Shown here: positions 1 to 56,357 of the stretch, piece by piece
How positions within the stretch are numbered: position 1 is the stretch's first letter
Layout: the number at the start of each line of letters is the position of its first letter
NCBI GenBank assembly: GCA_017428785.1
Contig: JAFRQD010000048.1
Location: forward strand, 1-56,357
DNA length: 56,357 nucleotides
Direction: 5' to 3'
Source: Bacteroidaceae bacterium
Lineage (GTDB): Bacteria > Bacteroidota > Bacteroidia > Bacteroidales > Bacteroidaceae
Translations under genes and position numbers: made by a program
The notes under the pieces: generated by a model
What the model was told of the DNA's origin: nothing
Database searches by the model: none
The model's input: only the letters and a program-made list of their open reading frames with translations

Positions 1-54
1 GACGAACTCGTCGAGATTATTCAGCAATTTAAGGAAGAGGAGGCAAAGGCATGA
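1..54 (+). CDS. C-terminal tail of upstream gene, probably glycine dehydrogenase subunit 1
   Basis: The window opens inside a reading frame that codes DELVEIIQQFKEEEAKA and stops at TGA 52-54. The stop overlaps the ATG of the next gene (ATGA), as in a translationally coupled operon. In two-subunit glycine decarboxylases gcvPA lies directly before gcvPB, and this acidic helical end suits the GcvPA C-terminus. Identity is inferred from context only, because just 17 residues are visible. Confidence 0.6.
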   Translation, partial: DELVEIIQQFKEEEAKA

Positions 55-1613
55 ACAGGACATTATATGGAAACCTTATCTTCGAGTTGTCGAAGAAAGG
101 ACGCAAGGGTTACTCCCTTCCGCAGGACTATGACCGCACGCATACAACGGCGGAACTTCCCGAGGCACTTCGCCGCAAGGAAGCAGCAAGGTTGCCCGAG
201 TGCGACGAGCTGACGGTGGTGCGTCACTACACGAACCTCAGTCACAACAACTTCGGCGTGAACGACGGCTTCTATCCGCTCGGCTCGTGCACGATGAAGT
301 ACAATCCCGTCATCAACGAAGAGATAGCCGGCATGAAGGCCTTCGCCGGACTGCATCCCCTGCAACCCGCCGTGACCTGCCAAGGCGCACTGGAAGTGTA
401 TTACAACCTGCAGGAATCGCTTGCCGAGCTTACCGGCCTGAGCGAATTCACGCTGAATCCCTGTGCCGGAGCACACGGCGAGTTGACCGGCCTAATGGTC
501 ATCCGCGCTTATCACGAAGCGCAAGCCACCGTGCCCGGCGGTTCTCCCGCCACTGTGCCCGGCGGTTCTCCGTCGGGTAAACGCACGAAGGTTCTCATCC
601 CCGACTCGGCACACGGCACGAACCCCGCCTCTGCAGCAGTCTGCGGCCTGGAGGTCGTCGAGGTGAAGAGCCTTGCTGACGGCACGGTCGATGTCGACCA
701 CCTGCGTCAACTCCTCAGCGAAATGGGAAGCGAGGTTGCTGCCATGATGATGACCAACCCCAACACGTTGGGCATCTTCGAGCCGCATGTGCTGGAGATT
801 ACCGAGATGGTACACAAGGCCGGCGGCCTGATGTACTACGACGGCGCGAACCTCAATGCGTTGCTCGGCGAATGCCGTCCCGGCGACATGGGCTTCGACG
901 TGATGCACATCAACCTGCACAAGACATTCTCCACGCCTCATGGCGGTGGTGGTCCAGGCAGTGGTCCGGTCGGCGTACGCAAAGGTTTGGAACAGTTCCT
1001 CCCGACGCCTCGCGTCAAGAAGGTTGTAGTGAATTACGACCTCCCCGAAGACGGTCCGACCGAATGGGAAGGCTTCATCGTCGACTGGGGACAAAGCGAC
1101 TCTTCGCTCGGCTCTGTCGGCAACTTCTTCGGCAACTTCGGCGTGATGCTGAAGGCCTATGCCTACATCCTGTCGCTCGGAAGCGAGAACATCAAGCAGG
1201 TCGGCCCGTTGGCAACGCTCAACGCGAACTACATCAAGGAGCGCCTTCGCGACAGTTACCTCTTGCCCATCAAGGGCTTGTGCAAGCACGAGGTGGTCTT
1301 TGACGGCCTCGTTGACAAGAGCACTGGCGTGACGACAATGGATGTGGCGAAGCGCTTGCTCGACTACGGCTACCATGCTCCCACCATCTACTTCCCGCTG
1401 CTCTTCCATGAGAGCCTCATGATAGAGCCCACCGAGAACGAGAGCAAGGAGACCATCGATGCCTTCATCGACGTGATGCACAAGATAGCCGAGGAGGCCA
1501 AGACAGACCCCGAGCTGGTGAAGACAGCGCCGCACAACACGCCAATCGGCCGCGTGGACGACGTGCTGGCTGCCAAGCAACCTGTAACAACCTATTGGAA
1601 GAGCAAAGAATGA
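51..1613 (+). CDS. gcvPB: Glycine dehydrogenase (decarboxylating) subunit 2, P-protein
   Basis: PLP-dependent P-protein subunit of the cytoplasmic glycine cleavage system; with GcvPA it decarboxylates glycine and passes the aminomethyl group to lipoylated H-protein. The PLP-binding motif HINLHKTFSTPHGGGGPGSG is present, with the Schiff-base lysine at about Lys291. Family hallmarks NFGVNDGFYPLGSCTMKYNP near the N-terminus and DSAHGTNPASA after it are intact. At 520 residues it is somewhat longer than the usual roughly 480. Part of the excess is a tandem repeat ATVPGGSP-ATVPGGSP at residues 159-174, outside the catalytic motifs. ATG overlaps the upstream stop and the TGA overlaps the lpdA start, so gcvPA-gcvPB-lpdA form one coupled operon. 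Confidence 0.95.
   Translation: MNRTLYGNLIFELSKKGRKGYSLPQDYDRTHTTAELPEALRRKEAARLPECDELTVVRHYTNLSHNNFGVNDGFYPLGSCTMKYNPVINEEIAGMKAFAGLHPLQPAVTCQGALEVYYNLQESLAELTGLSEFTLNPCAGAHGELTGLMVIRAYHEAQATVPGGSPATVPGGSPSGKRTKVLIPDSAHGTNPASAAVCGLEVVEVKSLADGTVDVDHLRQLLSEMGSEVAAMMMTNPNTLGIFEPHVLEITEMVHKAGGLMYYDGANLNALLGECRPGDMGFDVMHINLHKTFSTPHGGGGPGSGPVGVRKGLEQFLPTPRVKKVVVNYDLPEDGPTEWEGFIVDWGQSDSSLGSVGNFFGNFGVMLKAYAYILSLGSENIKQVGPLATLNANYIKERLRDSYLLPIKGLCKHEVVFDGLVDKSTGVTTMDVAKRLLDYGYHAPTIYFPLLFHESLMIEPTENESKETIDAFIDVMHKIAEEAKTDPELVKTAPHNTPIGRVDDVLAAKQPVTTYWKSKE
525..572. repeat. 24-bp tandem duplication inside gcvPB
   Basis: Two adjacent 24-bp copies (525-548 and 549-572) differ at two positions and encode ATVPGGSP twice. 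The length keeps the frame, so the insert is tolerated between the N-terminal half and the motif KVLIPDSAHGTN. Confidence 0.85.
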
Positions 1614-2884
1614 CAGACCTTATTATCATAGGCGCCGGCCCCGGCGGCTACAAGGCAGCGGTCTATGCAGCGAAGAAGGGCCTGAAGGTCACTATCTTCG
1701 AGGACGTCCATGTGGGTGGTACATGCCTCAACGTGGGCTGCATCCCGACGAAGACCTACGTACACTCTGCCACGTTTGCTGAAGCCGTAGAGCGTCAGCC
1801 ACAGGTCGTGGAGGCGTTGCGTGGCGGCGTCGAGACACTTCTCTCCCACCCCAACATCACTTTGGTACGCGAGAAGGGCGTCTTCATCAATGCTAATACG
1901 GTGAGCGGCGTGACGGCAAAGCACATCATCGTCGCCACAGGTAGCAGCGCAAATATGCTGCCCATCCCGGGTGCCGACGGACAGAACGTAGGCTCTTCCA
2001 CCGAGTTGCTCGGCCTGAAGGAACTGCCCAAGCGTCTCTGCATCATCGGCGCTGGCGTCATCGGCATGGAGTTTGCGAGCGTCTTCCAGAAGTTCGGAAG
2101 CGAGGTGACCGTCGTGGAGTACCTCAAGGAGTGTCTGCCCATGGTGGATGGCGACATTGCCAAGCGCCTGCGCAAGCTCCTGGAGAAGCGCGGCATCACC
2201 TTCTACATGGGAGCCGGCGTGAAGAGCATCGACGGCTCGACTGTCCTCTTCGAACAGAAGGGCAAGGAGGTGAGCGTAGAGGCCGACTACATCCTGATGG
2301 CAACGGGCCGCAAGCCGAATGTGTCGCCGGACTTCGCCAATGCGGGTTTCGACTACGACGAGCGCAAGGGCATCGCTGTGGATGAGAACTTCGAGACCAG
2401 CGTGAAAGGCATCTACGCCATTGGCGACGTCAACGGACGCCAGATGCTGGCCCATGCGGCGGAGATGCAAGGCATCCATGTCGTGAACCACATCTTAGGA
2501 GCAAGGGGCAAGGAGCAAGGGGCAAGAGTCGATGGCATTCGTTTCGACGTGATGCCTGCCGCAATCTTCACCGAGCCAGAGGCCGCTTGCGTCGGTCCGA
2601 CGGAGGACCAGCTGAAGGAACAGGGCGTGCCGTTCGAGTGCCACAAGAGTTTCTACCGTGCCAACGGCAAGGCGCTGGCTATGAACGAGACCGAGGGAAT
2701 GGTCAAGCTGTGCTGCGAGCCGGACGAAGGCAAGCTGCTCAGTGCACATGTCTTCGGAGCGCATGCTGCCGACATCGTGCAGGAAGTGACGGCCTACATC
2801 ACGCTTGGCGCCACGCTGCGTCAGCTCCGCGAGACCGTCCACATCCACCCAACGCTCTCCGAGGTGCTGATTGAAGTGAACTGA
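1610..2884 (+). CDS. lpdA: Dihydrolipoyl dehydrogenase (E3 / L-protein)
   Basis: FAD flavoenzyme that re-oxidises the dihydrolipoyl H-protein of the glycine cleavage system and may serve 2-oxoacid dehydrogenases. Seen: N-terminal FAD fold IIIGAGPGGYKAA, redox disulfide GGTCLNVGCIPTK, NAD fold IIGAGVIGMEFASVF, second FAD motif YAIGDV, and the C-terminal His-Glu pair HIHPTLSE. The start is set at ATG 1610, which overlaps the gcvPB stop; the upstream in-frame ATG at 1595 would lie inside gcvPB. About 424 residues, slightly shorter than the 460-470 usual. A short low-complexity stretch (GARGKEQGAR), encoded by four 7-bp repeats at 2499-2526, is inserted just after the FAD motif region. A strong terminator follows. 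Confidence 0.95.
   Translation: MTDLIIIGAGPGGYKAAVYAAKKGLKVTIFEDVHVGGTCLNVGCIPTKTYVHSATFAEAVERQPQVVEALRGGVETLLSHPNITLVREKGVFINANTVSGVTAKHIIVATGSSANMLPIPGADGQNVGSSTELLGLKELPKRLCIIGAGVIGMEFASVFQKFGSEVTVVEYLKECLPMVDGDIAKRLRKLLEKRGITFYMGAGVKSIDGSTVLFEQKGKEVSVEADYILMATGRKPNVSPDFANAGFDYDERKGIAVDENFETSVKGIYAIGDVNGRQMLAHAAEMQGIHVVNHILGARGKEQGARVDGIRFDVMPAAIFTEPEAACVGPTEDQLKEQGVPFECHKSFYRANGKALAMNETEGMVKLCCEPDEGKLLSAHVFGAHAADIVQEVTAYITLGATLRQLRETVHIHPTLSEVLIEVN
2499..2526. repeat. Heptanucleotide tract in lpdA (GAGCAAG/GGGCAAG x4)
   Basis: Four consecutive 7-mers, GAGCAAG, GGGCAAG, GAGCAAG, GGGCAAG, lie in the coding strand and produce GARGKEQGAR. The same unit recurs at 55329-55356 and, inverted, at 53052-53079 and 55383-55403. 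Confidence 0.9.
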
Positions 2885-2899
2885 CAATCCCCAAAGGAA

Positions 2900-2940
2900 A
2901 TAGCCCCCAGCCGTTGTTGCGACTGGGGGCTATCTCTTTT
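2900..2940 (+). terminator. Rho-independent terminator of the gcv-lpdA operon
   Basis: Perfect 11-bp stem ATAGCCCCCAG (2900-2910) / CTGGGGGCTAT (2923-2933), 12-nt loop, then CTCTTTT. It starts 16 bp after the lpdA stop, and the convergent gene ends at 2951. Confidence 0.92.
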
Positions 2941-2950
2941 GACAGGCTGG

Positions 2951-4468
2951 CTACTTCACCAAAACCTTTTTGCCGCCATTCACATAGATGCCTTTCTGAG
3001 TGGGCTTGCCTGAAAGCTTGCGCCCATCGAGCGTGTACCAGGCGTCTCTGTTGTCCGTTGACTGTTGTCCGCTGTCTATCAACTTGATGCCGACGGGGGC
3101 ATCTGCCATGTCGAGGTGGTTGGTGGAGTGGTTAAAGTAAGCCCATTCGCTCTTTATCATGGCATAGCCGATGCCTGCGTTTGCAGGAAGATAGAGGAAG
3201 GCTTGGTTCTCTTGTATGCGTCTTTTCCAGAAGCAATTGCTTTCGCCCAGGTCGGAGGCGAGTACGGGAGGGTCAATCCTGTATACATTCACGCGCTTGA
3301 GGTCGTAGAGCGCGAAGGCTTGCTTGCCCACCTTCTTCACGCCGGAGCCGAGCGTCAGCGTCTTGACATGGTCGTCGGGATGCTGGCCAAGGTCGCCGTC
3401 GCCCGAGTAATAGAGGAAGTAGGGCTGTACCTCCACATCGACGCCAGTGATGACGATTTCCTTGATATCAGCCAAGTAGTCAATCCACTTCAGGCGATAT
3501 GCCACCTCCGGGTCGGTCGTCTTGCTTGTGCAGTTCCAGGGCATCTGTCCGACATAGTCGATGGTCAGCACACCGTCCTCTAAGCGCCAAGTGCCCTGAG
3601 TGCCAAGAGTGCCATGCGGCTCTTCGATGATAACTTCGGGAGAATACACCTCTGCAAAGTTATAATTGTTATATATTGTGGTATTCCCTGTTTCCCATTC
3701 CTGCCCGTCCACTACGACCTTTACCTTATGTGCCAGTTGGTATTGGTTGTTGTTGTCATTGACTTCCCTGTCGCGTATAACCCTGGCATGGAAGCGCCAT
3801 TTGCCGGGAGTGAAGGTGCCGCTGCTGACATCCTCCCAACTGCCACTCACTTTCTTCTGCCAAGAGAAAGGATGGATGAAGGCAGGTGAACCTTTCGTGA
3901 TGTCGAACTCTGGCTTTGTGGCTACCGTCTCGCCCTTCTTGACGATGGTTGTCCAGTCGGGGCTTGTCGTGGCCTCCACCTGACGAATCTTCGTGCTGTT
4001 GTCGATGACAACTGTGGGAGAGTAAATAGCAAGGAGGATATCGGTTACTTCCACTTCCCATTCCTCTCCGTTAATCAGAACCCTGACATCGTCTGCAAAG
4101 CGTAAGTCTGATTCGTAATTTTTCGCTACTGAACCCTTGTAGCGCCAAGCACCTGCCACAAACTCGTCAGGTCTGTTTTGGGCAGTCGTCCATTCTCCGT
4201 CGAGCAAAAATTGCCATTGGCCGATAAAGAAAAAAACAGGAACATCATTAGTCAAGGTGAATTGCGGGTTTGTATTACTTTTGACACCCACTTCGGGGAT
4301 GTCATCCCAGCCATCGCTACTGCCTTCCACAAGATGTATCAGCTTGTCATTGTCTTCCGGGGTTGTTTCGCTTGCGGCATTCATTTGATTGACAGGTGCA
4401 TGGTTGCCTGCCTGCACCCAGGTAACGGTTGCCCAAAGGACAAAAAGAAGTGTAAAGAGTCTTTTCAT
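2951..4468 (-). CDS. Secreted two-repeat protein with BspA-like segment
   Basis: Not a recognised enzyme. ATG 4468 was chosen because it begins a clean signal peptide (MKRLFTLLFVLWATVTWVQAG); the frame upstream is not signal-like. About 505 residues. After a short linker come two similar modules of about 90 residues, each with a 'WQ....G.W....' part and each ending near VYSP/IYSP(T/E)V(V/I)I(D/E), probably beta-sandwich folds. A further part (LTLGSGVKKVGKQAFALYDL) resembles BspA-type leucine-rich repeats. The C-terminus ends WYTLDGRKLSGKPTQKGIYV with GGKKVLVK, a tail shared with the gene at 4903. It lies downstream of that gene on the same strand but has its own TAnnTTTG box. Likely exported or surface-attached; ligand unknown. 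Confidence 0.8.
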   Translation of the reverse strand: MKRLFTLLFVLWATVTWVQAGNHAPVNQMNAASETTPEDNDKLIHLVEGSSDGWDDIPEVGVKSNTNPQFTLTNDVPVFFFIGQWQFLLDGEWTTAQNRPDEFVAGAWRYKGSVAKNYESDLRFADDVRVLINGEEWEVEVTDILLAIYSPTVVIDNSTKIRQVEATTSPDWTTIVKKGETVATKPEFDITKGSPAFIHPFSWQKKVSGSWEDVSSGTFTPGKWRFHARVIRDREVNDNNNQYQLAHKVKVVVDGQEWETGNTTIYNNYNFAEVYSPEVIIEEPHGTLGTQGTWRLEDGVLTIDYVGQMPWNCTSKTTDPEVAYRLKWIDYLADIKEIVITGVDVEVQPYFLYYSGDGDLGQHPDDHVKTLTLGSGVKKVGKQAFALYDLKRVNVYRIDPPVLASDLGESNCFWKRRIQENQAFLYLPANAGIGYAMIKSEWAYFNHSTNHLDMADAPVGIKLIDSGQQSTDNRDAWYTLDGRKLSGKPTQKGIYVNGGKKVLVK

Positions 4469-4495
4469 AAAGTTGTTTGTTTTAGTTTGCGCCTG

Positions 4496-4503
4496 CAAAG
4501 ATA
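4496..4503 (-). promoter_or_regulatory. Bacteroidetes -7 box TATCTTTG for the 2951-4468 gene
   Basis: Minus-strand TATCTTTG, 27 bp before the ATG at 4468. No well-spaced -33 TTTG was found. Confidence 0.6.
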
Positions 4504-4608
4504 CAAAATAATATTCAAAGATGACACAAGGAAGATGTTTTTTTTGCAATGCTGTTGGATTCATGGCAAAAGCCCTCAGTTGCGACAATACTGCTGGGGG
4601 CCCAGACT

Positions 4609-4631
4609 CCCCTCTCGTCTAAGGAGAGGGG
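4609..4631. repeat. CCCCTCTC/GAGAGGGG palindrome
   Basis: CCCCTCTC (4609-4616) and GAGAGGGG (4624-4631) form an 8-bp stem followed by CAGGGG. It is one of about eight such palindromes in the window, here in the 434-bp gap between two secreted-protein genes. Confidence 0.75.
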
Positions 4632-4697
4632 CAGGGGTGTGATAACAGCTGAGGGGGCCAAGGCAATACGCTCACGCAATATGGGGAGAAAAACCTC

Positions 4698-4730
4698 AGG
4701 CGCAGAGGAAATGGCTTGTCCTCTGCACCT
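4698..4730. other. Strong hairpin in gap 4469-4902
   Basis: GCAGAGGA (4702-4709) pairs with TCCTCTGC (4719-4726) over a 9-nt loop, extendable by AGG/CCT with one mismatch. There is no T-tract on either strand, so it is not a classical terminator. Function unknown. Confidence 0.6.
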
Positions 4731-4741
4731 GATTCTTGGGA

Positions 4742-4825
4742 TGCAGGTTGCGTCTGTCGGAGCGCAACTTGCAATTGTCCATACGCAGCCTGCGTCTCCA
4801 CATCTGCAGCTTGCGTATGAAAAAT
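4742..4825. repeat. 21-bp period array, four units
   Basis: Units begin at 4742, 4763, 4784 and 4805, exactly 21 bp apart. Each starts YGCARsyTGC(G/A), then a variable half. The same consensus and spacing recur at 51053-51136. It lies 3' of the gene ending at 4903 and upstream of the gene starting at 4468. Confidence 0.85.
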
Positions 4826-4902
4826 GTAATATGGCCGAAGGGAAAAGCCCATGGCCCACATTTGGTTTGCCTGCACGCCAAGAGGCACTTTCCAGGCTTC
4901 TC

Positions 4903-6861
4903 CTACTTAATGGCCACCTTCCTGCCGCCGGTGATGTAGACGCCGGGCTTGGTCGGTTTGCCGTTGAGCTTCATGCCGTCGAGCGTGTACCATGCATCGT
5001 CGGTGGTAATGTCGGCTTTCACATTGCCAATGCCATCGAGGATGTCATCGAGGTCGCCAACAAAGGTGACGTTGGCATCCCCGAACTTCTCCATGTATCT
5101 GGAGAGGTATCGGGCATAGACGTGCATCTTCGTGGCCCTTAGCTCGTAATGGTTGAAGTCAAGAACTCCGTTATGGTCCCATATCAGCATATTGGGATCA
5201 GCATGGCAATAGACATCCTTCGTAGAGTTGCAACTGTAAAAGGCTGAATAGGCGATACTTGTCAAGGAAGATGGAAGGATGACATCCTGAATGGTATAGA
5301 TATTGAAAAAAGCATTTTTGCCAATGCTCGTCACGCCCTCTTCAACTACGACATGCAAGATGTCCGGGAATATTGAAAAACGCGGATAACCGTTGCTATC
5401 ATAATCTATTTCTCTTGAAATCCAAGGCGAAATCGCACCAGAGATTTGAGCATAATCGCTCATGTCGCTATTCGTGTCCAAGACAGTCGGGTTCTTTCTG
5501 ATGGTGACAGTATGCATATCACTTCTTTCCGGGCAGGGTAGTTTGATGTAATAGAGGTTCCTGCCACCGTTAATGTTTTCCTTGCCGCAGTAGTTGCCTT
5601 CTCTTGTGCCCCATGGACGGCAGAAATGGCTTTCGACCAAGGGCACAATACTCTGTCCGTTGATGTTGCTAATGCTGGCTTCCATGTCAGTGCCTTCGAT
5701 GAGGAAATTCTTCCCGTTGACAAACCCGACTTTGCCTGCAGGGTAAGAGCTGGAATAGATGCGGTCGGTCTCGCGGGTCCAGCCCAGAAAGACATTGCCG
5801 CAGGTGGCGTTTGCCCCGTTCCCGATGCCACACGCATTATTCCGGCCAATGGCATGGATATCGCCGCCTTCGATGACGATGCTGCCACAATCCTCTTCAT
5901 AGCCACCGCCAATGCCAGCCGCAATATCTGAATGAGAATCAGCTACCAGACTACCGTCCCCTTTGATGGTCAGCGTATGGCCCTGGGGCACATAAATGGC
6001 GGGCTTGTTCGGATGCGATGATGCCACTTCATTCGTGCCATGGAGATTGATGGTGGCATCGCCCCTGAAAGTGAGGCCCGCATGGTTGGAGTATTCAGTA
6101 GGCCGGTATGGTATCCTCACATTGTCAAGAGTCACTGTGCAACCAGGGGCAAAGGTAAGTCTCAATGCGCGATTACATCTGTCCTTAAGATGGTAGTTGC
6201 CTTTAGAGAAAAAAACATTCGAAAAGACAGAGAGCAAACTGATATGCCTTTCCTCGTCTGCCTCATTATAGATAGGAGAACCGAAAGGAACTTTATTGCA
6301 GTGCATATAGATATAGCTGCCGCCAGCCCCCTGATTCAGGTCAATGCTTCCGCTTTGGTTGGCACCGGGCACAGAGCCAGAAGAGGTGTTGTTGAACCAG
6401 ATGCTTGAAACATATTCGGGTGTTGCCTTTACCTGCCTGCTACAATAAAGGTGGATGTATGCCCCGCCTGCATTGCAGTTCAAGTCGCCCTTCGATGACT
6501 TGAAGTTGTCGGAGCCGTCGAAGGGAACAAGCTCGTAGTCTATGTCATTGTACACCAATTCATCAGGACAGCCCTTACCAACATAAATGCATACGTCGGA
6601 AATAAAGGAGTAAGCCTTATCTTTATTGCGTATCGAACCTGTCTTGTAGAGCAGAAAGATGTAGTCACTGTTCTTGCCACAGCCTTTGTTCAGGTCGTAG
6701 CCAAAAGACTGCCAGCCTTGACTCGTGTATTGGTCCGCAATACTGTTTATCTCCGAAGATGAATTGGCGCCAATGAGCAGCAGGTCGGTGATGACCTGGT
6801 CTTCTGCCCTTGAGATGGCAGGGAGCAAGGCAATCAACAGGAAAAGAATCGTTCGCTTCAT
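4903..6861 (-). CDS. Secreted modular protein: GAGG repeats, beta-helix region, BspA segment
   Basis: 652 residues with signal peptide MKRTILFLLIALLPAISRAE. The N-terminal third carries three copies of a motif like DLNxGAGGxYIYLxx (DLNKGCGKNSDYIFLLYK, DLNCNAGGAYIHLY, DLNQGAGGSYIYMH), reminiscent of MABP-type beta-prism repeats; that resemblance is my inference. The middle (AGIGGGYEEDCGSIVIEGG, ACGIGNGANATCGNVFLG) looks like the parallel beta-helix carbohydrate-binding domains common in gut Bacteroidales. Next comes a BspA-like leucine-rich stretch (VTSIGKNAFFN, LPSSLTSIAYSAF). The end is WYTLDGMKLNGKPTKPGVYI plus GGRKVAIK, the same tail as its neighbour. Probably surface exposed; ligand unknown. 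Confidence 0.8.
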   Translation of the reverse strand: MKRTILFLLIALLPAISRAEDQVITDLLLIGANSSSEINSIADQYTSQGWQSFGYDLNKGCGKNSDYIFLLYKTGSIRNKDKAYSFISDVCIYVGKGCPDELVYNDIDYELVPFDGSDNFKSSKGDLNCNAGGAYIHLYCSRQVKATPEYVSSIWFNNTSSGSVPGANQSGSIDLNQGAGGSYIYMHCNKVPFGSPIYNEADEERHISLLSVFSNVFFSKGNYHLKDRCNRALRLTFAPGCTVTLDNVRIPYRPTEYSNHAGLTFRGDATINLHGTNEVASSHPNKPAIYVPQGHTLTIKGDGSLVADSHSDIAAGIGGGYEEDCGSIVIEGGDIHAIGRNNACGIGNGANATCGNVFLGWTRETDRIYSSSYPAGKVGFVNGKNFLIEGTDMEASISNINGQSIVPLVESHFCRPWGTREGNYCGKENINGGRNLYYIKLPCPERSDMHTVTIRKNPTVLDTNSDMSDYAQISGAISPWISREIDYDSNGYPRFSIFPDILHVVVEEGVTSIGKNAFFNIYTIQDVILPSSLTSIAYSAFYSCNSTKDVYCHADPNMLIWDHNGVLDFNHYELRATKMHVYARYLSRYMEKFGDANVTFVGDLDDILDGIGNVKADITTDDAWYTLDGMKLNGKPTKPGVYITGGRKVAIK

Positions 6862-6955
6862 ATTATTATGAATGATAATGGTTATTGTTCGGGTTGATGT
6901 GTCTGTCGTGACAGTATGCCTGTGCTCCTGTCTCTCTTTGGGCGGAGGGAAGAAG

Positions 6956-7912
6956 TTATCCGAGCAACTTCTTGGCCAGCTTCTCGAGCATGTCCTTCGT
7001 CATCTCCTCGAGGCCATACTGATGCTTCCAGTCCCATTCCTGACGGGCGCAACTGTCGTCCATCATGTTTGGCCAGGACTCTGCAATCGACTGCTTGAGC
7101 GGATCGACGTCATAGACCATCTCGAACTCCGGCTTATACTTCTTGATGTTCTTGTAAATCATCTCAGGGTCGAAGCTCATGGCGGCGATGTTGAAGCCGT
7201 TGCGATGCTTCAGACGCGTCGGGTCGGCCTCCATCAGCATTGTTGCTGCGTGCAGGGCATCGGGCATATACATCATGTCCATGTGCGTGCCGGCCTTGAT
7301 GGGACAAGTGAAGCGCTCGCCACGAACCGCGTAGTAGTAGATATCGACGGCATAGTCGGTGGTGCCGCCGCCTGGAGGTGTGACGTAGGAGATGATGCCA
7401 GGGAAGCGGACGGAGCGCGTGTCGACGCCGTATTTGTGATAGAACCATTCGGAGAGCAGCTCCGTCGTCACCTTCGACACACCGTAAATGGTGCGGGGCC
7501 TCTGCACGGTGTCCTGAGGCGTCATGTCGTGCGGCGTCTCCAATCCGAACGAGCCGATCGAACTGGGAGTGAACACAGCGCACTTGTTCTCGCGAGCTAT
7601 CTCCAGAATGTTCCAAAGGCCGTCGATGCCGATGCTCCAGGCCAGACGAGGCTTCGATTCCGCCACAACCGACAAGAGAGCCGCGAGGTTGTAGATGGTG
7701 TCTATATTGTACTTCTTCACGGCCTCGGCTATGGTGTCCGCCTTTATCACATCGGCAAGGGCAGACGGACCGCTCTCCAAGAGTTCACCCTTCGGCTCAG
7801 CCCCGGGGATGTAGCCTGCCACAACATGTTCGTTACCGTAAATTCCTCTAAGATGCATTGTCAGCTCAGAACCAATCTGTCCTGTCGAGCCGATGATAAG
7901 TATGTTCTTCAT
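6956..7912 (-). CDS. tdh: L-threonine 3-dehydrogenase, SDR/epimerase type
   Basis: NAD-dependent cytoplasmic enzyme oxidising L-threonine to 2-amino-3-ketobutyrate, the substrate of Kbl encoded at 11379. It belongs to the extended short-chain dehydrogenase form, not the zinc-alcohol-dehydrogenase form of E. coli. Seen: Rossmann motif GSTGQIG (residues 8-14), YNLAALLSVVAE, TPSSIGSFG, and the catalytic Tyr143-x3-Lys147 in IYGVSK. Substrate-pocket features RFPGIISY and PGGGTTDYA match this family. 318 residues, normal length. ATG at 7912 follows a TAATTTTG promoter. It is separated from kbl by a metal-uptake pair, so the pathway genes are near each other but not in an operon. Confidence 0.9.
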   Translation of the reverse strand: MKNILIIGSTGQIGSELTMHLRGIYGNEHVVAGYIPGAEPKGELLESGPSALADVIKADTIAEAVKKYNIDTIYNLAALLSVVAESKPRLAWSIGIDGLWNILEIARENKCAVFTPSSIGSFGLETPHDMTPQDTVQRPRTIYGVSKVTTELLSEWFYHKYGVDTRSVRFPGIISYVTPPGGGTTDYAVDIYYYAVRGERFTCPIKAGTHMDMMYMPDALHAATMLMEADPTRLKHRNGFNIAAMSFDPEMIYKNIKKYKPEFEMVYDVDPLKQSIAESWPNMMDDSCARQEWDWKHQYGLEEMTKDMLEKLAKKLLG

Positions 7913-7943
7913 CGTTGTTTTGTTAGTTTAGTTTTTCCGAATG

Positions 7944-7951
7944 CAAAATTA
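7944..7951 (-). promoter_or_regulatory. -7 box TAATTTTG for tdh
   Basis: Minus-strand TAATTTTG, 31 bp before the tdh ATG. No convincing -33 element was seen. Confidence 0.55.
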
Positions 7952-8058
7952 CAAAAATATCTTCACAATACCTCATCCGAGGTGTATAAATTATGTAAAA
8001 TCATTCATCGTCCTGCAATTTTATCCCAAAAGAGCTTTCCTCTTTGAAAGAAAAGCCG

Positions 8059-8066
8059 TATTTTTG
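8059..8066 (+). promoter_or_regulatory. -7 box TATTTTTG in front of the small Cys/His protein
   Basis: TATTTTTG ends only 5 bp before ATG 8072. With the usual 5-7 nt from box to start site, transcription would begin at or next to the start codon. That implies either a leaderless mRNA or initiation at the next in-frame ATG (8081). Confidence 0.55.
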
Positions 8067-8071
8067 CACTG

Positions 8072-8416
8072 ATGAACGTGATGACAAAGAGACATATCGC
8101 ATCGTGGGTGTTGCTGGCAGTGTACCTGCCCATGCTTATCTTTTCGTCGCTCCATATCCATGAAACATCGCAGGAAGGAGCAACGGAATGTGCCGAGTGT
8201 GTCAGGCACCAATGCCACGGCCATCTGTCACAGCTTTCGGGTGGGATGCACCAATGTGTGCTTTGCCAGATCCTCACGTTAACTTATGTGGCAACTGCCA
8301 CAGGAGCGCTGCTTTTTTATCAGGCAAAACATAAAGTCGGCTATGCCCTGCATCGTCAGACACTCTGCCAGACGAGCCTGGGGTTCATCAGCCTTCGTGC
8401 TCCTCCAGCCAGATAA
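8072..8416 (+). CDS. Small Cys/His-rich inner-membrane protein, putative metal-linked
   Basis: 114 residues: an N-terminal membrane segment (WVLLAVYLPMLIFSSLHIH), a loop dense in metal ligands (HIHET, CAECVRHQCHGH, MHQCVLCQ), and a second hydrophobic segment (ILTLTYVATATGALLFY). This plan, two helices around a Cys/His loop, resembles small heavy-metal-associated membrane proteins encoded near copper/zinc genes, but I cannot name a family with certainty. It precedes a ZnuD-like TonB receptor by 160 bp on the same strand, which supports a metal role. Start ATG 8072 or ATG 8081 (MTKRH); the promoter is unusually close. Confidence 0.75.
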   Translation: MNVMTKRHIASWVLLAVYLPMLIFSSLHIHETSQEGATECAECVRHQCHGHLSQLSGGMHQCVLCQILTLTYVATATGALLFYQAKHKVGYALHRQTLCQTSLGFISLRAPPAR

Positions 8417-8446
8417 AAGTTGAAGGGGTAAAAGGGTGAACAGTTA
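8415..8446. repeat. Octanucleotide tract after the small Cys/His gene
   Basis: Four 8-bp units (AAAAGTTG, AAGGGGTA, AAAGGGTG, AACAGTTA) begin inside the stop region of the preceding gene. The reverse complement of these units resembles the TTTTCACC-type octamers at 29052-29099. The rest of the gap to 8576 shows only a weak CTGCC/GGCAG inverted repeat near 8518-8541. Confidence 0.7.
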
Positions 8447-8576
8447 AAGCGTTCCTAGGCTTTCCTTTTTATTCTTTCGCCTATTTGTTTTCTTATCCAA
8501 TATTCATTATCTCCTGACTGCCGCACTAATGTCGTGGGCAGCGAAGGACATATTTTAATTCATCATTATACCCAAT

Positions 8577-10700
8577 ATGAAACACATTATTATATATATA
8601 GGTATCTGTCTTTGGGCAGTCAGCCTGCCTGTTTCGGCACAACATGTGCACGAACACAGCGATTGCCACGAGGACAGCATCAACCCGATGAAGGAGGCCA
8701 TCCTGAGCGAAGTGACCGTGCAGGGCGTGGCTGGCATACAGAGACTGAAGGATGCGGCATCTCCCTTCATGGTGGTCTCGCCCAAACAGTTGCACGCGTC
8801 GCTTGGCACGAACATCGTCGATGCAGTAGGCCATCTGCCTGGCCTTTCGCAGATAAGCACGGGAACAGGCATCTCGAAGCCCGTCATACGAGGTCTCGGC
8901 TACAACAGAGTGGTGGTTGTTGACCAGGGAATCCGTCAGGAAGGCCAGCAATGGGGCGACGAGCACGGCTTGGAGGTGGACGAGGAAGGCGTTCACTCAG
9001 TGGAGGTTCTAAAAGGCCCGGCATCGCTCATGTACGGCAGCGATGCCATTGCCGGCGTGATGATTCTGCATCCGGAACATCCTCTTGAGGAAGGCACGAT
9101 GCAGGTCAAGGTGGGCAGCCAGTACCAGACGAACAACGGCCTCTATGATTACCGCGTCGGCTTTGCAGGCAACATGAACGGCTGGCTCTGGAACTGGCAC
9201 TTCCTCGACAAGGCGGCGCATTGCTACAAGAATGATGCCGACGGCTACGTGCCCGGCTCTTTCTTCAAGGAACGCGATGTGCAGGGCATGCTCGGCATCA
9301 ACAGGTCGTGGGGACACAGCTGGCTCCGCTTCTCGAGAGTCAACTTCACGCCAGGCATCACAGAAGGCGAACTGGTTGGCTGCGATGTGGACGGCAAGAG
9401 CTACAGCATCGAGTCGCCCTATCAGAAAGTACTGCACACCAAGGCCGTCAGCGACAACGCCTGGTACATTGGCGACGGCACGCTGAAGGCCATCGTTGGC
9501 TATCAGCAGAACTATCGCCGCGAGTTTGAGGAGGAAGAGGAGCCCGAGCTGGCCATGCGCCTGCACACCGTCAACTACGACGTCAAGTACCTCCACACGC
9601 TTCCCCACGACTGGAAGATTGCGACAGGCATCGGCGGCATGTGGCAAAGGAACATCAATCAGGGCGAGGAATACCTCATTCCCGACCACCATCTCTTCGA
9701 CATCGGCTTCTTCGCTACGGCTGAATGGGAATGGAACAAGTGGCACTTCTCCGGCGGAGCGCGCATCGACAACCGACACCTCAACACGTCTGCATTGACA
9801 GAGGACGATGTGCTCCGCTTCGAAGCCTTGAGCAGGAACTTCACCGGCGTGACGGGAAGCCTGGGCGCTGTGTGGAATGTGACCGACCATCTCAACCTGC
9901 GACTGAATGCGGCCCGAGGCTTCAGGGCTCCAACGGTCAGCGAGCTGTCCGCGAACGGCGTGCATGAAGGCAGCATACAATACGAGTTGGGCAACGCCGG
10001 ACTCAAGGCGGAAAAGAGCATGCAGCTCGACCTGGGACTCGACTACACATCGCATTACGTGAACCTCCAGGCATCGCTGTTCACGAATTGGATTGACGAC
10101 TACATCTTTCTCGCCCGCCTTCCCTACGAGACCGACGGCTATCGCACCTATCAATACCGGCAGGGAGATGCTCGGCTGATGGGCGGAGAAGTCTCGCTTG
10201 ACATTCATCCCTTCAATCCGCTCCATTTCGAGAATGCCTTCAGCTATGTGCGAGGCGTACAACTTCACCAGCCCAAAGAGGCAAAGAACCTGCCCATGAT
10301 GCCTGCCCCGAAGTGGACAAGCGATGTGCGATACGAGTTCCCCAACTTCGCGAAGAACCGTGTGCAACGCTCTTTCCTGGCTTTCGGCATGGAGTACAAC
10401 CTGCGGCAAAGCCATTTCTATGCGGTCGATGACACCGAGACGGCTACGCCCAGCTATGCACTCTTCAACCTGTCTGCAGGCATGGACCTGCATTTCTTCG
10501 GTCACAACTGCATCGAGCTCACCTTTTCCTGCCAGAACCTCTTCGACAAAGTCTATCAGCCGCACCTCTCCCGACTGAAATATGTTGACACGAACAGCCC
10601 CTCGGGAAGGCAAGGCATCTCTGCCATGGGAAGGAACTTCTGCCTCAAAGTCAGCATCCCCATCGACATACATTTGAAAGTCTATAATGATGTCCAGTAA
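8577..10700 (+). CDS. TonB-dependent outer-membrane receptor, ZnuD-like (zinc or other metal)
   Basis: 707 residues with signal peptide ending PVSAQ. A plug domain (SEVTVQGVAGIQRLKDAASP, LPGLSQISTGTGISKPVIRG, VEVLKGPASLMYGSDAIAGV) is followed by a 22-strand-type barrel. Two features point to metal rather than siderophore or glycan: a mature N-terminus rich in His/acid (HVHEHSDCHED), and an acidic barrel loop FEEEEEPELAMRLHT preceding VNYDVKYLHTLP, the arrangement I know from ZnuD-type zinc receptors. There is no SusD partner and no N-terminal CarboxypepD_reg domain, which argues against a SusC transporter. Probably energised by TonB-ExbBD encoded elsewhere and working with the small protein at 8072. 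Zinc is inferred. Confidence 0.85.
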   Translation: MKHIIIYIGICLWAVSLPVSAQHVHEHSDCHEDSINPMKEAILSEVTVQGVAGIQRLKDAASPFMVVSPKQLHASLGTNIVDAVGHLPGLSQISTGTGISKPVIRGLGYNRVVVVDQGIRQEGQQWGDEHGLEVDEEGVHSVEVLKGPASLMYGSDAIAGVMILHPEHPLEEGTMQVKVGSQYQTNNGLYDYRVGFAGNMNGWLWNWHFLDKAAHCYKNDADGYVPGSFFKERDVQGMLGINRSWGHSWLRFSRVNFTPGITEGELVGCDVDGKSYSIESPYQKVLHTKAVSDNAWYIGDGTLKAIVGYQQNYRREFEEEEEPELAMRLHTVNYDVKYLHTLPHDWKIATGIGGMWQRNINQGEEYLIPDHHLFDIGFFATAEWEWNKWHFSGGARIDNRHLNTSALTEDDVLRFEALSRNFTGVTGSLGAVWNVTDHLNLRLNAARGFRAPTVSELSANGVHEGSIQYELGNAGLKAEKSMQLDLGLDYTSHYVNLQASLFTNWIDDYIFLARLPYETDGYRTYQYRQGDARLMGGEVSLDIHPFNPLHFENAFSYVRGVQLHQPKEAKNLPMMPAPKWTSDVRYEFPNFAKNRVQRSFLAFGMEYNLRQSHFYAVDDTETATPSYALFNLSAGMDLHFFGHNCIELTFSCQNLFDKVYQPHLSRLKYVDTNSPSGRQGISAMGRNFCLKVSIPIDIHLKVYNDVQ

Positions 10701-10738
10701 TTTCTGCTGGCATTCCTACCCCACCCCTCGCTTCGCTC

Positions 10739-10769
10739 CTCCCCTCCCCTTCAAGGAATGGGAGGGGAG
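10739..10769. repeat. CTCCCCTCCC/GGGAGGGGAG palindrome
   Basis: 10-bp perfect stem (10739-10748 / 10760-10769) just after the TonB receptor. The flank CCCCACCCCTCGCTTCGCTC recurs inverted at about 41820-41840 beside a similar palindrome, so this is a dispersed element rather than a local terminator. Confidence 0.75.
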
Positions 10770-10937
10770 TTGGGGCGCAGTGCTCTCCGCCCCTCTTTGA
10801 TAAGTGCTCTCCGCCCCGTGATGAGGCAAGTGGACGAAGGCCGAGGTGGGGTATGTTTTACTGAAGGGACTCCAATAAAAAAACTTTACAAAAATTGTCC
10901 CGAAAAACGGGGCAAACGGCATCGACGCGTGTGGGGA

Positions 10938-11006
10938 ATTCAAACGCCGCACGCGGAGATGGCCAACGCCGCACGCGAAGTTGGCAATTTCCCCACGCGG
11001 CGTTCA
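10938..11006. repeat. 22-bp GC-rich array (degenerate member)
   Basis: Located in the 678-bp non-coding gap 10701-11378. Two clear units start AACGCCGCACGCG (22 bp apart), followed by decayed units CCCCACGCGGCGTT and CCCACAGGCGG. Same consensus as the arrays at 16452, 23499, 31429 and 46510. The remainder of the gap (11007-11300) is AT-rich with no supported gene. Confidence 0.8.
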
Positions 11007-11300
11007 CTATTCCCACAGGCGGAAATTCGCAGAAAAGTACGCTGAATTTAACAGAACGGCGCAAGGGGATTGCACTTTCTTTGCCCGGCGCTGGAAATTT
11101 CGTCTTCGCAAACCGCCTGTTTTAGGGCAAAACGCGATTTAAGCCCTTATTTTGCATTCAGGGTAGCAAAGTGCCACCCGACCAAAAACAAGCCGTCAGA
11201 AAGAGTCTGCCTGCGAAAAATCTTTACAAAAACCCTTATGGCCGACTGCTTTTAAATGCGCGAAGCAGGCCGAATTTACCGGACCGCAATAAAAAAGTTT

Positions 11301-11328
11301 ATGGTTCATGGTTCATAATTCATAGTTA
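11301..11328. repeat. Heptanucleotide tract upstream of kbl promoter
   Basis: Four 7-mers: ATGGTTC, ATGGTTC, ATAATTC, ATAGTTA. It ends 5 bp before the TATCTTTG box and therefore covers the -33 region. Confidence 0.85.
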
Positions 11329-11333
11329 TTTTG

Positions 11334-11341
11334 TATCTTTG
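11334..11341 (+). promoter_or_regulatory. -7 box TATCTTTG for kbl
   Basis: TATCTTTG lies 37 bp upstream of ATG 11379. Its -33 position falls in the 7-bp repeat tract. Confidence 0.75.
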
Positions 11342-11378
11342 CATTCGAATCACATATAACCCCATAAACTAACATACT

Positions 11379-12566
11379 ATGTACGGAAAGATGAAACAGC
11401 ATCTCAGCCAGACGCTCGCTGAGATTCGCGAAGCAGGCCTTTACAAGGAAGAGCGTCTCATCGAAAGCCCACAGCGGGCAGCCATTCAGGTGAAGGGAAA
11501 GGAAGTGCTCAACTTCTGCGCCAACAACTATCTCGGACTCTCCGACCACCCGCGCCTCATCAAAGGCGCTACCGACATGATGCAGGAGAGGGGCTTCGGC
11601 ATGTCGAGCGTCCGCTTCATCTGCGGCACACAGGACATCCACAAGCAGCTCGAGGCTGCCATCAGCGACTATTTCAAGACTGAAGACACCATCCTCTATG
11701 CCGCTTGCTTCGATGCCAACGGCGGTGTCTTTGAGCCTCTCTTCACGGAAGAGGACGCCATCATCAGCGACGCACTCAACCACGCCAGCATCATCGACGG
11801 CGTGCGCCTCTGCAAGGCAAAGCGCTATCGCTACGCCAACGCCAACATGGAGGAACTGGAGAAGTGCTTGCAAGAAGCACAGGCTCAGCGCTTCCGCATC
11901 ATCGTGACCGACGGCGTCTTCTCGATGGACGGCAATGTCGCTCCGATGGACAAGATTTGCGACCTCGCCGAGAAATACGACGCACTGGTGATGGTGGACG
12001 AGAGTCACTCGGCAGGTGTGGTCGGCAAGACAGGCCACGGCGTCAGCGAACTGACCGACACCTACGGACGCGTCGATATCTATACGGGAACCTTGGGCAA
12101 AGCCTTCGGTGGCGCACTGGGCGGCTTCACCACAGGTCGCAAGGAGATCATCGACCTGCTGCGTCAGCGCTCGCGTCCCTACCTGTTCTCCAACTCGTTG
12201 GCTCCCTGCATCATCGGCGCCTCGCTCGAGGTCTTCAAGATGCTCAAGGAGTCGAACGAACTGCACGACCGCCTCGTGGAGAACGTCAACTACTTCCGCG
12301 ACAAGATGATGGCAGCAGGCTTCGACATCAAGCCCACACAGAGCGCCATCTGCGCCGTGATGCTCTACGACGCCAAGCTCTCGCAGGTCTTCGCTGCCAA
12401 GATGCAGGAGGAAGGCATCTACGTCACCGGTTTCTACTATCCCGTCGTGCCGAAGGGCGAGGCCCGCATCCGCGTACAGCTCTCCGCCGGCCACAAGCGC
12501 GAACACCTCGACAAGTGCATCGCCGCCTTCATCAAGGTCGGCAAAGAGCTCGGCGTGCTGAAGTGA
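11379..12566 (+). CDS. kbl: Glycine C-acetyltransferase (2-amino-3-ketobutyrate CoA ligase)
   Basis: PLP enzyme of the alpha-oxoamine synthase family that cleaves 2-amino-3-ketobutyrate with CoA to glycine and acetyl-CoA, the step after Tdh. 395 residues, normal length. Seen: NFCANNYLGLSDHPRLI, FGMSSVRFICGTQDIHKQLE, DGVFSMDGNVAPM, VMVDESHSAGVVG, and the PLP lysine in TGTLGKAFGGALGG (Lys241). These match Kbl more closely than BioF, HemA or serine palmitoyltransferase. The context with tdh and gcv supports threonine-to-glycine catabolism. Its 3' end runs into a 44-bp repeat array. Confidence 0.95.
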   Translation: MYGKMKQHLSQTLAEIREAGLYKEERLIESPQRAAIQVKGKEVLNFCANNYLGLSDHPRLIKGATDMMQERGFGMSSVRFICGTQDIHKQLEAAISDYFKTEDTILYAACFDANGGVFEPLFTEEDAIISDALNHASIIDGVRLCKAKRYRYANANMEELEKCLQEAQAQRFRIIVTDGVFSMDGNVAPMDKICDLAEKYDALVMVDESHSAGVVGKTGHGVSELTDTYGRVDIYTGTLGKAFGGALGGFTTGRKEIIDLLRQRSRPYLFSNSLAPCIIGASLEVFKMLKESNELHDRLVENVNYFRDKMMAAGFDIKPTQSAICAVMLYDAKLSQVFAAKMQEEGIYVTGFYYPVVPKGEARIRVQLSAGHKREHLDKCIAAFIKVGKELGVLK

Positions 12567-12576
12567 CAGCATCGAC

Positions 12577-12697
12577 ACGCCAAGGTCTTCCTTGCGGCGT
12601 GCTGAAATAAGAACAGCAGCACGCCAAGGTTTTCCTTGCGGCGTACTGAAATAAGAACAGCAGCACGCCAAGGTTTTCCTTGCGGCGTACTGAAATA
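12577..12697. repeat. 44-bp tandem array, three units, 3' of kbl
   Basis: Units start at 12577, 12621 and 12665, exactly 44 bp apart and nearly identical. Each contains a hairpin ACGCCAAGG-TTTT-CCTTgcGGCGT. The junction between units can pair differently: GGCGTGCTG of one with CAGCACGCC of the next. The two folds are mutually exclusive. It begins 10 bp after the kbl stop, so it is probably transcribed in the 3' UTR. Confidence 0.9.
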
Positions 12698-12716
12698 GAC
12701 ATATAGCAACAAAAAA

Positions 12717-12748
12717 AGAGGAGCCCTCCGCAATGGAAGGGCTCCTCT
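12717..12748. terminator. Bidirectional terminator between kbl and the peptide gene
   Basis: Stem AGAGGAGCCCTCC / GGAAGGGCTCCTCT with a short loop, flanked by A7 on the left. Read on the minus strand it ends in T7, a strong terminator for the operon 16181-12773; it may also stop kbl transcripts. Confidence 0.85.
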
Positions 12749-12772
12749 TCGTTTATAGTGTGGCTTTTGCCT

Positions 12773-12931
12773 TTACCACTCCTCGTCCCAGATAGACTTC
12801 TTCTCCTTTGTCAGGATATCATTGGGATCTTCGATGATTACAGTGTCGTCAACAGGCAACGACGCTGCCACCATTTGGCAAGTGCCAAGCGCAACTACTA
12901 AGCAGGCTGGCTGATAATACATCTTCTTCAT
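12773..12931 (-). CDS. 52-residue secreted peptide, unknown function
   Basis: A short frame: ATG at 12931, TAA at 12773-12775. It encodes MKKMYYQPACLVVALGTCQM, then VAASLPVDD, and ends KSIWDEEW. The N-terminus is signal-like or hydrophobic; the rest is acidic. Only one base separates it from the stop of the large secreted protein upstream (TAA-T-ATG), so it should be translationally coupled, and a terminator follows directly. I recall many short Bacteroidales proteins of this 'YxQP...VV......M.AASLP' type with acidic ends, none with a known role. No other function can be read from the sequence. Confidence 0.7.
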   Translation of the reverse strand: MKKMYYQPACLVVALGTCQMVAASLPVDDTVIIEDPNDILTKEKKSIWDEEW

Positions 12932-12932
12932 A

Positions 12933-15900
12933 TTACTTGAGAACCTTTTTACCGTTAATAATATTGACGCCCTTCTGCTGCTTGCTCATGCGCTGACCGG
13001 CAAGGTTGAAGATGGGGCCATTGACCATTGAAGATTGACCATTGACCATTTCGATAGCAGTTGCATCATCCTCGTCGAAGCCATAGAAAGCCTTGGCGCC
13101 AGCATCTCCGCCGACACCGATAACGAGGTAGCCCTTGCCGGCAGGAACTGCAATCTCTTCGCCTACACGATAGAAGCCTACGCCTTGGGACTTGTTGGCA
13201 AGAGCATAGATGTTACCTGCAGCACCAGTGACTGTACCGTCGGAAGGAAGCAGGTCGTTTTCAGCGCCAAGCTCAACAGCACCTGTAGCAGGAGAGAAAG
13301 TATAAGTGCCTGTGTTCTTCAGGACAACAGCCTCGCCTTCAGGAATAGCTGTGACGGGCTCCAGATGTACAGAGTTATCGTTTGCCTGGCAAGCATAAGC
13401 CTCAACGCCATCTGGAATAGTCTCAATGTTGTAAGGAGCAACGAAGGTAGTGTAGTTGGCATCGCCAACTTCAACGCCAGCAAGGCCAATATATTCCAAG
13501 CGGAAGTTATCGAAGATGACAACATGGCTACCTGTTATGCTGGGAGATTCCACTCCAAGCGTCAGTTCGCCATTGCTGCCGACTGTGCAGATGACGCTGT
13601 TCCAATAACAGCCTACCTGGAAATACTCTGGGTTATCAAATGTGTTGCCAGGAAGGCCTGATGTCCATGGCAATACAGATTCCGAAGAGCGCTCAACGAG
13701 TGCAACCTTTTGTCCGTTTGCCACGAGACAAGCCTTGTTGGCATCACTGCCACCATTATTGTAGCCCTGCACCTTAACACGGTATTTGCCAGGAGTCAGG
13801 CCTGTCACGGTCTGTGTCCACGAGAAGGAATCGTCACCATTGCCAAATTCATTCCATGTATATCCATAGACATCACAAACAAAGTCTGCATGGCTTTCAC
13901 CACGACCCATGATAATCTTTCTGCTATTGTTATCTGAAGCATTATAGCAATAGTTGGCACGGTTGCAGGTCCAGTCCAGTTCCTCAGAACTTTGATTAGT
14001 TCCTTCCTTACGTTCACGCTGGTTGAAGCCAGGCATCTTAATCTTATAGGTCAAATCCACGGGGTTTGACTCTGAGGCAGTTGCCATTGCAGCAGCAGCC
14101 ATTTCGTCGCGCTGAGCCTCAGTAACAAAGATCCACTGGTTATAGGGATTATCAGCACCTGACTGGTGTACATCTACTCGAGCATAGGTCGTCGATAATG
14201 TAAAGCCCACAAGGTCTTTGGTTCCACAGCCATTGCCTGTGTTGTTACCTGTATTATCACCATTATTGGACCACGTGTAAATACCTTGCTCTGCATTCTG
14301 TTTCCAGAATTTCCATGCATTGCCTCCCGTATCACAGTAACCATTGTTGCCCAAGAGTCCGCCATCATTCCAGTTACCATTGAAGAGCCAAGTCTTAACT
14401 TTATTATATTGTCCACTTCCATAGTTATCCTCCGGAGTGGTAATCTTGATACCAGGGAAGCCTACTGCAGCATGTGCACCCCAGTCATCGCCGCCGCAGA
14501 ACCAGCGGCCTGTGCCTACGTTATATACATAGAAGCCATCAGCATGGTCAGTGACAACAGCTCCTCGATTATTGTCATCCGTTCCAACAACAGACTCACT
14601 AATCATTGTGAAGACGGTGGGCTGAGGACTTGTTTCAGCATAATGCTGCTTCACACTAATGATAACAGCATTCAGTTGACTTGCCACATCAGTCGAGGTT
14701 CCATTTACAAGATAATCCTCTTGTGCACTTACATTAACGCCTTTTGCTTTGGCATATTCTACGGAGGGACGGAGCACGCTCACATCGGCAGCCTGTGCTG
14801 CGTTGAGTGCGGTGATGAGTGTACTTGAAGCCGCAGAAATCTCGTCAATGTCTGTTGACCCTGTTGTTGCCCTTGCGGCAGTCAGAGCTGCGTCGAGAGC
14901 TGCCTGCAGGGCATCGGTGGTCTGGCCATTGAATGCTTCGGCAGCAGCGATGTTATTGTTGAGGGTTTCAAGATACGGACCGAGGTCAACCACAGGACCA
15001 AGGTAGGTAAGCTTAAAGTTATCAAGTATCACCCAATCGTATGCAGCAGAGCCAGTCTTTTTGACACCAATTGTCAAGATACCATCAGTTACTATTACTT
15101 GGATGGGGTCATTGACGTATGCCTTCTCGATGTTCATAGCACGCTGAGCTGTCTGCATGTCGTTAGGGAAATAATAACGTTCTAGACGTGTAAAATTCCA
15201 ACAATCTGGGCCAGTCTTTGCCGAAGTATGTGTCTCATCAATGATAGAACGCAGGTCTGCCTCCGTTGCATTTGCAAAATACTTTGCCCTGATGACTTCT
15301 GTTCCGGCATCGTGGCGAGCCTCTATACATGTCTCGTTTGTACAGCCGCGGTCGTTAAAGTCAGTATTGTCACCAGCCATTCCGTCGCGGTAGTAGCCTT
15401 GTAACTGAAGCTCATACTTACCATTTGGGACATCATTTATCACTTGGCTGATTTGAACATTGTTGCCAGAGTTCCAGCTTTCCATAATCATGCTGCCACG
15501 ACCCCAGTCGCCGTTAGCATCGCCGCCACGAGCCCAGCTTCCGGTGCGCGTCCAACTGCTGTAACGGCTGTCGTTGTTGGCGAAGTCAGAACTCTTCACG
15601 AGCCATGATGCATCCATAGGACTTGACTCTGTTGCTGCTGCCATCTTTTCAAGGCGCTCCGCCTTTGTTACAATCTGCCAAGTATTATTCTTTGTGCCTT
15701 CGTTTGCCTGGTTCTCCAGATAGTAGTTACTTTCTGTCTCTTCAGTGAAAAGGTTCTTTGCCTTGTAGGTGCGCACATAATTCCTTGCACCTAAGACTGT
15801 GCCGGAGCAAGATATTGTTACAGCATTGGACACATTGCCAACGGTAACGCTCTCAAATACCCAGACGTCATTGTCGTTGGCATCGAGATACAAGTTCTCA

Positions 15901-16181
15901 TGATTGATAGAGCTACGACCGAACTTCGCATTAATCTTATAGCCTGCTCCATCGGCATTCAACTGGAAGTCAATGCCGCGAGTACCCAGCTGGCCGCGAG
16001 TGTGCCAATCGCTAGTTGTGCGGTCGTTGTTCTGAAGCCAAAGACCTGACTCCACATTGTAAAGATAGTAGTCATTGCCCGAAACGATGTCGCTGACGGC
16101 GACACCTGTGTAAGGGCTTGTTTGTGCCCATGCGCCTAAGGTCAGCACGGACAGCATAAGAAATAGTATTCCTTTTTTCAT
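12933..16181 (-). CDS. Large secreted cell-surface protein with two carbohydrate-binding-like modules
   Basis: 1082 residues, signal peptide MKKGILFLMLSVLTLGAWAQ. Two large similar halves each hold a 'GNDYYLYNV..G.W' opening and a galactose-binding-like segment with the motif WVILDNFKLTYLG (first) or VVIFDNFRLEYIG (second), typical of CBM-like folds in Prevotella surface proteins. Between them is an Ala-rich helical stretch like FIVAR/hyaluronate-binding repeats (TTDALQAALDAALTAARATT). The C-terminus IFNLAGQRMSKQQKGVNII with NGKKVLK is a Prevotella-type tail. No catalytic motif was recognised; adhesion or glycan binding is inferred. A 7-bp repeat tract (13016-13050) forms part of the coding sequence just before the tail. 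Followed without gap by the 52-residue peptide. Confidence 0.85.
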   Translation of the reverse strand: MKKGILFLMLSVLTLGAWAQTSPYTGVAVSDIVSGNDYYLYNVESGLWLQNNDRTTSDWHTRGQLGTRGIDFQLNADGAGYKINAKFGRSSINHENLYLDANDNDVWVFESVTVGNVSNAVTISCSGTVLGARNYVRTYKAKNLFTEETESNYYLENQANEGTKNNTWQIVTKAERLEKMAAATESSPMDASWLVKSSDFANNDSRYSSWTRTGSWARGGDANGDWGRGSMIMESWNSGNNVQISQVINDVPNGKYELQLQGYYRDGMAGDNTDFNDRGCTNETCIEARHDAGTEVIRAKYFANATEADLRSIIDETHTSAKTGPDCWNFTRLERYYFPNDMQTAQRAMNIEKAYVNDPIQVIVTDGILTIGVKKTGSAAYDWVILDNFKLTYLGPVVDLGPYLETLNNNIAAAEAFNGQTTDALQAALDAALTAARATTGSTDIDEISAASSTLITALNAAQAADVSVLRPSVEYAKAKGVNVSAQEDYLVNGTSTDVASQLNAVIISVKQHYAETSPQPTVFTMISESVVGTDDNNRGAVVTDHADGFYVYNVGTGRWFCGGDDWGAHAAVGFPGIKITTPEDNYGSGQYNKVKTWLFNGNWNDGGLLGNNGYCDTGGNAWKFWKQNAEQGIYTWSNNGDNTGNNTGNGCGTKDLVGFTLSTTYARVDVHQSGADNPYNQWIFVTEAQRDEMAAAAMATASESNPVDLTYKIKMPGFNQRERKEGTNQSSEELDWTCNRANYCYNASDNNSRKIIMGRGESHADFVCDVYGYTWNEFGNGDDSFSWTQTVTGLTPGKYRVKVQGYNNGGSDANKACLVANGQKVALVERSSESVLPWTSGLPGNTFDNPEYFQVGCYWNSVICTVGSNGELTLGVESPSITGSHVVIFDNFRLEYIGLAGVEVGDANYTTFVAPYNIETIPDGVEAYACQANDNSVHLEPVTAIPEGEAVVLKNTGTYTFSPATGAVELGAENDLLPSDGTVTGAAGNIYALANKSQGVGFYRVGEEIAVPAGKGYLVIGVGGDAGAKAFYGFDEDDATAIEMVNGQSSMVNGPIFNLAGQRMSKQQKGVNIINGKKVLK
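13016..13050. repeat. Heptanucleotide tract in the large secreted protein
   Basis: Five 7-mers (GGCCATT, GACCATT, GAAGATT, GACCATT, GACCATT) encode MVNGQSSMVNG on the minus strand, directly before the C-terminal tail. Confidence 0.85.
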
Positions 16182-16249
16182 AAAATAAATATTAGGGTTA
16201 ATAAAATCTTTTTACCTAGCTAATCTGCACACATGCGAGAAATTTGGTA

Positions 16250-16257
16250 CAAAGTTA
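16250..16257 (-). promoter_or_regulatory. -7 box TAACTTTG for the large secreted protein operon
   Basis: Minus-strand TAACTTTG, 68 bp before the ATG, implying a leader of about 60 nt. Confidence 0.65.
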
Positions 16258-16451
16258 AACACTTCTTCACAAATAATGGTTTGCTGCGTGTTAATAATTG
16301 TTAATCCTGCTAAAATTCACACAGAAGTGTGCAAAAAAAGTAATATCCGCAGGCTTTATGACATCTTTTTTGTTCAAGAAAATGTAAAAATCCAAAGAAA
16401 GCGTATCACTTGCGGCGGAGGTTGATTTTCTACCCTGTCAGGGGGCATGAA

Positions 16452-16537
16452 AAACGCCGGCTGCGGGGATGGCAAACGCCGCGTGCGGCGATGGGCATTT
16501 CCGCGTGCGGCGATGGCAAACGCCGCAGGCGGCGTTT
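16452..16537. repeat. 22-bp GC-rich array 3' of recQ
   Basis: Units start at 16452, 16474, 16496 and 16518 (exact 22-bp period). The last is the palindrome CGCCGCAGGCGGCG, 47 bp from the recQ stop. It lies in the 403-bp gap 16182-16584; the rest of that gap is the promoter and leader of the minus-strand large protein plus AT-rich sequence. Confidence 0.9.
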
Positions 16538-16584
16538 GTAGGCGTCGCCAGCGATGTTGTATGTTTCTGTATGTCAAGTGGTTG

Positions 16585-18762
16585 TCAGTTGCCGTTTTCG
16601 GCGAGGAACTTGATGCGGACGAGTTTTATTTCTTCCTCTGTGTATTCGTCTTCGTCGTCGGCGAATTCGTCGAGTGCATCGTCGATGTTGTTGTCCTCTG
16701 CCTCGCGGAAGTAGTCGTAGATGTCCTGCATGTGGTCGTCGTCCATGACCTCGCGGATGTAGTAGTCGAGGTTGAGCTTGGTACCGCTGTCCACGATGGT
16801 GTAGATGTCGTCGAGCAATTCGCTGAGTGTCAGCCCTTTGGTTCTGGCGATTTCGTCGAGGTCAACCTGTCGGTCGATGGATGTGATGATGCTGACCTTG
16901 TCGGCGCTCTTATTGACGAGGGTGCGGACGCGGAAATCCTCGAAGCGGTCTATTTCGTTCTCCTCGCAGTAGCGTGCGATGAGTTGGCAGAACTCGGCTC
17001 CGTAGCGGTTTGCCTTGCCTTCGCCCACTCCCTTGATGTTCTTGAGCTCCTCGACGGTAGTGGGATAGGATGTGGCCATGTCTTCGAGCGACGGGTCCTG
17101 GAAGATGACGTACGGAGGCAGGTTCTTGCGGCGTGCCACATCGCGGCGCAGGTCTTTGAGCATGGCGAAGAGTGTCTCGTCGAGCACCGATGTGCCTTCG
17201 CCCATGGCATCGTTGAAGTCGTCGAACTCGCGGTCTTCGGTGATGTAGAAGTCCTCGGGGTCCTTCATGTAGTTGCGTCCCGTCGGTGTGATGCTGAGCA
17301 GGCCGTAGTTCTCGATGCCTTTCTCGATGTATCCCGATATCATGGCCTGGCGGATGACAGCGTTCCAGAACGATGCCTCGTGGTCGTCGCCGGAGCCGAA
17401 GCAGCTGAGCAGTTCGTGACGGTGGGCGATGACATCGTCTGTCTCGTTGCCCACAAGGATGTCGATGATGTGCTGGGTCTTGAAGCCTTCCTTGACGGCA
17501 TTGATGACTTTGAGCACGAGCAGCAGTTCGTCGGCTGCCTCCACTCTTACGCCCGGATGCAGGCAGTTGTCGCACTTGCCGCAGTTTTCGGGCTCGTACT
17601 CCTCTCCGAAGTAATGCAGCAGGAACTTGCGTCGGCAGATTGACGTCTCGGCATAAGCGGCCGTCTCTTGGAGGAGCTGCCGTCCGATGTCCTGCTCTGC
17701 CACGGGCTTGCCTTGCATGAACTTCTCGAGCTTGCGCAGGTCGTGGGGCGAGAAGAAGGTGAGGCAGATGCCCTCTCCGCCGTCGCGTCCGGCCCGGCCC
17801 GTCTCCTGATAATAGCCCTCGAGGCTCTTGGGTATGTCGTAGTGGATGACATAGCGCACGTCGGGTTTGTCGATACCCATGCCAAAGGCAATGGTGGCCA
17901 CGATGACATCGATGCGCTCCATGAGGAAGTCGTCCTGCGTCTCTGCCCTGTCCACGGATTCCATGCCGGCATGATAGGCACGCGCCCTGATGTTGTTGGC
18001 ACGGAGCATCTCCGCCAGCTCCTCCACACGACGGCGGCTCAGGCAGTAGATGATGCCGCTCTTGCCTTTGTTCTGGAGCACGAAGCGTGTGATGTCCTTG
18101 TCCACATCCTTCGTCTTCGGACGGATTTCGTAGTAGAGGTTCGGCCTGTTGAACGAACTCTTGAACTCCACAGCGTCGGGGATGCCGAGGTTCTTCTTGA
18201 TGTCGGAGCGCACCTTGTCGGTAGCCGTCGCCGTCAAAGCGATGATGGGAGCCTTGCCTATCTGCTCCACCAGCGGGCGTATGTTGCGATACTCGGGACG
18301 GAAGTCGTGCCCCCATTCCGATATGCAGTGTGCCTCGTCGACAGCATAGAACGATATCTTCGTGCTACGCAGGAAGCGCACATTTTCCTCTTTCGTCAGC
18401 GATTCGGGCGCCACGTAAAGCAGCTTTGTGCGACCGGCGGTGACATCTTCCTTCACCGCATCTATCTGTACCCTCGTCAGGGAAGAGTTCAGGTAATGGG
18501 CGATGCCGTCGTCGTCCATAAACTGGCGAATGGCATCCACCTGGTTCTTCATAAGGGCAATGAGGGGCGAGACCACAATGGCCGTGCCTTCGCTGATCAA
18601 GGCGGGCAGCTGGTAACAAAGCGACTTGCCGCCGCCGGTAGGCATGAGCACGAAGGTGTCCTTGCCGTCAAGAAGGTTACGGATAATGGCTTCCTGGTCG
18701 CCCTTAAAGGAATCGAAACCAAAAAAATGCTTTAACTGTTCAGTCAGGTTAATATCGCTCAT
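16585..18762 (-). CDS. recQ: ATP-dependent DNA helicase RecQ
   Basis: 3'-5' DNA helicase acting in recombination and replication-fork repair. Start set at ATG 18762 (MSDINLTEQL), which follows a good promoter; upstream residues in the open frame overlap that promoter. 725 residues. Order seen: helicase motif I MPTGGGKSLCYQLPAL, DEAH box VDEAHCISEWGHDFRPEYR, motif VI YYQETGRAGRDG, RQC zinc cysteines (CRRKFLLHYFGEEYEPENC, CDNCLHPG), winged-helix region, HRDC domain with helix-hairpin-helix IKGVGEGKANRYGAEF, and an acidic C-terminal tail. Length and domains are complete. Confidence 0.95.
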   Translation of the reverse strand: MSDINLTEQLKHFFGFDSFKGDQEAIIRNLLDGKDTFVLMPTGGGKSLCYQLPALISEGTAIVVSPLIALMKNQVDAIRQFMDDDGIAHYLNSSLTRVQIDAVKEDVTAGRTKLLYVAPESLTKEENVRFLRSTKISFYAVDEAHCISEWGHDFRPEYRNIRPLVEQIGKAPIIALTATATDKVRSDIKKNLGIPDAVEFKSSFNRPNLYYEIRPKTKDVDKDITRFVLQNKGKSGIIYCLSRRRVEELAEMLRANNIRARAYHAGMESVDRAETQDDFLMERIDVIVATIAFGMGIDKPDVRYVIHYDIPKSLEGYYQETGRAGRDGGEGICLTFFSPHDLRKLEKFMQGKPVAEQDIGRQLLQETAAYAETSICRRKFLLHYFGEEYEPENCGKCDNCLHPGVRVEAADELLLVLKVINAVKEGFKTQHIIDILVGNETDDVIAHRHELLSCFGSGDDHEASFWNAVIRQAMISGYIEKGIENYGLLSITPTGRNYMKDPEDFYITEDREFDDFNDAMGEGTSVLDETLFAMLKDLRRDVARRKNLPPYVIFQDPSLEDMATSYPTTVEELKNIKGVGEGKANRYGAEFCQLIARYCEENEIDRFEDFRVRTLVNKSADKVSIITSIDRQVDLDEIARTKGLTLSELLDDIYTIVDSGTKLNLDYYIREVMDDDHMQDIYDYFREAEDNNIDDALDEFADDEDEYTEEEIKLVRIKFLAENGN

Positions 18763-18791
18763 TTGGGTGGCATTAGAAACAAAGCTAAAGA

Positions 18792-18823
18792 CAAAGTTAC
18801 GTCTTTTTGCGCAAACCACCAAA
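18792..18823 (-). promoter_or_regulatory. recQ promoter, -33 TTTG and -7 TAACTTTG
   Basis: Minus strand: TTTG (18820-18823), 20-bp spacer, TAACTTTG (18792-18799). Textbook Bacteroidetes spacing, 29 bp before the ATG. Confidence 0.8.
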
Positions 18824-18897
18824 TGTTTTAGGCAAAAATAAAAGGATGAAAGAAGAAAAAATGAAAGAACTTAGGAAAGAAGGCCTTTTTCATTCCA

Positions 18898-20136
18898 TCA
18901 TTTTTCCATTCTTTCATTTTTTTCTATCTGCTGCTCGGCGTACTCGCGGGTGATGGTGAGTGCCTTCTCCCCGTTTGTGGGTGCACTGAACTGCGCTTCT
19001 ATCATGATGGTCTCCATGATGCTGCGCAGGCCGCGGGCTCCGAGCTTGTATTCTATGGCCTTGTCCACGATATAGTCCAGCGCATCTTCCTCGAAGGAGA
19101 GCTGGATGCCGTCCATCGCGAAAAGCTTTATCTGCTGCTTGACGAGCGAGTTCTTCGGCTCGGTCAGTATGTTTCGCAAGGCTTCGCGGTCGAGAGGATT
19201 GAGGTAAGTGAGCACCGGAAGGCGGCCGATGATTTCGGGGATAAGGCCGAAGCTCTTCAGGTCCTGCGGCACGATGTACTTCATCAGGTCCTTCGTGTCG
19301 ATGCGGCGCTGGTTCTGCACACTGTCGTAGCCCACCACATGAGTGTTAAGGCGCTGTGCTATCTTGCGCTCTATGCCGTCGAAGGCACCGCCACAGATAA
19401 AAAGGATGTTGCGCGTGTCGACATGAATATAGTCCTGGTCGGGATGCTTGCGGCCGCCCTTGGGAGGCACATTGACGATGGAGCCCTCGAGCAGCTTGAG
19501 CAAGCCCTGCTGCACGCCTTCGCCGCTGACGTCGCGGGTGATGCTGGGGTTGTCCTGCTTGCGTGCTATCTTGTCTATCTCGTCGATGAAGACAATGCCG
19601 CGCTCGGTAGCCGTCACATCATAATCTGCCACCTGCAGCAGCCTCGTCAGTATGCTCTCCACATCTTCGCCTACATAGCCCGCCTCGGTAAAGACGGTGG
19701 CATCGACAATGGTGAAGGGCACCTTGAGCAGCTTAGCAATGGTGCGGGCAAGCAAGGTCTTGCCTGTACCCGTGGCTCCGACCATGATGATGTTGCTCTT
19801 CTCTATCTCCACGCCATCGTCGTCCACCTTCTGAGCCAAGCGCTTGTAGTGGTTATAGACGGCGACAGAAAGGTAACGCTTTGCGCTGTCCTGCCCGATG
19901 ACATACTGGTCGAGGAAAGCCTTGATGTCGCGAGGCTTGGGAATGTCGTTCATGTCGAGTCCGGAAGCCTTGCCCGCCTTAAGGCGAACCTCGCTCCCCA
20001 TGTTCTCTCGCACAATCCGCTCTGCCTGACGAATACACTCGTCGCAGATGAAGCCGTTCAAACCCGTCAGCATCAAAGCCACTTCGTCCTCTGTGCGGCC
20101 ACAGAAGGAACAACGATTCTTACGCTTCACTGCCAT
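18898..20136 (-). CDS. clpX: ClpXP protease unfoldase subunit
   Basis: AAA+ unfoldase that recognises tagged proteins and feeds them to ClpP. 412 residues. N-terminal zinc-binding domain with Cys9, Cys12, Cys31, Cys34; Walker A GATGTGKT (120-127); Walker B VFIDEID (about 182-188); pore loop GYVGEDVE; sensor regions IIGRLPVL and GARGLRS. It starts 2 bp after the clpP stop, so the two are cotranscribed. Its 3' end holds one arm of an AT-rich inverted repeat (18855-18869 / 18910-18924) that may act as a weak terminator before recQ. Confidence 0.97.
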
Positions 20137-20138
20137 CC

Positions 20139-20807
20139 TTAATCTTTGCGCGTCATCACGCGGTCTATCATGCCATACTCCAGAGCTTCCTGCGCCGTCA
20201 TCCAGTAGTCGCGGTCGCTGTCTGCCCAGACCTTGTCGAAGTCGGTGTGTGAATGCTCTGCGATGATGGTATAGAGCTCCTTCTTGAGCTTTTGTATCTC
20301 ACGGGCCGTTATCTCGATGTCGCTTGCCTGGCCCTGCGCCCCGCCCATCGGCTGATGTATCATGACGCGGCTGTGCTTCAAGGCGCTGCGCTTGCCTTCC
20401 TTGCCTGCCACAAGCAGTACGGCAGCCATGCTCGCAGCCATGCCGGTGCAGATGGTTGCCACGTCGCTCGAGACGAACTGCATCGTGTCGTAGATGCCAA
20501 GGCCGGCATGTACGCTTCCGCCAGGGCTGTTGATGTAGATGCTGATGTCCTTGCCTGGGTCGGCACTGTCGAGGTAGAGCAACTGCGCCTGCAGGGTGTT
20601 GGCAGTATAGTCGTCGATTTGTGTGCCGAGGAAGATGATGCGGTCCATCATCAAACGGCTGAAAACATCCATCTGCGTGACGTTCAGCTGACGCTCCTCC
20701 AAGATGTATGGATTGAGGTACTGGTTCTGCATGCTGATGACGTCGTCGAGCGCCATGCTGTTCATGCCCAAGTGGCGGGTGGCGAACTTACGGAAATCGT
20801 TATTCAT
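20139..20807 (-). CDS. clpP: ATP-dependent Clp protease proteolytic subunit
   Basis: Serine protease forming the ClpXP chamber. 222 residues. Catalytic triad visible: Ser126 in TGMAASMAAV, His151 in MIHQPMGG, Asp at about 200 in DSDRDYW. The oxyanion region YINSPGGSVHAG is present. Lies between tig (45 bp upstream) and clpX (2 bp downstream), the conserved tig-clpP-clpX order. Confidence 0.97.
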   Translation of the reverse strand: MNNDFRKFATRHLGMNSMALDDVISMQNQYLNPYILEERQLNVTQMDVFSRLMMDRIIFLGTQIDDYTANTLQAQLLYLDSADPGKDISIYINSPGGSVHAGLGIYDTMQFVSSDVATICTGMAASMAAVLLVAGKEGKRSALKHSRVMIHQPMGGAQGQASDIEITAREIQKLKKELYTIIAEHSHTDFDKVWADSDRDYWMTAQEALEYGMIDRVMTRKD

Positions 20808-20852
20808 TACATTATATATAATAACGCGCGTACGCGAGTGGACTATTTATCT

Positions 20853-22217
20853 TTACTTCTCTTTCTCTGTGAGCTTGCGGAACTCTTCGATTGTGACTTC
20901 CTTGGTCTTCAGCGTGACAGCCTCCTTTGCCTTTGCTGCCATCAGGTTCTCGACGGTACGCTCCACGAGGCCTTGTGCCTGCTGTTCGTTCTTGAGCATG
21001 CTGGCAGCATAGTTTGTGACGGTTTCCTCGGGAAGGTTCACCATGCCGTATTGAGCGAACTGAATGCGAGTGAAGCGCTTGGCGGTTTCGAGCACATCTT
21101 CGTGCTGCACCTTCACTTCGAGCTGGTCGCATATCTGCTCCTTGGCGAGGTGCCAAAGCAGTTCGGGCAGGCTCTTCTCGAAGTTGTCGTCGACATACTG
21201 CTCGCCCTTGTCCTGATTGCGGAGCTTCATGAAGCGCTTGAGGAGAGCCTCGGGGAAGTCAACCTTTCCGATGCGGCCCAGGACATATTCGCGCAGGTCT
21301 TGTGTGAACTGATACTCTTCCTCGCTCTGGAAGTTCTTCTTGATGTCGTCGGCGATGAACTTGCGGAATTCTTCTTCGCTCTTGACGACGCCTGTGCCGA
21401 GCACTTTGTCGAAGAGTTCCTGGTCCACCTTTGCCGGCTCATAGCGCATTATCTCGGAGATTTGGAAGTTGAAGTTCGACTTCATTTCCTCTGCCTCTTC
21501 CTTTGTGATGTGCAGGAGGCTGGCGAGTTCGGTTGCGCTGCCGTCGTAGGCCTTTGCGGGATTGAAGGTGATGACGTCGCCCACCTTTGCTCCTTCGAAC
21601 TTAGCCTTTTCCTTGTCGTCCTTCATGTATTCAGGGAGCATGACGGCTTCCTCGACGGTGATGCCGTCCTTGAGTGTGTTGTTCTTCGTGTTGAGCTGTG
21701 TGAGCGTGCCTTTCACCATGTCGCGAGCCTCGTAGGTGTCGGCCTTTACGTGCTGGCCGCCACGCTGGCAGTAGCTCTGCACCTGCTGGTCGACGAGGGC
21801 GTCATCCACCTTGATGTCGTAGTATGTGAGTTTGTCCTTCTTGCTGAGCTTGGCATCGAAGTCGGGAGCGAGAGCGATGTCGAAGGCAAAAGTGAAGTCA
21901 TCCTGCGTCTCGAAGTTCATCTGGGGAGTCTTCTCCTCGTTGGGCAGAGGCTCGGCCAGCATGTTCACCTTGTTCTCGCGGATGTATTTGTTCACTTCCT
22001 CGCTGATGAGTTTGTTTATTTCCTCAGCCTTCACTTCTGTTCCGAAGCGCTTCTGTATGAGTGATGCAGGCACTTTGCCCGGGCGGAAGCCTGGCAGACT
22101 TGCTTTCTTGCTGAAGTCCTTGAGGGCTGTCTTTACCTTATCTTCGTAGTCTTGTTTCTCAATGTTCAGGGTAAGCAGGGCGCTCACCTTGTCGACGTTT
22201 TCAAATGATATCTTCAT
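20853..22217 (-). CDS. tig: Trigger factor
   Basis: Ribosome-associated chaperone binding nascent chains. 454 residues. The ribosome-binding signature GFRPGKVP is at about residues 43-50, with a helical N-terminal domain and a long C-terminal substrate-cradling region. The PPIase domain is degenerate, as is usual in Bacteroidetes. First gene of the tig-clpP-clpX operon. Confidence 0.93.
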   Translation of the reverse strand: MKISFENVDKVSALLTLNIEKQDYEDKVKTALKDFSKKASLPGFRPGKVPASLIQKRFGTEVKAEEINKLISEEVNKYIRENKVNMLAEPLPNEEKTPQMNFETQDDFTFAFDIALAPDFDAKLSKKDKLTYYDIKVDDALVDQQVQSYCQRGGQHVKADTYEARDMVKGTLTQLNTKNNTLKDGITVEEAVMLPEYMKDDKEKAKFEGAKVGDVITFNPAKAYDGSATELASLLHITKEEAEEMKSNFNFQISEIMRYEPAKVDQELFDKVLGTGVVKSEEEFRKFIADDIKKNFQSEEEYQFTQDLREYVLGRIGKVDFPEALLKRFMKLRNQDKGEQYVDDNFEKSLPELLWHLAKEQICDQLEVKVQHEDVLETAKRFTRIQFAQYGMVNLPEETVTNYAASMLKNEQQAQGLVERTVENLMAAKAKEAVTLKTKEVTIEEFRKLTEKEK

Positions 22218-22263
22218 CAGTTATGTTTTGGTTTAGTTATTGTCCTTTTTCTAAAAGCGGGTG

Positions 22264-22271
22264 CAAAGGTA
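22264..22271 (-). promoter_or_regulatory. -7 box TACCTTTG for tig-clpP-clpX
   Basis: Minus-strand TACCTTTG, 46 bp before the tig ATG. No spaced -33 TTTG was found. Confidence 0.65.
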
Positions 22272-22328
22272 CGACAAAATATTGAATATTGGAAATCGGG
22301 AAGCAGAAAAAATGTCTTCTTTTTACCC

Positions 22329-23393
22329 TCAGAAGGGTGCCAACTCCTCTCCGCTCTCCGGTTTGAACTCGATGTCGAGGATGTTGGCGATGGTGGCAGC
22401 GACCTGTTTGGTGTAGAAGGGGCCGTTTTCGATTGTCTCGCCCAGGGGATTGATGCCTTTGCCGAAGAGCATGACCCATGTGGCCTCAGAGCCTTTGACC
22501 TTGCTGCCGTGGCTTCCCCACTCGGCGCCGTCGCCGCGTCCGTGGTCGCAGGTGATGAGATAGGTGGTCTTGCCCTGATAGAACTTGTCGGCCTCGCAGG
22601 CTTCGTAGATGTCGCGGATGAAGGCGTCGGTAGCGTTGGCTGCGTCGAGATAGAAGTCGTACTTGCGTGCATGAGCCCATTCATCGCAGTCGCCGAAGGA
22701 TATCCACATCACTTTCGGATGGTCGGCCATCAATGTCTCGAGGGCGAAGGCATAGGTGAAGGCATCGAAATGCTCGCTGCGCCAGTAGCGAGGCATGCCG
22801 GCAAGCATCCGCTCGGCCAGTTGCAGACGGGGCGTCTTGTTCTTGGCGAAGGTTTGTTCGTAGGAAACGCAGGCGGGGATGTGAGCCTGCTCGTTGCGGA
22901 TGGCATAACGAGCCGACTTCCAAGAGCCGTACATCACTACGCTGCCCTTGTAGCGAAGGTCCTCGTTGGCAGCCTCCAGCACATTCCGATGGGGGTTGGC
23001 CACAGGGTCGTTGCCGGTGATGGCATCGTCCACCATGCCAGTCATCATCTCGCTGTAGCCGGGATAGGAGATGTTGGTCTTGTTGGCCACCTGCATCATG
23101 CTGCCGAGGTTGCGGTTGCCGATGATGGTGCCTTGCTTGGCGATGGTGTTCCACACGAACGGCATCAATGCGATGCGACGCCCGAGGGGGGTGTGGCGCC
23201 AATAGAGACGGCGCAGCGTCTCAGCGTCGCGCACCTCTTTTTCGTTGGACATCAGGCTCTCGTCTGCTCCGGCAAACACCTCTTGCCAACGGAGCCCGTC
23301 GATAGTGATGACGATGAGACGCGTGTCCTTGTCGCCCTTGGCTGAAAGCAGCATGGGGACCAAAGAAATCAGGATTATTATAAGACGTTTCAT
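22329..23393 (-). CDS. Secreted alkaline-phosphatase-superfamily protein
   Basis: 354 residues with signal peptide (MKRLIIILISLVPMLLSAKG), so periplasmic. Metal-binding and active-site pattern of the alkaline phosphatase/sulfatase/phosphodiesterase superfamily: VITIDGLRWQEVF (first Asp), SYPGYSEMMTG (nucleophile region), FGDCDEWAHARKYDFY (Asp/His), and LITCDHGRGDG (Asp-His). The substrate (phosphate or sulfate ester) cannot be read. It has its own promoter and is not coupled to lptB. Confidence 0.88.
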   Translation of the reverse strand: MKRLIIILISLVPMLLSAKGDKDTRLIVITIDGLRWQEVFAGADESLMSNEKEVRDAETLRRLYWRHTPLGRRIALMPFVWNTIAKQGTIIGNRNLGSMMQVANKTNISYPGYSEMMTGMVDDAITGNDPVANPHRNVLEAANEDLRYKGSVVMYGSWKSARYAIRNEQAHIPACVSYEQTFAKNKTPRLQLAERMLAGMPRYWRSEHFDAFTYAFALETLMADHPKVMWISFGDCDEWAHARKYDFYLDAANATDAFIRDIYEACEADKFYQGKTTYLITCDHGRGDGAEWGSHGSKVKGSEATWVMLFGKGINPLGETIENGPFYTKQVAATIANILDIEFKPESGEELAPF

Positions 23394-23416
23394 AACATAA
23401 GATTTGAATTTCCGTG

Positions 23417-23447
23417 CAAAAGTACGGCTTTTCCTTTGAAATACAAA
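23417..23447 (-). promoter_or_regulatory. Promoter of the phosphatase-family gene
   Basis: Minus strand: TTTG (23444-23447), 19-bp spacer, TACTTTTG (23417-23424), 23 bp before the ATG. Confidence 0.8.
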
Positions 23448-23498
23448 GGAATGTGGCGAGAAAAACGCAAAAAAAGTCTCTCTTGTGCGGGGGCTTCA

Positions 23499-23584
23499 AA
23501 CGCCGCACGCGGAATTTGCCAACGCCGCACGCGGGGATGCCCATCGCCGCACGCGGGGATTGCCATCGCCGCAGGCGGCGTTTT
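23499..23584. repeat. 22-bp GC-rich array 3' of lptB
   Basis: Units start at 23499, 23521, 23543 and 23565 (exact 22-bp period), ending with the palindrome CGCCGCAGGCGGCG just 10 bp from the lptB stop. Confidence 0.92.
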
Positions 23585-23593
23585 CAGGTGCCT

Positions 23594-24475
23594 CTAAAGG
23601 GGGTTTTTCGCACGGCGGGCCAAGGCCTCTTCTTCCATTTGCTGGAAGTCCTTGAAGCGCAGTACGAAGTTGCGAGTCAGATACTTATCGAGGACGATGG
23701 GGTTGACGCTGAGTTCCTGGGGTGTGCCGTGGAAGAGGATCTGCCCCTCGAAAAGGAGATAAGCGCGGTCGGTGATGCAGAGGGTTTCCTCCACATTGTG
23801 GTCGGTGATGAGCACGCCGATGTTCCTCTGCTTCAACTTCCAGACGATGTATTGTATGTCCTCGACGGCAATGGGGTCGACACCGGCGAAGGGCTCGTCG
23901 AGCATGATGAACTTCGGGTCGATGGCGAGGCAGCGGGCTATCTCCGTCCTGCGTCGCTCGCCGCCGCTCAAACGGTCGCCTATGTTCTTGCGCACCTTTT
24001 CGAGATGGAACTCGCTGATGAGGCTTTCGAGCTTCTCGCGCTGAGCCTCGCGAGGCAGGTCGGTCATCTCCAGCACGCTGGCTATATTGTTCTCCACGCT
24101 CATCTTGCGGAACACGCTGGCCTCCTGCGCAAGATAACCGATGCCCAGACGGGCCCGCTTATAGACAGGGAGGTCGGTTATCTCCTCGTTGCCCAGGAAG
24201 ATGTGTCCGGCATTGGGAAGCACGAGGCCTGTGGTCATGTAGAAAGAGGTGGTCTTGCCTGCGCCATTGGGGCCGAGCAGGCCGACAATCTCGCCCTGAC
24301 GGACATCGAAACTGACGTTGTTCACGACGGTTCGCTTACCGTAAATCTTGACCAAGCCCTCGCTGCGGAGCTGCAAAGACTCGCCGTCTCCGGCCCCCCC
24401 AGCCCCCTTTAGGGGGAGAGATGTATCTGTAACTTGTTGATGTATTTCTTCTTCCATAATATCTCTTTCTTCCAA
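23594..24475 (-). CDS. lptB: LPS export ABC transporter ATPase LptB
   Basis: Cytoplasmic ATPase of the LptB2FG complex that extracts LPS toward the outer membrane. Walker [22 protein letters not shown]-loop [15 protein letters not shown], signature [13 protein letters not shown], Walker [14 protein letters not shown] and H-loop [10 protein letters not shown] are all intact. 293 residues against about 240-250 usual. The extra N-terminus contains [14 protein letters not shown], encoded by a CCCCCTTTAGGGGG palindrome (24403-24416), plus a C-terminal extension [16 protein letters not shown]. An internal start at 24457 (MEEEIHQ) is possible. 28 bp separate it from mlaF. Confidence 0.93.
24396..24416. 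repeat. CCCCCTTTAGGGGG palindrome inside lptB 5' end
   Basis: C5-AG-C5-TTTA-G5 architecture; it encodes [11 protein letters not shown] of the LptB N-terminal extension. Same class as 24490-24503, 29476-29492 and 29555-29579. Confidence 0.8.
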
Positions 24476-24489
24476 TAGGTATCTTTGTT

Positions 24490-24511
24490 CCCCCTATAGG
24501 GGGTTAGGGGG
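24490..24511. repeat. CCCCCTATAGGGGG palindrome at the mlaF/lptB junction
   Basis: Perfect 14-bp palindrome (24490-24503) followed by TTAGGGGG. It spans the end of the intergenic gap and the mlaF stop codon. Confidence 0.85.
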
Positions 24512-25286
24512 TCCGCATTGCCAGTTGCTCCTCCTTGACCTTCCTCAGCAGGTCGCTGGCGAAGATGAAGGAGTTGAGCTTCTCGTTGGTCGAGGCCATT
24601 ATCTGGTCCTTCGAGCCCTCCCATTCCTTGTGGCCGTCGCAGATGAAGAGGATGCTCTCGCCGATGCCGAGCACCGAGTTCATGTCGTGGGTGTTGATGA
24701 TGGTCGTCATGCCGTACTCGTGCGTGATGCTGCTGATGAGGTCGTCGATGACGAGGCTCGTCTTGGGGTCGAGACCCGAGTTCGGCTCGTCGCAGAACAG
24801 ATACTTCGGGTTGAGGGCGATGGCTCTGGCTATGGCCACACGCTTCTGCATGCCGCCACTTATCTCGCCCGGCATCTTCTCCTCTGCTCCCTTCAGGTTG
24901 ACGCGCTCCAGGCAGAATCGGGCTCGCTTCACGCGGTCGGCCTCGTTCATGTCGGAGAACATGTCGAGGGGGAACATGACGTTCTCCAGGACAGTCATGG
25001 AGTCGAAGAGGGCGGCACTTTGGAATATCATGCCCATCTCGCGCCGCATCATCACACGCTCCCGCTTGTCCATCGTCACGAAGTCGCGTCCGTCGTAGAG
25101 AATCTTGCCCTTTGTAGGCGTGAAGAGCCCCACGATGTTCTTCATCAGCACGGTCTTGCCGGAGCCCGACTGGCCGATGATGAGGTTCGTCTGCCCGTCG
25201 CGGAAGGTCATGTTGATGTCCGCAAGGATGTCTCTGTCATCAAACCTCTTGTATAGATGCTGAACTTCTATCATATCTTTCTGCAA
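24504..25286 (-). CDS. mlaF: MlaF-type ABC transporter ATPase (phospholipid trafficking)
   Basis: ATPase partner of the MlaE permease, expected to move phospholipid between inner and outer membranes. 260 residues. Walker A IIGQSGSGKTVLMKNI, signature ISGGMQKRVAIARAIAL, Walker B LFCDEPNSGLDP and H-loop NTHDMNSVLGIG. 'GGMQKRVAIARA' is typical of the Mla/Ttg2A family. Start at 25286 or the internal ATG 25274 (MIEVQHLYKRF), which fits family N-termini. It follows mlaE by a gap filled with 7-bp repeats. No MlaD-type gene is adjacent. Confidence 0.9.
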   Translation of the reverse strand: MQKDMIEVQHLYKRFDDRDILADINMTFRDGQTNLIIGQSGSGKTVLMKNIVGLFTPTKGKILYDGRDFVTMDKRERVMMRREMGMIFQSAALFDSMTVLENVMFPLDMFSDMNEADRVKRARFCLERVNLKGAEEKMPGEISGGMQKRVAIARAIALNPKYLFCDEPNSGLDPKTSLVIDDLISSITHEYGMTTIINTHDMNSVLGIGESILFICDGHKEWEGSKDQIMASTNEKLNSFIFASDLLRKVKEEQLAMRTP

Positions 25287-25312
25287 TTAAGGATTAAGAG
25301 ATGAGAATTAAG
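25285..25312. repeat. Heptanucleotide tract at the mlaF start
   Basis: Units AATTAAG, GATTAAG, AGATGAG, AATTAAG, just upstream of mlaF on the minus strand. Unrelated in position to a recognisable promoter box. Confidence 0.75.
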
Positions 25313-25368
25313 AATTGCTTCTCTTGTTCTGACAGTCCTTTTCTTTTAGCGTTTTCCTTTCCCCTACC

Positions 25369-25410
25369 CTTAATTCTTAATCTTTAATTCTTCTTTCTTA
25401 ATTCTTAACT
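25369..25410. repeat. Heptanucleotide tract at the mlaE 3' end
   Basis: Six units: CTTAATT, CTTAATC, TTTAATT, CTTCTTT, CTTAATT, CTTAACT. It covers the mlaE stop codon (25405-25407). Its units are the inverse of those at 25285-25312, so the two tracts could pair. Confidence 0.85.
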
Positions 25411-26148
25411 TAATAAAGACGTCAGGAATATGTCAGAGAAGAGAATCAACATACTGCTCGACACAACGGCATTGGTGCTGGCCTTGCCCACATCGAAGCT
25501 GCCGCCCTCCACGAAATAGCCGTGGTAGGAGGCCACGCTGCTGATGATGAAGGCGAAGAAGATGCTCTTGATGATACTCATCCAGACGTACCATTGGTTG
25601 AAGCTGTGCAGCAAGCCGATGGTCAGGTCGTCGGGCGTGATGATGCCCGCAATGGCTGTGGCGTAGGCTCCAATGAAGCCTGCCACAATGCTGAAGACAA
25701 CCAGGAAAGGAATCATCGTCATCATGCCCACCACCTTCGGCAGGATAAGGAAGGAAGCAGAGTTGACGCCCATAATCTCCAAGGCGTCGATTTGCTGCGT
25801 CACACGCATGGTGCCTATCTCGGAAGCGATGTTCGAGCCGACCTTGCCCGCAAGGATGAGACACATGATGCTCGAGGAGAACTCCAAAAGCATAATCTCG
25901 CGAGTGGTGTAGCCCGTCGTGAAGGTCGGCATCCAAGGGCTTTGGATGTTGAGCTTAATCTGTATGCAGATGACGGCTCCGATGAAGAAGCTGATCAAGA
26001 GCACAATGCCGATGGAGTCGACACCAAGCGAACCCATCTCACGGACATACTGCCGCATGAACATGCGCCAACGCTCAGGAACGCTCAAGACGCGCCCCAT
26101 CAACTGCAAGTACCTGCCAAACGCAGCCAGCCACTTCGTGATAAACAT
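25405..26148 (-). CDS. mlaE: MlaE-type ABC transporter permease
   Basis: Inner-membrane permease of the Mla-like phospholipid system. 247 residues with about five to six membrane segments. Family signature: EFSSSIMCLILAGKVGSNIA, EIGTMRVTQQIDALEIMGVN, LILPKVVGMMTMIPFLVVF. Pairs with the ATPase encoded immediately downstream. The upstream gap to the M16 protease gene is 33 bp and consists of 7-bp repeats. Confidence 0.93.
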   Translation of the reverse strand: MFITKWLAAFGRYLQLMGRVLSVPERWRMFMRQYVREMGSLGVDSIGIVLLISFFIGAVICIQIKLNIQSPWMPTFTTGYTTREIMLLEFSSSIMCLILAGKVGSNIASEIGTMRVTQQIDALEIMGVNSASFLILPKVVGMMTMIPFLVVFSIVAGFIGAYATAIAGIITPDDLTIGLLHSFNQWYVWMSIIKSIFFAFIISSVASYHGYFVEGGSFDVGKASTNAVVSSSMLILFSDIFLTSLLS

Positions 26149-26152
26149 AGCC

Positions 26153-26180
26153 TCTCTAAACTCTAAACCTTCAACTCTAA
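26153..26180. repeat. Heptanucleotide tract between M16 protease and mlaE
   Basis: Four units: TCTCTAA, ACTCTAA, ACCTTCA, ACTCTAA. It fills almost the whole intergenic gap. Confidence 0.8.
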
Positions 26181-26181
26181 A

Positions 26182-29001
26182 CTACTCCTTCGGCGTTTCC
26201 ATGCCCACGACAAGGCGGTTGCCAGCACCGAAGATTTGCTTGGCCACCTGCTTGATGTCCTCAACCGTCACGCCCTGGACGCATTCCTCATAGCCCTCGA
26301 CGAACTCCTGGTCGTAGCGCGTCTTCGAGACGAGGCTGTTCATCCAATAGCCGTTGTTCTTGAGGTCTTCCTGATGCGAACGGAGCATGTACTCCTTTAT
26401 CTTGCCGAGGTTCTCCTCAGAGGGTCCCTTCTCCATCATCTCCTTGATGCCTTCGTTCACGATGCCCGTCATCGATTCACGCTTTTCGGGAGCCGTGGGC
26501 AGGACTATTTGAGCGGTCGCTATCTCTTCAGGATAGTCGCTCAGGCCAGCACTGACAGGCACGCCGTAAGCTCCGCCGTTGTCCTCGCGAACAGTCTCCG
26601 TGTAGAGCATCTGCATGGCCTGCTGGAGCATGTCAACAAGGATGTCGTTCCTCAAGGTCTCCTTCATGGGGGCATGATAGAGGAAGACATTCAGGGAGTT
26701 GGGCGTGTCCTGCTCCTTCGTGAAGTAGCACTCGCGTTCGCCCTTCGTCATGCGCTGGTCTATCATCTTGTACTTCTCCTTCTTGCCCTTTGCAGGAAGC
26801 GCTCCAAGGTACTTGGCAAGCAAGGGAGCAACGGAGTCGGCATTCACGTCGCCCACGAGATAGTATTCGAAGTCGCCTGCGTTGGCAAAGCGTTCGCGAT
26901 ACATCTCAAGCAAACGGTCGTAGTTGATGCGGTCGAGGTCTTCTTCCTTGAAGCGCTTAGCACGGACATTATTGTTGTAAACCACGCTGATGACGCTGTC
27001 CTGCAGAGCCGTCTGCGGATTGAGGTCTTGGTTCTTCAAAGCGTTGCGGCTGCGCTCTATGGCAGAGGTGAAGGCATCGTCGTCGCGACGGGGAGAGGTG
27101 AAGTTAAGGTAAACCAGCTGGAGCATCGTCTCGAGGTCCTTCTTCACACAGTTCGCGCTGATGCCTTCGCTGCGTACATTGACGCTCGACGACACGCTGG
27201 CCTGCTTGCCTGCAAGCTTCTTGTTGAGCTCTACAGCAGAGAAGTTGCCCAAACCGCCCTGATGAACCAAACCGATGTTGCTGGCGTTGACGTACTCGTC
27301 GTTGCCGTAGAGGCTGTTGCCGCCCCAGGATGTTGCACGGAAGACTATCTTGTTGGGGCTGTAGTCGGTCTGCTTCACATGAATCTTCATGCCGTTGCTC
27401 AGGGTAATGAGCTTGGCGCCATAGATGTCGTCGGTTATCTTCTTGACCTTCACCTTGCTCTTGAGCTCCGGCACGAGAGGCTCGGTGCTGACCTCTTCGG
27501 TGAAGGCCGTTATGTCTTCTGCATCAACCTCCTTCAAGGCCGTCAGCAGTTCCTGTTCTGTAGGACATACCAAGCCTTCCTTCTCCGGCATGAAGACGAT
27601 GATGGCGCGATTCTCCTGAGAGAGCTCGGCAATGGCTTGGTTTATCATCTGCAACGGGATGTTGGACACTATCATATGCATGTTCTGATGCCTCCACTCG
27701 ATGCCTGCAGCAGGAACATTATCGAGGAAATGGCGGACATAGGCATTGACGAGCGAGGTGTTGGTGCGCTTGTCGCGAGCCTCGTAGGCTGCATCTATCT
27801 GCGACAGATACTCGTCCTTGAATCGCTGGTACTCGCTTTCTGTAAAGCCGCTCCTCGAGGCACGGAGCAACTCGCGATAGGCTGCCTTGATGCCTTCGGT
27901 GTAGCGGTTCTCCTTCATGCTGATGTCGAGCGAGAGCGCTTCCTTTGTCTTTGCCACAAGGAACTCGCCAAAGTTGACGCCTGCACCTGAGAAGGGAGCG
28001 TCCGCCTGACGGGTTATCTCGTTGAGGCGCTCGTTGAGCATGCCTGAGATTGCGTCCTGCAAGAAATCCATCGCAATGTAAGCCATCGTTCCTCTCATTT
28101 CTCTGGGGAGAGGGTCGCTCTTGAACATAACGGATGCCATCATGCCTGTGTACTCCTTGTCCTGGCCGATGAAGACGAGCGGCTCCTGATTGTCGGGCAC
28201 GGGATAGTCTTCGCGGACGGCGGCATCGGCAGGAGCAGGAGCGATGTCGGCAAACATCCCCTTCAGTTTCTGCTCGACGGCATCGGGGTCAATGTCGCCC
28301 ACGATGACGAGTGCCTGCAGGTCGGGGCGATACCACTTGCGGTAGTAGCGGCGAAGGGTATCGTAGGGGAAGTTCTTCACCACCTCCATTGTGCCGATAG
28401 GCATGCGCTCGGCGTATTTGCTGTCTTTGCAAATGGTGGGCAGAGCGGCCTCGATGAGTCGCAACTCCGCACTGCGGCGCACACGCCATTCCTCCTCGAT
28501 GACGCCTCTTTCCTTGTCTATCTCCTTGTCCTCGAGCAAGAGGTCGTGGCTCCAGTCGTGCAGGATGAGCAGACAGGAATCGACGGCTCCGGCAATCTCG
28601 ACATTGACGTTGTTGATGTTATAGACGGTCTCGTCGAAGGAGGTATAGGCATTGAGGTTCTCGCCGAACTTCACGCCGATGCGCTCCAGGTATTGCTTCA
28701 GTGCATCGCCTGGGAAGTGCGTGGTGCCGTTGAAGCACATGTGTTCCAAGAAGTGCGCAAGGCCTCGCTGTTCGTCCTCTTCCTGCATCGAGCCGACGCG
28801 CTGGGCGATGTAGAAGTCGCAACGCTTCTCGGGCCATTCGTTGTGGCGGATAAAGTAAGTAAGGCCGTTTTCCAGTTTGCCGGTCTTGACAGCAGGGTCA
28901 AGAGGGACAGGCGGCATCTGCTGAGCCAAAGCCATTGACCACTGGCCATTGAACAATGAACATTGAAAGCAGAGCAGTAATAAACAAAACAGTTTCTTCA
29001 T
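26182..29001 (-). CDS. M16 family zinc metalloprotease (insulinase/pitrilysin type)
   Basis: 939 residues, exported (MKKLFCLLLLCFQ...ALAQQ). The inverted zinc motif HFLEH is at His83-Glu86-His87 in GLAHFLEHMCFNGT, with the downstream Glu ligand in the IDKERGVIEEEWR region (about 163-170). The two-half architecture of long M16 proteases is present: an active N-terminal half and an inactive C-terminal half after about residue 520. Probably periplasmic, degrading peptides. The signal peptide region contains a 7-bp repeat tract (28931-28965) encoding CSLFNGQWSM. It follows the lipoprotein gene at 29096 and precedes mlaE. Confidence 0.93.
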   Translation of the reverse strand: MKKLFCLLLLCFQCSLFNGQWSMALAQQMPPVPLDPAVKTGKLENGLTYFIRHNEWPEKRCDFYIAQRVGSMQEEDEQRGLAHFLEHMCFNGTTHFPGDALKQYLERIGVKFGENLNAYTSFDETVYNINNVNVEIAGAVDSCLLILHDWSHDLLLEDKEIDKERGVIEEEWRVRRSAELRLIEAALPTICKDSKYAERMPIGTMEVVKNFPYDTLRRYYRKWYRPDLQALVIVGDIDPDAVEQKLKGMFADIAPAPADAAVREDYPVPDNQEPLVFIGQDKEYTGMMASVMFKSDPLPREMRGTMAYIAMDFLQDAISGMLNERLNEITRQADAPFSGAGVNFGEFLVAKTKEALSLDISMKENRYTEGIKAAYRELLRASRSGFTESEYQRFKDEYLSQIDAAYEARDKRTNTSLVNAYVRHFLDNVPAAGIEWRHQNMHMIVSNIPLQMINQAIAELSQENRAIIVFMPEKEGLVCPTEQELLTALKEVDAEDITAFTEEVSTEPLVPELKSKVKVKKITDDIYGAKLITLSNGMKIHVKQTDYSPNKIVFRATSWGGNSLYGNDEYVNASNIGLVHQGGLGNFSAVELNKKLAGKQASVSSSVNVRSEGISANCVKKDLETMLQLVYLNFTSPRRDDDAFTSAIERSRNALKNQDLNPQTALQDSVISVVYNNNVRAKRFKEEDLDRINYDRLLEMYRERFANAGDFEYYLVGDVNADSVAPLLAKYLGALPAKGKKEKYKMIDQRMTKGERECYFTKEQDTPNSLNVFLYHAPMKETLRNDILVDMLQQAMQMLYTETVREDNGGAYGVPVSAGLSDYPEEIATAQIVLPTAPEKRESMTGIVNEGIKEMMEKGPSEENLGKIKEYMLRSHQEDLKNNGYWMNSLVSKTRYDQEFVEGYEECVQGVTVEDIKQVAKQIFGAGNRLVVGMETPKE
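28931..28965. repeat. Heptanucleotide tract in the M16 signal peptide
   Basis: Five units: GCCATTG, ACCACTG, GCCATTG, AACAATG, AACATTG, within codons for CSLFNGQWSMA. Confidence 0.8.
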
Positions 29002-29051
29002 ATATATATAATTATTTACTTTTTCTTTTTCAACTTTTCATCCTTTTTCAC

Positions 29052-29099
29052 CTTTTTACCTTTTCACCCTTTCACCTTTTTACTTTTTAATCTTTTCAC
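29052..29099. repeat. Octanucleotide tract between lipoprotein and M16 genes
   Basis: Six 8-mers of type CTTTTCAC / CTTTTTAC, reaching into the stop codon of the lipoprotein gene. The AT-only stretch 29001-29018 lies between it and the M16 start. Confidence 0.8.
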
Positions 29100-29530
29100 C
29101 TCATCCTCCAGCCCTTTTTTGTCAGGACGAGAGGCATCTCTATCTGTTCGAAGATGCTGTCGCCGTATTGCAGCTGGAGCATGACGTAGGCGGTGCTGTC
29201 CTCTCCCAGGCTGTCGCTCAGGGCGGTAACTTTCCTGAGATTCGGCATCTCGCCATCAGCCATGAACTGCTTCATGAGGTCGCCCATCTCCTTACGATAG
29301 CTATCGGGCAGGTCTTCGCTGCCGGCATAGCCATCCACGAAGCCTTTGTAGTTGCCCTTGATGAGCATCGTATAGTACTTCACAGCGGCCTTCTGCGCAG
29401 CCTTGTGGGTATAGTGGCCGTTGGAGCAGGCAAAGAGCATGAGGAGGAACAAGGACAAGACCAAGCCTCCCCCAACCCCTCCCAAGGAGGGGAGAAAGGA
29501 TGCGGCTATTTTCTTTATTGTCTTTCCCAT
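29096..29530 (-). CDS. Small lipoprotein with NTF2/DUF4878-like domain
   Basis: About 144 residues from ATG 29530; the apparent upstream start at 29545 is a TTG. Lipobox LFAC with the lipidated Cys at about residue 35, then HYTHKAAQKAAVKYYTMLIKGNYKGFVDGYAG, a pattern I associate with DUF4878-type NTF2-like lipoproteins; ligand unknown. The hydrophobic signal segment is interrupted by FLPSLGGVGGGLVL, encoded by a CCCCTCC/GGAGGGG palindrome (29476-29492). Sits between der and the M16 protease, probably cotranscribed. Confidence 0.75.
   Translation of the reverse strand: MGKTIKKIAASFLPSLGGVGGGLVLSLFLLMLFACSNGHYTHKAAQKAAVKYYTMLIKGNYKGFVDGYAGSEDLPDSYRKEMGDLMKQFMADGEMPNLRKVTALSDSLGEDSTAYVMLQLQYGDSIFEQIEMPLVLTKKGWRMR
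29476..29492. repeat. CCCCTCC/GGAGGGG palindrome inside a lipoprotein signal peptide
   Basis: CCCCTCC (29476-29482), three-base loop, GGAGGGG (29486-29492); the minus strand encodes PSLGGVGGG. The gene stays open through it. Confidence 0.85.
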
Positions 29531-29554
29531 TATCTTGTTTTTCAACTCTGTTCA

Positions 29555-29579
29555 CCCCTCCTTTGGAGGGGCAGGGGGG
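29555..29579. repeat. CCCCTCC/GGAGGGG palindrome after der
   Basis: CCCCTCC (29555-29561), TTT, GGAGGGG (29565-29571), CA, G6. It lies in the 56-bp gap between the der stop and the lipoprotein ATG. Confidence 0.85.
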
Positions 29580-29586
29580 AGGCTTT

Positions 29587-30897
29587 TTATTTCTGTCTCA
29601 CGAATATGTTGATGGGGCATCCCGTGAAGTCCCAGCGTTCGCGTATCTTGTTCTCGAGGAAGCGCTTGTAGGGCTCCTTGACGTATTGAGGCAGGTTGGC
29701 GTAGAAGACAAACGATGGAACTCGGGTGTCGGGGATCTGCATGCAGTACTTTATCTTGATGTACTTGCCCTTCATGGATGGTGGCGGATATGCCTCGATG
29801 AGCGGCAGCATCTCCTCGTTGAGCTTATGCGTCGATACCTTGCGGCGACGGTTGAGGAAGACATCCTTTGCCGTCTCGAGCACCTTGAAGATGCGTTGCT
29901 TGGTGAGGGCAGAGCCGAAGATGATGGGGAAGTCGGTGAACGGCGCCATGCGGGTGCGGATGGCGTCCTCCATCGTCTTCATCACCTTCACGTCCTTGTC
30001 GGGCACGAGGTCCCACTTGTTGACCACCACCACGAGGCTCTTCTGGTTCTTCTGAATGAGTTGGAAGATGTTGAGGTCTTGAGCCTCGATGCCTCTGGTA
30101 GCGTCGATCATGAGGATGTAGACGTCGCTGTTCTCGATGCTGCGGATGGAGCGCATCACGCTGTAGAACTCCAGGTCTTCGCTCACCTTGTTCTTCCTGC
30201 GGATGCCGGCCGTATCGACCAGATAGAAGTCGAAGCCGAACTTGTCGTAGCGCGTGTAGATGCTGTCGCGAGTGGTGCCGGCGATGTCGGTCACGATGTT
30301 GCGTTCTTCGCCGATGAAGGCGTTCACGAGGCTCGACTTGCCTGCGTTGGGCCGGCCCACGACTGCAAAGCGAGGGATGTCCTCGTCGGGCAGGGCGTCG
30401 CCTTCCTTCGGGAACTTGCTGACCACGAGGTCGAGCAGGTCGCCGGTGCCGCTGCCTGTTGCGGCGGAGATGCACTGCGGTTCGCCCAGTCCGAGGGCAT
30501 AGAACTCGGCGGCGAGGTAGGTCTCGTTGTTGTCCATCTTGTTGCAGACGAGCAGCACGGGCTTTTTGGAGCGGCGCAGGATGCTGGCCACATCCTCGTC
30601 GAGGTCTGTGATGCCGTTCTGGATGTCCACGAGGAAGAGGATGACGTCGGCCTCATCGGTGGCGAGGGTGACTTGCTTGCGGATTTCCTCCTCGAAGATA
30701 TCATCGCTGCCCACGACCCAGCCACCCGTATCGATGACGGAGAACTCGCGCTGACCCCACTCGCACTTGCCGTACTGGCGGTCGCGCGTGGTGCCGGCCT
30801 CTTCGCTCACAATGGCGTGACGCGTCTGCGTCAGGCGGTTGAACAGGGTGCTCTTGCCCACATTCGGGCGACCCACAATAGCTACTATATTCGACAT
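29587..30897 (-). CDS. der: Ribosome-assembly GTPase Der (EngA)
   Basis: Two-GTPase-domain protein for 50S maturation. Start ATG 30897 ([17 protein letters not shown]); the open frame upstream overlaps the promoter. 436 residues. Both G domains are complete: [13 protein letters not shown] and NKMD in the first; [19 protein letters not shown] and NKWD in the second; then the KH-like C-terminal domain ([24 protein letters not shown]). Confidence 0.96.
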
Positions 30898-30916
30898 AAC
30901 TGTATATTTTGCGCGA

Positions 30917-31010
30917 CAAAGGTACGAATAAGCGAGCACAATACAAAAGGAAAGCCAAAGTTTTTCTTTTTATTGTCGAGCGAAAGTACTTTCGACGCAT
31001 GTCAAAGGTA
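30917..31010 (-). promoter_or_regulatory. Tandem promoter module upstream of der
   Basis: Proximal promoter: TTTG (30944-30947), 19-bp spacer, TACCTTTG (30917-30924). A second TACCTTTG lies 86 bp upstream (31003-31010). Between them is the perfect palindrome CGAAAGTACTTTCG (30981-30994) and the tract AATAAAAAGAAAAA. The same order and much of the same sequence occur at 54155-54250 before the radical SAM gene. Confidence 0.8.
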
Positions 31011-31018
31011 CGACAAAA

Positions 31019-31046
31019 AAATGAAAAATGAAAAGTGAAAAGTGAA
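31019..31046. repeat. Heptanucleotide tract upstream of the distal der promoter
   Basis: Units AAATGAA, AAATGAA, AAGTGAA, AAGTGAA, starting 9 bp upstream (minus strand) of the TACCTTTG at 31003-31010. Confidence 0.85.
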
Positions 31047-31314
31047 AAATTATATGCCCTCCTGCTTGTTCAGACGGATTCATAATCCGACCATATCGAA
31101 CATGGGGATTTATAATTCCACAACGCCAGTTTGACATTTTGTCATTAAATTCGGCGTTTTGCTTACTTCTCAATTTTCGACCGACTCGCGAGAATCGCTT
31201 AAAATCTTCTCGCTGGCACTTTTGTACCCCAAGACGATTTGACGCGCTTAGAACGAAAGCGTTTTGTAACTGCCTGACTCACAATGGGCATTTTTTAATG
31301 CACAAGACGCGATG

Positions 31315-31339
31315 TGCAATCCTCTATGGCCGGATTGCA
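31315..31339. other. Inverted repeat in the 718-bp gap 30898-31615
   Basis: TGCAATCC (31315-31322) and GGATTGCA (31332-31339) form a perfect 8-bp stem with a 9-nt loop. The region 31050-31425 contains no supported gene; it is rich in CGATTT/AAATCG words and may be a structured or decayed element. Confidence 0.5.
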
Positions 31340-31428
31340 AAGTGCACTTGTCAAAATCGCCCATTTCATCGCTTGAAATCGCCTTTTTCGGCGTGGGAAG
31401 TCTCTAATTTTCCGCAGACGAAAAATCA

Positions 31429-31492
31429 AACGCCGCACGCGGAAATGGCAATCGCCGCATGCGGAAATGCCAATCGCCGCACGCGGCGTTTG
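31429..31492. repeat. 22-bp GC-rich array 3' of the TPR regulator
   Basis: Units start at 31429, 31451 and 31473 (exact 22-bp period), ending CGCCGCACGCGGCGTTT, 124 bp beyond the stop of the minus-strand TPR gene. Confidence 0.9.
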
Positions 31493-31615
31493 GAATCCTC
31501 GCCTGCGAAGTTGTCGATTCCGGCGTTTTAAGTGTCTGTTTTCGCTACTCCGAAATGTGACACATTGAAAGCAAAACGGCCGAGTTCCTTTCTTTTTGAA
31601 AATACACGCCGCTGA

Positions 31616-33232
31616 CTATTCCGGCTCGAACACCCAGTCGAACTTCTTCACCCAGCGCCAGACAGTGACGCGCGAGAGGTTCGTCATGTTCTGGATCTGC
31701 GGCTTGGAGAGGCCGATGCGCATCAGGTAGCAGACTTGTTGCTGCTGTTCCGTGAAGGTGCCAAGCTCCCTCAGTATTCTGTCCTTGAACGACGGATACA
31801 GCTCATCGACAGCCTGATAGAGCCGCTTCCACTCGGCAGAAGTCATCTCCCGCTTGCCAGCAGAGGACTGCCGGACGGCATAGACGACATCCTCCGCCTT
31901 CTCCTCCAGTTCCGACTGATGCAGGAGCTGGATGAACGCCTTGTTCTGTTCCTGCTTCTCCTTAATCATCTTGCGAAGCCTGCATTCTTCCTCGGTGATC
32001 CGCTTCAGCTCCGCCGAGAGCGCCACAACTTCCCGCAGATGCTTGTTCCCTCTGCGGACATAGAAGATGTAACCCAAACAAACAAGGAGCAAGCCTGCGA
32101 GAGAAACGATGACGAGCGTCTTTCTGTACCGTTCCTTCTCGTACAACAAGTCCTGCTCCCGCTTCTGGTCGAGATGATACTTGTATTGGTTGTTGACCGT
32201 CGCAGCCAACTCCTGCCGTCTCCCGAAGTCCAGCGAGTCACTCAACCGCTTATAGACTTTTGCATACTTGAGGGCATTGCTGTTGTCTCCTGCTTCGTTG
32301 TATATCGTGAAAAGGCATTTTGACGCATCAAACGTGTTCGCAATGTCTTCACCCTCGTCAAGAACCCGCTTGAAATAGATGGCGGCTGAGTCTTCTTTGC
32401 CCAACATATTATAATATAAAGCAAATGCCATGCAGGCGCCTTCATCAAACTCTATCAGCGGATTACTCGTTATCAGTGGAATACACTGTTTTGCCTTTTC
32501 TGTCGCGTCCATATCGGAATAGTTCCACAACAGACAGGCAAGAGTTTCCTGATACCGTGGGAAGTCTCCCGAATGAATGATGTATGCAAAGGCTGAATCA
32601 AATGCCGCCATCGATTGTGGCACACTGTCCAGAGCACGATACGATGCTCCCAAATGCACGAATGGCAACACAACATCTGTTCTTGTCTGCCTGCAACTCT
32701 CCAGTTCCTTGATTGAGAATTTTACTGCACTGGGATAGTCTTGTACCCGAAAAAAGAGCCAATTCAGGTTGGAGTAAGTGTTGCGGAGCATGATGGGGTC
32801 GCATTCTTTCTTGTGCTCGAGGGCAATGTCGAGCGACTTGAAGAAGTTCTCCAGGGCGCGGGGCGTGTCCCGAAGGTCGCGGTAGATGCTGCCGGCGTAG
32901 TAATAGGCCTCCTGCTTCTCCTGATGCGAGCCCACTCTCTCGAAGTACGGCACCAGCTTTCTTATTGTAGCGTCGGAGCTCGGCATCACGTTCGCCTTGT
33001 CGCTCAGCCTGATGCGCAGCAGCTCGTACTTGTTCCCGACATACTCGCCCTCGCTCTTGACGGCGTTCTGCAAAGAGTCGAGCATCACAAGCGCCTTCTC
33101 CGGGTCATGGTTTCCCACAGTCTTTATCTGCTCCATCCTCCTGATGACGCTGTTACCCGAACAGGCCGCCATCAACAAGACGGCTAACAAGCACATGAGT
33201 TTCTTTGCTTCTGTCTTTGCTCCCCTATTCAT
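31616..33232 (-). CDS. Membrane-anchored TPR lipoprotein with C-terminal HTH
   Basis: 538 residues. Lipoprotein signal MCLLAVLLMAAC (Cys24), about ten TPR-like helical pairs (e.g. YYYAGSIYRDLRDTPRALENFFKSL), a membrane segment TLVIVSLAGLLLVCLGYIFYV (about 362-382), a coiled coil, and a cytoplasmic C-terminus ending in a helix-turn-helix (GLSKPQIQNMTNLSRVTVWRW). Bacteroidales carry many such one-component membrane regulators; they likely sense periplasmic or fermentation signals and control nearby outer-membrane genes. Divergent from the barrel protein at 33530, its probable target. Lipoprotein status plus a membrane helix is odd and the lipobox may instead be part of an ordinary signal. Confidence 0.85.
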   Translation of the reverse strand: MNRGAKTEAKKLMCLLAVLLMAACSGNSVIRRMEQIKTVGNHDPEKALVMLDSLQNAVKSEGEYVGNKYELLRIRLSDKANVMPSSDATIRKLVPYFERVGSHQEKQEAYYYAGSIYRDLRDTPRALENFFKSLDIALEHKKECDPIMLRNTYSNLNWLFFRVQDYPSAVKFSIKELESCRQTRTDVVLPFVHLGASYRALDSVPQSMAAFDSAFAYIIHSGDFPRYQETLACLLWNYSDMDATEKAKQCIPLITSNPLIEFDEGACMAFALYYNMLGKEDSAAIYFKRVLDEGEDIANTFDASKCLFTIYNEAGDNSNALKYAKVYKRLSDSLDFGRRQELAATVNNQYKYHLDQKREQDLLYEKERYRKTLVIVSLAGLLLVCLGYIFYVRRGNKHLREVVALSAELKRITEEECRLRKMIKEKQEQNKAFIQLLHQSELEEKAEDVVYAVRQSSAGKREMTSAEWKRLYQAVDELYPSFKDRILRELGTFTEQQQQVCYLMRIGLSKPQIQNMTNLSRVTVWRWVKKFDWVFEPE

Positions 33233-33255
33233 TGTGTTTGGTGTTATATCTGCCG

Positions 33256-33263
33256 CAAATGTA
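33256..33263 (-). promoter_or_regulatory. -7 box TACATTTG for the TPR regulator
   Basis: Minus-strand TACATTTG, 23 bp upstream of the ATG. Confidence 0.6.
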
Positions 33264-33346
33264 CGAAGAATTATCGAGAAAGAAGGCTTTTCCTTGTTTC
33301 AATATGTTTCTCTGTGTTGCCGAGAATCAAATTGAAACAAGAAATG

Positions 33347-33378
33347 TTTGTCGGTTTGGCACAAAGCACGTAATTTTG
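33347..33378 (+). promoter_or_regulatory. Promoter of the OMP barrel gene
   Basis: TTTG (33347-33350), 20-bp spacer, TAATTTTG (33371-33378). The predicted start is near 33384, leaving a leader of about 145 nt before ATG 33530. Confidence 0.75.
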
Positions 33379-33411
33379 CGTTTGGTTTTAGAAATTAATA
33401 CAGGGCCCACG

Positions 33412-33450
33412 AAGCTCCTTCGTCGAGAGATGCGGGAGCTTTTTCTTCTA
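33412..33450 (+). terminator. Terminator-like hairpin in the leader of the OMP gene
   Basis: AAGCTCC (33412-33418) pairs with GGAGCTT (33435-33441), followed by TTTTCTTCT. It lies between the promoter and the coding region, so it could be an attenuator or the end of a short RNA of about 60 nt. Confidence 0.55.
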
Positions 33451-33529
33451 AAAAAAACTTAAATCTTCGCCGCTTTTGTCAACATTTCGTCCTCGCGTGC
33501 GTTTATATAATACAACAAGGTATCAAAAC

Positions 33530-36403
33530 ATGAAGAAAACAATCATCGCGTTTGCAGTCATCTTGGTCAGTCTGGCGGCTTACGGACAAACGGACTCGAC
33601 AAAGGTCAAGATAAAGAATCCCATCTATGTCTATGGTCTCGTGGCAGACAGTTTCACGAAGGCTGGCATTTCAGGCGTGAAGGCGGCGCTCTTGCGACCA
33701 GACTCGACACAGATCGACACGATGGAGGTCTATGAGTCGCGCATGTACAGCAGCGGCATCGGGAAGACAGCCGGAGCCACGCGCTACTACACCGAGGTAA
33801 GTCGAGAGCCGGCACACTATATCCTGCGCTTCACGCACCCCGATTACGAGACGACCTACGTGGACTTCGAGATGAAGCAAGTGAGCCGCAGGCGCGAGGG
33901 CATCGAAGGGCCGAACGTCTATATGAAGAAAGCAAAAAGGAACAGCTACCTGGAGGACATAGACGGCGGCACGCTCGGCGAGGTGACGGTGAAGGCGACA
34001 CGCGTGCAGATGGTTTGGAAGGGCGACACGATTGTCTACAACGCCGACGCTTTCAATGTGCCCGAGGGTTCGATGCTCGACGGCCTTATCAAACAGCTGC
34101 CCGGCGTAGAGCTGAAGGACAACGGCGAAATCTTCGTCAACGGAAAGAAGATAGACAACCTGACGCTCAACGGCAAGGACTTCTTCAAGGGCAAGAACAA
34201 GGTGATGCTGGAAAACCTTCCCTATTTCACCGTCAAGAATATCGAGGTCTACAACAAGCAGACTGAAGAGAACAAATACCTCGGCATTAAGGACGAAAGC
34301 AAGAAGGAGTACACGATGGACGTCATACTGAAGCGCGAGTACAACCGCGGCGGCTCGGCAAACATCGAGGCTGGCGGCTCACCAGGCCCTGCCGACGGAG
34401 GCGACTGGCGCTACAAGCTGAAGGGCTTCGGGCTGTACTTCTCGGACCGTACAAGGGCTGTCCTCTTCGGAGGTCTCAACAACATCAACGAGACGATGGA
34501 CTACAACGAGTACGAGAACGAATACAGGGACAGGACAAGCGAGGCTGGCGACAACCACTTCAAGCAAGTGGGCGGACAGTTCGTCTACCTCGGGCCGGAA
34601 GACAAGATAAACAACGCTACCGAGATCAGCGCTTCCTGGAGTGACAACCGAAGCGAGAACCGCAGCGAAAGCGAGTCGTTCCTAAACGATGCCAGCACCT
34701 TCGGCAAGTCGGCAGGCAACAGCCGCTATCGTGCAAAAGACTTCGGGCTGAACAACACCTTCCGCATGAGGGACAAATTCTTCGTCATGTCCGACGCCTC
34801 GCTCCGCTACAATCGCTACAAAAGCGAGAGCGACGGATGGAATGTGACGACAGCCGACCTGATGATGGCCGACAGCATCAACAGCTCGTGGTACAGCTCG
34901 CGCAGCAAGTCGAGCCGCCTGAGCTTCAACACCTTCAACTATTTCGCAAAAGAGTTGAAGACCGGCGACCAAATCATGCTCCAGCTACAAGGCGGATATA
35001 CCCGGCAGTTCCATCCCGAGTCGATGAGCGAGAACCACTACGTCTATCACAAGCTCGGCACGACCGACCTGCGGGACCGCCGAACCGAAACACCCAACCA
35101 TAGCTACAACTGGAGCGCTAACCTACAATACCGCTACAAGGTCACCAAAGAACTGTCGCTCTCGCCAAACATCGGCATCGGCACAAGCGACAACCACAGC
35201 GACCATCACGAATACCTTCGCGATGAGGTGGACTACCTCTTCGACGCCCTGAACAGCTACAACCAAAGCACCAGGAACCTCGACCGCAAGGTGGGCCTCG
35301 ACTTCGACTACAGCAAAGACTTCAAGCCAAAGACGGGAGAAAGCTACCTCAGCATCTGGGGAGACATCACCACAAACTTCCAACGGCAGCGCATGGGCTA
35401 CGAAAGTCAGCCTCTCACAACGCAAATCACACGACAGTACACGCTATGGAGCCCCTATGTGACTGCGTATTATTCCAAAGAAGACTCCGTCATGAGCCAC
35501 AACGTCGATTTCCGTTACAGCCTGTGGGCATCGACCCCTGGCGTCACCGACCTCATCGACCGTCCCATCACAAGCGACCCGCTCAACATCTTCCTTGGCA
35601 ATCCCGACCTCAAGCACTCCGACCAGCACAGATTCTCGACAAGCTACGCCTTGGGCCGCAAGAGCATCGACCAAACGATCCGCTTCAGCTTTAACGCCAG
35701 CCTCACCCATAATGCCCGTGTGCAAGGCTACACCTACAACCCGACGACCGGCGTCCGCACTTATCGGCCGGAAAACATCAGCAAAGGCAATTGGGATGTC
35801 GGCCACTCCGTCAGCTGGAGCCGAGCCATCGGCACGAAGAAGCTTTTCCGCATCACGAACGAAATCAACCTCGCCTATAACAAAAGCACAGGCTTGGCAC
35901 TCACCACGGGCAGTTTGAGCGCGGATTTAAGCCGCGTCGGCACTACGACGGTTGGCTATAAGCCGAGCGTCCGCTTCCAAAAAGACAAGCTGAACGTCAC
36001 GGCAAAGGCTGACATCCAGTACCGCAACATTCACCGGAACATCACTTTCGGAGAGCAACCAACCGACATCTGGGACATCGGCTACGGCATCAACGCCGGC
36101 TACAAACTGCCTTGGAACTTCGCCGTCGACACAGACCTCACGATGCATTCGCGTCGCGGCTATACGGACAACGAGATGAACGACAACCGCCTTTATTGGG
36201 ACGCAACGCTGACAAAGTCATTCAAGGAAGGCCAGTGGCTCCTGAAGCTTCGGGGCTACGACATCCTCGGACAGGTCTCGAACCTACGCTACAGCATCAA
36301 TGCCCAAGGCCGAACAGAAACATGGACGAACTCGATGCGCCGCTATGCCCTTCTCACCGTCGCCTACCGCTTCTCGCAAAAGCCCAAGAAAGAAAAGGAC
36401 TAA
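33530..36403 (+). CDS. Outer-membrane beta-barrel protein (TonB-receptor-like)
   Basis: 957 residues from ATG 33530 (signal MKKTIIAFAVILVSLAAYGQ). N-terminal carboxypeptidase-regulatory-like domain (about 35-130), then a plug-like domain (LGEVTVKATRVQMVWKGDTI, LIKQLPGVELKDNGEIFVNG) and a long barrel of the 'outer membrane protein beta-barrel' type common in Prevotella. It lacks a SusD partner, so it is not a typical glycan importer. The divergent TPR/HTH gene is the likely regulator. Substrate unknown. It converges with the SecB-like gene with only 8 bp between stops. Confidence 0.85.
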   Translation: MKKTIIAFAVILVSLAAYGQTDSTKVKIKNPIYVYGLVADSFTKAGISGVKAALLRPDSTQIDTMEVYESRMYSSGIGKTAGATRYYTEVSREPAHYILRFTHPDYETTYVDFEMKQVSRRREGIEGPNVYMKKAKRNSYLEDIDGGTLGEVTVKATRVQMVWKGDTIVYNADAFNVPEGSMLDGLIKQLPGVELKDNGEIFVNGKKIDNLTLNGKDFFKGKNKVMLENLPYFTVKNIEVYNKQTEENKYLGIKDESKKEYTMDVILKREYNRGGSANIEAGGSPGPADGGDWRYKLKGFGLYFSDRTRAVLFGGLNNINETMDYNEYENEYRDRTSEAGDNHFKQVGGQFVYLGPEDKINNATEISASWSDNRSENRSESESFLNDASTFGKSAGNSRYRAKDFGLNNTFRMRDKFFVMSDASLRYNRYKSESDGWNVTTADLMMADSINSSWYSSRSKSSRLSFNTFNYFAKELKTGDQIMLQLQGGYTRQFHPESMSENHYVYHKLGTTDLRDRRTETPNHSYNWSANLQYRYKVTKELSLSPNIGIGTSDNHSDHHEYLRDEVDYLFDALNSYNQSTRNLDRKVGLDFDYSKDFKPKTGESYLSIWGDITTNFQRQRMGYESQPLTTQITRQYTLWSPYVTAYYSKEDSVMSHNVDFRYSLWASTPGVTDLIDRPITSDPLNIFLGNPDLKHSDQHRFSTSYALGRKSIDQTIRFSFNASLTHNARVQGYTYNPTTGVRTYRPENISKGNWDVGHSVSWSRAIGTKKLFRITNEINLAYNKSTGLALTTGSLSADLSRVGTTTVGYKPSVRFQKDKLNVTAKADIQYRNIHRNITFGEQPTDIWDIGYGINAGYKLPWNFAVDTDLTMHSRRGYTDNEMNDNRLYWDATLTKSFKEGQWLLKLRGYDILGQVSNLRYSINAQGRTETWTNSMRRYALLTVAYRFSQKPKKEKD

Positions 36404-36411
36404 TTCGGAAT

Positions 36412-36915
36412 TCACGCCGTGCCAAGCGTGCCGTCCAAAGGAATGGCTCCCGAGGGGTCGTTCTGCTGCTGCGGAGTGCGCTTGAAAGCGATGTTGTTGC
36501 GGAGCATCTGCCCTGGATTGACGAGCGGCAGAATCTGCTTGGGGATGCCTGCCTCTTCGCTCCTTACTGCCAGAATGCCTCGAGCGCTGCCGATGGTGAT
36601 GTCGGCCATGTGCTGGACAAGCCCTGCGGGCAACACCCACTGGTCTTCGTTGAGCTGATAGAGCGAGCTCCAGCTGTCGCGCGTGAACTCGAAAACGGTC
36701 TGCACGCCCAGGATGAGTTGCGTGATGTCGTTCTTCTTGTACTCGAAATTGGCGTTGCAGCGCACGATGCGCTTGTCGGTCTCGCAGTTGAACTGCAGCT
36801 GGTTGTTGATTTGCATCTCGCCCTCAGGCCATTCGCTGGAGAGGTTGACGAACTGTAACTGCCTGACATCCATCAGGCGGAACTGAATCTGAATCTGTTT
36901 TTGTTGTTGTGCCAT
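36412..36915 (-). CDS. SecB-like fold protein, unknown role
   Basis: 167 residues, no signal peptide. The pattern of amphipathic strands (IQIQFRLMDVRQLQFVN, NNQLQFNCETDKRIVRCNANFEY) and the end ILAVRSEEAGIPKQILPLVN resemble SecB and SecB-like chaperones, whose last helix/loop ends in '.P..LP.VN'. Likely cytoplasmic. Translation starts one base after the SGNH hydrolase stop, so it is the last gene of the PfkB-S41-SGNH operon. It could be an export chaperone for the secreted neighbours; the assignment is by pattern only. Confidence 0.5.
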   Translation of the reverse strand: MAQQQKQIQIQFRLMDVRQLQFVNLSSEWPEGEMQINNQLQFNCETDKRIVRCNANFEYKKNDITQLILGVQTVFEFTRDSWSSLYQLNEDQWVLPAGLVQHMADITIGSARGILAVRSEEAGIPKQILPLVNPGQMLRNNIAFKRTPQQQNDPSGAIPLDGTLGTA

Positions 36916-36916
36916 T

Positions 36917-38371
36917 TTATTTTTTACATTTGATGGTTATTGCGTTGAGGTAATAGAACTGGTTGGGCGTTGTGTTGTGCGAACCCGGCATGACGGTTAT
37001 CGTCAGCTGCCCGTCGGCGGTCGGACGGATATGCTTCACGACGGCCGTCTCCTTGAAGTTGTTGGCAGACTGGACGTCGTCGGCCTCGATGTCCTCACCC
37101 TGCACGATGATGCTCGTCTGCCGCAAGTCCTGACATTTGTCGCGGGAAGAGAAGAAGGTCAGTTCGTACTTGAGCTCCGGATTGAGGTGGCTGAGGCGAA
37201 TCGTGGCGCTCTGTCGCGGACCGCCGCCTCCGAACTTGCCTGCGGCATAGCCCCAAAGGGCGGACTGCGAGACGTCGGCCGGCATCAGCATCTTTGTGGT
37301 GGTATAGGCTGCTCCGTTCCTGTTCGAGCCACCGAATTCGCCCGTTAAGGTCACGAGGATGCCCGTGGGGTTCATGTTGCTGTCCACGATGTCGGTATGC
37401 GTGCGCAGGGCAGGCGTGATGTCGTTCCAGGCGGGGTCGTCGGTATGGTCGCCTCCGAAGTTGAGCTTCACCAAACCTGTCGGCACGATATCGTTGACGG
37501 CAGGGAAACCCTCCTCCCTGAGGACAGTCTGCTGGAAAGGCCGCCTGACTGCCTCATGCGCCGCCACCTGGCAGGTATGCGCCGCAAGGAAATCAACACC
37601 ATCGGGCCGATAGACGAAACCGACCGGCGAGATGCCGGTAATGGTCTCGAACCAGGCGCAGGCCGCCGTATAGCGCCCCATCTTCAGGTCCAGATGGTAG
37701 CCGTCGCGATTCATGTTGTCGCCAAGATATGTGGAGCGGGCGTTCTGGATGGCCGTACCGGAAGGCACCATGAAGGTGAGCTCGGGGTGCTGCACCATAG
37801 CCCATTGTACGGCCTGGCAGATGCTGTCGTACATCACCTCCTGCCGGTTGCCGTAGTTGGCAAAGCCGCCGTGCGTGCTGTCGTGCGAGTAGGCCCAAGT
37901 CTGATGGTAGCCATAGACGGCATTGGGATTCGTCTGCAGGCCTTGCGTATATTGGATGAGGTACGTCAGATATGGCTCAAAGGTAGTGGTGAGGCCCGAC
38001 TCCTGGCTCACCTGCTGGAAGGTGATGAACTGCCATGGCTCGTCGGTGATGATGTCGGAGAGAGCCGTGCGAGGCCTGTTGCTGCGGCGGCCGTTCACGA
38101 CCTTGCGGTATTCGAAGGTATTGTTCGCCTCCGTCACATCTATCCAATGCGACTGGAAGCCCTGGCCGCCGCGATAGGCGTTGCCGATTATCATCTTCAC
38201 GCCAGCCTCGTTGGCCAGCTCCCAGAGATATTGCTCGACGGCATCCTGAGAGAAACTGTTGCCAATGGCAAGCACACGCACAATGCTGTCCTGCGACAAG
38301 GAATCTGCCTGCGCCTTTATGCCTAAGCAGCAGGCGAGCGTAAGGAATGCTATGATGATATACTTCTTCAT
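36917..38371 (-). CDS. Secreted SGNH/GDSL-type hydrolase (DUF4886-like)
   Basis: 484 residues, signal peptide MKKYIIIAFLTLACCLGIKA. Block I GDS-like motif AIGNSFSQDAVEQYL supplies the nucleophile Ser; further blocks VPSGTAIQNAR and NRDGYHLDLKMGRYTAACAW carry the Asn/Asp-x-x-His elements (DGYHL). This layout matches DUF4886 esterases of Bacteroidales, probably de-acetylating glycans. After about residue 290 comes a second domain of about 190 residues with a galactose-binding-like ending (FYYLNAITIKCK). Its start overlaps the S41 stop by 4 bp. Confidence 0.85.
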   Translation of the reverse strand: MKKYIIIAFLTLACCLGIKAQADSLSQDSIVRVLAIGNSFSQDAVEQYLWELANEAGVKMIIGNAYRGGQGFQSHWIDVTEANNTFEYRKVVNGRRSNRPRTALSDIITDEPWQFITFQQVSQESGLTTTFEPYLTYLIQYTQGLQTNPNAVYGYHQTWAYSHDSTHGGFANYGNRQEVMYDSICQAVQWAMVQHPELTFMVPSGTAIQNARSTYLGDNMNRDGYHLDLKMGRYTAACAWFETITGISPVGFVYRPDGVDFLAAHTCQVAAHEAVRRPFQQTVLREEGFPAVNDIVPTGLVKLNFGGDHTDDPAWNDITPALRTHTDIVDSNMNPTGILVTLTGEFGGSNRNGAAYTTTKMLMPADVSQSALWGYAAGKFGGGGPRQSATIRLSHLNPELKYELTFFSSRDKCQDLRQTSIIVQGEDIEADDVQSANNFKETAVVKHIRPTADGQLTITVMPGSHNTTPNQFYYLNAITIKCKK

Positions 38372-40062
38372 TTGCCCAGAATCTTATTGTATTCGCCTTC
38401 GTTCGACAAGACCTGCAGAGCCCGCTCTATGCACGGGTCGCCCACAAGCTGTTGCTGCGCTCCGCCCCTCTGGAAATAGTAGCGATGCGCAATCTCGTCG
38501 CACAAATAAGGCTCCACTTCCTTTCGGAAGCGCAACAAATCGTCCTTGATATCATAGGTCAGCTTTGCCTCGAGGGCATCGAGCTCGGCCTGCGTCGCCT
38601 CCTGATAGCCCTCGCGTTTGATGACATCGCGAAGCACCTTCAGCAACTCCTTTGCAGGCTTTCCTGCCTCGAAACCGCTGGTGCTGATGCTGTCGGCAAA
38701 GGCTGCATAATCCTCGTCGCCCAGCTTGAACTCGCCTATTGGCGGGATGGTGGGATGATTGCGGCAGTAGGAAGTTGCCCAATCGAAGAACTCATCGCTA
38801 TTTATCAGCTCGGTAATCATGGTTGGCAGGCTGTCCGGCCTGACCTCCACATCGGGCTTGATGCCGCCTCCGTCACGCACTTCCCTGCCTCCTGCGGTAT
38901 GGAAAACCTTCGTCAGGCTGTCGGGAACGGTGCCCGCCGAACCGTCGGCATTGAGGTGGCGGTAGTCGTAGGCCTGGATGCAACGGCCGCTCGGGATATA
39001 GTAGCGACTGGTCGTCATCTTGAGGCTGCCGTGATAAGCCACTTCGCGAATCATCTGCACCAAGCCCTTGCCGTAGGTGCGTGTGCCCATAATGACCGCT
39101 CTGTCGAAATCCTGCAGTGAGCCTGCCACAATCTCGGAGGCGGAGGCAGAACCTCCATCGACCAGCACGATGACCGGCATCACGCTGTCCACGGGCTCTG
39201 TGGCTGTATAGTATTCGCGGTTGGTGCGCGTCATCTTGCCTTTCGTATAGACCACTTTCTTACCCTTCGGCAGGAAGAGGTTGGCGATGTCGACGGCCTC
39301 GTTGACGGCGCCGCCTGGATTGCCACGCAGGTCGAACACGAGGCGCTTGGCCCCTTGGCGGCGGACATCATCGAGGGCGTCCCGCACTTCTCGGCAAGCA
39401 CCCTCGGTGAATCCTGTCAGGTAGATGTAGCCGGTCTGCCCGTCGGCGAGCATTCCTGCGTAGGGAACCTGCGGAATCTGTATCGTCTGTCGTGTGATGA
39501 GAAACGACTTCTCCTCCTCTCCTCGCCGCACTTTCAGTTCGAAAGTCGTGCCTGCTTCGCCTCTGAGCATGCTGCTCACCTTGGGCGTCAGCATTCCCTT
39601 CACATCCTTTCCGTCGATGGAGAGAATCACATCGCCTGCCTGGACGCCTGCCAACTGACTGGGTGTGCCTTCGTAAGGCTCGCTGATGACTGCCCTTTGC
39701 TCCTTCTTGTGATAGCGGATCACGCTGCCAATGCCGGCATATTTGCCTGTAGCCATCTGCCTGAGGTCCTCGTCATCGTCGGGATAATAGTCGGTGAAGG
39801 GATCAACCTGCTGCAGCATCGAGCGAATGCCCCACCCTATGACCGTATCCGCATTGAGCGAATCGACATAAAAGAGGTCGAGCTGCTTGTAGATATCGTT
39901 GAAGAGCTCCAGGTTGCGGCTGATGGCCGAATTGGCATTCTCCTTCTTCTGTGCGGCCACACAAAGCGGCACTATATACATTATAAATAATAATATATAC
40001 CTCCAAGCCCCATTAAGGGGAAGAGGCCATGATGTCGGACTTTGAATTCTGCTCTTAATCAT
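38368..40062 (-). CDS. S41 C-terminal processing protease
   Basis: 564 residues. Hydrophobic export segment WRYILLFIMYIVPLCVAAQ, a PDZ domain (about 110-190; GIGSVIRY, LAGVQAGDVILSIDG), then the peptidase core: DLRGNPGGAVNEA, catalytic Ser307 in GGSASASEIVAG and Lys332 in GTRTYGKGLVQ. A C-terminal helical domain follows. Periplasmic processing or degradation of envelope proteins is expected. The N-terminus is unusual: SWPLPLNGAW comes from a CCCCATTAAGGGG palindrome, and the hydrophobic core is encoded by an AT-only tract. Starts 30 bp after the PfkB gene. Confidence 0.92.
   Translation of the reverse strand: MIKSRIQSPTSWPLPLNGAWRYILLFIMYIVPLCVAAQKKENANSAISRNLELFNDIYKQLDLFYVDSLNADTVIGWGIRSMLQQVDPFTDYYPDDDEDLRQMATGKYAGIGSVIRYHKKEQRAVISEPYEGTPSQLAGVQAGDVILSIDGKDVKGMLTPKVSSMLRGEAGTTFELKVRRGEEEKSFLITRQTIQIPQVPYAGMLADGQTGYIYLTGFTEGACREVRDALDDVRRQGAKRLVFDLRGNPGGAVNEAVDIANLFLPKGKKVVYTKGKMTRTNREYYTATEPVDSVMPVIVLVDGGSASASEIVAGSLQDFDRAVIMGTRTYGKGLVQMIREVAYHGSLKMTTSRYYIPSGRCIQAYDYRHLNADGSAGTVPDSLTKVFHTAGGREVRDGGGIKPDVEVRPDSLPTMITELINSDEFFDWATSYCRNHPTIPPIGEFKLGDEDYAAFADSISTSGFEAGKPAKELLKVLRDVIKREGYQEATQAELDALEAKLTYDIKDDLLRFRKEVEPYLCDEIAHRYYFQRGGAQQQLVGDPCIERALQVLSNEGEYNKILGK
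39971..40020. repeat. AT-only tract plus CCCC/GGGG palindrome in the S41 signal region
   Basis: AT-rich TATATACATTATAAATAA with TAATATATA (39973-39999) abuts CCCCATTAAGGGG (40008-40020). Both are members of dispersed repeat classes and together encode most of the S41 signal peptide. Confidence 0.65.
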
Positions 40063-40092
40063 ATTGATTCGAATTATTCCCCGTAAAGTGGC

Positions 40093-41064
40093 TCAAGGGG
40101 TATGCTTTCTTATTTCCTTCCATTCTTCTTCGGGCAGCCTTGTACCGACCACTCCGATAATGTGTTCGCTAAGCAATGCTCCGCAGCTGAGGCAGTCTTT
40201 CAGCGACGCGCCTCGGTTCAGGGCATAGAGGAAGCCGCCTGCAAAGAAATCGCCCGCCGCAGTCGTATCCACCACAGGAACTTTGTGCGCTCCCACCATC
40301 ACTTCTTCCTCTCCAAGCCTTGCGATGGAGCCTTTCCCGCCAAGCTTCACGACAGCCAGGCACTTGTAGGCCGCTATATCACGCAGGGCCTCCAGCGGCT
40401 CCTTCTTGCCTGTGAAGGCTGCGGCCTCTTCCTCGTTGGCAAAGACGATGTCGAAGTAGTCCTGAACCAAATGCTGAAAGAAAGGACGGTCGGCAGCAAC
40501 GACATTATAGCTGGCGAGGTCGAGGCTGAGCTGCACACTCATCTCCATCGCCGTCTGGCAGATAGCCTCCAGCAGTTCGTGGTTCTGCACAAGATATCCC
40601 TCGACGTGAGCCATCGAGACACCTTCGAAGAGGGCAGGCTTTATGTCGCTTGCCTGCAGGGTAGCCGCCGCACCAAGACAAGTGCCGAAGGTGCGTTCGC
40701 CATCAGGGGAGATGAAGGTGTTGGCCACTCCCGTCAGCAGATTGCACTCCAAAAGACGGGCATCGATGCCCACCGCCTTACAGTTGTCGGCATAGAACTT
40801 GCCAAGGGCATCCCTGCCGATCTTGCCCACAAAGCCCGTCTTCCCTCCAAGTTTCGAGAGGGCAAGCATCGTGTTTCCGGCACTTCCGCCGGTAGCCTGT
40901 TCTGTAGGAAGCCCCTCCATTCTGGAGCGAAGGCTTCTCTGCTGAGCCTCATCAATCAGTGTCATTCCACCCTTGGGCAGTCCCATCTGTTTGAGGACAC
41001 TGTCGTCCTTCAAACGCACCAAAACATCCACAAGAGCATTGCCAATTCCTATAATTTTTTCCAT
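40093..41064 (-). CDS. PfkB-family carbohydrate/nucleoside kinase, adenosine-kinase-like
   Basis: 323 residues. Ribokinase-fold signatures GGSAGNTMLALSKLGGKTGFVG (glycine-rich) and DTTAAGDFFAGGFLYAL (catalytic Asp and anion hole). The N-terminus IIGIGNALVDVLV is like those Bacteroidales enzymes annotated as adenosine kinases. The substrate is not certain from sequence. Its promoter is back-to-back with the tRNA-Asn promoter. First gene of the operon continuing through the S41 protease, SGNH hydrolase and SecB-like protein. Confidence 0.88.
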   Translation of the reverse strand: MEKIIGIGNALVDVLVRLKDDSVLKQMGLPKGGMTLIDEAQQRSLRSRMEGLPTEQATGGSAGNTMLALSKLGGKTGFVGKIGRDALGKFYADNCKAVGIDARLLECNLLTGVANTFISPDGERTFGTCLGAAATLQASDIKPALFEGVSMAHVEGYLVQNHELLEAICQTAMEMSVQLSLDLASYNVVAADRPFFQHLVQDYFDIVFANEEEAAAFTGKKEPLEALRDIAAYKCLAVVKLGGKGSIARLGEEEVMVGAHKVPVVDTTAAGDFFAGGFLYALNRGASLKDCLSCGALLSEHIIGVVGTRLPEEEWKEIRKHTP

Positions 41065-41082
41065 TTAGTGCAAAATTTTCTG

Positions 41083-41121
41083 CAAAGGTATTGCATATTT
41101 TCGAAAAAACCTATACCTTTG
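41083..41121. promoter_or_regulatory. Back-to-back promoters: PfkB (minus) and tRNA-Asn (plus)
   Basis: Minus-strand TACCTTTG (41083-41090), 19 bp before the PfkB ATG. Plus strand TTG (41091-41093), 20-bp spacer, TACCTTTG (41114-41121) for the tRNAs. The two abut at 41090/41091, so polymerases would compete. Confidence 0.7.
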
Positions 41122-41153
41122 CCCCGCAATTGAGAGAAAAACTCAAAAAAACT

Positions 41154-41230
41154 GCTTCAGTAGCTCAGTTGGTTAGAGCACATGACTGTTAATCATGGGG
41201 TCGTTGGTTCAAGCCCATCCTGAAGCGCCA
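41154..41230 (+). tRNA. tRNA-Asn (GTT), copy 1, with encoded CCA
   Basis: Acceptor GCTTCAG/CTGAAGC, D arm GCTC/GAGC, anticodon arm CATGA-CTGTTAA-TCATG (anticodon GTT), T loop TTCAAGC, discriminator G, CCA at 41228-41230. 74 nt plus CCA. The T stem GTTGG/CCATC has a T-T mismatch at position 50:64. Confidence 0.95.
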
Positions 41231-41254
41231 GTTTTTCCGAGCAGTTGCAAACCT

Positions 41255-41328
41255 GCTTCAGTAGCTCAGTTGGTTAGAGCACATGACTGTTAATCATGGG
41301 GTCGTTGGTTCAAGCCCATCCTGAAGCG
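41255..41328 (+). tRNA. tRNA-Asn (GTT), copy 2, CCA not encoded
   Basis: Identical 74-nt body, offset exactly 101 bp from copy 1. After discriminator G the sequence is CAG, so CCA would be added by enzyme. Carries the same T-stem mismatch. Confidence 0.95.
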
Positions 41329-41332
41329 CAGA

Positions 41333-41359
41333 GCCCAGCAAACGCTGGGCTTTTCTTTT
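41333..41359 (+). terminator. Terminator of the tRNA-Asn pair
   Basis: GCCCAGC-AAAC-GCTGGGC (41333-41350) then TTTTCTTTT. It begins 5 bp after tRNA copy 2. Confidence 0.92.
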
Positions 41360-41442
41360 GGGCTCTCACCAACGGACCGAGGTCGTGGTTGACTTCGTCG
41401 AGCTAAAGCTTTTCCACATTCGCTCAAGCGGCAAAGCCGGAG

Positions 41443-41516
41443 CAAGCCCATCCTGAAGCGCAGAGCCCAGCAAATGCTGGGCTTTTCTTTTTGGCTTTCA
41501 CCAACGGACCGAGGTC
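41443..41516 (+). repeat. Direct repeat of tRNA-Asn 3' end plus terminator (tRNA remnant)
   Basis: 74 bp matching 41311-41384 with three substitutions: it includes the last 18 nt of tRNA-Asn (CAAGCCCATCCTGAAGCG), a second terminator hairpin GCCCAGC/GCTGGGC (41465-41482), and the following CACCAACGGACCGAGGTC. The 5' part of a tRNA is missing, so this is the scar of a third copy or an attachment-like site. Confidence 0.9.
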
Positions 41517-41590
41517 AATCCCGAAACACCGAAAAGGTCAACTCGACGAGCCTTGTTGTCAAACTTGGCGGGCGGCATCAGAAATCTCCG

Positions 41591-41678
41591 CAGGCGGCGT
41601 TCGTTGATTTATCATGATGCAGCAATTGATTATTCATGATGCAGCAATTGATTATTCATGACCAATCAATGAACTTCG
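41591..41678. repeat. 22-bp period AT-type array
   Basis: CATGATGCAGCAATTGATTA begins at 41613 and 41635, with a decayed third unit at 41657; a hybrid unit at 41591 joins CAGGCGGCGTTC to TTGATTTAT. Exact 22-bp spacing. Part of the 707-bp gap 41329-42035, which holds no supported CDS. Confidence 0.75.
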
Positions 41679-41790
41679 CCTGCCATGTTTTGTGACAAGC
41701 CCTGCGGGGATGGGCTTTTCCGCAGGCTGAAAGGCGTATCGCGGCGGCCCGGCCTCTATAAATGTGCGGAGAGTGTTCTGCTTCCCAGCT

Positions 41791-41817
41791 CCCCTCCCAT
41801 TCCCCAAATGGGAGGGG
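41791..41817. repeat. CCCCTCCCATT/AATGGGAGGGG palindrome
   Basis: Perfect 11-bp stem, 5-nt loop, flanked on the right by AGAGCGAAGCGAGGGGTGGG, the inverse of the flank at about 10720-10740. Dispersed element. Confidence 0.85.
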
Positions 41818-41994
41818 AAGAGCGAAGCGAGGGGTGGGGATAGGATGGAGGCGTTCGGTCTTGGGGGCTGACACTCCCGCCTGTTTTCTGTCACCCCCTT
41901 GGGGACTGATGCCTTCTTCGATATCCAAAGAGCCAAAACTAGCAAGAACTTGAAAATAATTTCTCTTTCTGCACCATCTATCCTTATTTTTTCA

Positions 41995-42002
41995 TATCTT
42001 TG
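41995..42002 (+). promoter_or_regulatory. -7 box TATCTTTG for xylE-xylB-xylA
   Basis: TATCTTTG, 33 bp before the xylE ATG. No clear -33 or operator was recognised. Confidence 0.65.
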
Positions 42003-42035
42003 TACGCAAAAGCGTAAATTCTAACTGAAACTAAC

Positions 42036-43514
42036 ATGGAAAAGACTCCTCAAACGGGCAGTAAGCTCTATTTGTACTCTATTGTTCTTGTTGCGGTGCT
42101 GGGCGGACTGCTTTTCGGCTACGATACGGCTGTCATTTCGGGTGCTGAGAAAGGTCTGCAGGCTTTCTTCATGGAGGCAGACGACTTCACGTATTCCAAC
42201 AGTTGGCACGGGTTCACTTCGGCCAGCGCCTTGATAGGCTGCATCATCGGCTCGGCTCTCTCCGGCCTGCTGGCTACGAGTCTTGGCAGAAAGAAATCCC
42301 TCATCATAGCAGGCCTCCTGTTCTTCGTCTCGGCTTTGGGTTCGATGAATCCCGAGTTCCTGCTCTTTCCCTACGGGAAGCCCTCTTCGTCCCTGCTCAT
42401 CATGTTCAACATCTATCGCATCATCGGCGGCATCGGCGTAGGTCTGGCCTCGGCGATTTGCCCGATGTATATTGGCGAGGTGGCGCCCTACAAGATAAGA
42501 GGCATGCTTGTCAGCTGGAACCAGTTCGCCATCATCTTCGGTCAGCTGGTGGTTTACTTTGTGAATTTCTTCATCCTCGGCGACCATATCCAGCCGATGG
42601 TGGAGGAGATGGGAAAAGGCCTTGCAGCCATCAATCCCGCTGCACAATGGACTGTGACGACGGGCTGGCGCTATATGTTCGGCTCGGAAGCCGTTCCCGC
42701 AGGCCTCTTCGCCCTGCTCATCTGCTTTGTGCCGGAGACGCCTCGCTATCTCGTCTCGATAGGTAAGAACGACGAGGCCTTCAGTGTCCTCTCCAAGATA
42801 AACGGCAGCGGCAAGGCCGAGATAATCCTTCCGGAAATCAAGGACTCGATGACGGTGAAGACCGAGAAGCTGATGACGTACGGCTGGATGTGCATCTTCG
42901 TGGGCATCATGCTGAGTGTGTTCCAGCAGATTGTGGGCATCAATGCCGTCCTCTACTATGCTCCCCGCATCTTTGGCGACATGAGCATGGAAGACCCGAT
43001 GATGATTACCGTCATCATGGGCATCAGCAACATCCTGTTCACCCTGGTTGCCATCTTCACCGTGGAGAAGTGGGGACGCAAGCCGCTGCTCATCACGGGT
43101 TCGCTTGGCATGGCCCTGGGAGCCTTCGGTGTGGCTGCCACCTTCGGACAGCCAGGAGTGGAATGGGTCACATCGCTCAGCCTGCTTGTCTATGCGGCAT
43201 GCTTCATGTTCTCGTGGGGCCCGATCTGCTGGGTGCTCATCGCCGAGATATTCCCCAACACGATACGTGGCAAAGCAGTCGCCATCGCGGTTGCCTTCCA
43301 ATGGATATTCAACTTCATCGTCTCCAGCTCGTTTGTGCCTATGTTCAACATGCACCTCGAGCCCGGCGACCACTTCGGCCATTGGTTCACCTACGGACTT
43401 TATGGCGTCCTCTGCCTCGTGGCAGCCGTCTTCGTATGGAAACTCGTGCCGGAGACCAAGCGGAGAACCTTGGAGGAGATGAGCCAGATGTGGAAAGAAC
43501 GAATGAAAAAATAA
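42036..43514 (+). CDS. xylE: Sugar:H+ symporter, MFS sugar porter (xylose)
   Basis: Inner-membrane 12-helix transporter. 492 residues. Sugar-porter signatures: GGLLFGYDTAVISGAEKGL (helix 1), SLGRKKSLIIAG (loop 2-3), YRIIGGIGVGLASAICPMYI, VPETPRYLVSIGK (loop 6-7), QQIVGINAVLYYAPRIF (helix 7), and PETKRRTLEEM at the end. The XylE subfamily is suggested by 'SGAEKGLQAFF' and by the operon with xylB and xylA. The xylB start is 6 bp downstream. Confidence 0.92.
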   Translation: MEKTPQTGSKLYLYSIVLVAVLGGLLFGYDTAVISGAEKGLQAFFMEADDFTYSNSWHGFTSASALIGCIIGSALSGLLATSLGRKKSLIIAGLLFFVSALGSMNPEFLLFPYGKPSSSLLIMFNIYRIIGGIGVGLASAICPMYIGEVAPYKIRGMLVSWNQFAIIFGQLVVYFVNFFILGDHIQPMVEEMGKGLAAINPAAQWTVTTGWRYMFGSEAVPAGLFALLICFVPETPRYLVSIGKNDEAFSVLSKINGSGKAEIILPEIKDSMTVKTEKLMTYGWMCIFVGIMLSVFQQIVGINAVLYYAPRIFGDMSMEDPMMITVIMGISNILFTLVAIFTVEKWGRKPLLITGSLGMALGAFGVAATFGQPGVEWVTSLSLLVYAACFMFSWGPICWVLIAEIFPNTIRGKAVAIAVAFQWIFNFIVSSSFVPMFNMHLEPGDHFGHWFTYGLYGVLCLVAAVFVWKLVPETKRRTLEEMSQMWKERMKK

Positions 43515-43520
43515 AACGAT

Positions 43521-45005
43521 ATGAAAAAAAATTATTTGCTTGGCTACGATGTAGGCAGTTCCAGCGTGAAGGCCTCCTTGGTCGAGGTGGAGAGCGGAGC
43601 CTGTGTGGCAACGGCCTTCTATCCCAAGACAGAAGCCCCCATCAAAGCCGTCCGTCAAGGATGGGCCGAACAAGACCCGGAATCGTGGTGGAACTACCTG
43701 AAGTCGGCCACCGCCGACATCATGACTGCCAGCGGAGCAGCCAAAGACGAGGTTAAGGCCATCGGCATCTCCTATCAGATGCACGGCCTCGTGTGTGTGG
43801 ACAAGGACTTGAAACCGTTGCGCGACTCCATCATCTGGTGCGACTCGCGTGCCGTTCCCTACGGCCAGAAGGCCTTCGGCGACCTCGGCAGCGAGAAGTG
43901 CCTCAGCCATCTGCTCAACTCACCCGGCAACTTCACCGCCTCTAAGCTGGCTTGGGTGCGGGAGAACGAGCCCGACACCTTTAATAATATATATAAGGTA
44001 ATGCTGCCAGGCGACTACATCGCCTGCCGCCTGTCCGGCACGCCCGCCACAACAGTCAGCGGCCTTTCCGAGGGCATGATGTGGGACTTCAAGGAAGAGC
44101 AGCCCGCGCAGTTCCTGCTGGACTACTACGGCATCCCGAAGGAAATGCTCTCCGACATCGTTCCCACTTTCGGCCTTCAAGGCGAGGTGAATGCCTCAGC
44201 AGCCGCAGAACTGGGCCTGCAGGCAGGAACACCCATCACCTACCGCGCTGGCGACCAGCCCAACAACGCGCTCTCCCTGAACGTCTTCGAGCCGGGAGAA
44301 GCGGCCACGACGGCAGGCACGTCGGGCGTCGTGTATGGTGTGCTCGGCAGCGTGGCCTACGACCCGAAGAGCCGCGTCAATACCTTTGCCCATGTGAACC
44401 ACGGACAACAGGCGACGCGATTGGGCGTGCTGCTCTGCATCAACGGGACTGGCATCCTGAACTCTTGGGCACGACGCAATGTGGCGCCGGCTGGCATCGG
44501 ATACGCCGAGATGAACGACCTCGCGGCTCAAGCCCCAATCGGTGCTGAAGGCCTCTCCATCCTTCCCTTCGGCAACGGAGCGGAACGCGTGCTCTGCGAC
44601 AAGGAAGTGGGTGCCAGCATTCATGGCATCAACTTCAACATCCATTCACAAGCCCACCTGCTTCGGGCGGCACAGGAAGGCATCGTCTTCAGTTTCGCTT
44701 ACGGCATGGAGGTGATGAAGGCAATGGGCATGGAGCTCAAGACCATCCGCGCCGGCAAGGCCAACATGTTCCTCAGCCCCATCTTCCGCGACACATTGGC
44801 AGGCGTGACAGGCGCTACCATCGAGCTTTGCGACACCGACGGCAGCATTGGCGCAGCTCGAGGGGCAGGCATCGGCGCAGGCATCTATGCCGACAACAAG
44901 GAGGCCTTCTCAGCCCTGAAGAAGCTGCAGGTCATCGAGCCCGACCTCAAGAACCAGGCCGCCTATCGCGAAGCCTACGAGCGCTGGCGCCAATTCATCC
45001 CTTAA
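43521..45005 (+). CDS. xylB: Xylulokinase
   Basis: FGGY-family kinase phosphorylating D-xylulose to xylulose 5-phosphate. 494 residues. N-terminal phosphate loop [19 protein letters not shown], motif [16 protein letters not shown] with WCDSRAV, catalytic Asp in [10 protein letters not shown], and the C-terminal adenosine-binding region [10 protein letters not shown]. An AT-only stretch TTAATAATATATATAA (43981-43996) is embedded in the codons for FNNIYK without breaking the frame. Confidence 0.93.
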
Positions 45006-45046
45006 AGACATTAAAGACATTACATACCCTAAGGACATTAAAGACA
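45002..45046. repeat. Nonanucleotide tract between xylB and xylA
   Basis: Five 9-mers of type TTAAAGACA (45002, 45011, 45020, 45029, 45038) begin at the xylB stop codon. No terminator lies in this 73-bp gap. Confidence 0.8.
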
Positions 45047-45078
45047 TTTCACTAAACCCAAATAAAACTATCAACATT

Positions 45079-46386
45079 ATGAAACAGTTTTTTCCTGAGA
45101 TTTCCGCCATCAAGTTTGAGGGCGTAGAGAGCAAGAACCCCTTGGCCTACCGCTATTATGACCGCGACCGCGTGGTCCTGGGCAAGAAGATGAGCGAATG
45201 GTTCAAATTCGCCATGTGCTGGTGGCACACTCTTTGTGCCGAAGGCAGCGACCAGTTTGGGCCTGGCACGAAGGCCTTCCCGTGGAACAAAGCCAAGGAC
45301 CCCGTCAAGGCCGCAAAGGACAAAGCGGATGCCGGCTTCGAGATCATGCAGAAGCTGGGCATCGAGTATTATTGCTTCCATGATGTCGACCTCGTTGCAG
45401 AGGCAGCCGACGTGGAGACGTACGAGAAGAACCTGAAGGAGGTCGTTGCCTACCTGAAGCAGAAGCAAGCAGAGACTGGCATCAAGCTGCTGTGGGGCAC
45501 AGCCAACGTCTTTGGCAATAAGCGCTACATGAACGGCGCAAGCACGAATCCCGACTTCGACGTAGTGGCTCGCGCCATTGTCCAAATCAAGAATGCCATC
45601 GATGCAACCATCGAGCTGGGGGGCACGAACTACGTCTTCTGGGGCGGTCGCGAGGGCTACATGAGCCTGCTGAACACCGACATGAAGCGTGAGAAGGAGC
45701 ACATGGCAACGATGCTGACGATGGCCCGCGACTATGCCCGCAGCAAAGGCTTCAAGGGCACTTTCCTCATCGAGCCGAAGCCGATGGAGCCCACAAAGCA
45801 CCAATACGACGTCGATACAGAAACCGTCATCGGCTTCCTCAGGGCACACGGCCTGGACAAGGACTTCAAGGTGAACATCGAGGTGAACCACGCCACGCTT
45901 GCCGGCCACACCTTCGAGCACGAGCTGGCTTGTGCAGTGGATGCAGGCATGTTGGGCAGCATCGATGCCAATCGCGGCGACTACCAGAACGGCTGGGACA
46001 CCGACCAGTTCCCCATCGACCACTATGAACTCGTGCAGGCCATGATGCAGATCATCCGCGGCGGCGGCTTCAAGGACGGCGGCACGAACTTCGATGCCAA
46101 GACGCGTCGCAACAGCACCGACCTGGAGGACATCTTCATCGCCCACGTCGCTGCCATGGACGCCATGGCCCACGCTCTGCTCAGCGCTGCCGACATCATC
46201 CAGAAGTCGCCTATCCCGGCAATGGTCAAGGAGCGCTACGCAAGTTTCGACAAAGGCAAGGGCAAGAAGTTCGAGCAAGGCAAGATGACCCTCGAAGAGG
46301 CCTACGAATACGGCAAGAAGGTCGGCGAACCCGCTCAAACCAGCGGCAAGCAGGAACTCTACGAAGCCCTCATCAACATGTACTAA
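45079..46386 (+). CDS. xylA: Xylose isomerase
   Basis: Converts D-xylose to D-xylulose. 435 residues, typical of the longer class II enzymes. Catalytic His101/Asp104 in YYCFHDVD, metal ligands in [16 protein letters not shown] (Glu, Lys) and [20 protein letters not shown] (Glu, His), and [20 protein letters not shown] (Asp cluster). Last gene of the xyl operon; a terminator follows. Confidence 0.97.
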
Positions 46387-46414
46387 GGCTGGCATCACAA
46401 CCTCTCTATACAAG

Positions 46415-46442
46415 AAAAGCCCGGCAAACGCTGGGCTTTTTT
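46415..46442 (+). terminator. Terminator of the xyl operon
   Basis: AAAAGCCC (46415-46422) / GGGCTTTT (46433-46440) with T6; inner GG..CT can add pairs. Confidence 0.88.
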
Positions 46443-46509
46443 CATGGCCGCTCACTAAAAAACCTGTTCGAAAACAAGGCAAAACTCACCTCTTCACAGA
46501 GGGTTGAAA

Positions 46510-46617
46510 AACGCCCCATGAGGGGATGAAAAACGCCGCGTGCGGGGATTGCCAACGCCGCACGCGGAAATGGGCAACGCCGCACGCGGGGATTGCAATC
46601 GCCGCAGGCGGCGTTTT
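46510..46617. repeat. 22-bp GC-rich array 3' of GH43 gene (longest member)
   Basis: Five units start at 46510, 46532, 46554, 46576 and 46598, exactly 22 bp apart. The core is AACGCCGCACGCGG followed by (G/A)GATTGCC or AAATGGG. The last unit is the palindrome CGCCGCAGGCGGCG, 25 bp from the stop of the minus-strand GH43 gene. Confidence 0.95.
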
Positions 46618-46641
46618 GCGATGCCTAATGTGCCCTGATAA

Positions 46642-48669
46642 TCAATTGATTAGGAAGACCTTCTCTTTCCCTTGGTATGTGGCTCTCACGGTGGCGCGGC
46701 CATCGGTGACGGGGCTGACTTGGAATGTGACTGAGGGGTTCTCGGAGGTGGCCTTCAGCACGGAGTTCGACTTCAGAGGAGCATAGACCTGATAGTGCGT
46801 GACGTCGGTGTAACCGTTGGCGTTGCTGCTGAAAATGGGTTTTGCGGGCACGACGAGCGGCTTGCCGTCGAGCGTAATGTTGACTTGAGGCACCACGGGA
46901 GCCCTCATGGCGCCGCCCTTCGAGAAGCCGATTCCGTGGAGGTCGAAGAGACCCTGCGGACGCTCTGGCTGCTGACGGCGACCGAACTGTCTGCCCTGCT
47001 GCGGCTCCTCCACCTCAGGCCCTTCAACTACGAGATAGACGGCGTGTTTGCCCGTGAGGCCTTCAACGTCAGGCACTCGCAAGCTGCACATCATGGGCTC
47101 CTTACGCCCTTCTGCAGCTACGCCGACAACGCCTATCTCCTGACCCTTCCAGGGATTGTCGAGACGCACATGGATGCTGAAGGCACGACCGCCTGGCGTG
47201 AGGAACAGGTTGAGATGCGTATTGTCGCCCTGCCTGGTGCCCCCGAAAGCCTTCAGGCCCTTGGCATCCTTGTCCAAGCCTCCGAAGCCGAAGTACTTGT
47301 AGCCGATGATGGTGCCGTTCTTCAGGCCGGCAAGGTCCATCGAGTTGTCCCAGACATCGTGGTTGTCCTGCATGCACTCATTGCTGCCAGGGCCTGCCAG
47401 GAAGCAAGCGATGCCTGCCGAATAGTACTGATAAGGCGGCAGGCCAAATATCTGGAAGCCCTCGCTGGTCACCTCGGCGCCCGTGTACTCGTTGCCATCA
47501 GCAGCCTTGGCCGTCCACTCATTCTTGGGGGCGAAGGGGTCGTAGCCGGTGATGCGCACCTGGCCTCCTTTGCTGACGGGCTTCTTGTCCCACTCAATCT
47601 TGACGGGCGCCACCATAGCCTGACGGGCATTGGCAAAGCCACGAGGCGGGCGATGATAGAAGACATACCACTGCCCGTTAATCTCCTGCAAAGAGCCGTG
47701 CGTGTTGTGAGCGAAGTTGGTGGTGATGAGGTGTGAGCCGTCCTCGTTAAGCACGACGCCGCGGCTGTCGACAAGCACACCGCCGGAACGCCAGGGGCCC
47801 AGGGGCGAGTCGCCGTAAGCATAGCGAAGGGCGCTGTTGGTATTGCCCAATCCGTACTCCTTGCCACTATATCCCGAGAAGACCATCACATATTTGTTGC
47901 CCACCTGACGGATGGACGAAGCCTCGAAGAAGTTGAAGTCGAGCGGGTTCTGCCCTTCGTAGAGTGCCTTGTATTGGCTTCCCTCCTTGTCGAGAAGCCT
48001 GCCGTCGTGGCTGCTGGCGGGGATGAAGGGGTCTATCAATTCCGTACCTGGGCGCTTGCTGAACATGGTGCTCTGGTCGAGCTCACATGCCGTAGAGTGC
48101 TGGAATCCATAGAACACATAGGCACGAAAGCCCTTGTCGAAGTCCTTGTCCTTCTTGTCCGTGATGTTCTCCACAAACACCGACGGGTCGAAATCGATGA
48201 GCGAGCCTTCTACGCAACGGGTTCCGTCGGGCGTGAGGTTGACGGGCGTGAAGGGGCCATTGGGGCGGTCGCCTTTGCAGACCATCGCCACGCGCCCCCA
48301 GCCTCGTGAGTGCGGGTAGAGCCAATAGGTCTTCTTGCCCGTCTTGTCCTTCACCTCAACGAGGTCGGGCGCAAACATCGTGTCCCAACGACCATTGACA
48401 TACCAAGAGAAGATGGGACCTTCGTCGCGCCACTGCGTCAGATCCTCCACGGGAGCCGACCACATGCGGATGTCGTTGCCGCAGTATTCGGAGTAGTGCG
48501 TGTCGTGCGACCCGATGATGTAAGCACGAAGCTTCCCCGGGTTGTCGGGATCTTCGAAGACGCGAGGTTCTCCATCAGGCAGATGCTCCCACAAAGGGAG
48601 GTAAGGGTTCTGGGATTGTCCTGCCATTGCACCAAGCAGGAAGACTGATAGAACGAATAGCTTTTTCAT
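46642..48669 (-). CDS. Glycoside hydrolase family 43, secreted
   Basis: 675 residues, signal peptide MKKLFVLSVFLLGAMAGQSQ. Five-blade propeller acids visible: Asp40 (PRVFEDPDN), Asp161 in IDFDPSVFV, Glu249 in NFFEASSIRQ, and WDTMFAPDLVEV. These mark a GH43 enzyme such as beta-xylosidase, arabinofuranosidase or exo-galactanase; specificity is not readable. The C-terminal part (about 390-600) resembles a CBM6-like module, with a glutamine/arginine-rich linker (QQGRQFGRRQQPERPQ). It lies 22 bp downstream of the GH36 gene. Confidence 0.88.
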   Translation of the reverse strand: MKKLFVLSVFLLGAMAGQSQNPYLPLWEHLPDGEPRVFEDPDNPGKLRAYIIGSHDTHYSEYCGNDIRMWSAPVEDLTQWRDEGPIFSWYVNGRWDTMFAPDLVEVKDKTGKKTYWLYPHSRGWGRVAMVCKGDRPNGPFTPVNLTPDGTRCVEGSLIDFDPSVFVENITDKKDKDFDKGFRAYVFYGFQHSTACELDQSTMFSKRPGTELIDPFIPASSHDGRLLDKEGSQYKALYEGQNPLDFNFFEASSIRQVGNKYVMVFSGYSGKEYGLGNTNSALRYAYGDSPLGPWRSGGVLVDSRGVVLNEDGSHLITTNFAHNTHGSLQEINGQWYVFYHRPPRGFANARQAMVAPVKIEWDKKPVSKGGQVRITGYDPFAPKNEWTAKAADGNEYTGAEVTSEGFQIFGLPPYQYYSAGIACFLAGPGSNECMQDNHDVWDNSMDLAGLKNGTIIGYKYFGFGGLDKDAKGLKAFGGTRQGDNTHLNLFLTPGGRAFSIHVRLDNPWKGQEIGVVGVAAEGRKEPMMCSLRVPDVEGLTGKHAVYLVVEGPEVEEPQQGRQFGRRQQPERPQGLFDLHGIGFSKGGAMRAPVVPQVNITLDGKPLVVPAKPIFSSNANGYTDVTHYQVYAPLKSNSVLKATSENPSVTFQVSPVTDGRATVRATYQGKEKVFLIN

Positions 48670-48691
48670 ATAGGGATAATTGTTTTAGGTT

Positions 48692-50854
48692 TCATTCTTT
48701 TGTCACCTCGATGATGTGGCTCACAAGGTCGTTTGTCGAAGTCACCTTGATGCCTACCTTCATCAGGTAGTCGCCGGTATAGACCTTGTCGTTGCAGGGC
48801 AGCCAGCTTTGCTTGCCTGGCATGAGGCATATCTCTTTCACGCGGTAATTGGCAGCAGCATCGAGGCCCTGCAGGCGGGTGTTCAGGAGCCTTTCTCCGT
48901 AGCGGGGATGTATGTCGTAGGCAAAGACGACGCTCTTGCTCTTTGCATCATCAACGCGCTGAACGACACAATGCTGTCCCTCGTAAGGTGACACAAGACG
49001 GTAGAGATTGGGCGACCAAACGATGTCCTTCAAGCGCTTGTACTCCTTGATTGCCTCCCGACAGTACTGCCTGTCATCATCCGAAAGGCCTTTCAAGCCG
49101 ATGTCGAAGCCGAGCTTTCCCTGGAAGGCCACATCGACGCGGAACTTGATGCTCGCCCTTCTGTTCCACTCTGTGACATGAGCGCACATGGCTTTGGCGG
49201 GCATGAACTGCGAGTAACCCCATTGTATGAAGAGCCGCTCGATGGGATCTGTATTGTCGCTGCACCAGAACTCTGTGAAGTAACGCAGCCCTGTGACATC
49301 CGACCTGCCGCCGCCACCGGAGCACATCATCATGTAGAGGTCGGGGTACTTGGCCTGCACTCGGTCGAGCACCTTGTAGAGCCCGCGCACATAGTCGACA
49401 TAGATGTTGCCCTGGTTCTCCTTGAGGTACGGCGAATAGATGTTTGTGATGGGCGAGTTGCAGTCCCACTTCATGAAGCGTATCTCGGGGTTCTCCTGCA
49501 TCAGCCCGTCCACGATGCCGAACACGAAGTCCTGCACCTTTGGGTTGCAGAGGTCGAGCACCATCTGGTTGCGGAAGTAGTAAGTCTCCCTGGAGGGCAG
49601 CTGGATGAGCCAGTCGGGGTGTTTCTCAGCAAGCTCGCTCTTGGGGTTGACCATCTCGGGTTCTATCCAGATGCCGAAGGCGACGCCGTTTTCCTTGGCT
49701 TTCCTGACGAGATAGGGAATGCCCTGCGGCAGTTTGTCCTTCGTCACCTGCCAGTCGCCCAGGCCTGCGTGGTCGTCTTTTCTGGGGTACTTGTTGCCGA
49801 ACCAGCCGTCGTCGAGGAGGAAGAGGTCGACGCCGAGGTCCTTCGCTTCCCCGAAGAGTGCAACGAGCTTCTCCTCGTTGAAATCGAAATAAGTGTTCTC
49901 CCAGTTGTTGAGGAGCGTCATGCGGTCGTCCTTTGCCTTATGGAGCTGATGGTTCATCATCCACCGCTGGAAGCGACGGCTGCCTTCGCCGGTTCCTTTG
50001 GCGAGCGTGAAGAAGAAATCTGCCGTGCGGAATGTTTCTCCTTTCGGCAGCAGATAGGAGGACGCATCGTGGTTGATGCCGCTCACCACACGCAGCACAT
50101 GTTGATTGTCCACCTCGAAGGTGAAGCGGAAGTTGCCCGTCCAGCCGAGCGTTCCCATGAGGACTGTCCCCTCGTTCTCGCTGATAGGACTCCCTATTCC
50201 TACCTCGAAGAAGGGCTGCGCCATGAGGTTGGCCCGGGTTCCGAGGCGGCTATCGACCACTTTCTTGCCGAACTGGAGTTCCTGGCTCAGCATCTGCATC
50301 TCCTTTGCCCAGTCGCTTGCAAACTCGGTCAGGTAGTAGCTGGGAGCCTCGAAGTAGAGCATCGACGAGGCATACCTGCCGAGAAAGACCTTTCCCTTCT
50401 CTTCGTGCTTTATCTCGGCCCATTGCTGGATGACATCCTCCTGCGGGAACGTCTTATAATAAAGCGTCACCTCGATGGGATAGACCTCGTCGCGAAGGCT
50501 GATGGAGGTGAGGTCGCCTTGCTGGGTATGCTGCTGATATTTGAGGACAGACGTGGGGTTTCCGTCGGCGTGGCGTATCTCGAAGGTCGGCTCGTAGTAG
50601 TCCTCCGTACCCATCACCGGGTAAGCCTCGAGGCCACGGATGCAGGAGCTGCTCAAGCCGGCTTGCGGCATCGAGAGCTGCTTGAGGTCAGTCTGCTCGG
50701 AAAGGCGTTCGCCGAGGTAAGTTTGGCAGAGCCGCTTCTGCGAATTCACCTGCAGAACCAGCTGAGTATGGTCTGTCGTGATGCTGATCGTCTGAGCCAA
50801 AAGAATGAAGAATGAAGAGTGAAGAATGAAGAATGAAAGGGTTCGCTTTGTCAT
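48692..50854 (-). CDS. Alpha-galactosidase, GH36
   Basis: 720 residues from ATG 50854 (MTKRTLSFFILHSSFFILLA), exported. N-terminal beta-supersandwich, then the barrel: VDLFLLDDGWFGNKYPR, GIWIEPEMVNPKSEL, nucleophile Asp464 in FMKWDCNSP and acid/base Asp533 in EFWCSDNTDP. Hydrolyses alpha-1,6-galactosides such as raffinose or galactomannan side chains. The signal peptide is encoded by five 7-bp repeats (50803-50837), giving SFFILHSSFFIL. First gene of the GH36-GH43 operon. Confidence 0.93.
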   Translation of the reverse strand: MTKRTLSFFILHSSFFILLAQTISITTDHTQLVLQVNSQKRLCQTYLGERLSEQTDLKQLSMPQAGLSSSCIRGLEAYPVMGTEDYYEPTFEIRHADGNPTSVLKYQQHTQQGDLTSISLRDEVYPIEVTLYYKTFPQEDVIQQWAEIKHEEKGKVFLGRYASSMLYFEAPSYYLTEFASDWAKEMQMLSQELQFGKKVVDSRLGTRANLMAQPFFEVGIGSPISENEGTVLMGTLGWTGNFRFTFEVDNQHVLRVVSGINHDASSYLLPKGETFRTADFFFTLAKGTGEGSRRFQRWMMNHQLHKAKDDRMTLLNNWENTYFDFNEEKLVALFGEAKDLGVDLFLLDDGWFGNKYPRKDDHAGLGDWQVTKDKLPQGIPYLVRKAKENGVAFGIWIEPEMVNPKSELAEKHPDWLIQLPSRETYYFRNQMVLDLCNPKVQDFVFGIVDGLMQENPEIRFMKWDCNSPITNIYSPYLKENQGNIYVDYVRGLYKVLDRVQAKYPDLYMMMCSGGGGRSDVTGLRYFTEFWCSDNTDPIERLFIQWGYSQFMPAKAMCAHVTEWNRRASIKFRVDVAFQGKLGFDIGLKGLSDDDRQYCREAIKEYKRLKDIVWSPNLYRLVSPYEGQHCVVQRVDDAKSKSVVFAYDIHPRYGERLLNTRLQGLDAAANYRVKEICLMPGKQSWLPCNDKVYTGDYLMKVGIKVTSTNDLVSHIIEVTKE
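50803..50837. repeat. Heptanucleotide tract encoding the GH36 signal peptide
   Basis: Five units GAATGAA, GAATGAA, GAGTGAA, GAATGAA, GAATGAA. On the minus strand they spell FFILHSSFFIL, the hydrophobic core of the signal. Confidence 0.9.
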
Positions 50855-50883
50855 TATACTGTGTTTTGTATGGTTTTCTTCTG

Positions 50884-50891
50884 CAAAGATA
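50884..50891 (-). promoter_or_regulatory. -7 box TATCTTTG for GH36-GH43
   Basis: Minus-strand TATCTTTG, 29 bp before the ATG. A TTG provided by the CTCAACT repeats (50901-50928) falls about 18 bp upstream. Confidence 0.7.
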
Positions 50892-50900
50892 CAAAAATCT

Positions 50901-50928
50901 CTCAACTCTCAACTCTCAACTCTCAACT
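50901..50928. repeat. Heptanucleotide tract at the GH36 -33 region
   Basis: Four perfect CTCAACT units; the minus strand offers a TTG every 7 bp. Confidence 0.9.
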
Positions 50929-51052
50929 TTTTTCCTTCCTTTCCTCTATAGGAAATATAAAAACGCCGCATTCCGCATACTTCACCCCACCCTTTCGCCA
51001 TTTGTCTTCCCCTTTTCCGCATTCTCCATCCCTCTGCTCTCCAACTTTCATT

Positions 51053-51136
51053 CGCAGGCTGCAAATGAAGAAACACAGCTTGCGAATGAAGGGATGCAAC
51101 CTGCGCATCTGCATACGCAACCTGCGCATCAAGAAC
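51053..51136. repeat. 21-bp period array, four units
   Basis: Units at 51053, 51074, 51095 and 51116 (exact 21 bp), each with CGCARCYTGCG-like start followed by AATGAAG- or CATC-type half. Same family as 4742-4825. Located between the divergent GH36 and 51289 promoters. Confidence 0.85.
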
Positions 51137-51221
51137 AGAGCACAGCGAAAAGGAAAAGTGAACAGGCGAAAAAGCAATTGTCAAAAGGCGGAAAGATGAA
51201 AAAGTGTAGGTTAAACTGAAA

Positions 51222-51249
51222 AACTCTAAACTCTAAACCCTAAACTCTA
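51222..51249. repeat. Heptanucleotide tract upstream of the 51289 promoter
   Basis: Units AACTCTA, AACTCTA, AACCCTA, AACTCTA, ending 10 bp before TACCTTTG. Confidence 0.88.
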
Positions 51250-51259
51250 AACTTTTTCG

Positions 51260-51267
51260 TACCTTTG
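51260..51267 (+). promoter_or_regulatory. -7 box TACCTTTG for the 51289 gene
   Basis: TACCTTTG, 21 bp before the ATG; the -33 region lies in the 7-bp repeats. Confidence 0.7.
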
Positions 51268-51288
51268 TCCTCGATTTAAGATATCAAT

Positions 51289-52365
51289 ATGAAGAAGTAT
51301 CTCCTTACACTTGCAACACTTTTGCTGATTACATTGAGTGCTAAGGCACAGAAGTTGACGGTGGTGGACAGCGACGGCAACGGCATCCATCTCGTAACGG
51401 TCCTGACTGAGGACGGCAACATGATTGGCGTAACAGACCTGAGCGGCACGCTTCTCGACGTGAAAGGCGCAGCGAAAGTTGTCCTCACTCACGTGGCCTA
51501 CAAGTCGAAGCTCGTGGATATGTCGGCTCTGCAAGGCGGCAAAGTCACGATGGAAGACCTTGACTACAACCTGGCAGAGATAGTGGTGAAGCCCAAGCCC
51601 CTCATCTATGTCGAGACTTACTACAGGGTCTATGCCTTCGCCAACGACTCGCTTCGCTACTACTTGGCAGGCATCATGCCCAATTCCTACGATGTGGAGA
51701 AGAAGAAAGTCAAGTCGGGGAGCTACAACCAAAGCCATGGCGAGTTCAGCCTGAGCATGGGTGTCTCCATCACCTGGGGAGCGAGGGCACAGGAGTTCAA
51801 TGCCGGCAGGATACACAAAAGCGGGGCAATCGACCTCGTGAAGGGCGGCAAAGCAAGAGACCACTACTTCGTGACCGTGGCCGATGAAGGCAAGGGAAGG
51901 CAAAAAGTCAGTAATCCGGAAGGTACCGTAGGCTTCATCGAGACCGAAAAGGACGAGGTGCGCATGACGCTCGATGCTGGCAAGATGCAGATGTACCGCA
52001 ACAAAAGGCTTGGGCAAGACAGGGTGCTCAAGGGACGCGAAAAGGCGGAATACGCCTACGAATTCAACGTAGCTTTCAATCTCGACGGGGATGGGAACGC
52101 AACGATGGCAGACCTGGTGATGTCCTCGGACCATTGGGAATGGAACGGAGGCAAGGGACGCATGAAACTCATCATCGAGACATACGCCACCGAACATGCC
52201 TACATCGACGCAAAGGACTTCAAGGAGAAGAAGAAGGTGCTGAAGAAAATGTATGCGTCGCCCATGAAGCTCGACGCTCTCGAAGCCTATGCCACCTCGC
52301 ATGGCATCCCTGCACTCACGCCTTCGCTGCGAAAAGTGATTGAGAAACTACCCAAAAAGTCATAA
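51289..52365 (+). CDS. Secreted protein with carboxypeptidase-regulatory-like N-terminus, unknown function
   Basis: 358 residues, signal peptide MKKYLLTLATLLLITLSAKAQ. Residues about 20-95 (KLTVVDSDGNGIHLVTVLTE, LTHVAYKSKLVDMS) form a CarboxypepD_reg-like beta-sandwich as in TonB-receptor N-termini. The rest (LAEIVVKPKPLIYVETYYRV onward) is a mixed alpha/beta region I do not recognise, without obvious catalytic residues. Followed 6 bp later by an acyltransferase gene, probably one transcript. Confidence 0.8.
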   Translation: MKKYLLTLATLLLITLSAKAQKLTVVDSDGNGIHLVTVLTEDGNMIGVTDLSGTLLDVKGAAKVVLTHVAYKSKLVDMSALQGGKVTMEDLDYNLAEIVVKPKPLIYVETYYRVYAFANDSLRYYLAGIMPNSYDVEKKKVKSGSYNQSHGEFSLSMGVSITWGARAQEFNAGRIHKSGAIDLVKGGKARDHYFVTVADEGKGRQKVSNPEGTVGFIETEKDEVRMTLDAGKMQMYRNKRLGQDRVLKGREKAEYAYEFNVAFNLDGDGNATMADLVMSSDHWEWNGGKGRMKLIIETYATEHAYIDAKDFKEKKKVLKKMYASPMKLDALEAYATSHGIPALTPSLRKVIEKLPKKS

Positions 52366-52371
52366 CCCCTC

Positions 52372-53298
52372 ATGCCGCGAATCAAGGAACTCGACTTTCT
52401 GAAGGGCGTCCTGATACTGCTCGTCATCAGTTTCCACTTGGTGTGGTTCGAGCAGCTGCACCCCGACATCAAGCAGGTGGTGTATTGTTTCCACATGCCT
52501 GGCTTCCTGCTGATATCGGGCTTCCTCATGAACATCAGCAAGCCCCCGAGGGATTTCCTGAAGACCCTGCTGTGGCTGGCGGTGCCGTATGTCGTTATGG
52601 AGAGCGGATACATATACATGGCTTCGATTCTTCCCATAAATGAACACATCGCCCAACTCACGCCCTGGGTCTATCTCAAGCACCTTTTCCTGCATCCTCT
52701 CGGCCCGTATTGGTACTTGCACGCAATCATCCTCTGCGGAGCCACGTACTATTATATATATAATAATGTAGAGCGAGGGATGGCGACGCGTTTCCTGTTG
52801 ATTGGCATCGCCTATTATGTGTTTGCTCACGGCTTTGGAATCCTGTCGTTTTCCTCGGCCCTATACTTCCTTGCAGGCGCCTGCTTGAGGCAGAGCGGCA
52901 TAAACTTCGTGGTGTTCTTCCTGCCCTCGAGGCTCTCCGTCGTAGCCTTCGCCTTGCTTGCCTGCTTCTCAGACAGCCCGACTCAGGCAAGCCTGAACGG
53001 CGTTTTGATTGCCTATTTCGCCATTTCCTCCCTGCTGTCTATCTACAAATACTTGCCCCCTGCCCCTCGCCCCTTGCTCCTCTTCCTGGGCCGCAACAGC
53101 CTGGTGCTTTATGTCTTCTCGCCCATCTTCACCGTCCTCTGCAAGCAACTCGTCCCCTATCTCAAGTTCGACCCGACGGGACTCCTCTTCCTGATTGTCT
53201 CCCTCGCCCTCTGTGTCTGCGGAAGCCTCTTGGTTGCTTGGCTGATGGACCTCGTCGGCATCTCCCGTTTCTTCTTTGGCAGACGGGCTCTCAACTGA
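52372..53298 (+). CDS. Acyltransferase-3-like membrane protein
   Basis: 308 residues, about ten membrane segments. The N-terminal ELDFLKGVLILLVISFHLVW and FHMPGFLLISGFLMNIS match acyltransferase family 3 (fucose-acetylase-like) proteins that O-acylate surface glycans. GPYWYLHAI fits the family. A CTTGCCC-type 7-bp tract (53052-53079) codes for LPPAPRPLLL in a loop, and an AT-only palindrome (52751-52767) codes for YYYIYNN. Both leave the frame open. Confidence 0.85.
   Translation: MPRIKELDFLKGVLILLVISFHLVWFEQLHPDIKQVVYCFHMPGFLLISGFLMNISKPPRDFLKTLLWLAVPYVVMESGYIYMASILPINEHIAQLTPWVYLKHLFLHPLGPYWYLHAIILCGATYYYIYNNVERGMATRFLLIGIAYYVFAHGFGILSFSSALYFLAGACLRQSGINFVVFFLPSRLSVVAFALLACFSDSPTQASLNGVLIAYFAISSLLSIYKYLPPAPRPLLLFLGRNSLVLYVFSPIFTVLCKQLVPYLKFDPTGLLFLIVSLALCVCGSLLVAWLMDLVGISRFFFGRRALN
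52751..52767. repeat. AT-only palindrome ATTATATATATAATAAT in the acyltransferase
   Basis: 17 bp of A/T in a GC-rich gene. Related tracts: 8586-8600, 20811-20824, 29001-29018, 39971-40000, 43981-43996. Confidence 0.7.
53052..53079. repeat. Heptanucleotide tract in the acyltransferase (inverse of GGGCAAG)
   Basis: Four units CTTGCCC, CCTGCCC, CTCGCCC, CTTGCTC. Reverse complement of the lpdA and radical SAM tracts. Confidence 0.85.
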
Positions 53299-53303
53299 CA
53301 ATC

Positions 53304-53366
53304 TGTCCACGTTTGTCCTCCTTTGTCCACAATTTTGCCACATTTTCGGCTGGCACGAAACTTGTT
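53304..53366 (+). promoter_or_regulatory. Sigma54-like promoter with phased upstream boxes for hsp20
   Basis: TGGCACG-AAAC-TTGTT (53351-53366) matches the -24/-12 consensus TGGCACG-N4-TTGCW except for one base. Upstream, TGTCCAC, TGTCCTC and TGTCCAC start at 53304, 53314 and 53324, a 10-bp helical phase, like activator sites. No TAnnTTTG box precedes hsp20 (nearest is CAATTTTG). Confidence 0.55.
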
Positions 53367-53457
53367 TCTCTTGTTAGTGAAAGCTGAAGCGAAAGCAGAG
53401 GCAACAAAAAAGAAAACCAATTAATTAACTAATAAACAAAAATAGGAGGACACAATT

Positions 53458-53883
53458 ATGTTACCAGTAATGTTTAGAAACAGTTGGATGCCAACATTGT
53501 TCGAGGATTTCATGAACACAGACCTTATGCCCAGAGCTAACAGTACCGCTCCGGCAGTCAATGTGAAAGAGAGTGAAGAGGCTTACACGATGGAACTTGC
53601 AGCACCTGGTATCAAGAAGGAATACTGCCGAGTCAACATCGACGACAACGGCAACCTGACCATCGCCATTGAGAACAAGTGCGAACACAAGCACGAGGAC
53701 AAGAAACATCACTACTTGAGGCGCGAGTTCTCGTACAGCAACTACGAGCAGAGCTACACACTTCCCGACGACGTAGAGCGCGACAAGATTTCCGCTAAGG
53801 TTGAGGACGGCATCCTGACCGTCACGATGCCTAAGACGGCGAAGGAAGAGAAGAAACTCAGCAAGGCTATCGAAGTCTGCTAA
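53458..53883 (+). CDS. Small heat-shock protein Hsp20 (alpha-crystallin)
   Basis: 141 residues, cytoplasmic holdase that binds unfolding proteins. N-terminal arm MLPVMFRNSWMPTLFEDFMN, alpha-crystallin domain about 35-130 (PAVNVKESEEAYTMELAAPG, ILTVTMPK), and EFSYSNYEQSYTLPDDV typical of Bacteroidales IbpA-like proteins. It has a strong SD (TAGGAGGA, 53442-53449), rare in this window, 8 bp before ATG. Preceded by a sigma54-like promoter and followed by a terminator. Confidence 0.95.
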   Translation: MLPVMFRNSWMPTLFEDFMNTDLMPRANSTAPAVNVKESEEAYTMELAAPGIKKEYCRVNIDDNGNLTIAIENKCEHKHEDKKHHYLRREFSYSNYEQSYTLPDDVERDKISAKVEDGILTVTMPKTAKEEKKLSKAIEVC

Positions 53884-53907
53884 CCGAACAAGGCATTCAA
53901 GCCAACA

Positions 53908-53939
53908 GGGCAGCATCCGTCAAGGGTGCTGCCCTTTTT
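53908..53939 (+). terminator. hsp20 terminator
   Basis: GGGCAGCA (53908-53915) / TGCTGCCC (53927-53934), 11-nt loop, T5. Confidence 0.92.
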
Positions 53940-53975
53940 CGTTGCCCTTCCCGGCACATGAAGTCCGTTGCATAT

Positions 53976-54041
53976 ACATGTATGTGCAATTGCATCTACA
54001 TGTACGTGCAATTGCATCTACATGTACTTGCAATAAACCCA
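53976..54041. repeat. 22-bp period array ACATGTAYGTGCAATTGCAT x3
   Basis: Starts at 53976, 53998 and 54020. Each unit contains two palindromes, ACATGT and TGCAATTGCA; the third decays after TTGCAAT. Confidence 0.9.
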
Positions 54042-54048
54042 GCACACC

Positions 54049-54104
54049 AAGTCGTGCAATACCGGTTGCTGAGTCATGCAATCCGGGGTGTTAAGTAATG
54101 CTAA
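54049..54104. repeat. Second 22-bp period array, AAGTCGTGCAAT type
   Basis: Starts at 54049, 54071 and 54093 with units (A/G)AGT(C/A)(G/A)TGCAAT and variable remainder. Immediately follows the previous array, with TGCAAT shared. Confidence 0.75.
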
Positions 54105-54154
54105 GAAGCAGGAAAAAAATCTTCATTCTTAATTTTTAGTTCTTCATTTTTTTG

Positions 54155-54250
54155 TATCTTTGACCTTCGGTCGAAGTTACTTCCGTTCGGAAATAAAAAG
54201 AAAAAATTATGATTTTTCTTTTGTATTTCGCTCACTTAATCGTATCTTTG
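54155..54250 (+). promoter_or_regulatory. Tandem promoter module before the radical SAM gene
   Basis: Distal TATCTTTG (54155-54162), then TTCGGTCGAAGTTACTTCCG and AAATAAAAAGAAAAA, then proximal TTTG (54220-54223), 19-bp spacer, TATCTTTG (54243-54250). Order and much sequence match 31010-30917 upstream of der. The proximal box ends 4 bp before ATG 54255. Confidence 0.85.
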
Positions 54251-54254
54251 CGAC

Positions 54255-55367
54255 ATGAAAGGCGAGAAACTTGGCATAAGACGGACTATTGCGCTCGAGG
54301 CAGCACGGTTGCTGAACAAGAGTCTCCGCTCGGAACATCCGCTCCGGCAGGTGTTCTGGGAGAGCACCGTGCGCTGCAACATCCATTGCCGCCACTGCGG
54401 GAGCGACTGCCGTCAGGCTGCCACGGTGCCTGATATGCCTCGCGAGGACTTCTTCCGCGTGCTGGACAATATTGCCGCGAAGCGCAATCCGGGCGAGGTC
54501 TTCGTTATCCTCGGCGGCGGAGAACCGCTGGTGAGAGAGGATGTTGTGGAGTGCGCTCAGGGCATCAGCCAACGCGGTTTCCCCTGGGGAATGGTGACGA
54601 ACGGGCTCTTCCTTACGCCCGAACTCTTTCAGAAGCTGAAGGATGCCGGCCTCTGCTCCGTGACAATCAGCCTCGACGGGCTCGAGGAACAGCACACCTG
54701 GCTGCGTCGCAACCCCGACTGCTTCCGCATGGCCAGCCAAGCCATCGACATGATAGTGCGCGACCCGTCGCTCGCCTACGACGTGATGACCTGCGTGCAT
54801 CAGCACAACTACGACACGCTGCCCGAACTCAAGGCGTTCCTCATCGACAAAGGCGTCACGGACTGGCGGCTCGCCACCATCTTTCCGGTGGGCCGCGCGG
54901 CACAGGACAAGGAGCTGCAACTCACGGGCGAACAACTCAGGGGACTGCTCCAGTTCATCCGCGAGACACGCCAGGAGGGGCAGATTCATGCGTCGTATGG
55001 CTGCGAAGGCTTCCTCGGACCGTACGAAGGCGACGTCCGCGATTGGATGTTCCGCTGCACAGCAGGAGTGACGGCGGCTTCCGTCCTCGTCGACGGAGGC
55101 ATCAGCGCCTGCACAAGCATCAGGCACAACTACCGGCAGGGGAACATCTACCAAGACGACTTCATGCAAGTCTGGGAGACGCGCTTCCAGCCTCATCGCA
55201 ACCACGAATGGATGAAAACAGGCGACTGCAAAGGCTGCAAGTACTGGCGCTACTGCGAAGGCGGCGGCATGCACCTCAGGGACAACGACGGCAAACTGTT
55301 GCTCTGCCACATGAAGAAAATGACTCAGGGGCAAGGAGCAAGGTGCAAGGAGCAAGAGAACACCTAA
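54255..55367 (+). CDS. Radical SAM/SPASM enzyme of a Bacteroidetes rSAM/lipoprotein pair
   Basis: 370 residues, cytoplasmic. SAM-cleaving [4Fe-4S] motif Cys41-x3-Cys45-x2-Cys48 (RCNIHCRHCG), GGE motif ILGGGEPL (about 86-92), SAM-binding VTNGLFLT and TISLDGLEEQH. The C-terminal SPASM-type cysteines are Cys250, Cys268, Cys286, Cys325, Cys328, Cys334 and Cys351, enough for two auxiliary clusters, as in peptide-modifying enzymes. I recall Bacteroidetes families named 'rSAM/lipoprotein system' (TIGR04133 with TIGR04134) that match this gene order; no search was possible. The last residues come from four GGGCAAG-type 7-bp units. The promoter ends 4 bp before ATG, so the mRNA may be leaderless. A lipoprotein gene follows 57 bp downstream. 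Confidence 0.88.
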   Translation: MKGEKLGIRRTIALEAARLLNKSLRSEHPLRQVFWESTVRCNIHCRHCGSDCRQAATVPDMPREDFFRVLDNIAAKRNPGEVFVILGGGEPLVREDVVECAQGISQRGFPWGMVTNGLFLTPELFQKLKDAGLCSVTISLDGLEEQHTWLRRNPDCFRMASQAIDMIVRDPSLAYDVMTCVHQHNYDTLPELKAFLIDKGVTDWRLATIFPVGRAAQDKELQLTGEQLRGLLQFIRETRQEGQIHASYGCEGFLGPYEGDVRDWMFRCTAGVTAASVLVDGGISACTSIRHNYRQGNIYQDDFMQVWETRFQPHRNHEWMKTGDCKGCKYWRYCEGGGMHLRDNDGKLLLCHMKKMTQGQGARCKEQENT

Positions 55368-55403
55368 TGCAATTGGTAACCTCCTGCCCCTTGCCCCTTG
55401 CCC
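55329..55403. repeat. Inverted heptanucleotide tracts between rSAM and lipoprotein genes
   Basis: GGGCAAG, GAGCAAG, GTGCAAG, GAGCAAG (55329-55356) face CCTGCCC, CTTGCCC, CTTGCCC (55383-55403). They can pair into a long hairpin that would enclose the rSAM stop codon. Confidence 0.85.
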
Positions 55404-55424
55404 CTAAACACTAAAAAAGATACT

Positions 55425-55691
55425 ATGGCAAAGAAGATTCGTTCATTCTGGCGGTTGCTGCTTGGCTCGCTCATCACGCTGTTGGGCTTCGCAGCCTGCA
55501 AGTCTGCCAAGAAAATGCAGAAAGGAGACGACACGACGGTGCTCTACGGACCTCCTCCAGGCGTCGTTATCGACAAAGTTGTGGAGCTTTACGCACCTCG
55601 TCCCGAAGTCATCGAAAAGAAAGAACCCATAGATAGAATGCGGCTTCTTTATGGCGTACCGCCCGTCAAGGTGAAGAAGGATAGCAAATGA
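55425..55691 (+). CDS. Small lipoprotein with three LY(G/A)xxP motifs, candidate rSAM substrate
   Basis: 88 residues from ATG 55425. Lipoprotein signal LLGSLITLLGFAAC (Cys25), basic linker KSAKKMQK, then VLYGPPP (39-45), ELYAPRP (54-60) and LLYGVPP (74-80), separated by charged segments (VVIDKVV, EVIEKKEPIDRMR), ending KVKKDSK. Three similar Tyr/Pro motifs in a protein encoded next to a SPASM radical SAM enzyme suggest modification at these sites; Tyr41, Tyr56 and Tyr76 or the adjacent prolines are candidates. This is inference. Lys after the lipidated Cys does not give an obvious sorting rule. Only 3 bp separate its stop from the convergent methyltransferase stop. Confidence 0.85.
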   Translation: MAKKIRSFWRLLLGSLITLLGFAACKSAKKMQKGDDTTVLYGPPPGVVIDKVVELYAPRPEVIEKKEPIDRMRLLYGVPPVKVKKDSK

Positions 55692-55694
55692 CGC

Positions 55695-56324
55695 CTATTC
55701 CTTCACCCGGATTATCGTGAGGCCATCCCTGATGGGGAGTATGACCTTTTCCACTCTGGCATCGGAAGCCACAAGGTCGTTGAAGGCCTGGACGCCTCTT
55801 GTCTGTGCGTCGCTCTCCCTCGCTTCCTCCAGAACATGGCCGTACCACAAGGTATTGTCGGCCACGATAAAGCCTCCGGCGCGCATCCTGGGCAGCAGCA
55901 TCTCGTAGTATGCCGTGTATTCGCGCTTGTCGGCATCAATAAAGGCAAAGTCCCAACGCTCCTGCATCTGCGGGACGAGCTGCAGGGCATCGCCGATGTG
56001 GAGGCGGATTTTGTCGCGAAAGGCACTCCCCCCGAACCATTTCCGCAGGAAGTCCTCGTTCTCGTCGAACACCTCGAAGGTATGTATCTCCGCCCCTTCC
56101 TGCAATCCCTCTGCCATACATAAAGTGGCATAGCCGCTGAAAGTGCCCAGCTCGAGCACCTTCAGCGGCTTTGTCATTTGGATGAGCATCTTCAGGAGGC
56201 GGCCTTGCAGATGACCGCTTGCCATTTGCCCATAGGAGAGGCGCAGCTGCGTGTCGCGCCAAAGGGCATGAAGATAGTCGCCTTCGGCATCGATGTGCTG
56301 AAGAATGTACTCATCAAGGCTCAC
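55695..56324 (-). CDS. O-methyltransferase (class I, catechol/caffeoyl-CoA type)
   Basis: 209 residues. SAM motif VLELGTFSGYATLCMAEGL, acidic loop FEVFDENEDFLRKW, DFAFIDADKREYTAYYEMLL (metal and catalytic Asp), and IVADNTLWYGHVLE (second metal Asp/Asn) define the family. Cytoplasmic; the natural acceptor is unknown. The predicted start is GTG at 56324 (V/M-S-LDEYIL fits family N-termini), but the frame stays open to the window edge, so the true start could lie outside. Confidence 0.88.
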   Translation of the reverse strand: MSLDEYILQHIDAEGDYLHALWRDTQLRLSYGQMASGHLQGRLLKMLIQMTKPLKVLELGTFSGYATLCMAEGLQEGAEIHTFEVFDENEDFLRKWFGGSAFRDKIRLHIGDALQLVPQMQERWDFAFIDADKREYTAYYEMLLPRMRAGGFIVADNTLWYGHVLEEARESDAQTRGVQAFNDLVASDARVEKVILPIRDGLTIIRVKE

Positions 56325-56357
56325 CCCAGGCTGCGGGGAGAGATTATTCGGCTTTGC

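Follow-up and report, generated by a model that had tools for sequence, protein, structure and literature searches.

The 56,357-nt window analyzed here (contig JAFRQD010000048.1 of assembly GCA_017428785.1, from a Bacteroidaceae bacterium) carries the gene of a radical SAM/SPASM enzyme followed by that of a small lipoprotein with repeated Tyr/Pro motifs, which raises the question of whether the enzyme modifies its neighbor and, if so, by what chemistry. A previous, sequence-only reading of the locus had taken the lipoprotein to be a multi-site substrate of the enzyme and had named the families TIGR04133 and TIGR04134 in this connection.

The enzyme and its lipoprotein neighbor

The family named for the enzyme was correct, as the protein scored 542.6 bits against NCBIfam TIGR04133 (cut-off, 425). 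A complete radical SAM core and seven C-terminal cysteines had been described, and both were confirmed (Pfam Radical_SAM, 66.2 bits; SPASM, 30.7 bits, with a gathering score of 21.5); all seven cysteines after residue 240 (C250, C268, C286, C325, C328, C334, and C351) were invariant among 24 homologues (Table 1). The usual SPASM pattern is CX9-15GX4C ... CX2CX5CX3C ... C. We found C268-x12-G281-x4-C286 and CX2CX5C in the window enzyme, but the full pattern was absent, since the fourth cysteine of CX2CX5CX3C was missing from all 15 TIGR04133 rows. C250 was invariant in the TIGR04133 rows, and the same column holds Asn in a Nostoc TIGR04103 enzyme; the enzymes of loci L035 and L216 have both a cysteine in the C250 column and the fourth SPASM cysteine. 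With the window enzyme, the NirJ2 model (126.7 bits) came out ahead of TIGR04103 (123.8 bits), and heme b synthase (123.3 bits) was level with the latter. An AlphaFold model of moderate quality (pLDDT 75.4, pTM 0.80) gave SuiB, SkfB, BlsE, and PqqE as best fold matches in the PDB, which is consistent with, although not decisive for, a peptide-modifying enzyme.

Table 1. Positions of the enzyme, its partner, and their motifs in the window
Feature	Positions	Strand	Evidence
TIGR04133-family radical SAM/SPASM enzyme, 370 aa	54255..55367	+	NCBIfam TIGR04133, Pfam Radical_SAM and SPASM
CX3CX2C (CNIHCRHC; C41, C45, C48), radical SAM cluster motif	54375..54398	+	invariant in 24/24 homologues
C-terminal region with seven invariant Cys (C250 to C351)	55002..55307	+	24 aligned homologues
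Partner lipoprotein, proposed substrate, 88 aa, ATG start	55425..55691	+	TIGR04134 only 12.2 bits
Signal peptide ending LLGFAAC, putative lipobox Cys25 (by eye), proposed enzyme recognition element	55425..55499	+	putative role in recognition
Site 1, LYGPPP	55542..55559	+	LYG kept in 10/10 close orthologues
LYAPRP, degenerate lineage-specific copy	55587..55604	+	absent from 10/10 close orthologues
Site 2, LYGVPP	55647..55664	+	LYGxP kept in 10/10 close orthologues

The lipoprotein gene lies 57 nt downstream of the enzyme gene on the same strand, and the list of open reading frames also gives it as a 97-aa version with a TTG start. All three motifs previously seen in the 88-residue product (VLYGPPP, ELYAPRP, and LLYGVPP) were found. 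Its LLGFAAC, with the putative lipobox cysteine, was read by eye; a few partners in the family (L031, L033, and L034) have no such cysteine. Plain membership of TIGR04134, as formerly suggested, was rejected, since the protein reached only 12.2 bits (E = 0.14; cut-off, 39.8), and a search of the window's own genome with this model at E 10 returned no copy, the window's own partner included. Like TIGR04134 partners, the window lipoprotein has a lipobox-like signal (LGF..C) and YGxP and adjoins a TIGR04133 enzyme that scores above its cut-off; unlike them, it has no CarboxypepD_reg-like domain and holds two YG sites and one YA copy. When 10 close orthologues were aligned, each had two LYG sites, and LYAPRP was found to sit in a 15-residue insertion missing from all of them, so that the middle site is specific to the window's lineage. 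Three equal sites were rejected, the middle one being a degenerate copy in a lineage-specific insertion.

Distribution and pairing

TIGR04133 enzymes scoring above the cut-off occurred in 50 of 121 genomes of the genus, 59 of 201 of the family, and 61 of 295 of the order, and in two of 296 genomes of a phylum sample, one of them the window's own. The named genomes yielded at least 587 relatives, the best 80 of which came from Bacteroidia or Bacteroidales groups. An enzyme-partner pair was also present in another phylum, on plasmid pTS1 of Treponema saccharophilum, where it lies near an Mpi-type DNA invertase and where the Tyr of the partner motif directly follows the lipobox cysteine (SCYGMP).

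To describe the neighbors, a 5-mer overlap filter was applied to 168 enzyme loci, which left 145 non-redundant ones; regular expressions served to pick partners no more than 350 nt away, and these were then checked by eye. A partner with X-Tyr-Gly (XYG), usually XYGxP, was present at 135 of the 145 loci. YGxP lay inside the 350-nt limit at 121 of them, 11 had another XYG, and there were three further cases, namely L022 (partner in frame with the enzyme), L142 (partner ~1 kb downstream of the enzyme), and L073 (XYG in the second gene upstream, the nearest upstream gene having LYPPE instead). Two loci had XYA only (L094 and L171), five ended at contig ends (L087, L102, L170, L193, and L199), and three had no XYG partner in the flanks examined (L173, L185, and L090, the last with none in 17.5 kb). 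The pairing of enzyme and lipoprotein claimed previously was borne out at the great majority of loci, but once the loci truncated at contig ends were set aside, five of the remaining 140 departed from it (the two with XYA and the three with no partner). At L022 (positions 1480-3051), the TIGR04133 enzyme and a TIGR04134-like lipoprotein are read as a single 523-aa ORF.

NCBIfam lists TIGR04133 and TIGR04134 as hypothetical equivalogs, and the two models co-occurred strongly. Of the 295 genomes of the order, 45 contained TIGR04134 at an E-value of up to 1e-6 and 69 contained the enzyme at one of up to 1e-60; with the overlap counted by hand, 42 genomes had both, 27 the enzyme only, and three the lipoprotein only (Fisher p = 6e-29). 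Lone lipoproteins were thus confined to three of 45 genomes, but the enzyme stood without a TIGR04134 match in 27 of 69, some of which have short partners that this model missed (e.g., L078, L081, L083, and L086), while L090 has none. As for the lipoprotein-only genomes, G515 has an enzyme fragment directly after the lipoprotein, and the copy in G578 reads DMYYEP, the YG being lost. Such a loss of YG from a lipoprotein copy in a genome that has no enzyme (L230) is in keeping with a link between motif and enzyme. However, G718, in which no enzyme was detected, keeps YG: one of its copies, close to the end of a contig, has CYGSP, and another reads QYGA.

Conservation of the X-Tyr-Gly site

Motifs were counted in 147 partner proteins from 130 loci; upstream rows with doubtful starts (L023, L168, and L192) were excluded, and the partners of L022, L073, and L142, although counted among the 135 loci, lie outside the 147. 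Every one of the 147 proteins holds YG, in up to four copies per protein, and 136 hold YGxP, while Phe, Trp, or His never takes the place of the Tyr (FGxP, WGxP, and HGxP, 0 of 147). Seven matches to A/S/L/I-GxP were other stretches of proteins that hold YGxP too. Across the 232 YG sites of these partners, some of them incidental sites in C-terminal domains, X was Glu at 69, Leu at 56, Met at 49, and Val at 18, and Pro stood at +2 after the Gly at 170, again with some incidental sites included. YA occurred at 37 further sites, some likewise incidental. The residue right after the Gly varies widely, and L112, L137, and L148 have no Pro at +2. The LY(G/A)xxP pattern first noted in the window lipoprotein is present there, but the pattern common to the family is X-Y-G-x-P.

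The motif was kept in partners of unlike architecture, i.e., long partners with a CarboxypepD_reg-like domain, short tails, and coiled-coil-like forms (L081 and L083). Partners that have no lipid-bearing cysteine keep it as well (MYGMP in L031 and L033; PEYGV in L034), and in some partners X is the lipobox cysteine itself (SCYGMP and MACYGPAP). A signal stretch of the form [LFIVM]G[FYIVLM] was present between residues 6 and 55 in 142 of the 147 proteins. As a control, YGxP was sought in 32 lipobox-like ORFs that lie in the flanks of named loci but apart from the enzyme. Two had it, an additional partner at L182 and an 844-aa ORF at L206, so that the motif in the partners exceeds what chance would give. 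In the window's genome, a DNA pattern for [LF]YGxP gave 70 matches vs. 104 for the reversed pattern, i.e., it was not commoner. Judged by their sequences, an XYG site and an export signal are what otherwise widely differing partners keep across relatives. It is very probable that the XYG site ties the partner to the enzyme, a link well supported by this conservation.

Relationship to spliceases

MYG and LYG are the sites of action of the splicease PlpXY, whose natural X residues are Met and Leu, and LYGLP occurs in a PlpXY splice tag. A member of TIGR04103, a family that we take to be the same as IPR026482, is encoded on a plasmid of Nostoc sp. C057 (853.1 bits; cut-off, 725) beside a Nif11 precursor ending ALYGLPPELF, and LYGxPP is common to this precursor and the window lipoprotein. 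Passages in two papers place PlpX in IPR026482 and describe it as working with an RRE protein, PlpY (PMC11002830; PMC10373908). A search for solved structures returned no splicease structure for the Nostoc TIGR04103 enzyme.

Phylogenetic analysis was performed on 30 rows chosen because they resemble TIGR04133 or TIGR04103, PqqE having been removed after it fell on a very long branch in a first tree. TIGR04133 formed one clade (support 100/100) and joined TIGR04103, TIGR03913, and five related enzymes (L035, L036, L042, L043, and L216) at 100/97, apart from the NirJ2-like, TIGR04053, TIGR04347, and MftC-like rows. The branching order inside this larger clade is unsettled, since forcing TIGR04133 together with TIGR04103 and TIGR03913 alone was 10 log units worse, with p-AU 0.136. 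Model scores were mixed. Over 24 TIGR04133 members, TIGR04103 had the lowest best E-value (9.1e-44) of the NCBIfam models other than TIGR04133 itself. Against a splicease reading, however, the window enzyme's score with TIGR04103 is far under the cut-off (123.8 vs. 725 bits), this model ranked only fifth among the non-self models for the Treponema member (91.1 bits), and the heme b synthase model scored higher than TIGR04133 with the Nostoc and L035 enzymes.

The window pair resembles PlpX-type spliceases in its radical SAM/SPASM architecture, in the larger clade shared with TIGR04103, and in the MYG/LYG type of motif in the presumed target. Unlike them, it has one SPASM cysteine missing; no RRE or PlpY-like ORF was seen beside it (ORFs of at least 50 aa, by eye), and no Nif11 or NHLP leader was matched in the lipoprotein by NCBIfam or Pfam. 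Moreover, the partner of a TIGR04133 enzyme is a lipoprotein rather than a RiPP precursor, and its X is often Glu. MftC, SkfB, and SuiB are likewise radical SAM/SPASM enzymes with peptide substrates, and two of them, SuiB and SkfB, are the best fold matches above; MftC falls outside the larger clade, and SkfB and SuiB were left out of the tree. The targets of these three enzymes have different motifs. Taken together, the motif and the tree point to splicease-type chemistry; the sequence-only reading had proposed no chemistry.

Neighbors of other enzymes in the clade

Of the 10 clade rows that lie outside TIGR04133, six (L035, L208, L209, L212, L214, and L216) have a nearby XYG-bearing protein that is either small or built of repeats, L209 being the Nostoc row. 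TIGR03913, the GDL motif peptide-associated radical SAM family, belongs to the same larger clade, and its DUF1843 peptides are soluble, about 55-70 aa long, and devoid of a signal peptide; several have XY[GA] near the N-terminus. Two DUF1843-type peptides at L208 have LYGVG and PYGVA, and three at L212 (Aureibacter) have PYGAG, LYAAG, and MYAAS, i.e., YA in two of three. Of the two peptides at L214 (Azospirillum), one has RPYGPA and the other MYMA near its start. The strongest of the six cases was L035, a genome of the window's family, where a 214-aa protein just downstream of the clade enzyme (positions 3003-3647) ends in six KYGYP copies; it had no Pfam or NCBIfam match and looks like another multi-site XYGxP substrate. 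No convincing XYG peptide was found within 900 nt at the other four rows (L215, L036, L042, and L043). Since a single YG can arise by chance in larger neighbors, this evidence is weaker than that from TIGR04133's own partners.

On the Agathobacter rectalis plasmid of L216, a 68-aa ORF ending VMYGTGVRM (positions 2710-2916) is missing from the record's gene table. It lies directly upstream of the clade enzyme and an MFS transporter, and is a candidate small spliced peptide.

Proposed mechanism and alternatives

The best explanation of these results, in our view, is that the XYG Tyr is modified by the enzyme ahead of export, probably through tyramine excision of the splicease type, a reading that we hold at close to even confidence. 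We infer tyramine excision because the motif is identical with the PlpXY targets and because the clade is shared with TIGR04103. The TIGR04133 enzyme and its partner would then form a dedicated protein-modifying pair, in which the enzyme binds the partner while it is still in the cytosol, probably via the signal peptide with its conserved LLxxLGF..C, and targets the Tyr of each X-Tyr-Gly-x-Pro site, with loss of C8H9NO and a ketoamide left behind. The modified partner would subsequently be exported and lipidated at its Cys, so as to display one or more electrophilic ketoamides in a flexible linker, where they could conceivably serve as a protease trap or a covalent anchor. The sequences themselves establish the pairing, the conserved XYG, the clade in common with TIGR04103 and TIGR03913 enzymes, and a motif that recurs in some of those enzymes' neighbors; action on the partner, the place of binding, the reaction, its timing, and the eventual function are inferred. 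The broader proposal, that lipoproteins of Bacteroidales and of a Treponema are backbone-spliced, with the signal peptide as leader, a cytosolic splicease removing one tyramine per XYG, and the ketoamides displayed, is tentative and falls somewhat short of even confidence.

Masses were computed for the predicted products, with C8H9NO taken as 135.0684. The peptide LLYGVPPVK has an [M+H]+ of 985.608 unmodified and 850.540 after loss of C8H9NO, and GDDTTVLYGPPPGVVIDK has 1842.948 and 1707.880, respectively; the computed mass of VVELYAPRPEVIEK, the peptide with the LYA copy, is 1641.921. The mass printed for this loss elsewhere is 135.0757 (PMC10533398).

Alternatively, the XYG Tyr could be modified by a different radical reaction, e.g., cross-linking, hydroxylation, desaturation, epimerization, or removal of just the phenol side chain with no backbone excision, which we regard as possible though not probable. 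SPASM enzymes carry out many reactions, the window enzyme's HMM scores lie close together for several families, its best folds are SuiB, SkfB, BlsE, and PqqE, and its SPASM cysteine pattern differs from that of TIGR04103. In addition, the common Pro at +2 could be a reaction partner. Against this alternative as a whole, the Gly that follows Tyr at one site or more in every partner fits backbone chemistry between Tyr and Gly, the residue after that Gly is variable, and some partners have no Pro at +2.

It is unlikely that XYGxP has a structural or sorting role in the lipoproteins and that the enzyme modifies something else, such as the lipobox cysteine or the N-terminal region. The LG[FY]-type signal stretch is conserved almost to the same degree as XYGxP, X is the lipobox cysteine in some members, and G718 keeps YG with no enzyme detected; nevertheless, partners that have no lipobox cysteine still keep XYG, soluble peptides beside clade relatives carry it without a lipobox, and YG recurs within single proteins. 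Finally, the scores with the NirJ2 and heme b synthase models might suggest a tetrapyrrole or other small-molecule enzyme beside an unrelated lipoprotein by chance, which we rejected as highly improbable given the XYG pairing at the enzyme loci, the co-occurrence across the order, the separation of TIGR04133 from the NirJ2-like row in the tree, and the in-frame ORF of L022.

Implications and upstream context

TIGR04133 and TIGR04134 are a common pair in Bacteroidales, and if tyramine excision does occur, the lipoproteins that gut and rumen bacteria export would bear ketoamides, a group linked to protease inhibition in a passage of PMC11002830. A passage in a 2022 review states that no natural spliceotide had yet been isolated and that the role of backbone splicing was not known (PMC8868522); were the proposal true, that role would become accessible by knock-out, and XYG-directed splicing would count as a general way in which gut bacteria modify proteins, reaching beyond natural-product chemistry. 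The pair might also supply a splicease that needs no separate RRE protein, which would be useful for protein labeling. The TIGR04133 family was not found described as a splicease in the literature searched; the survey of Scott et al. 2022 (Chem) lay outside that search, and priority is uncertain.

Upstream of the pair, a terminator-like hairpin with 12 pairs follows an Hsp20-like ORF (identified by eye) at positions 53907-53935, such sites being about as numerous in the region as in shuffled sequences. Because of this hairpin, the enzyme and lipoprotein genes may form their own transcription unit. Between the Hsp20-like ORF and the enzyme, at positions 53968-54033, there are three 22-bp near-palindromic direct repeats that are 86-100% alike.
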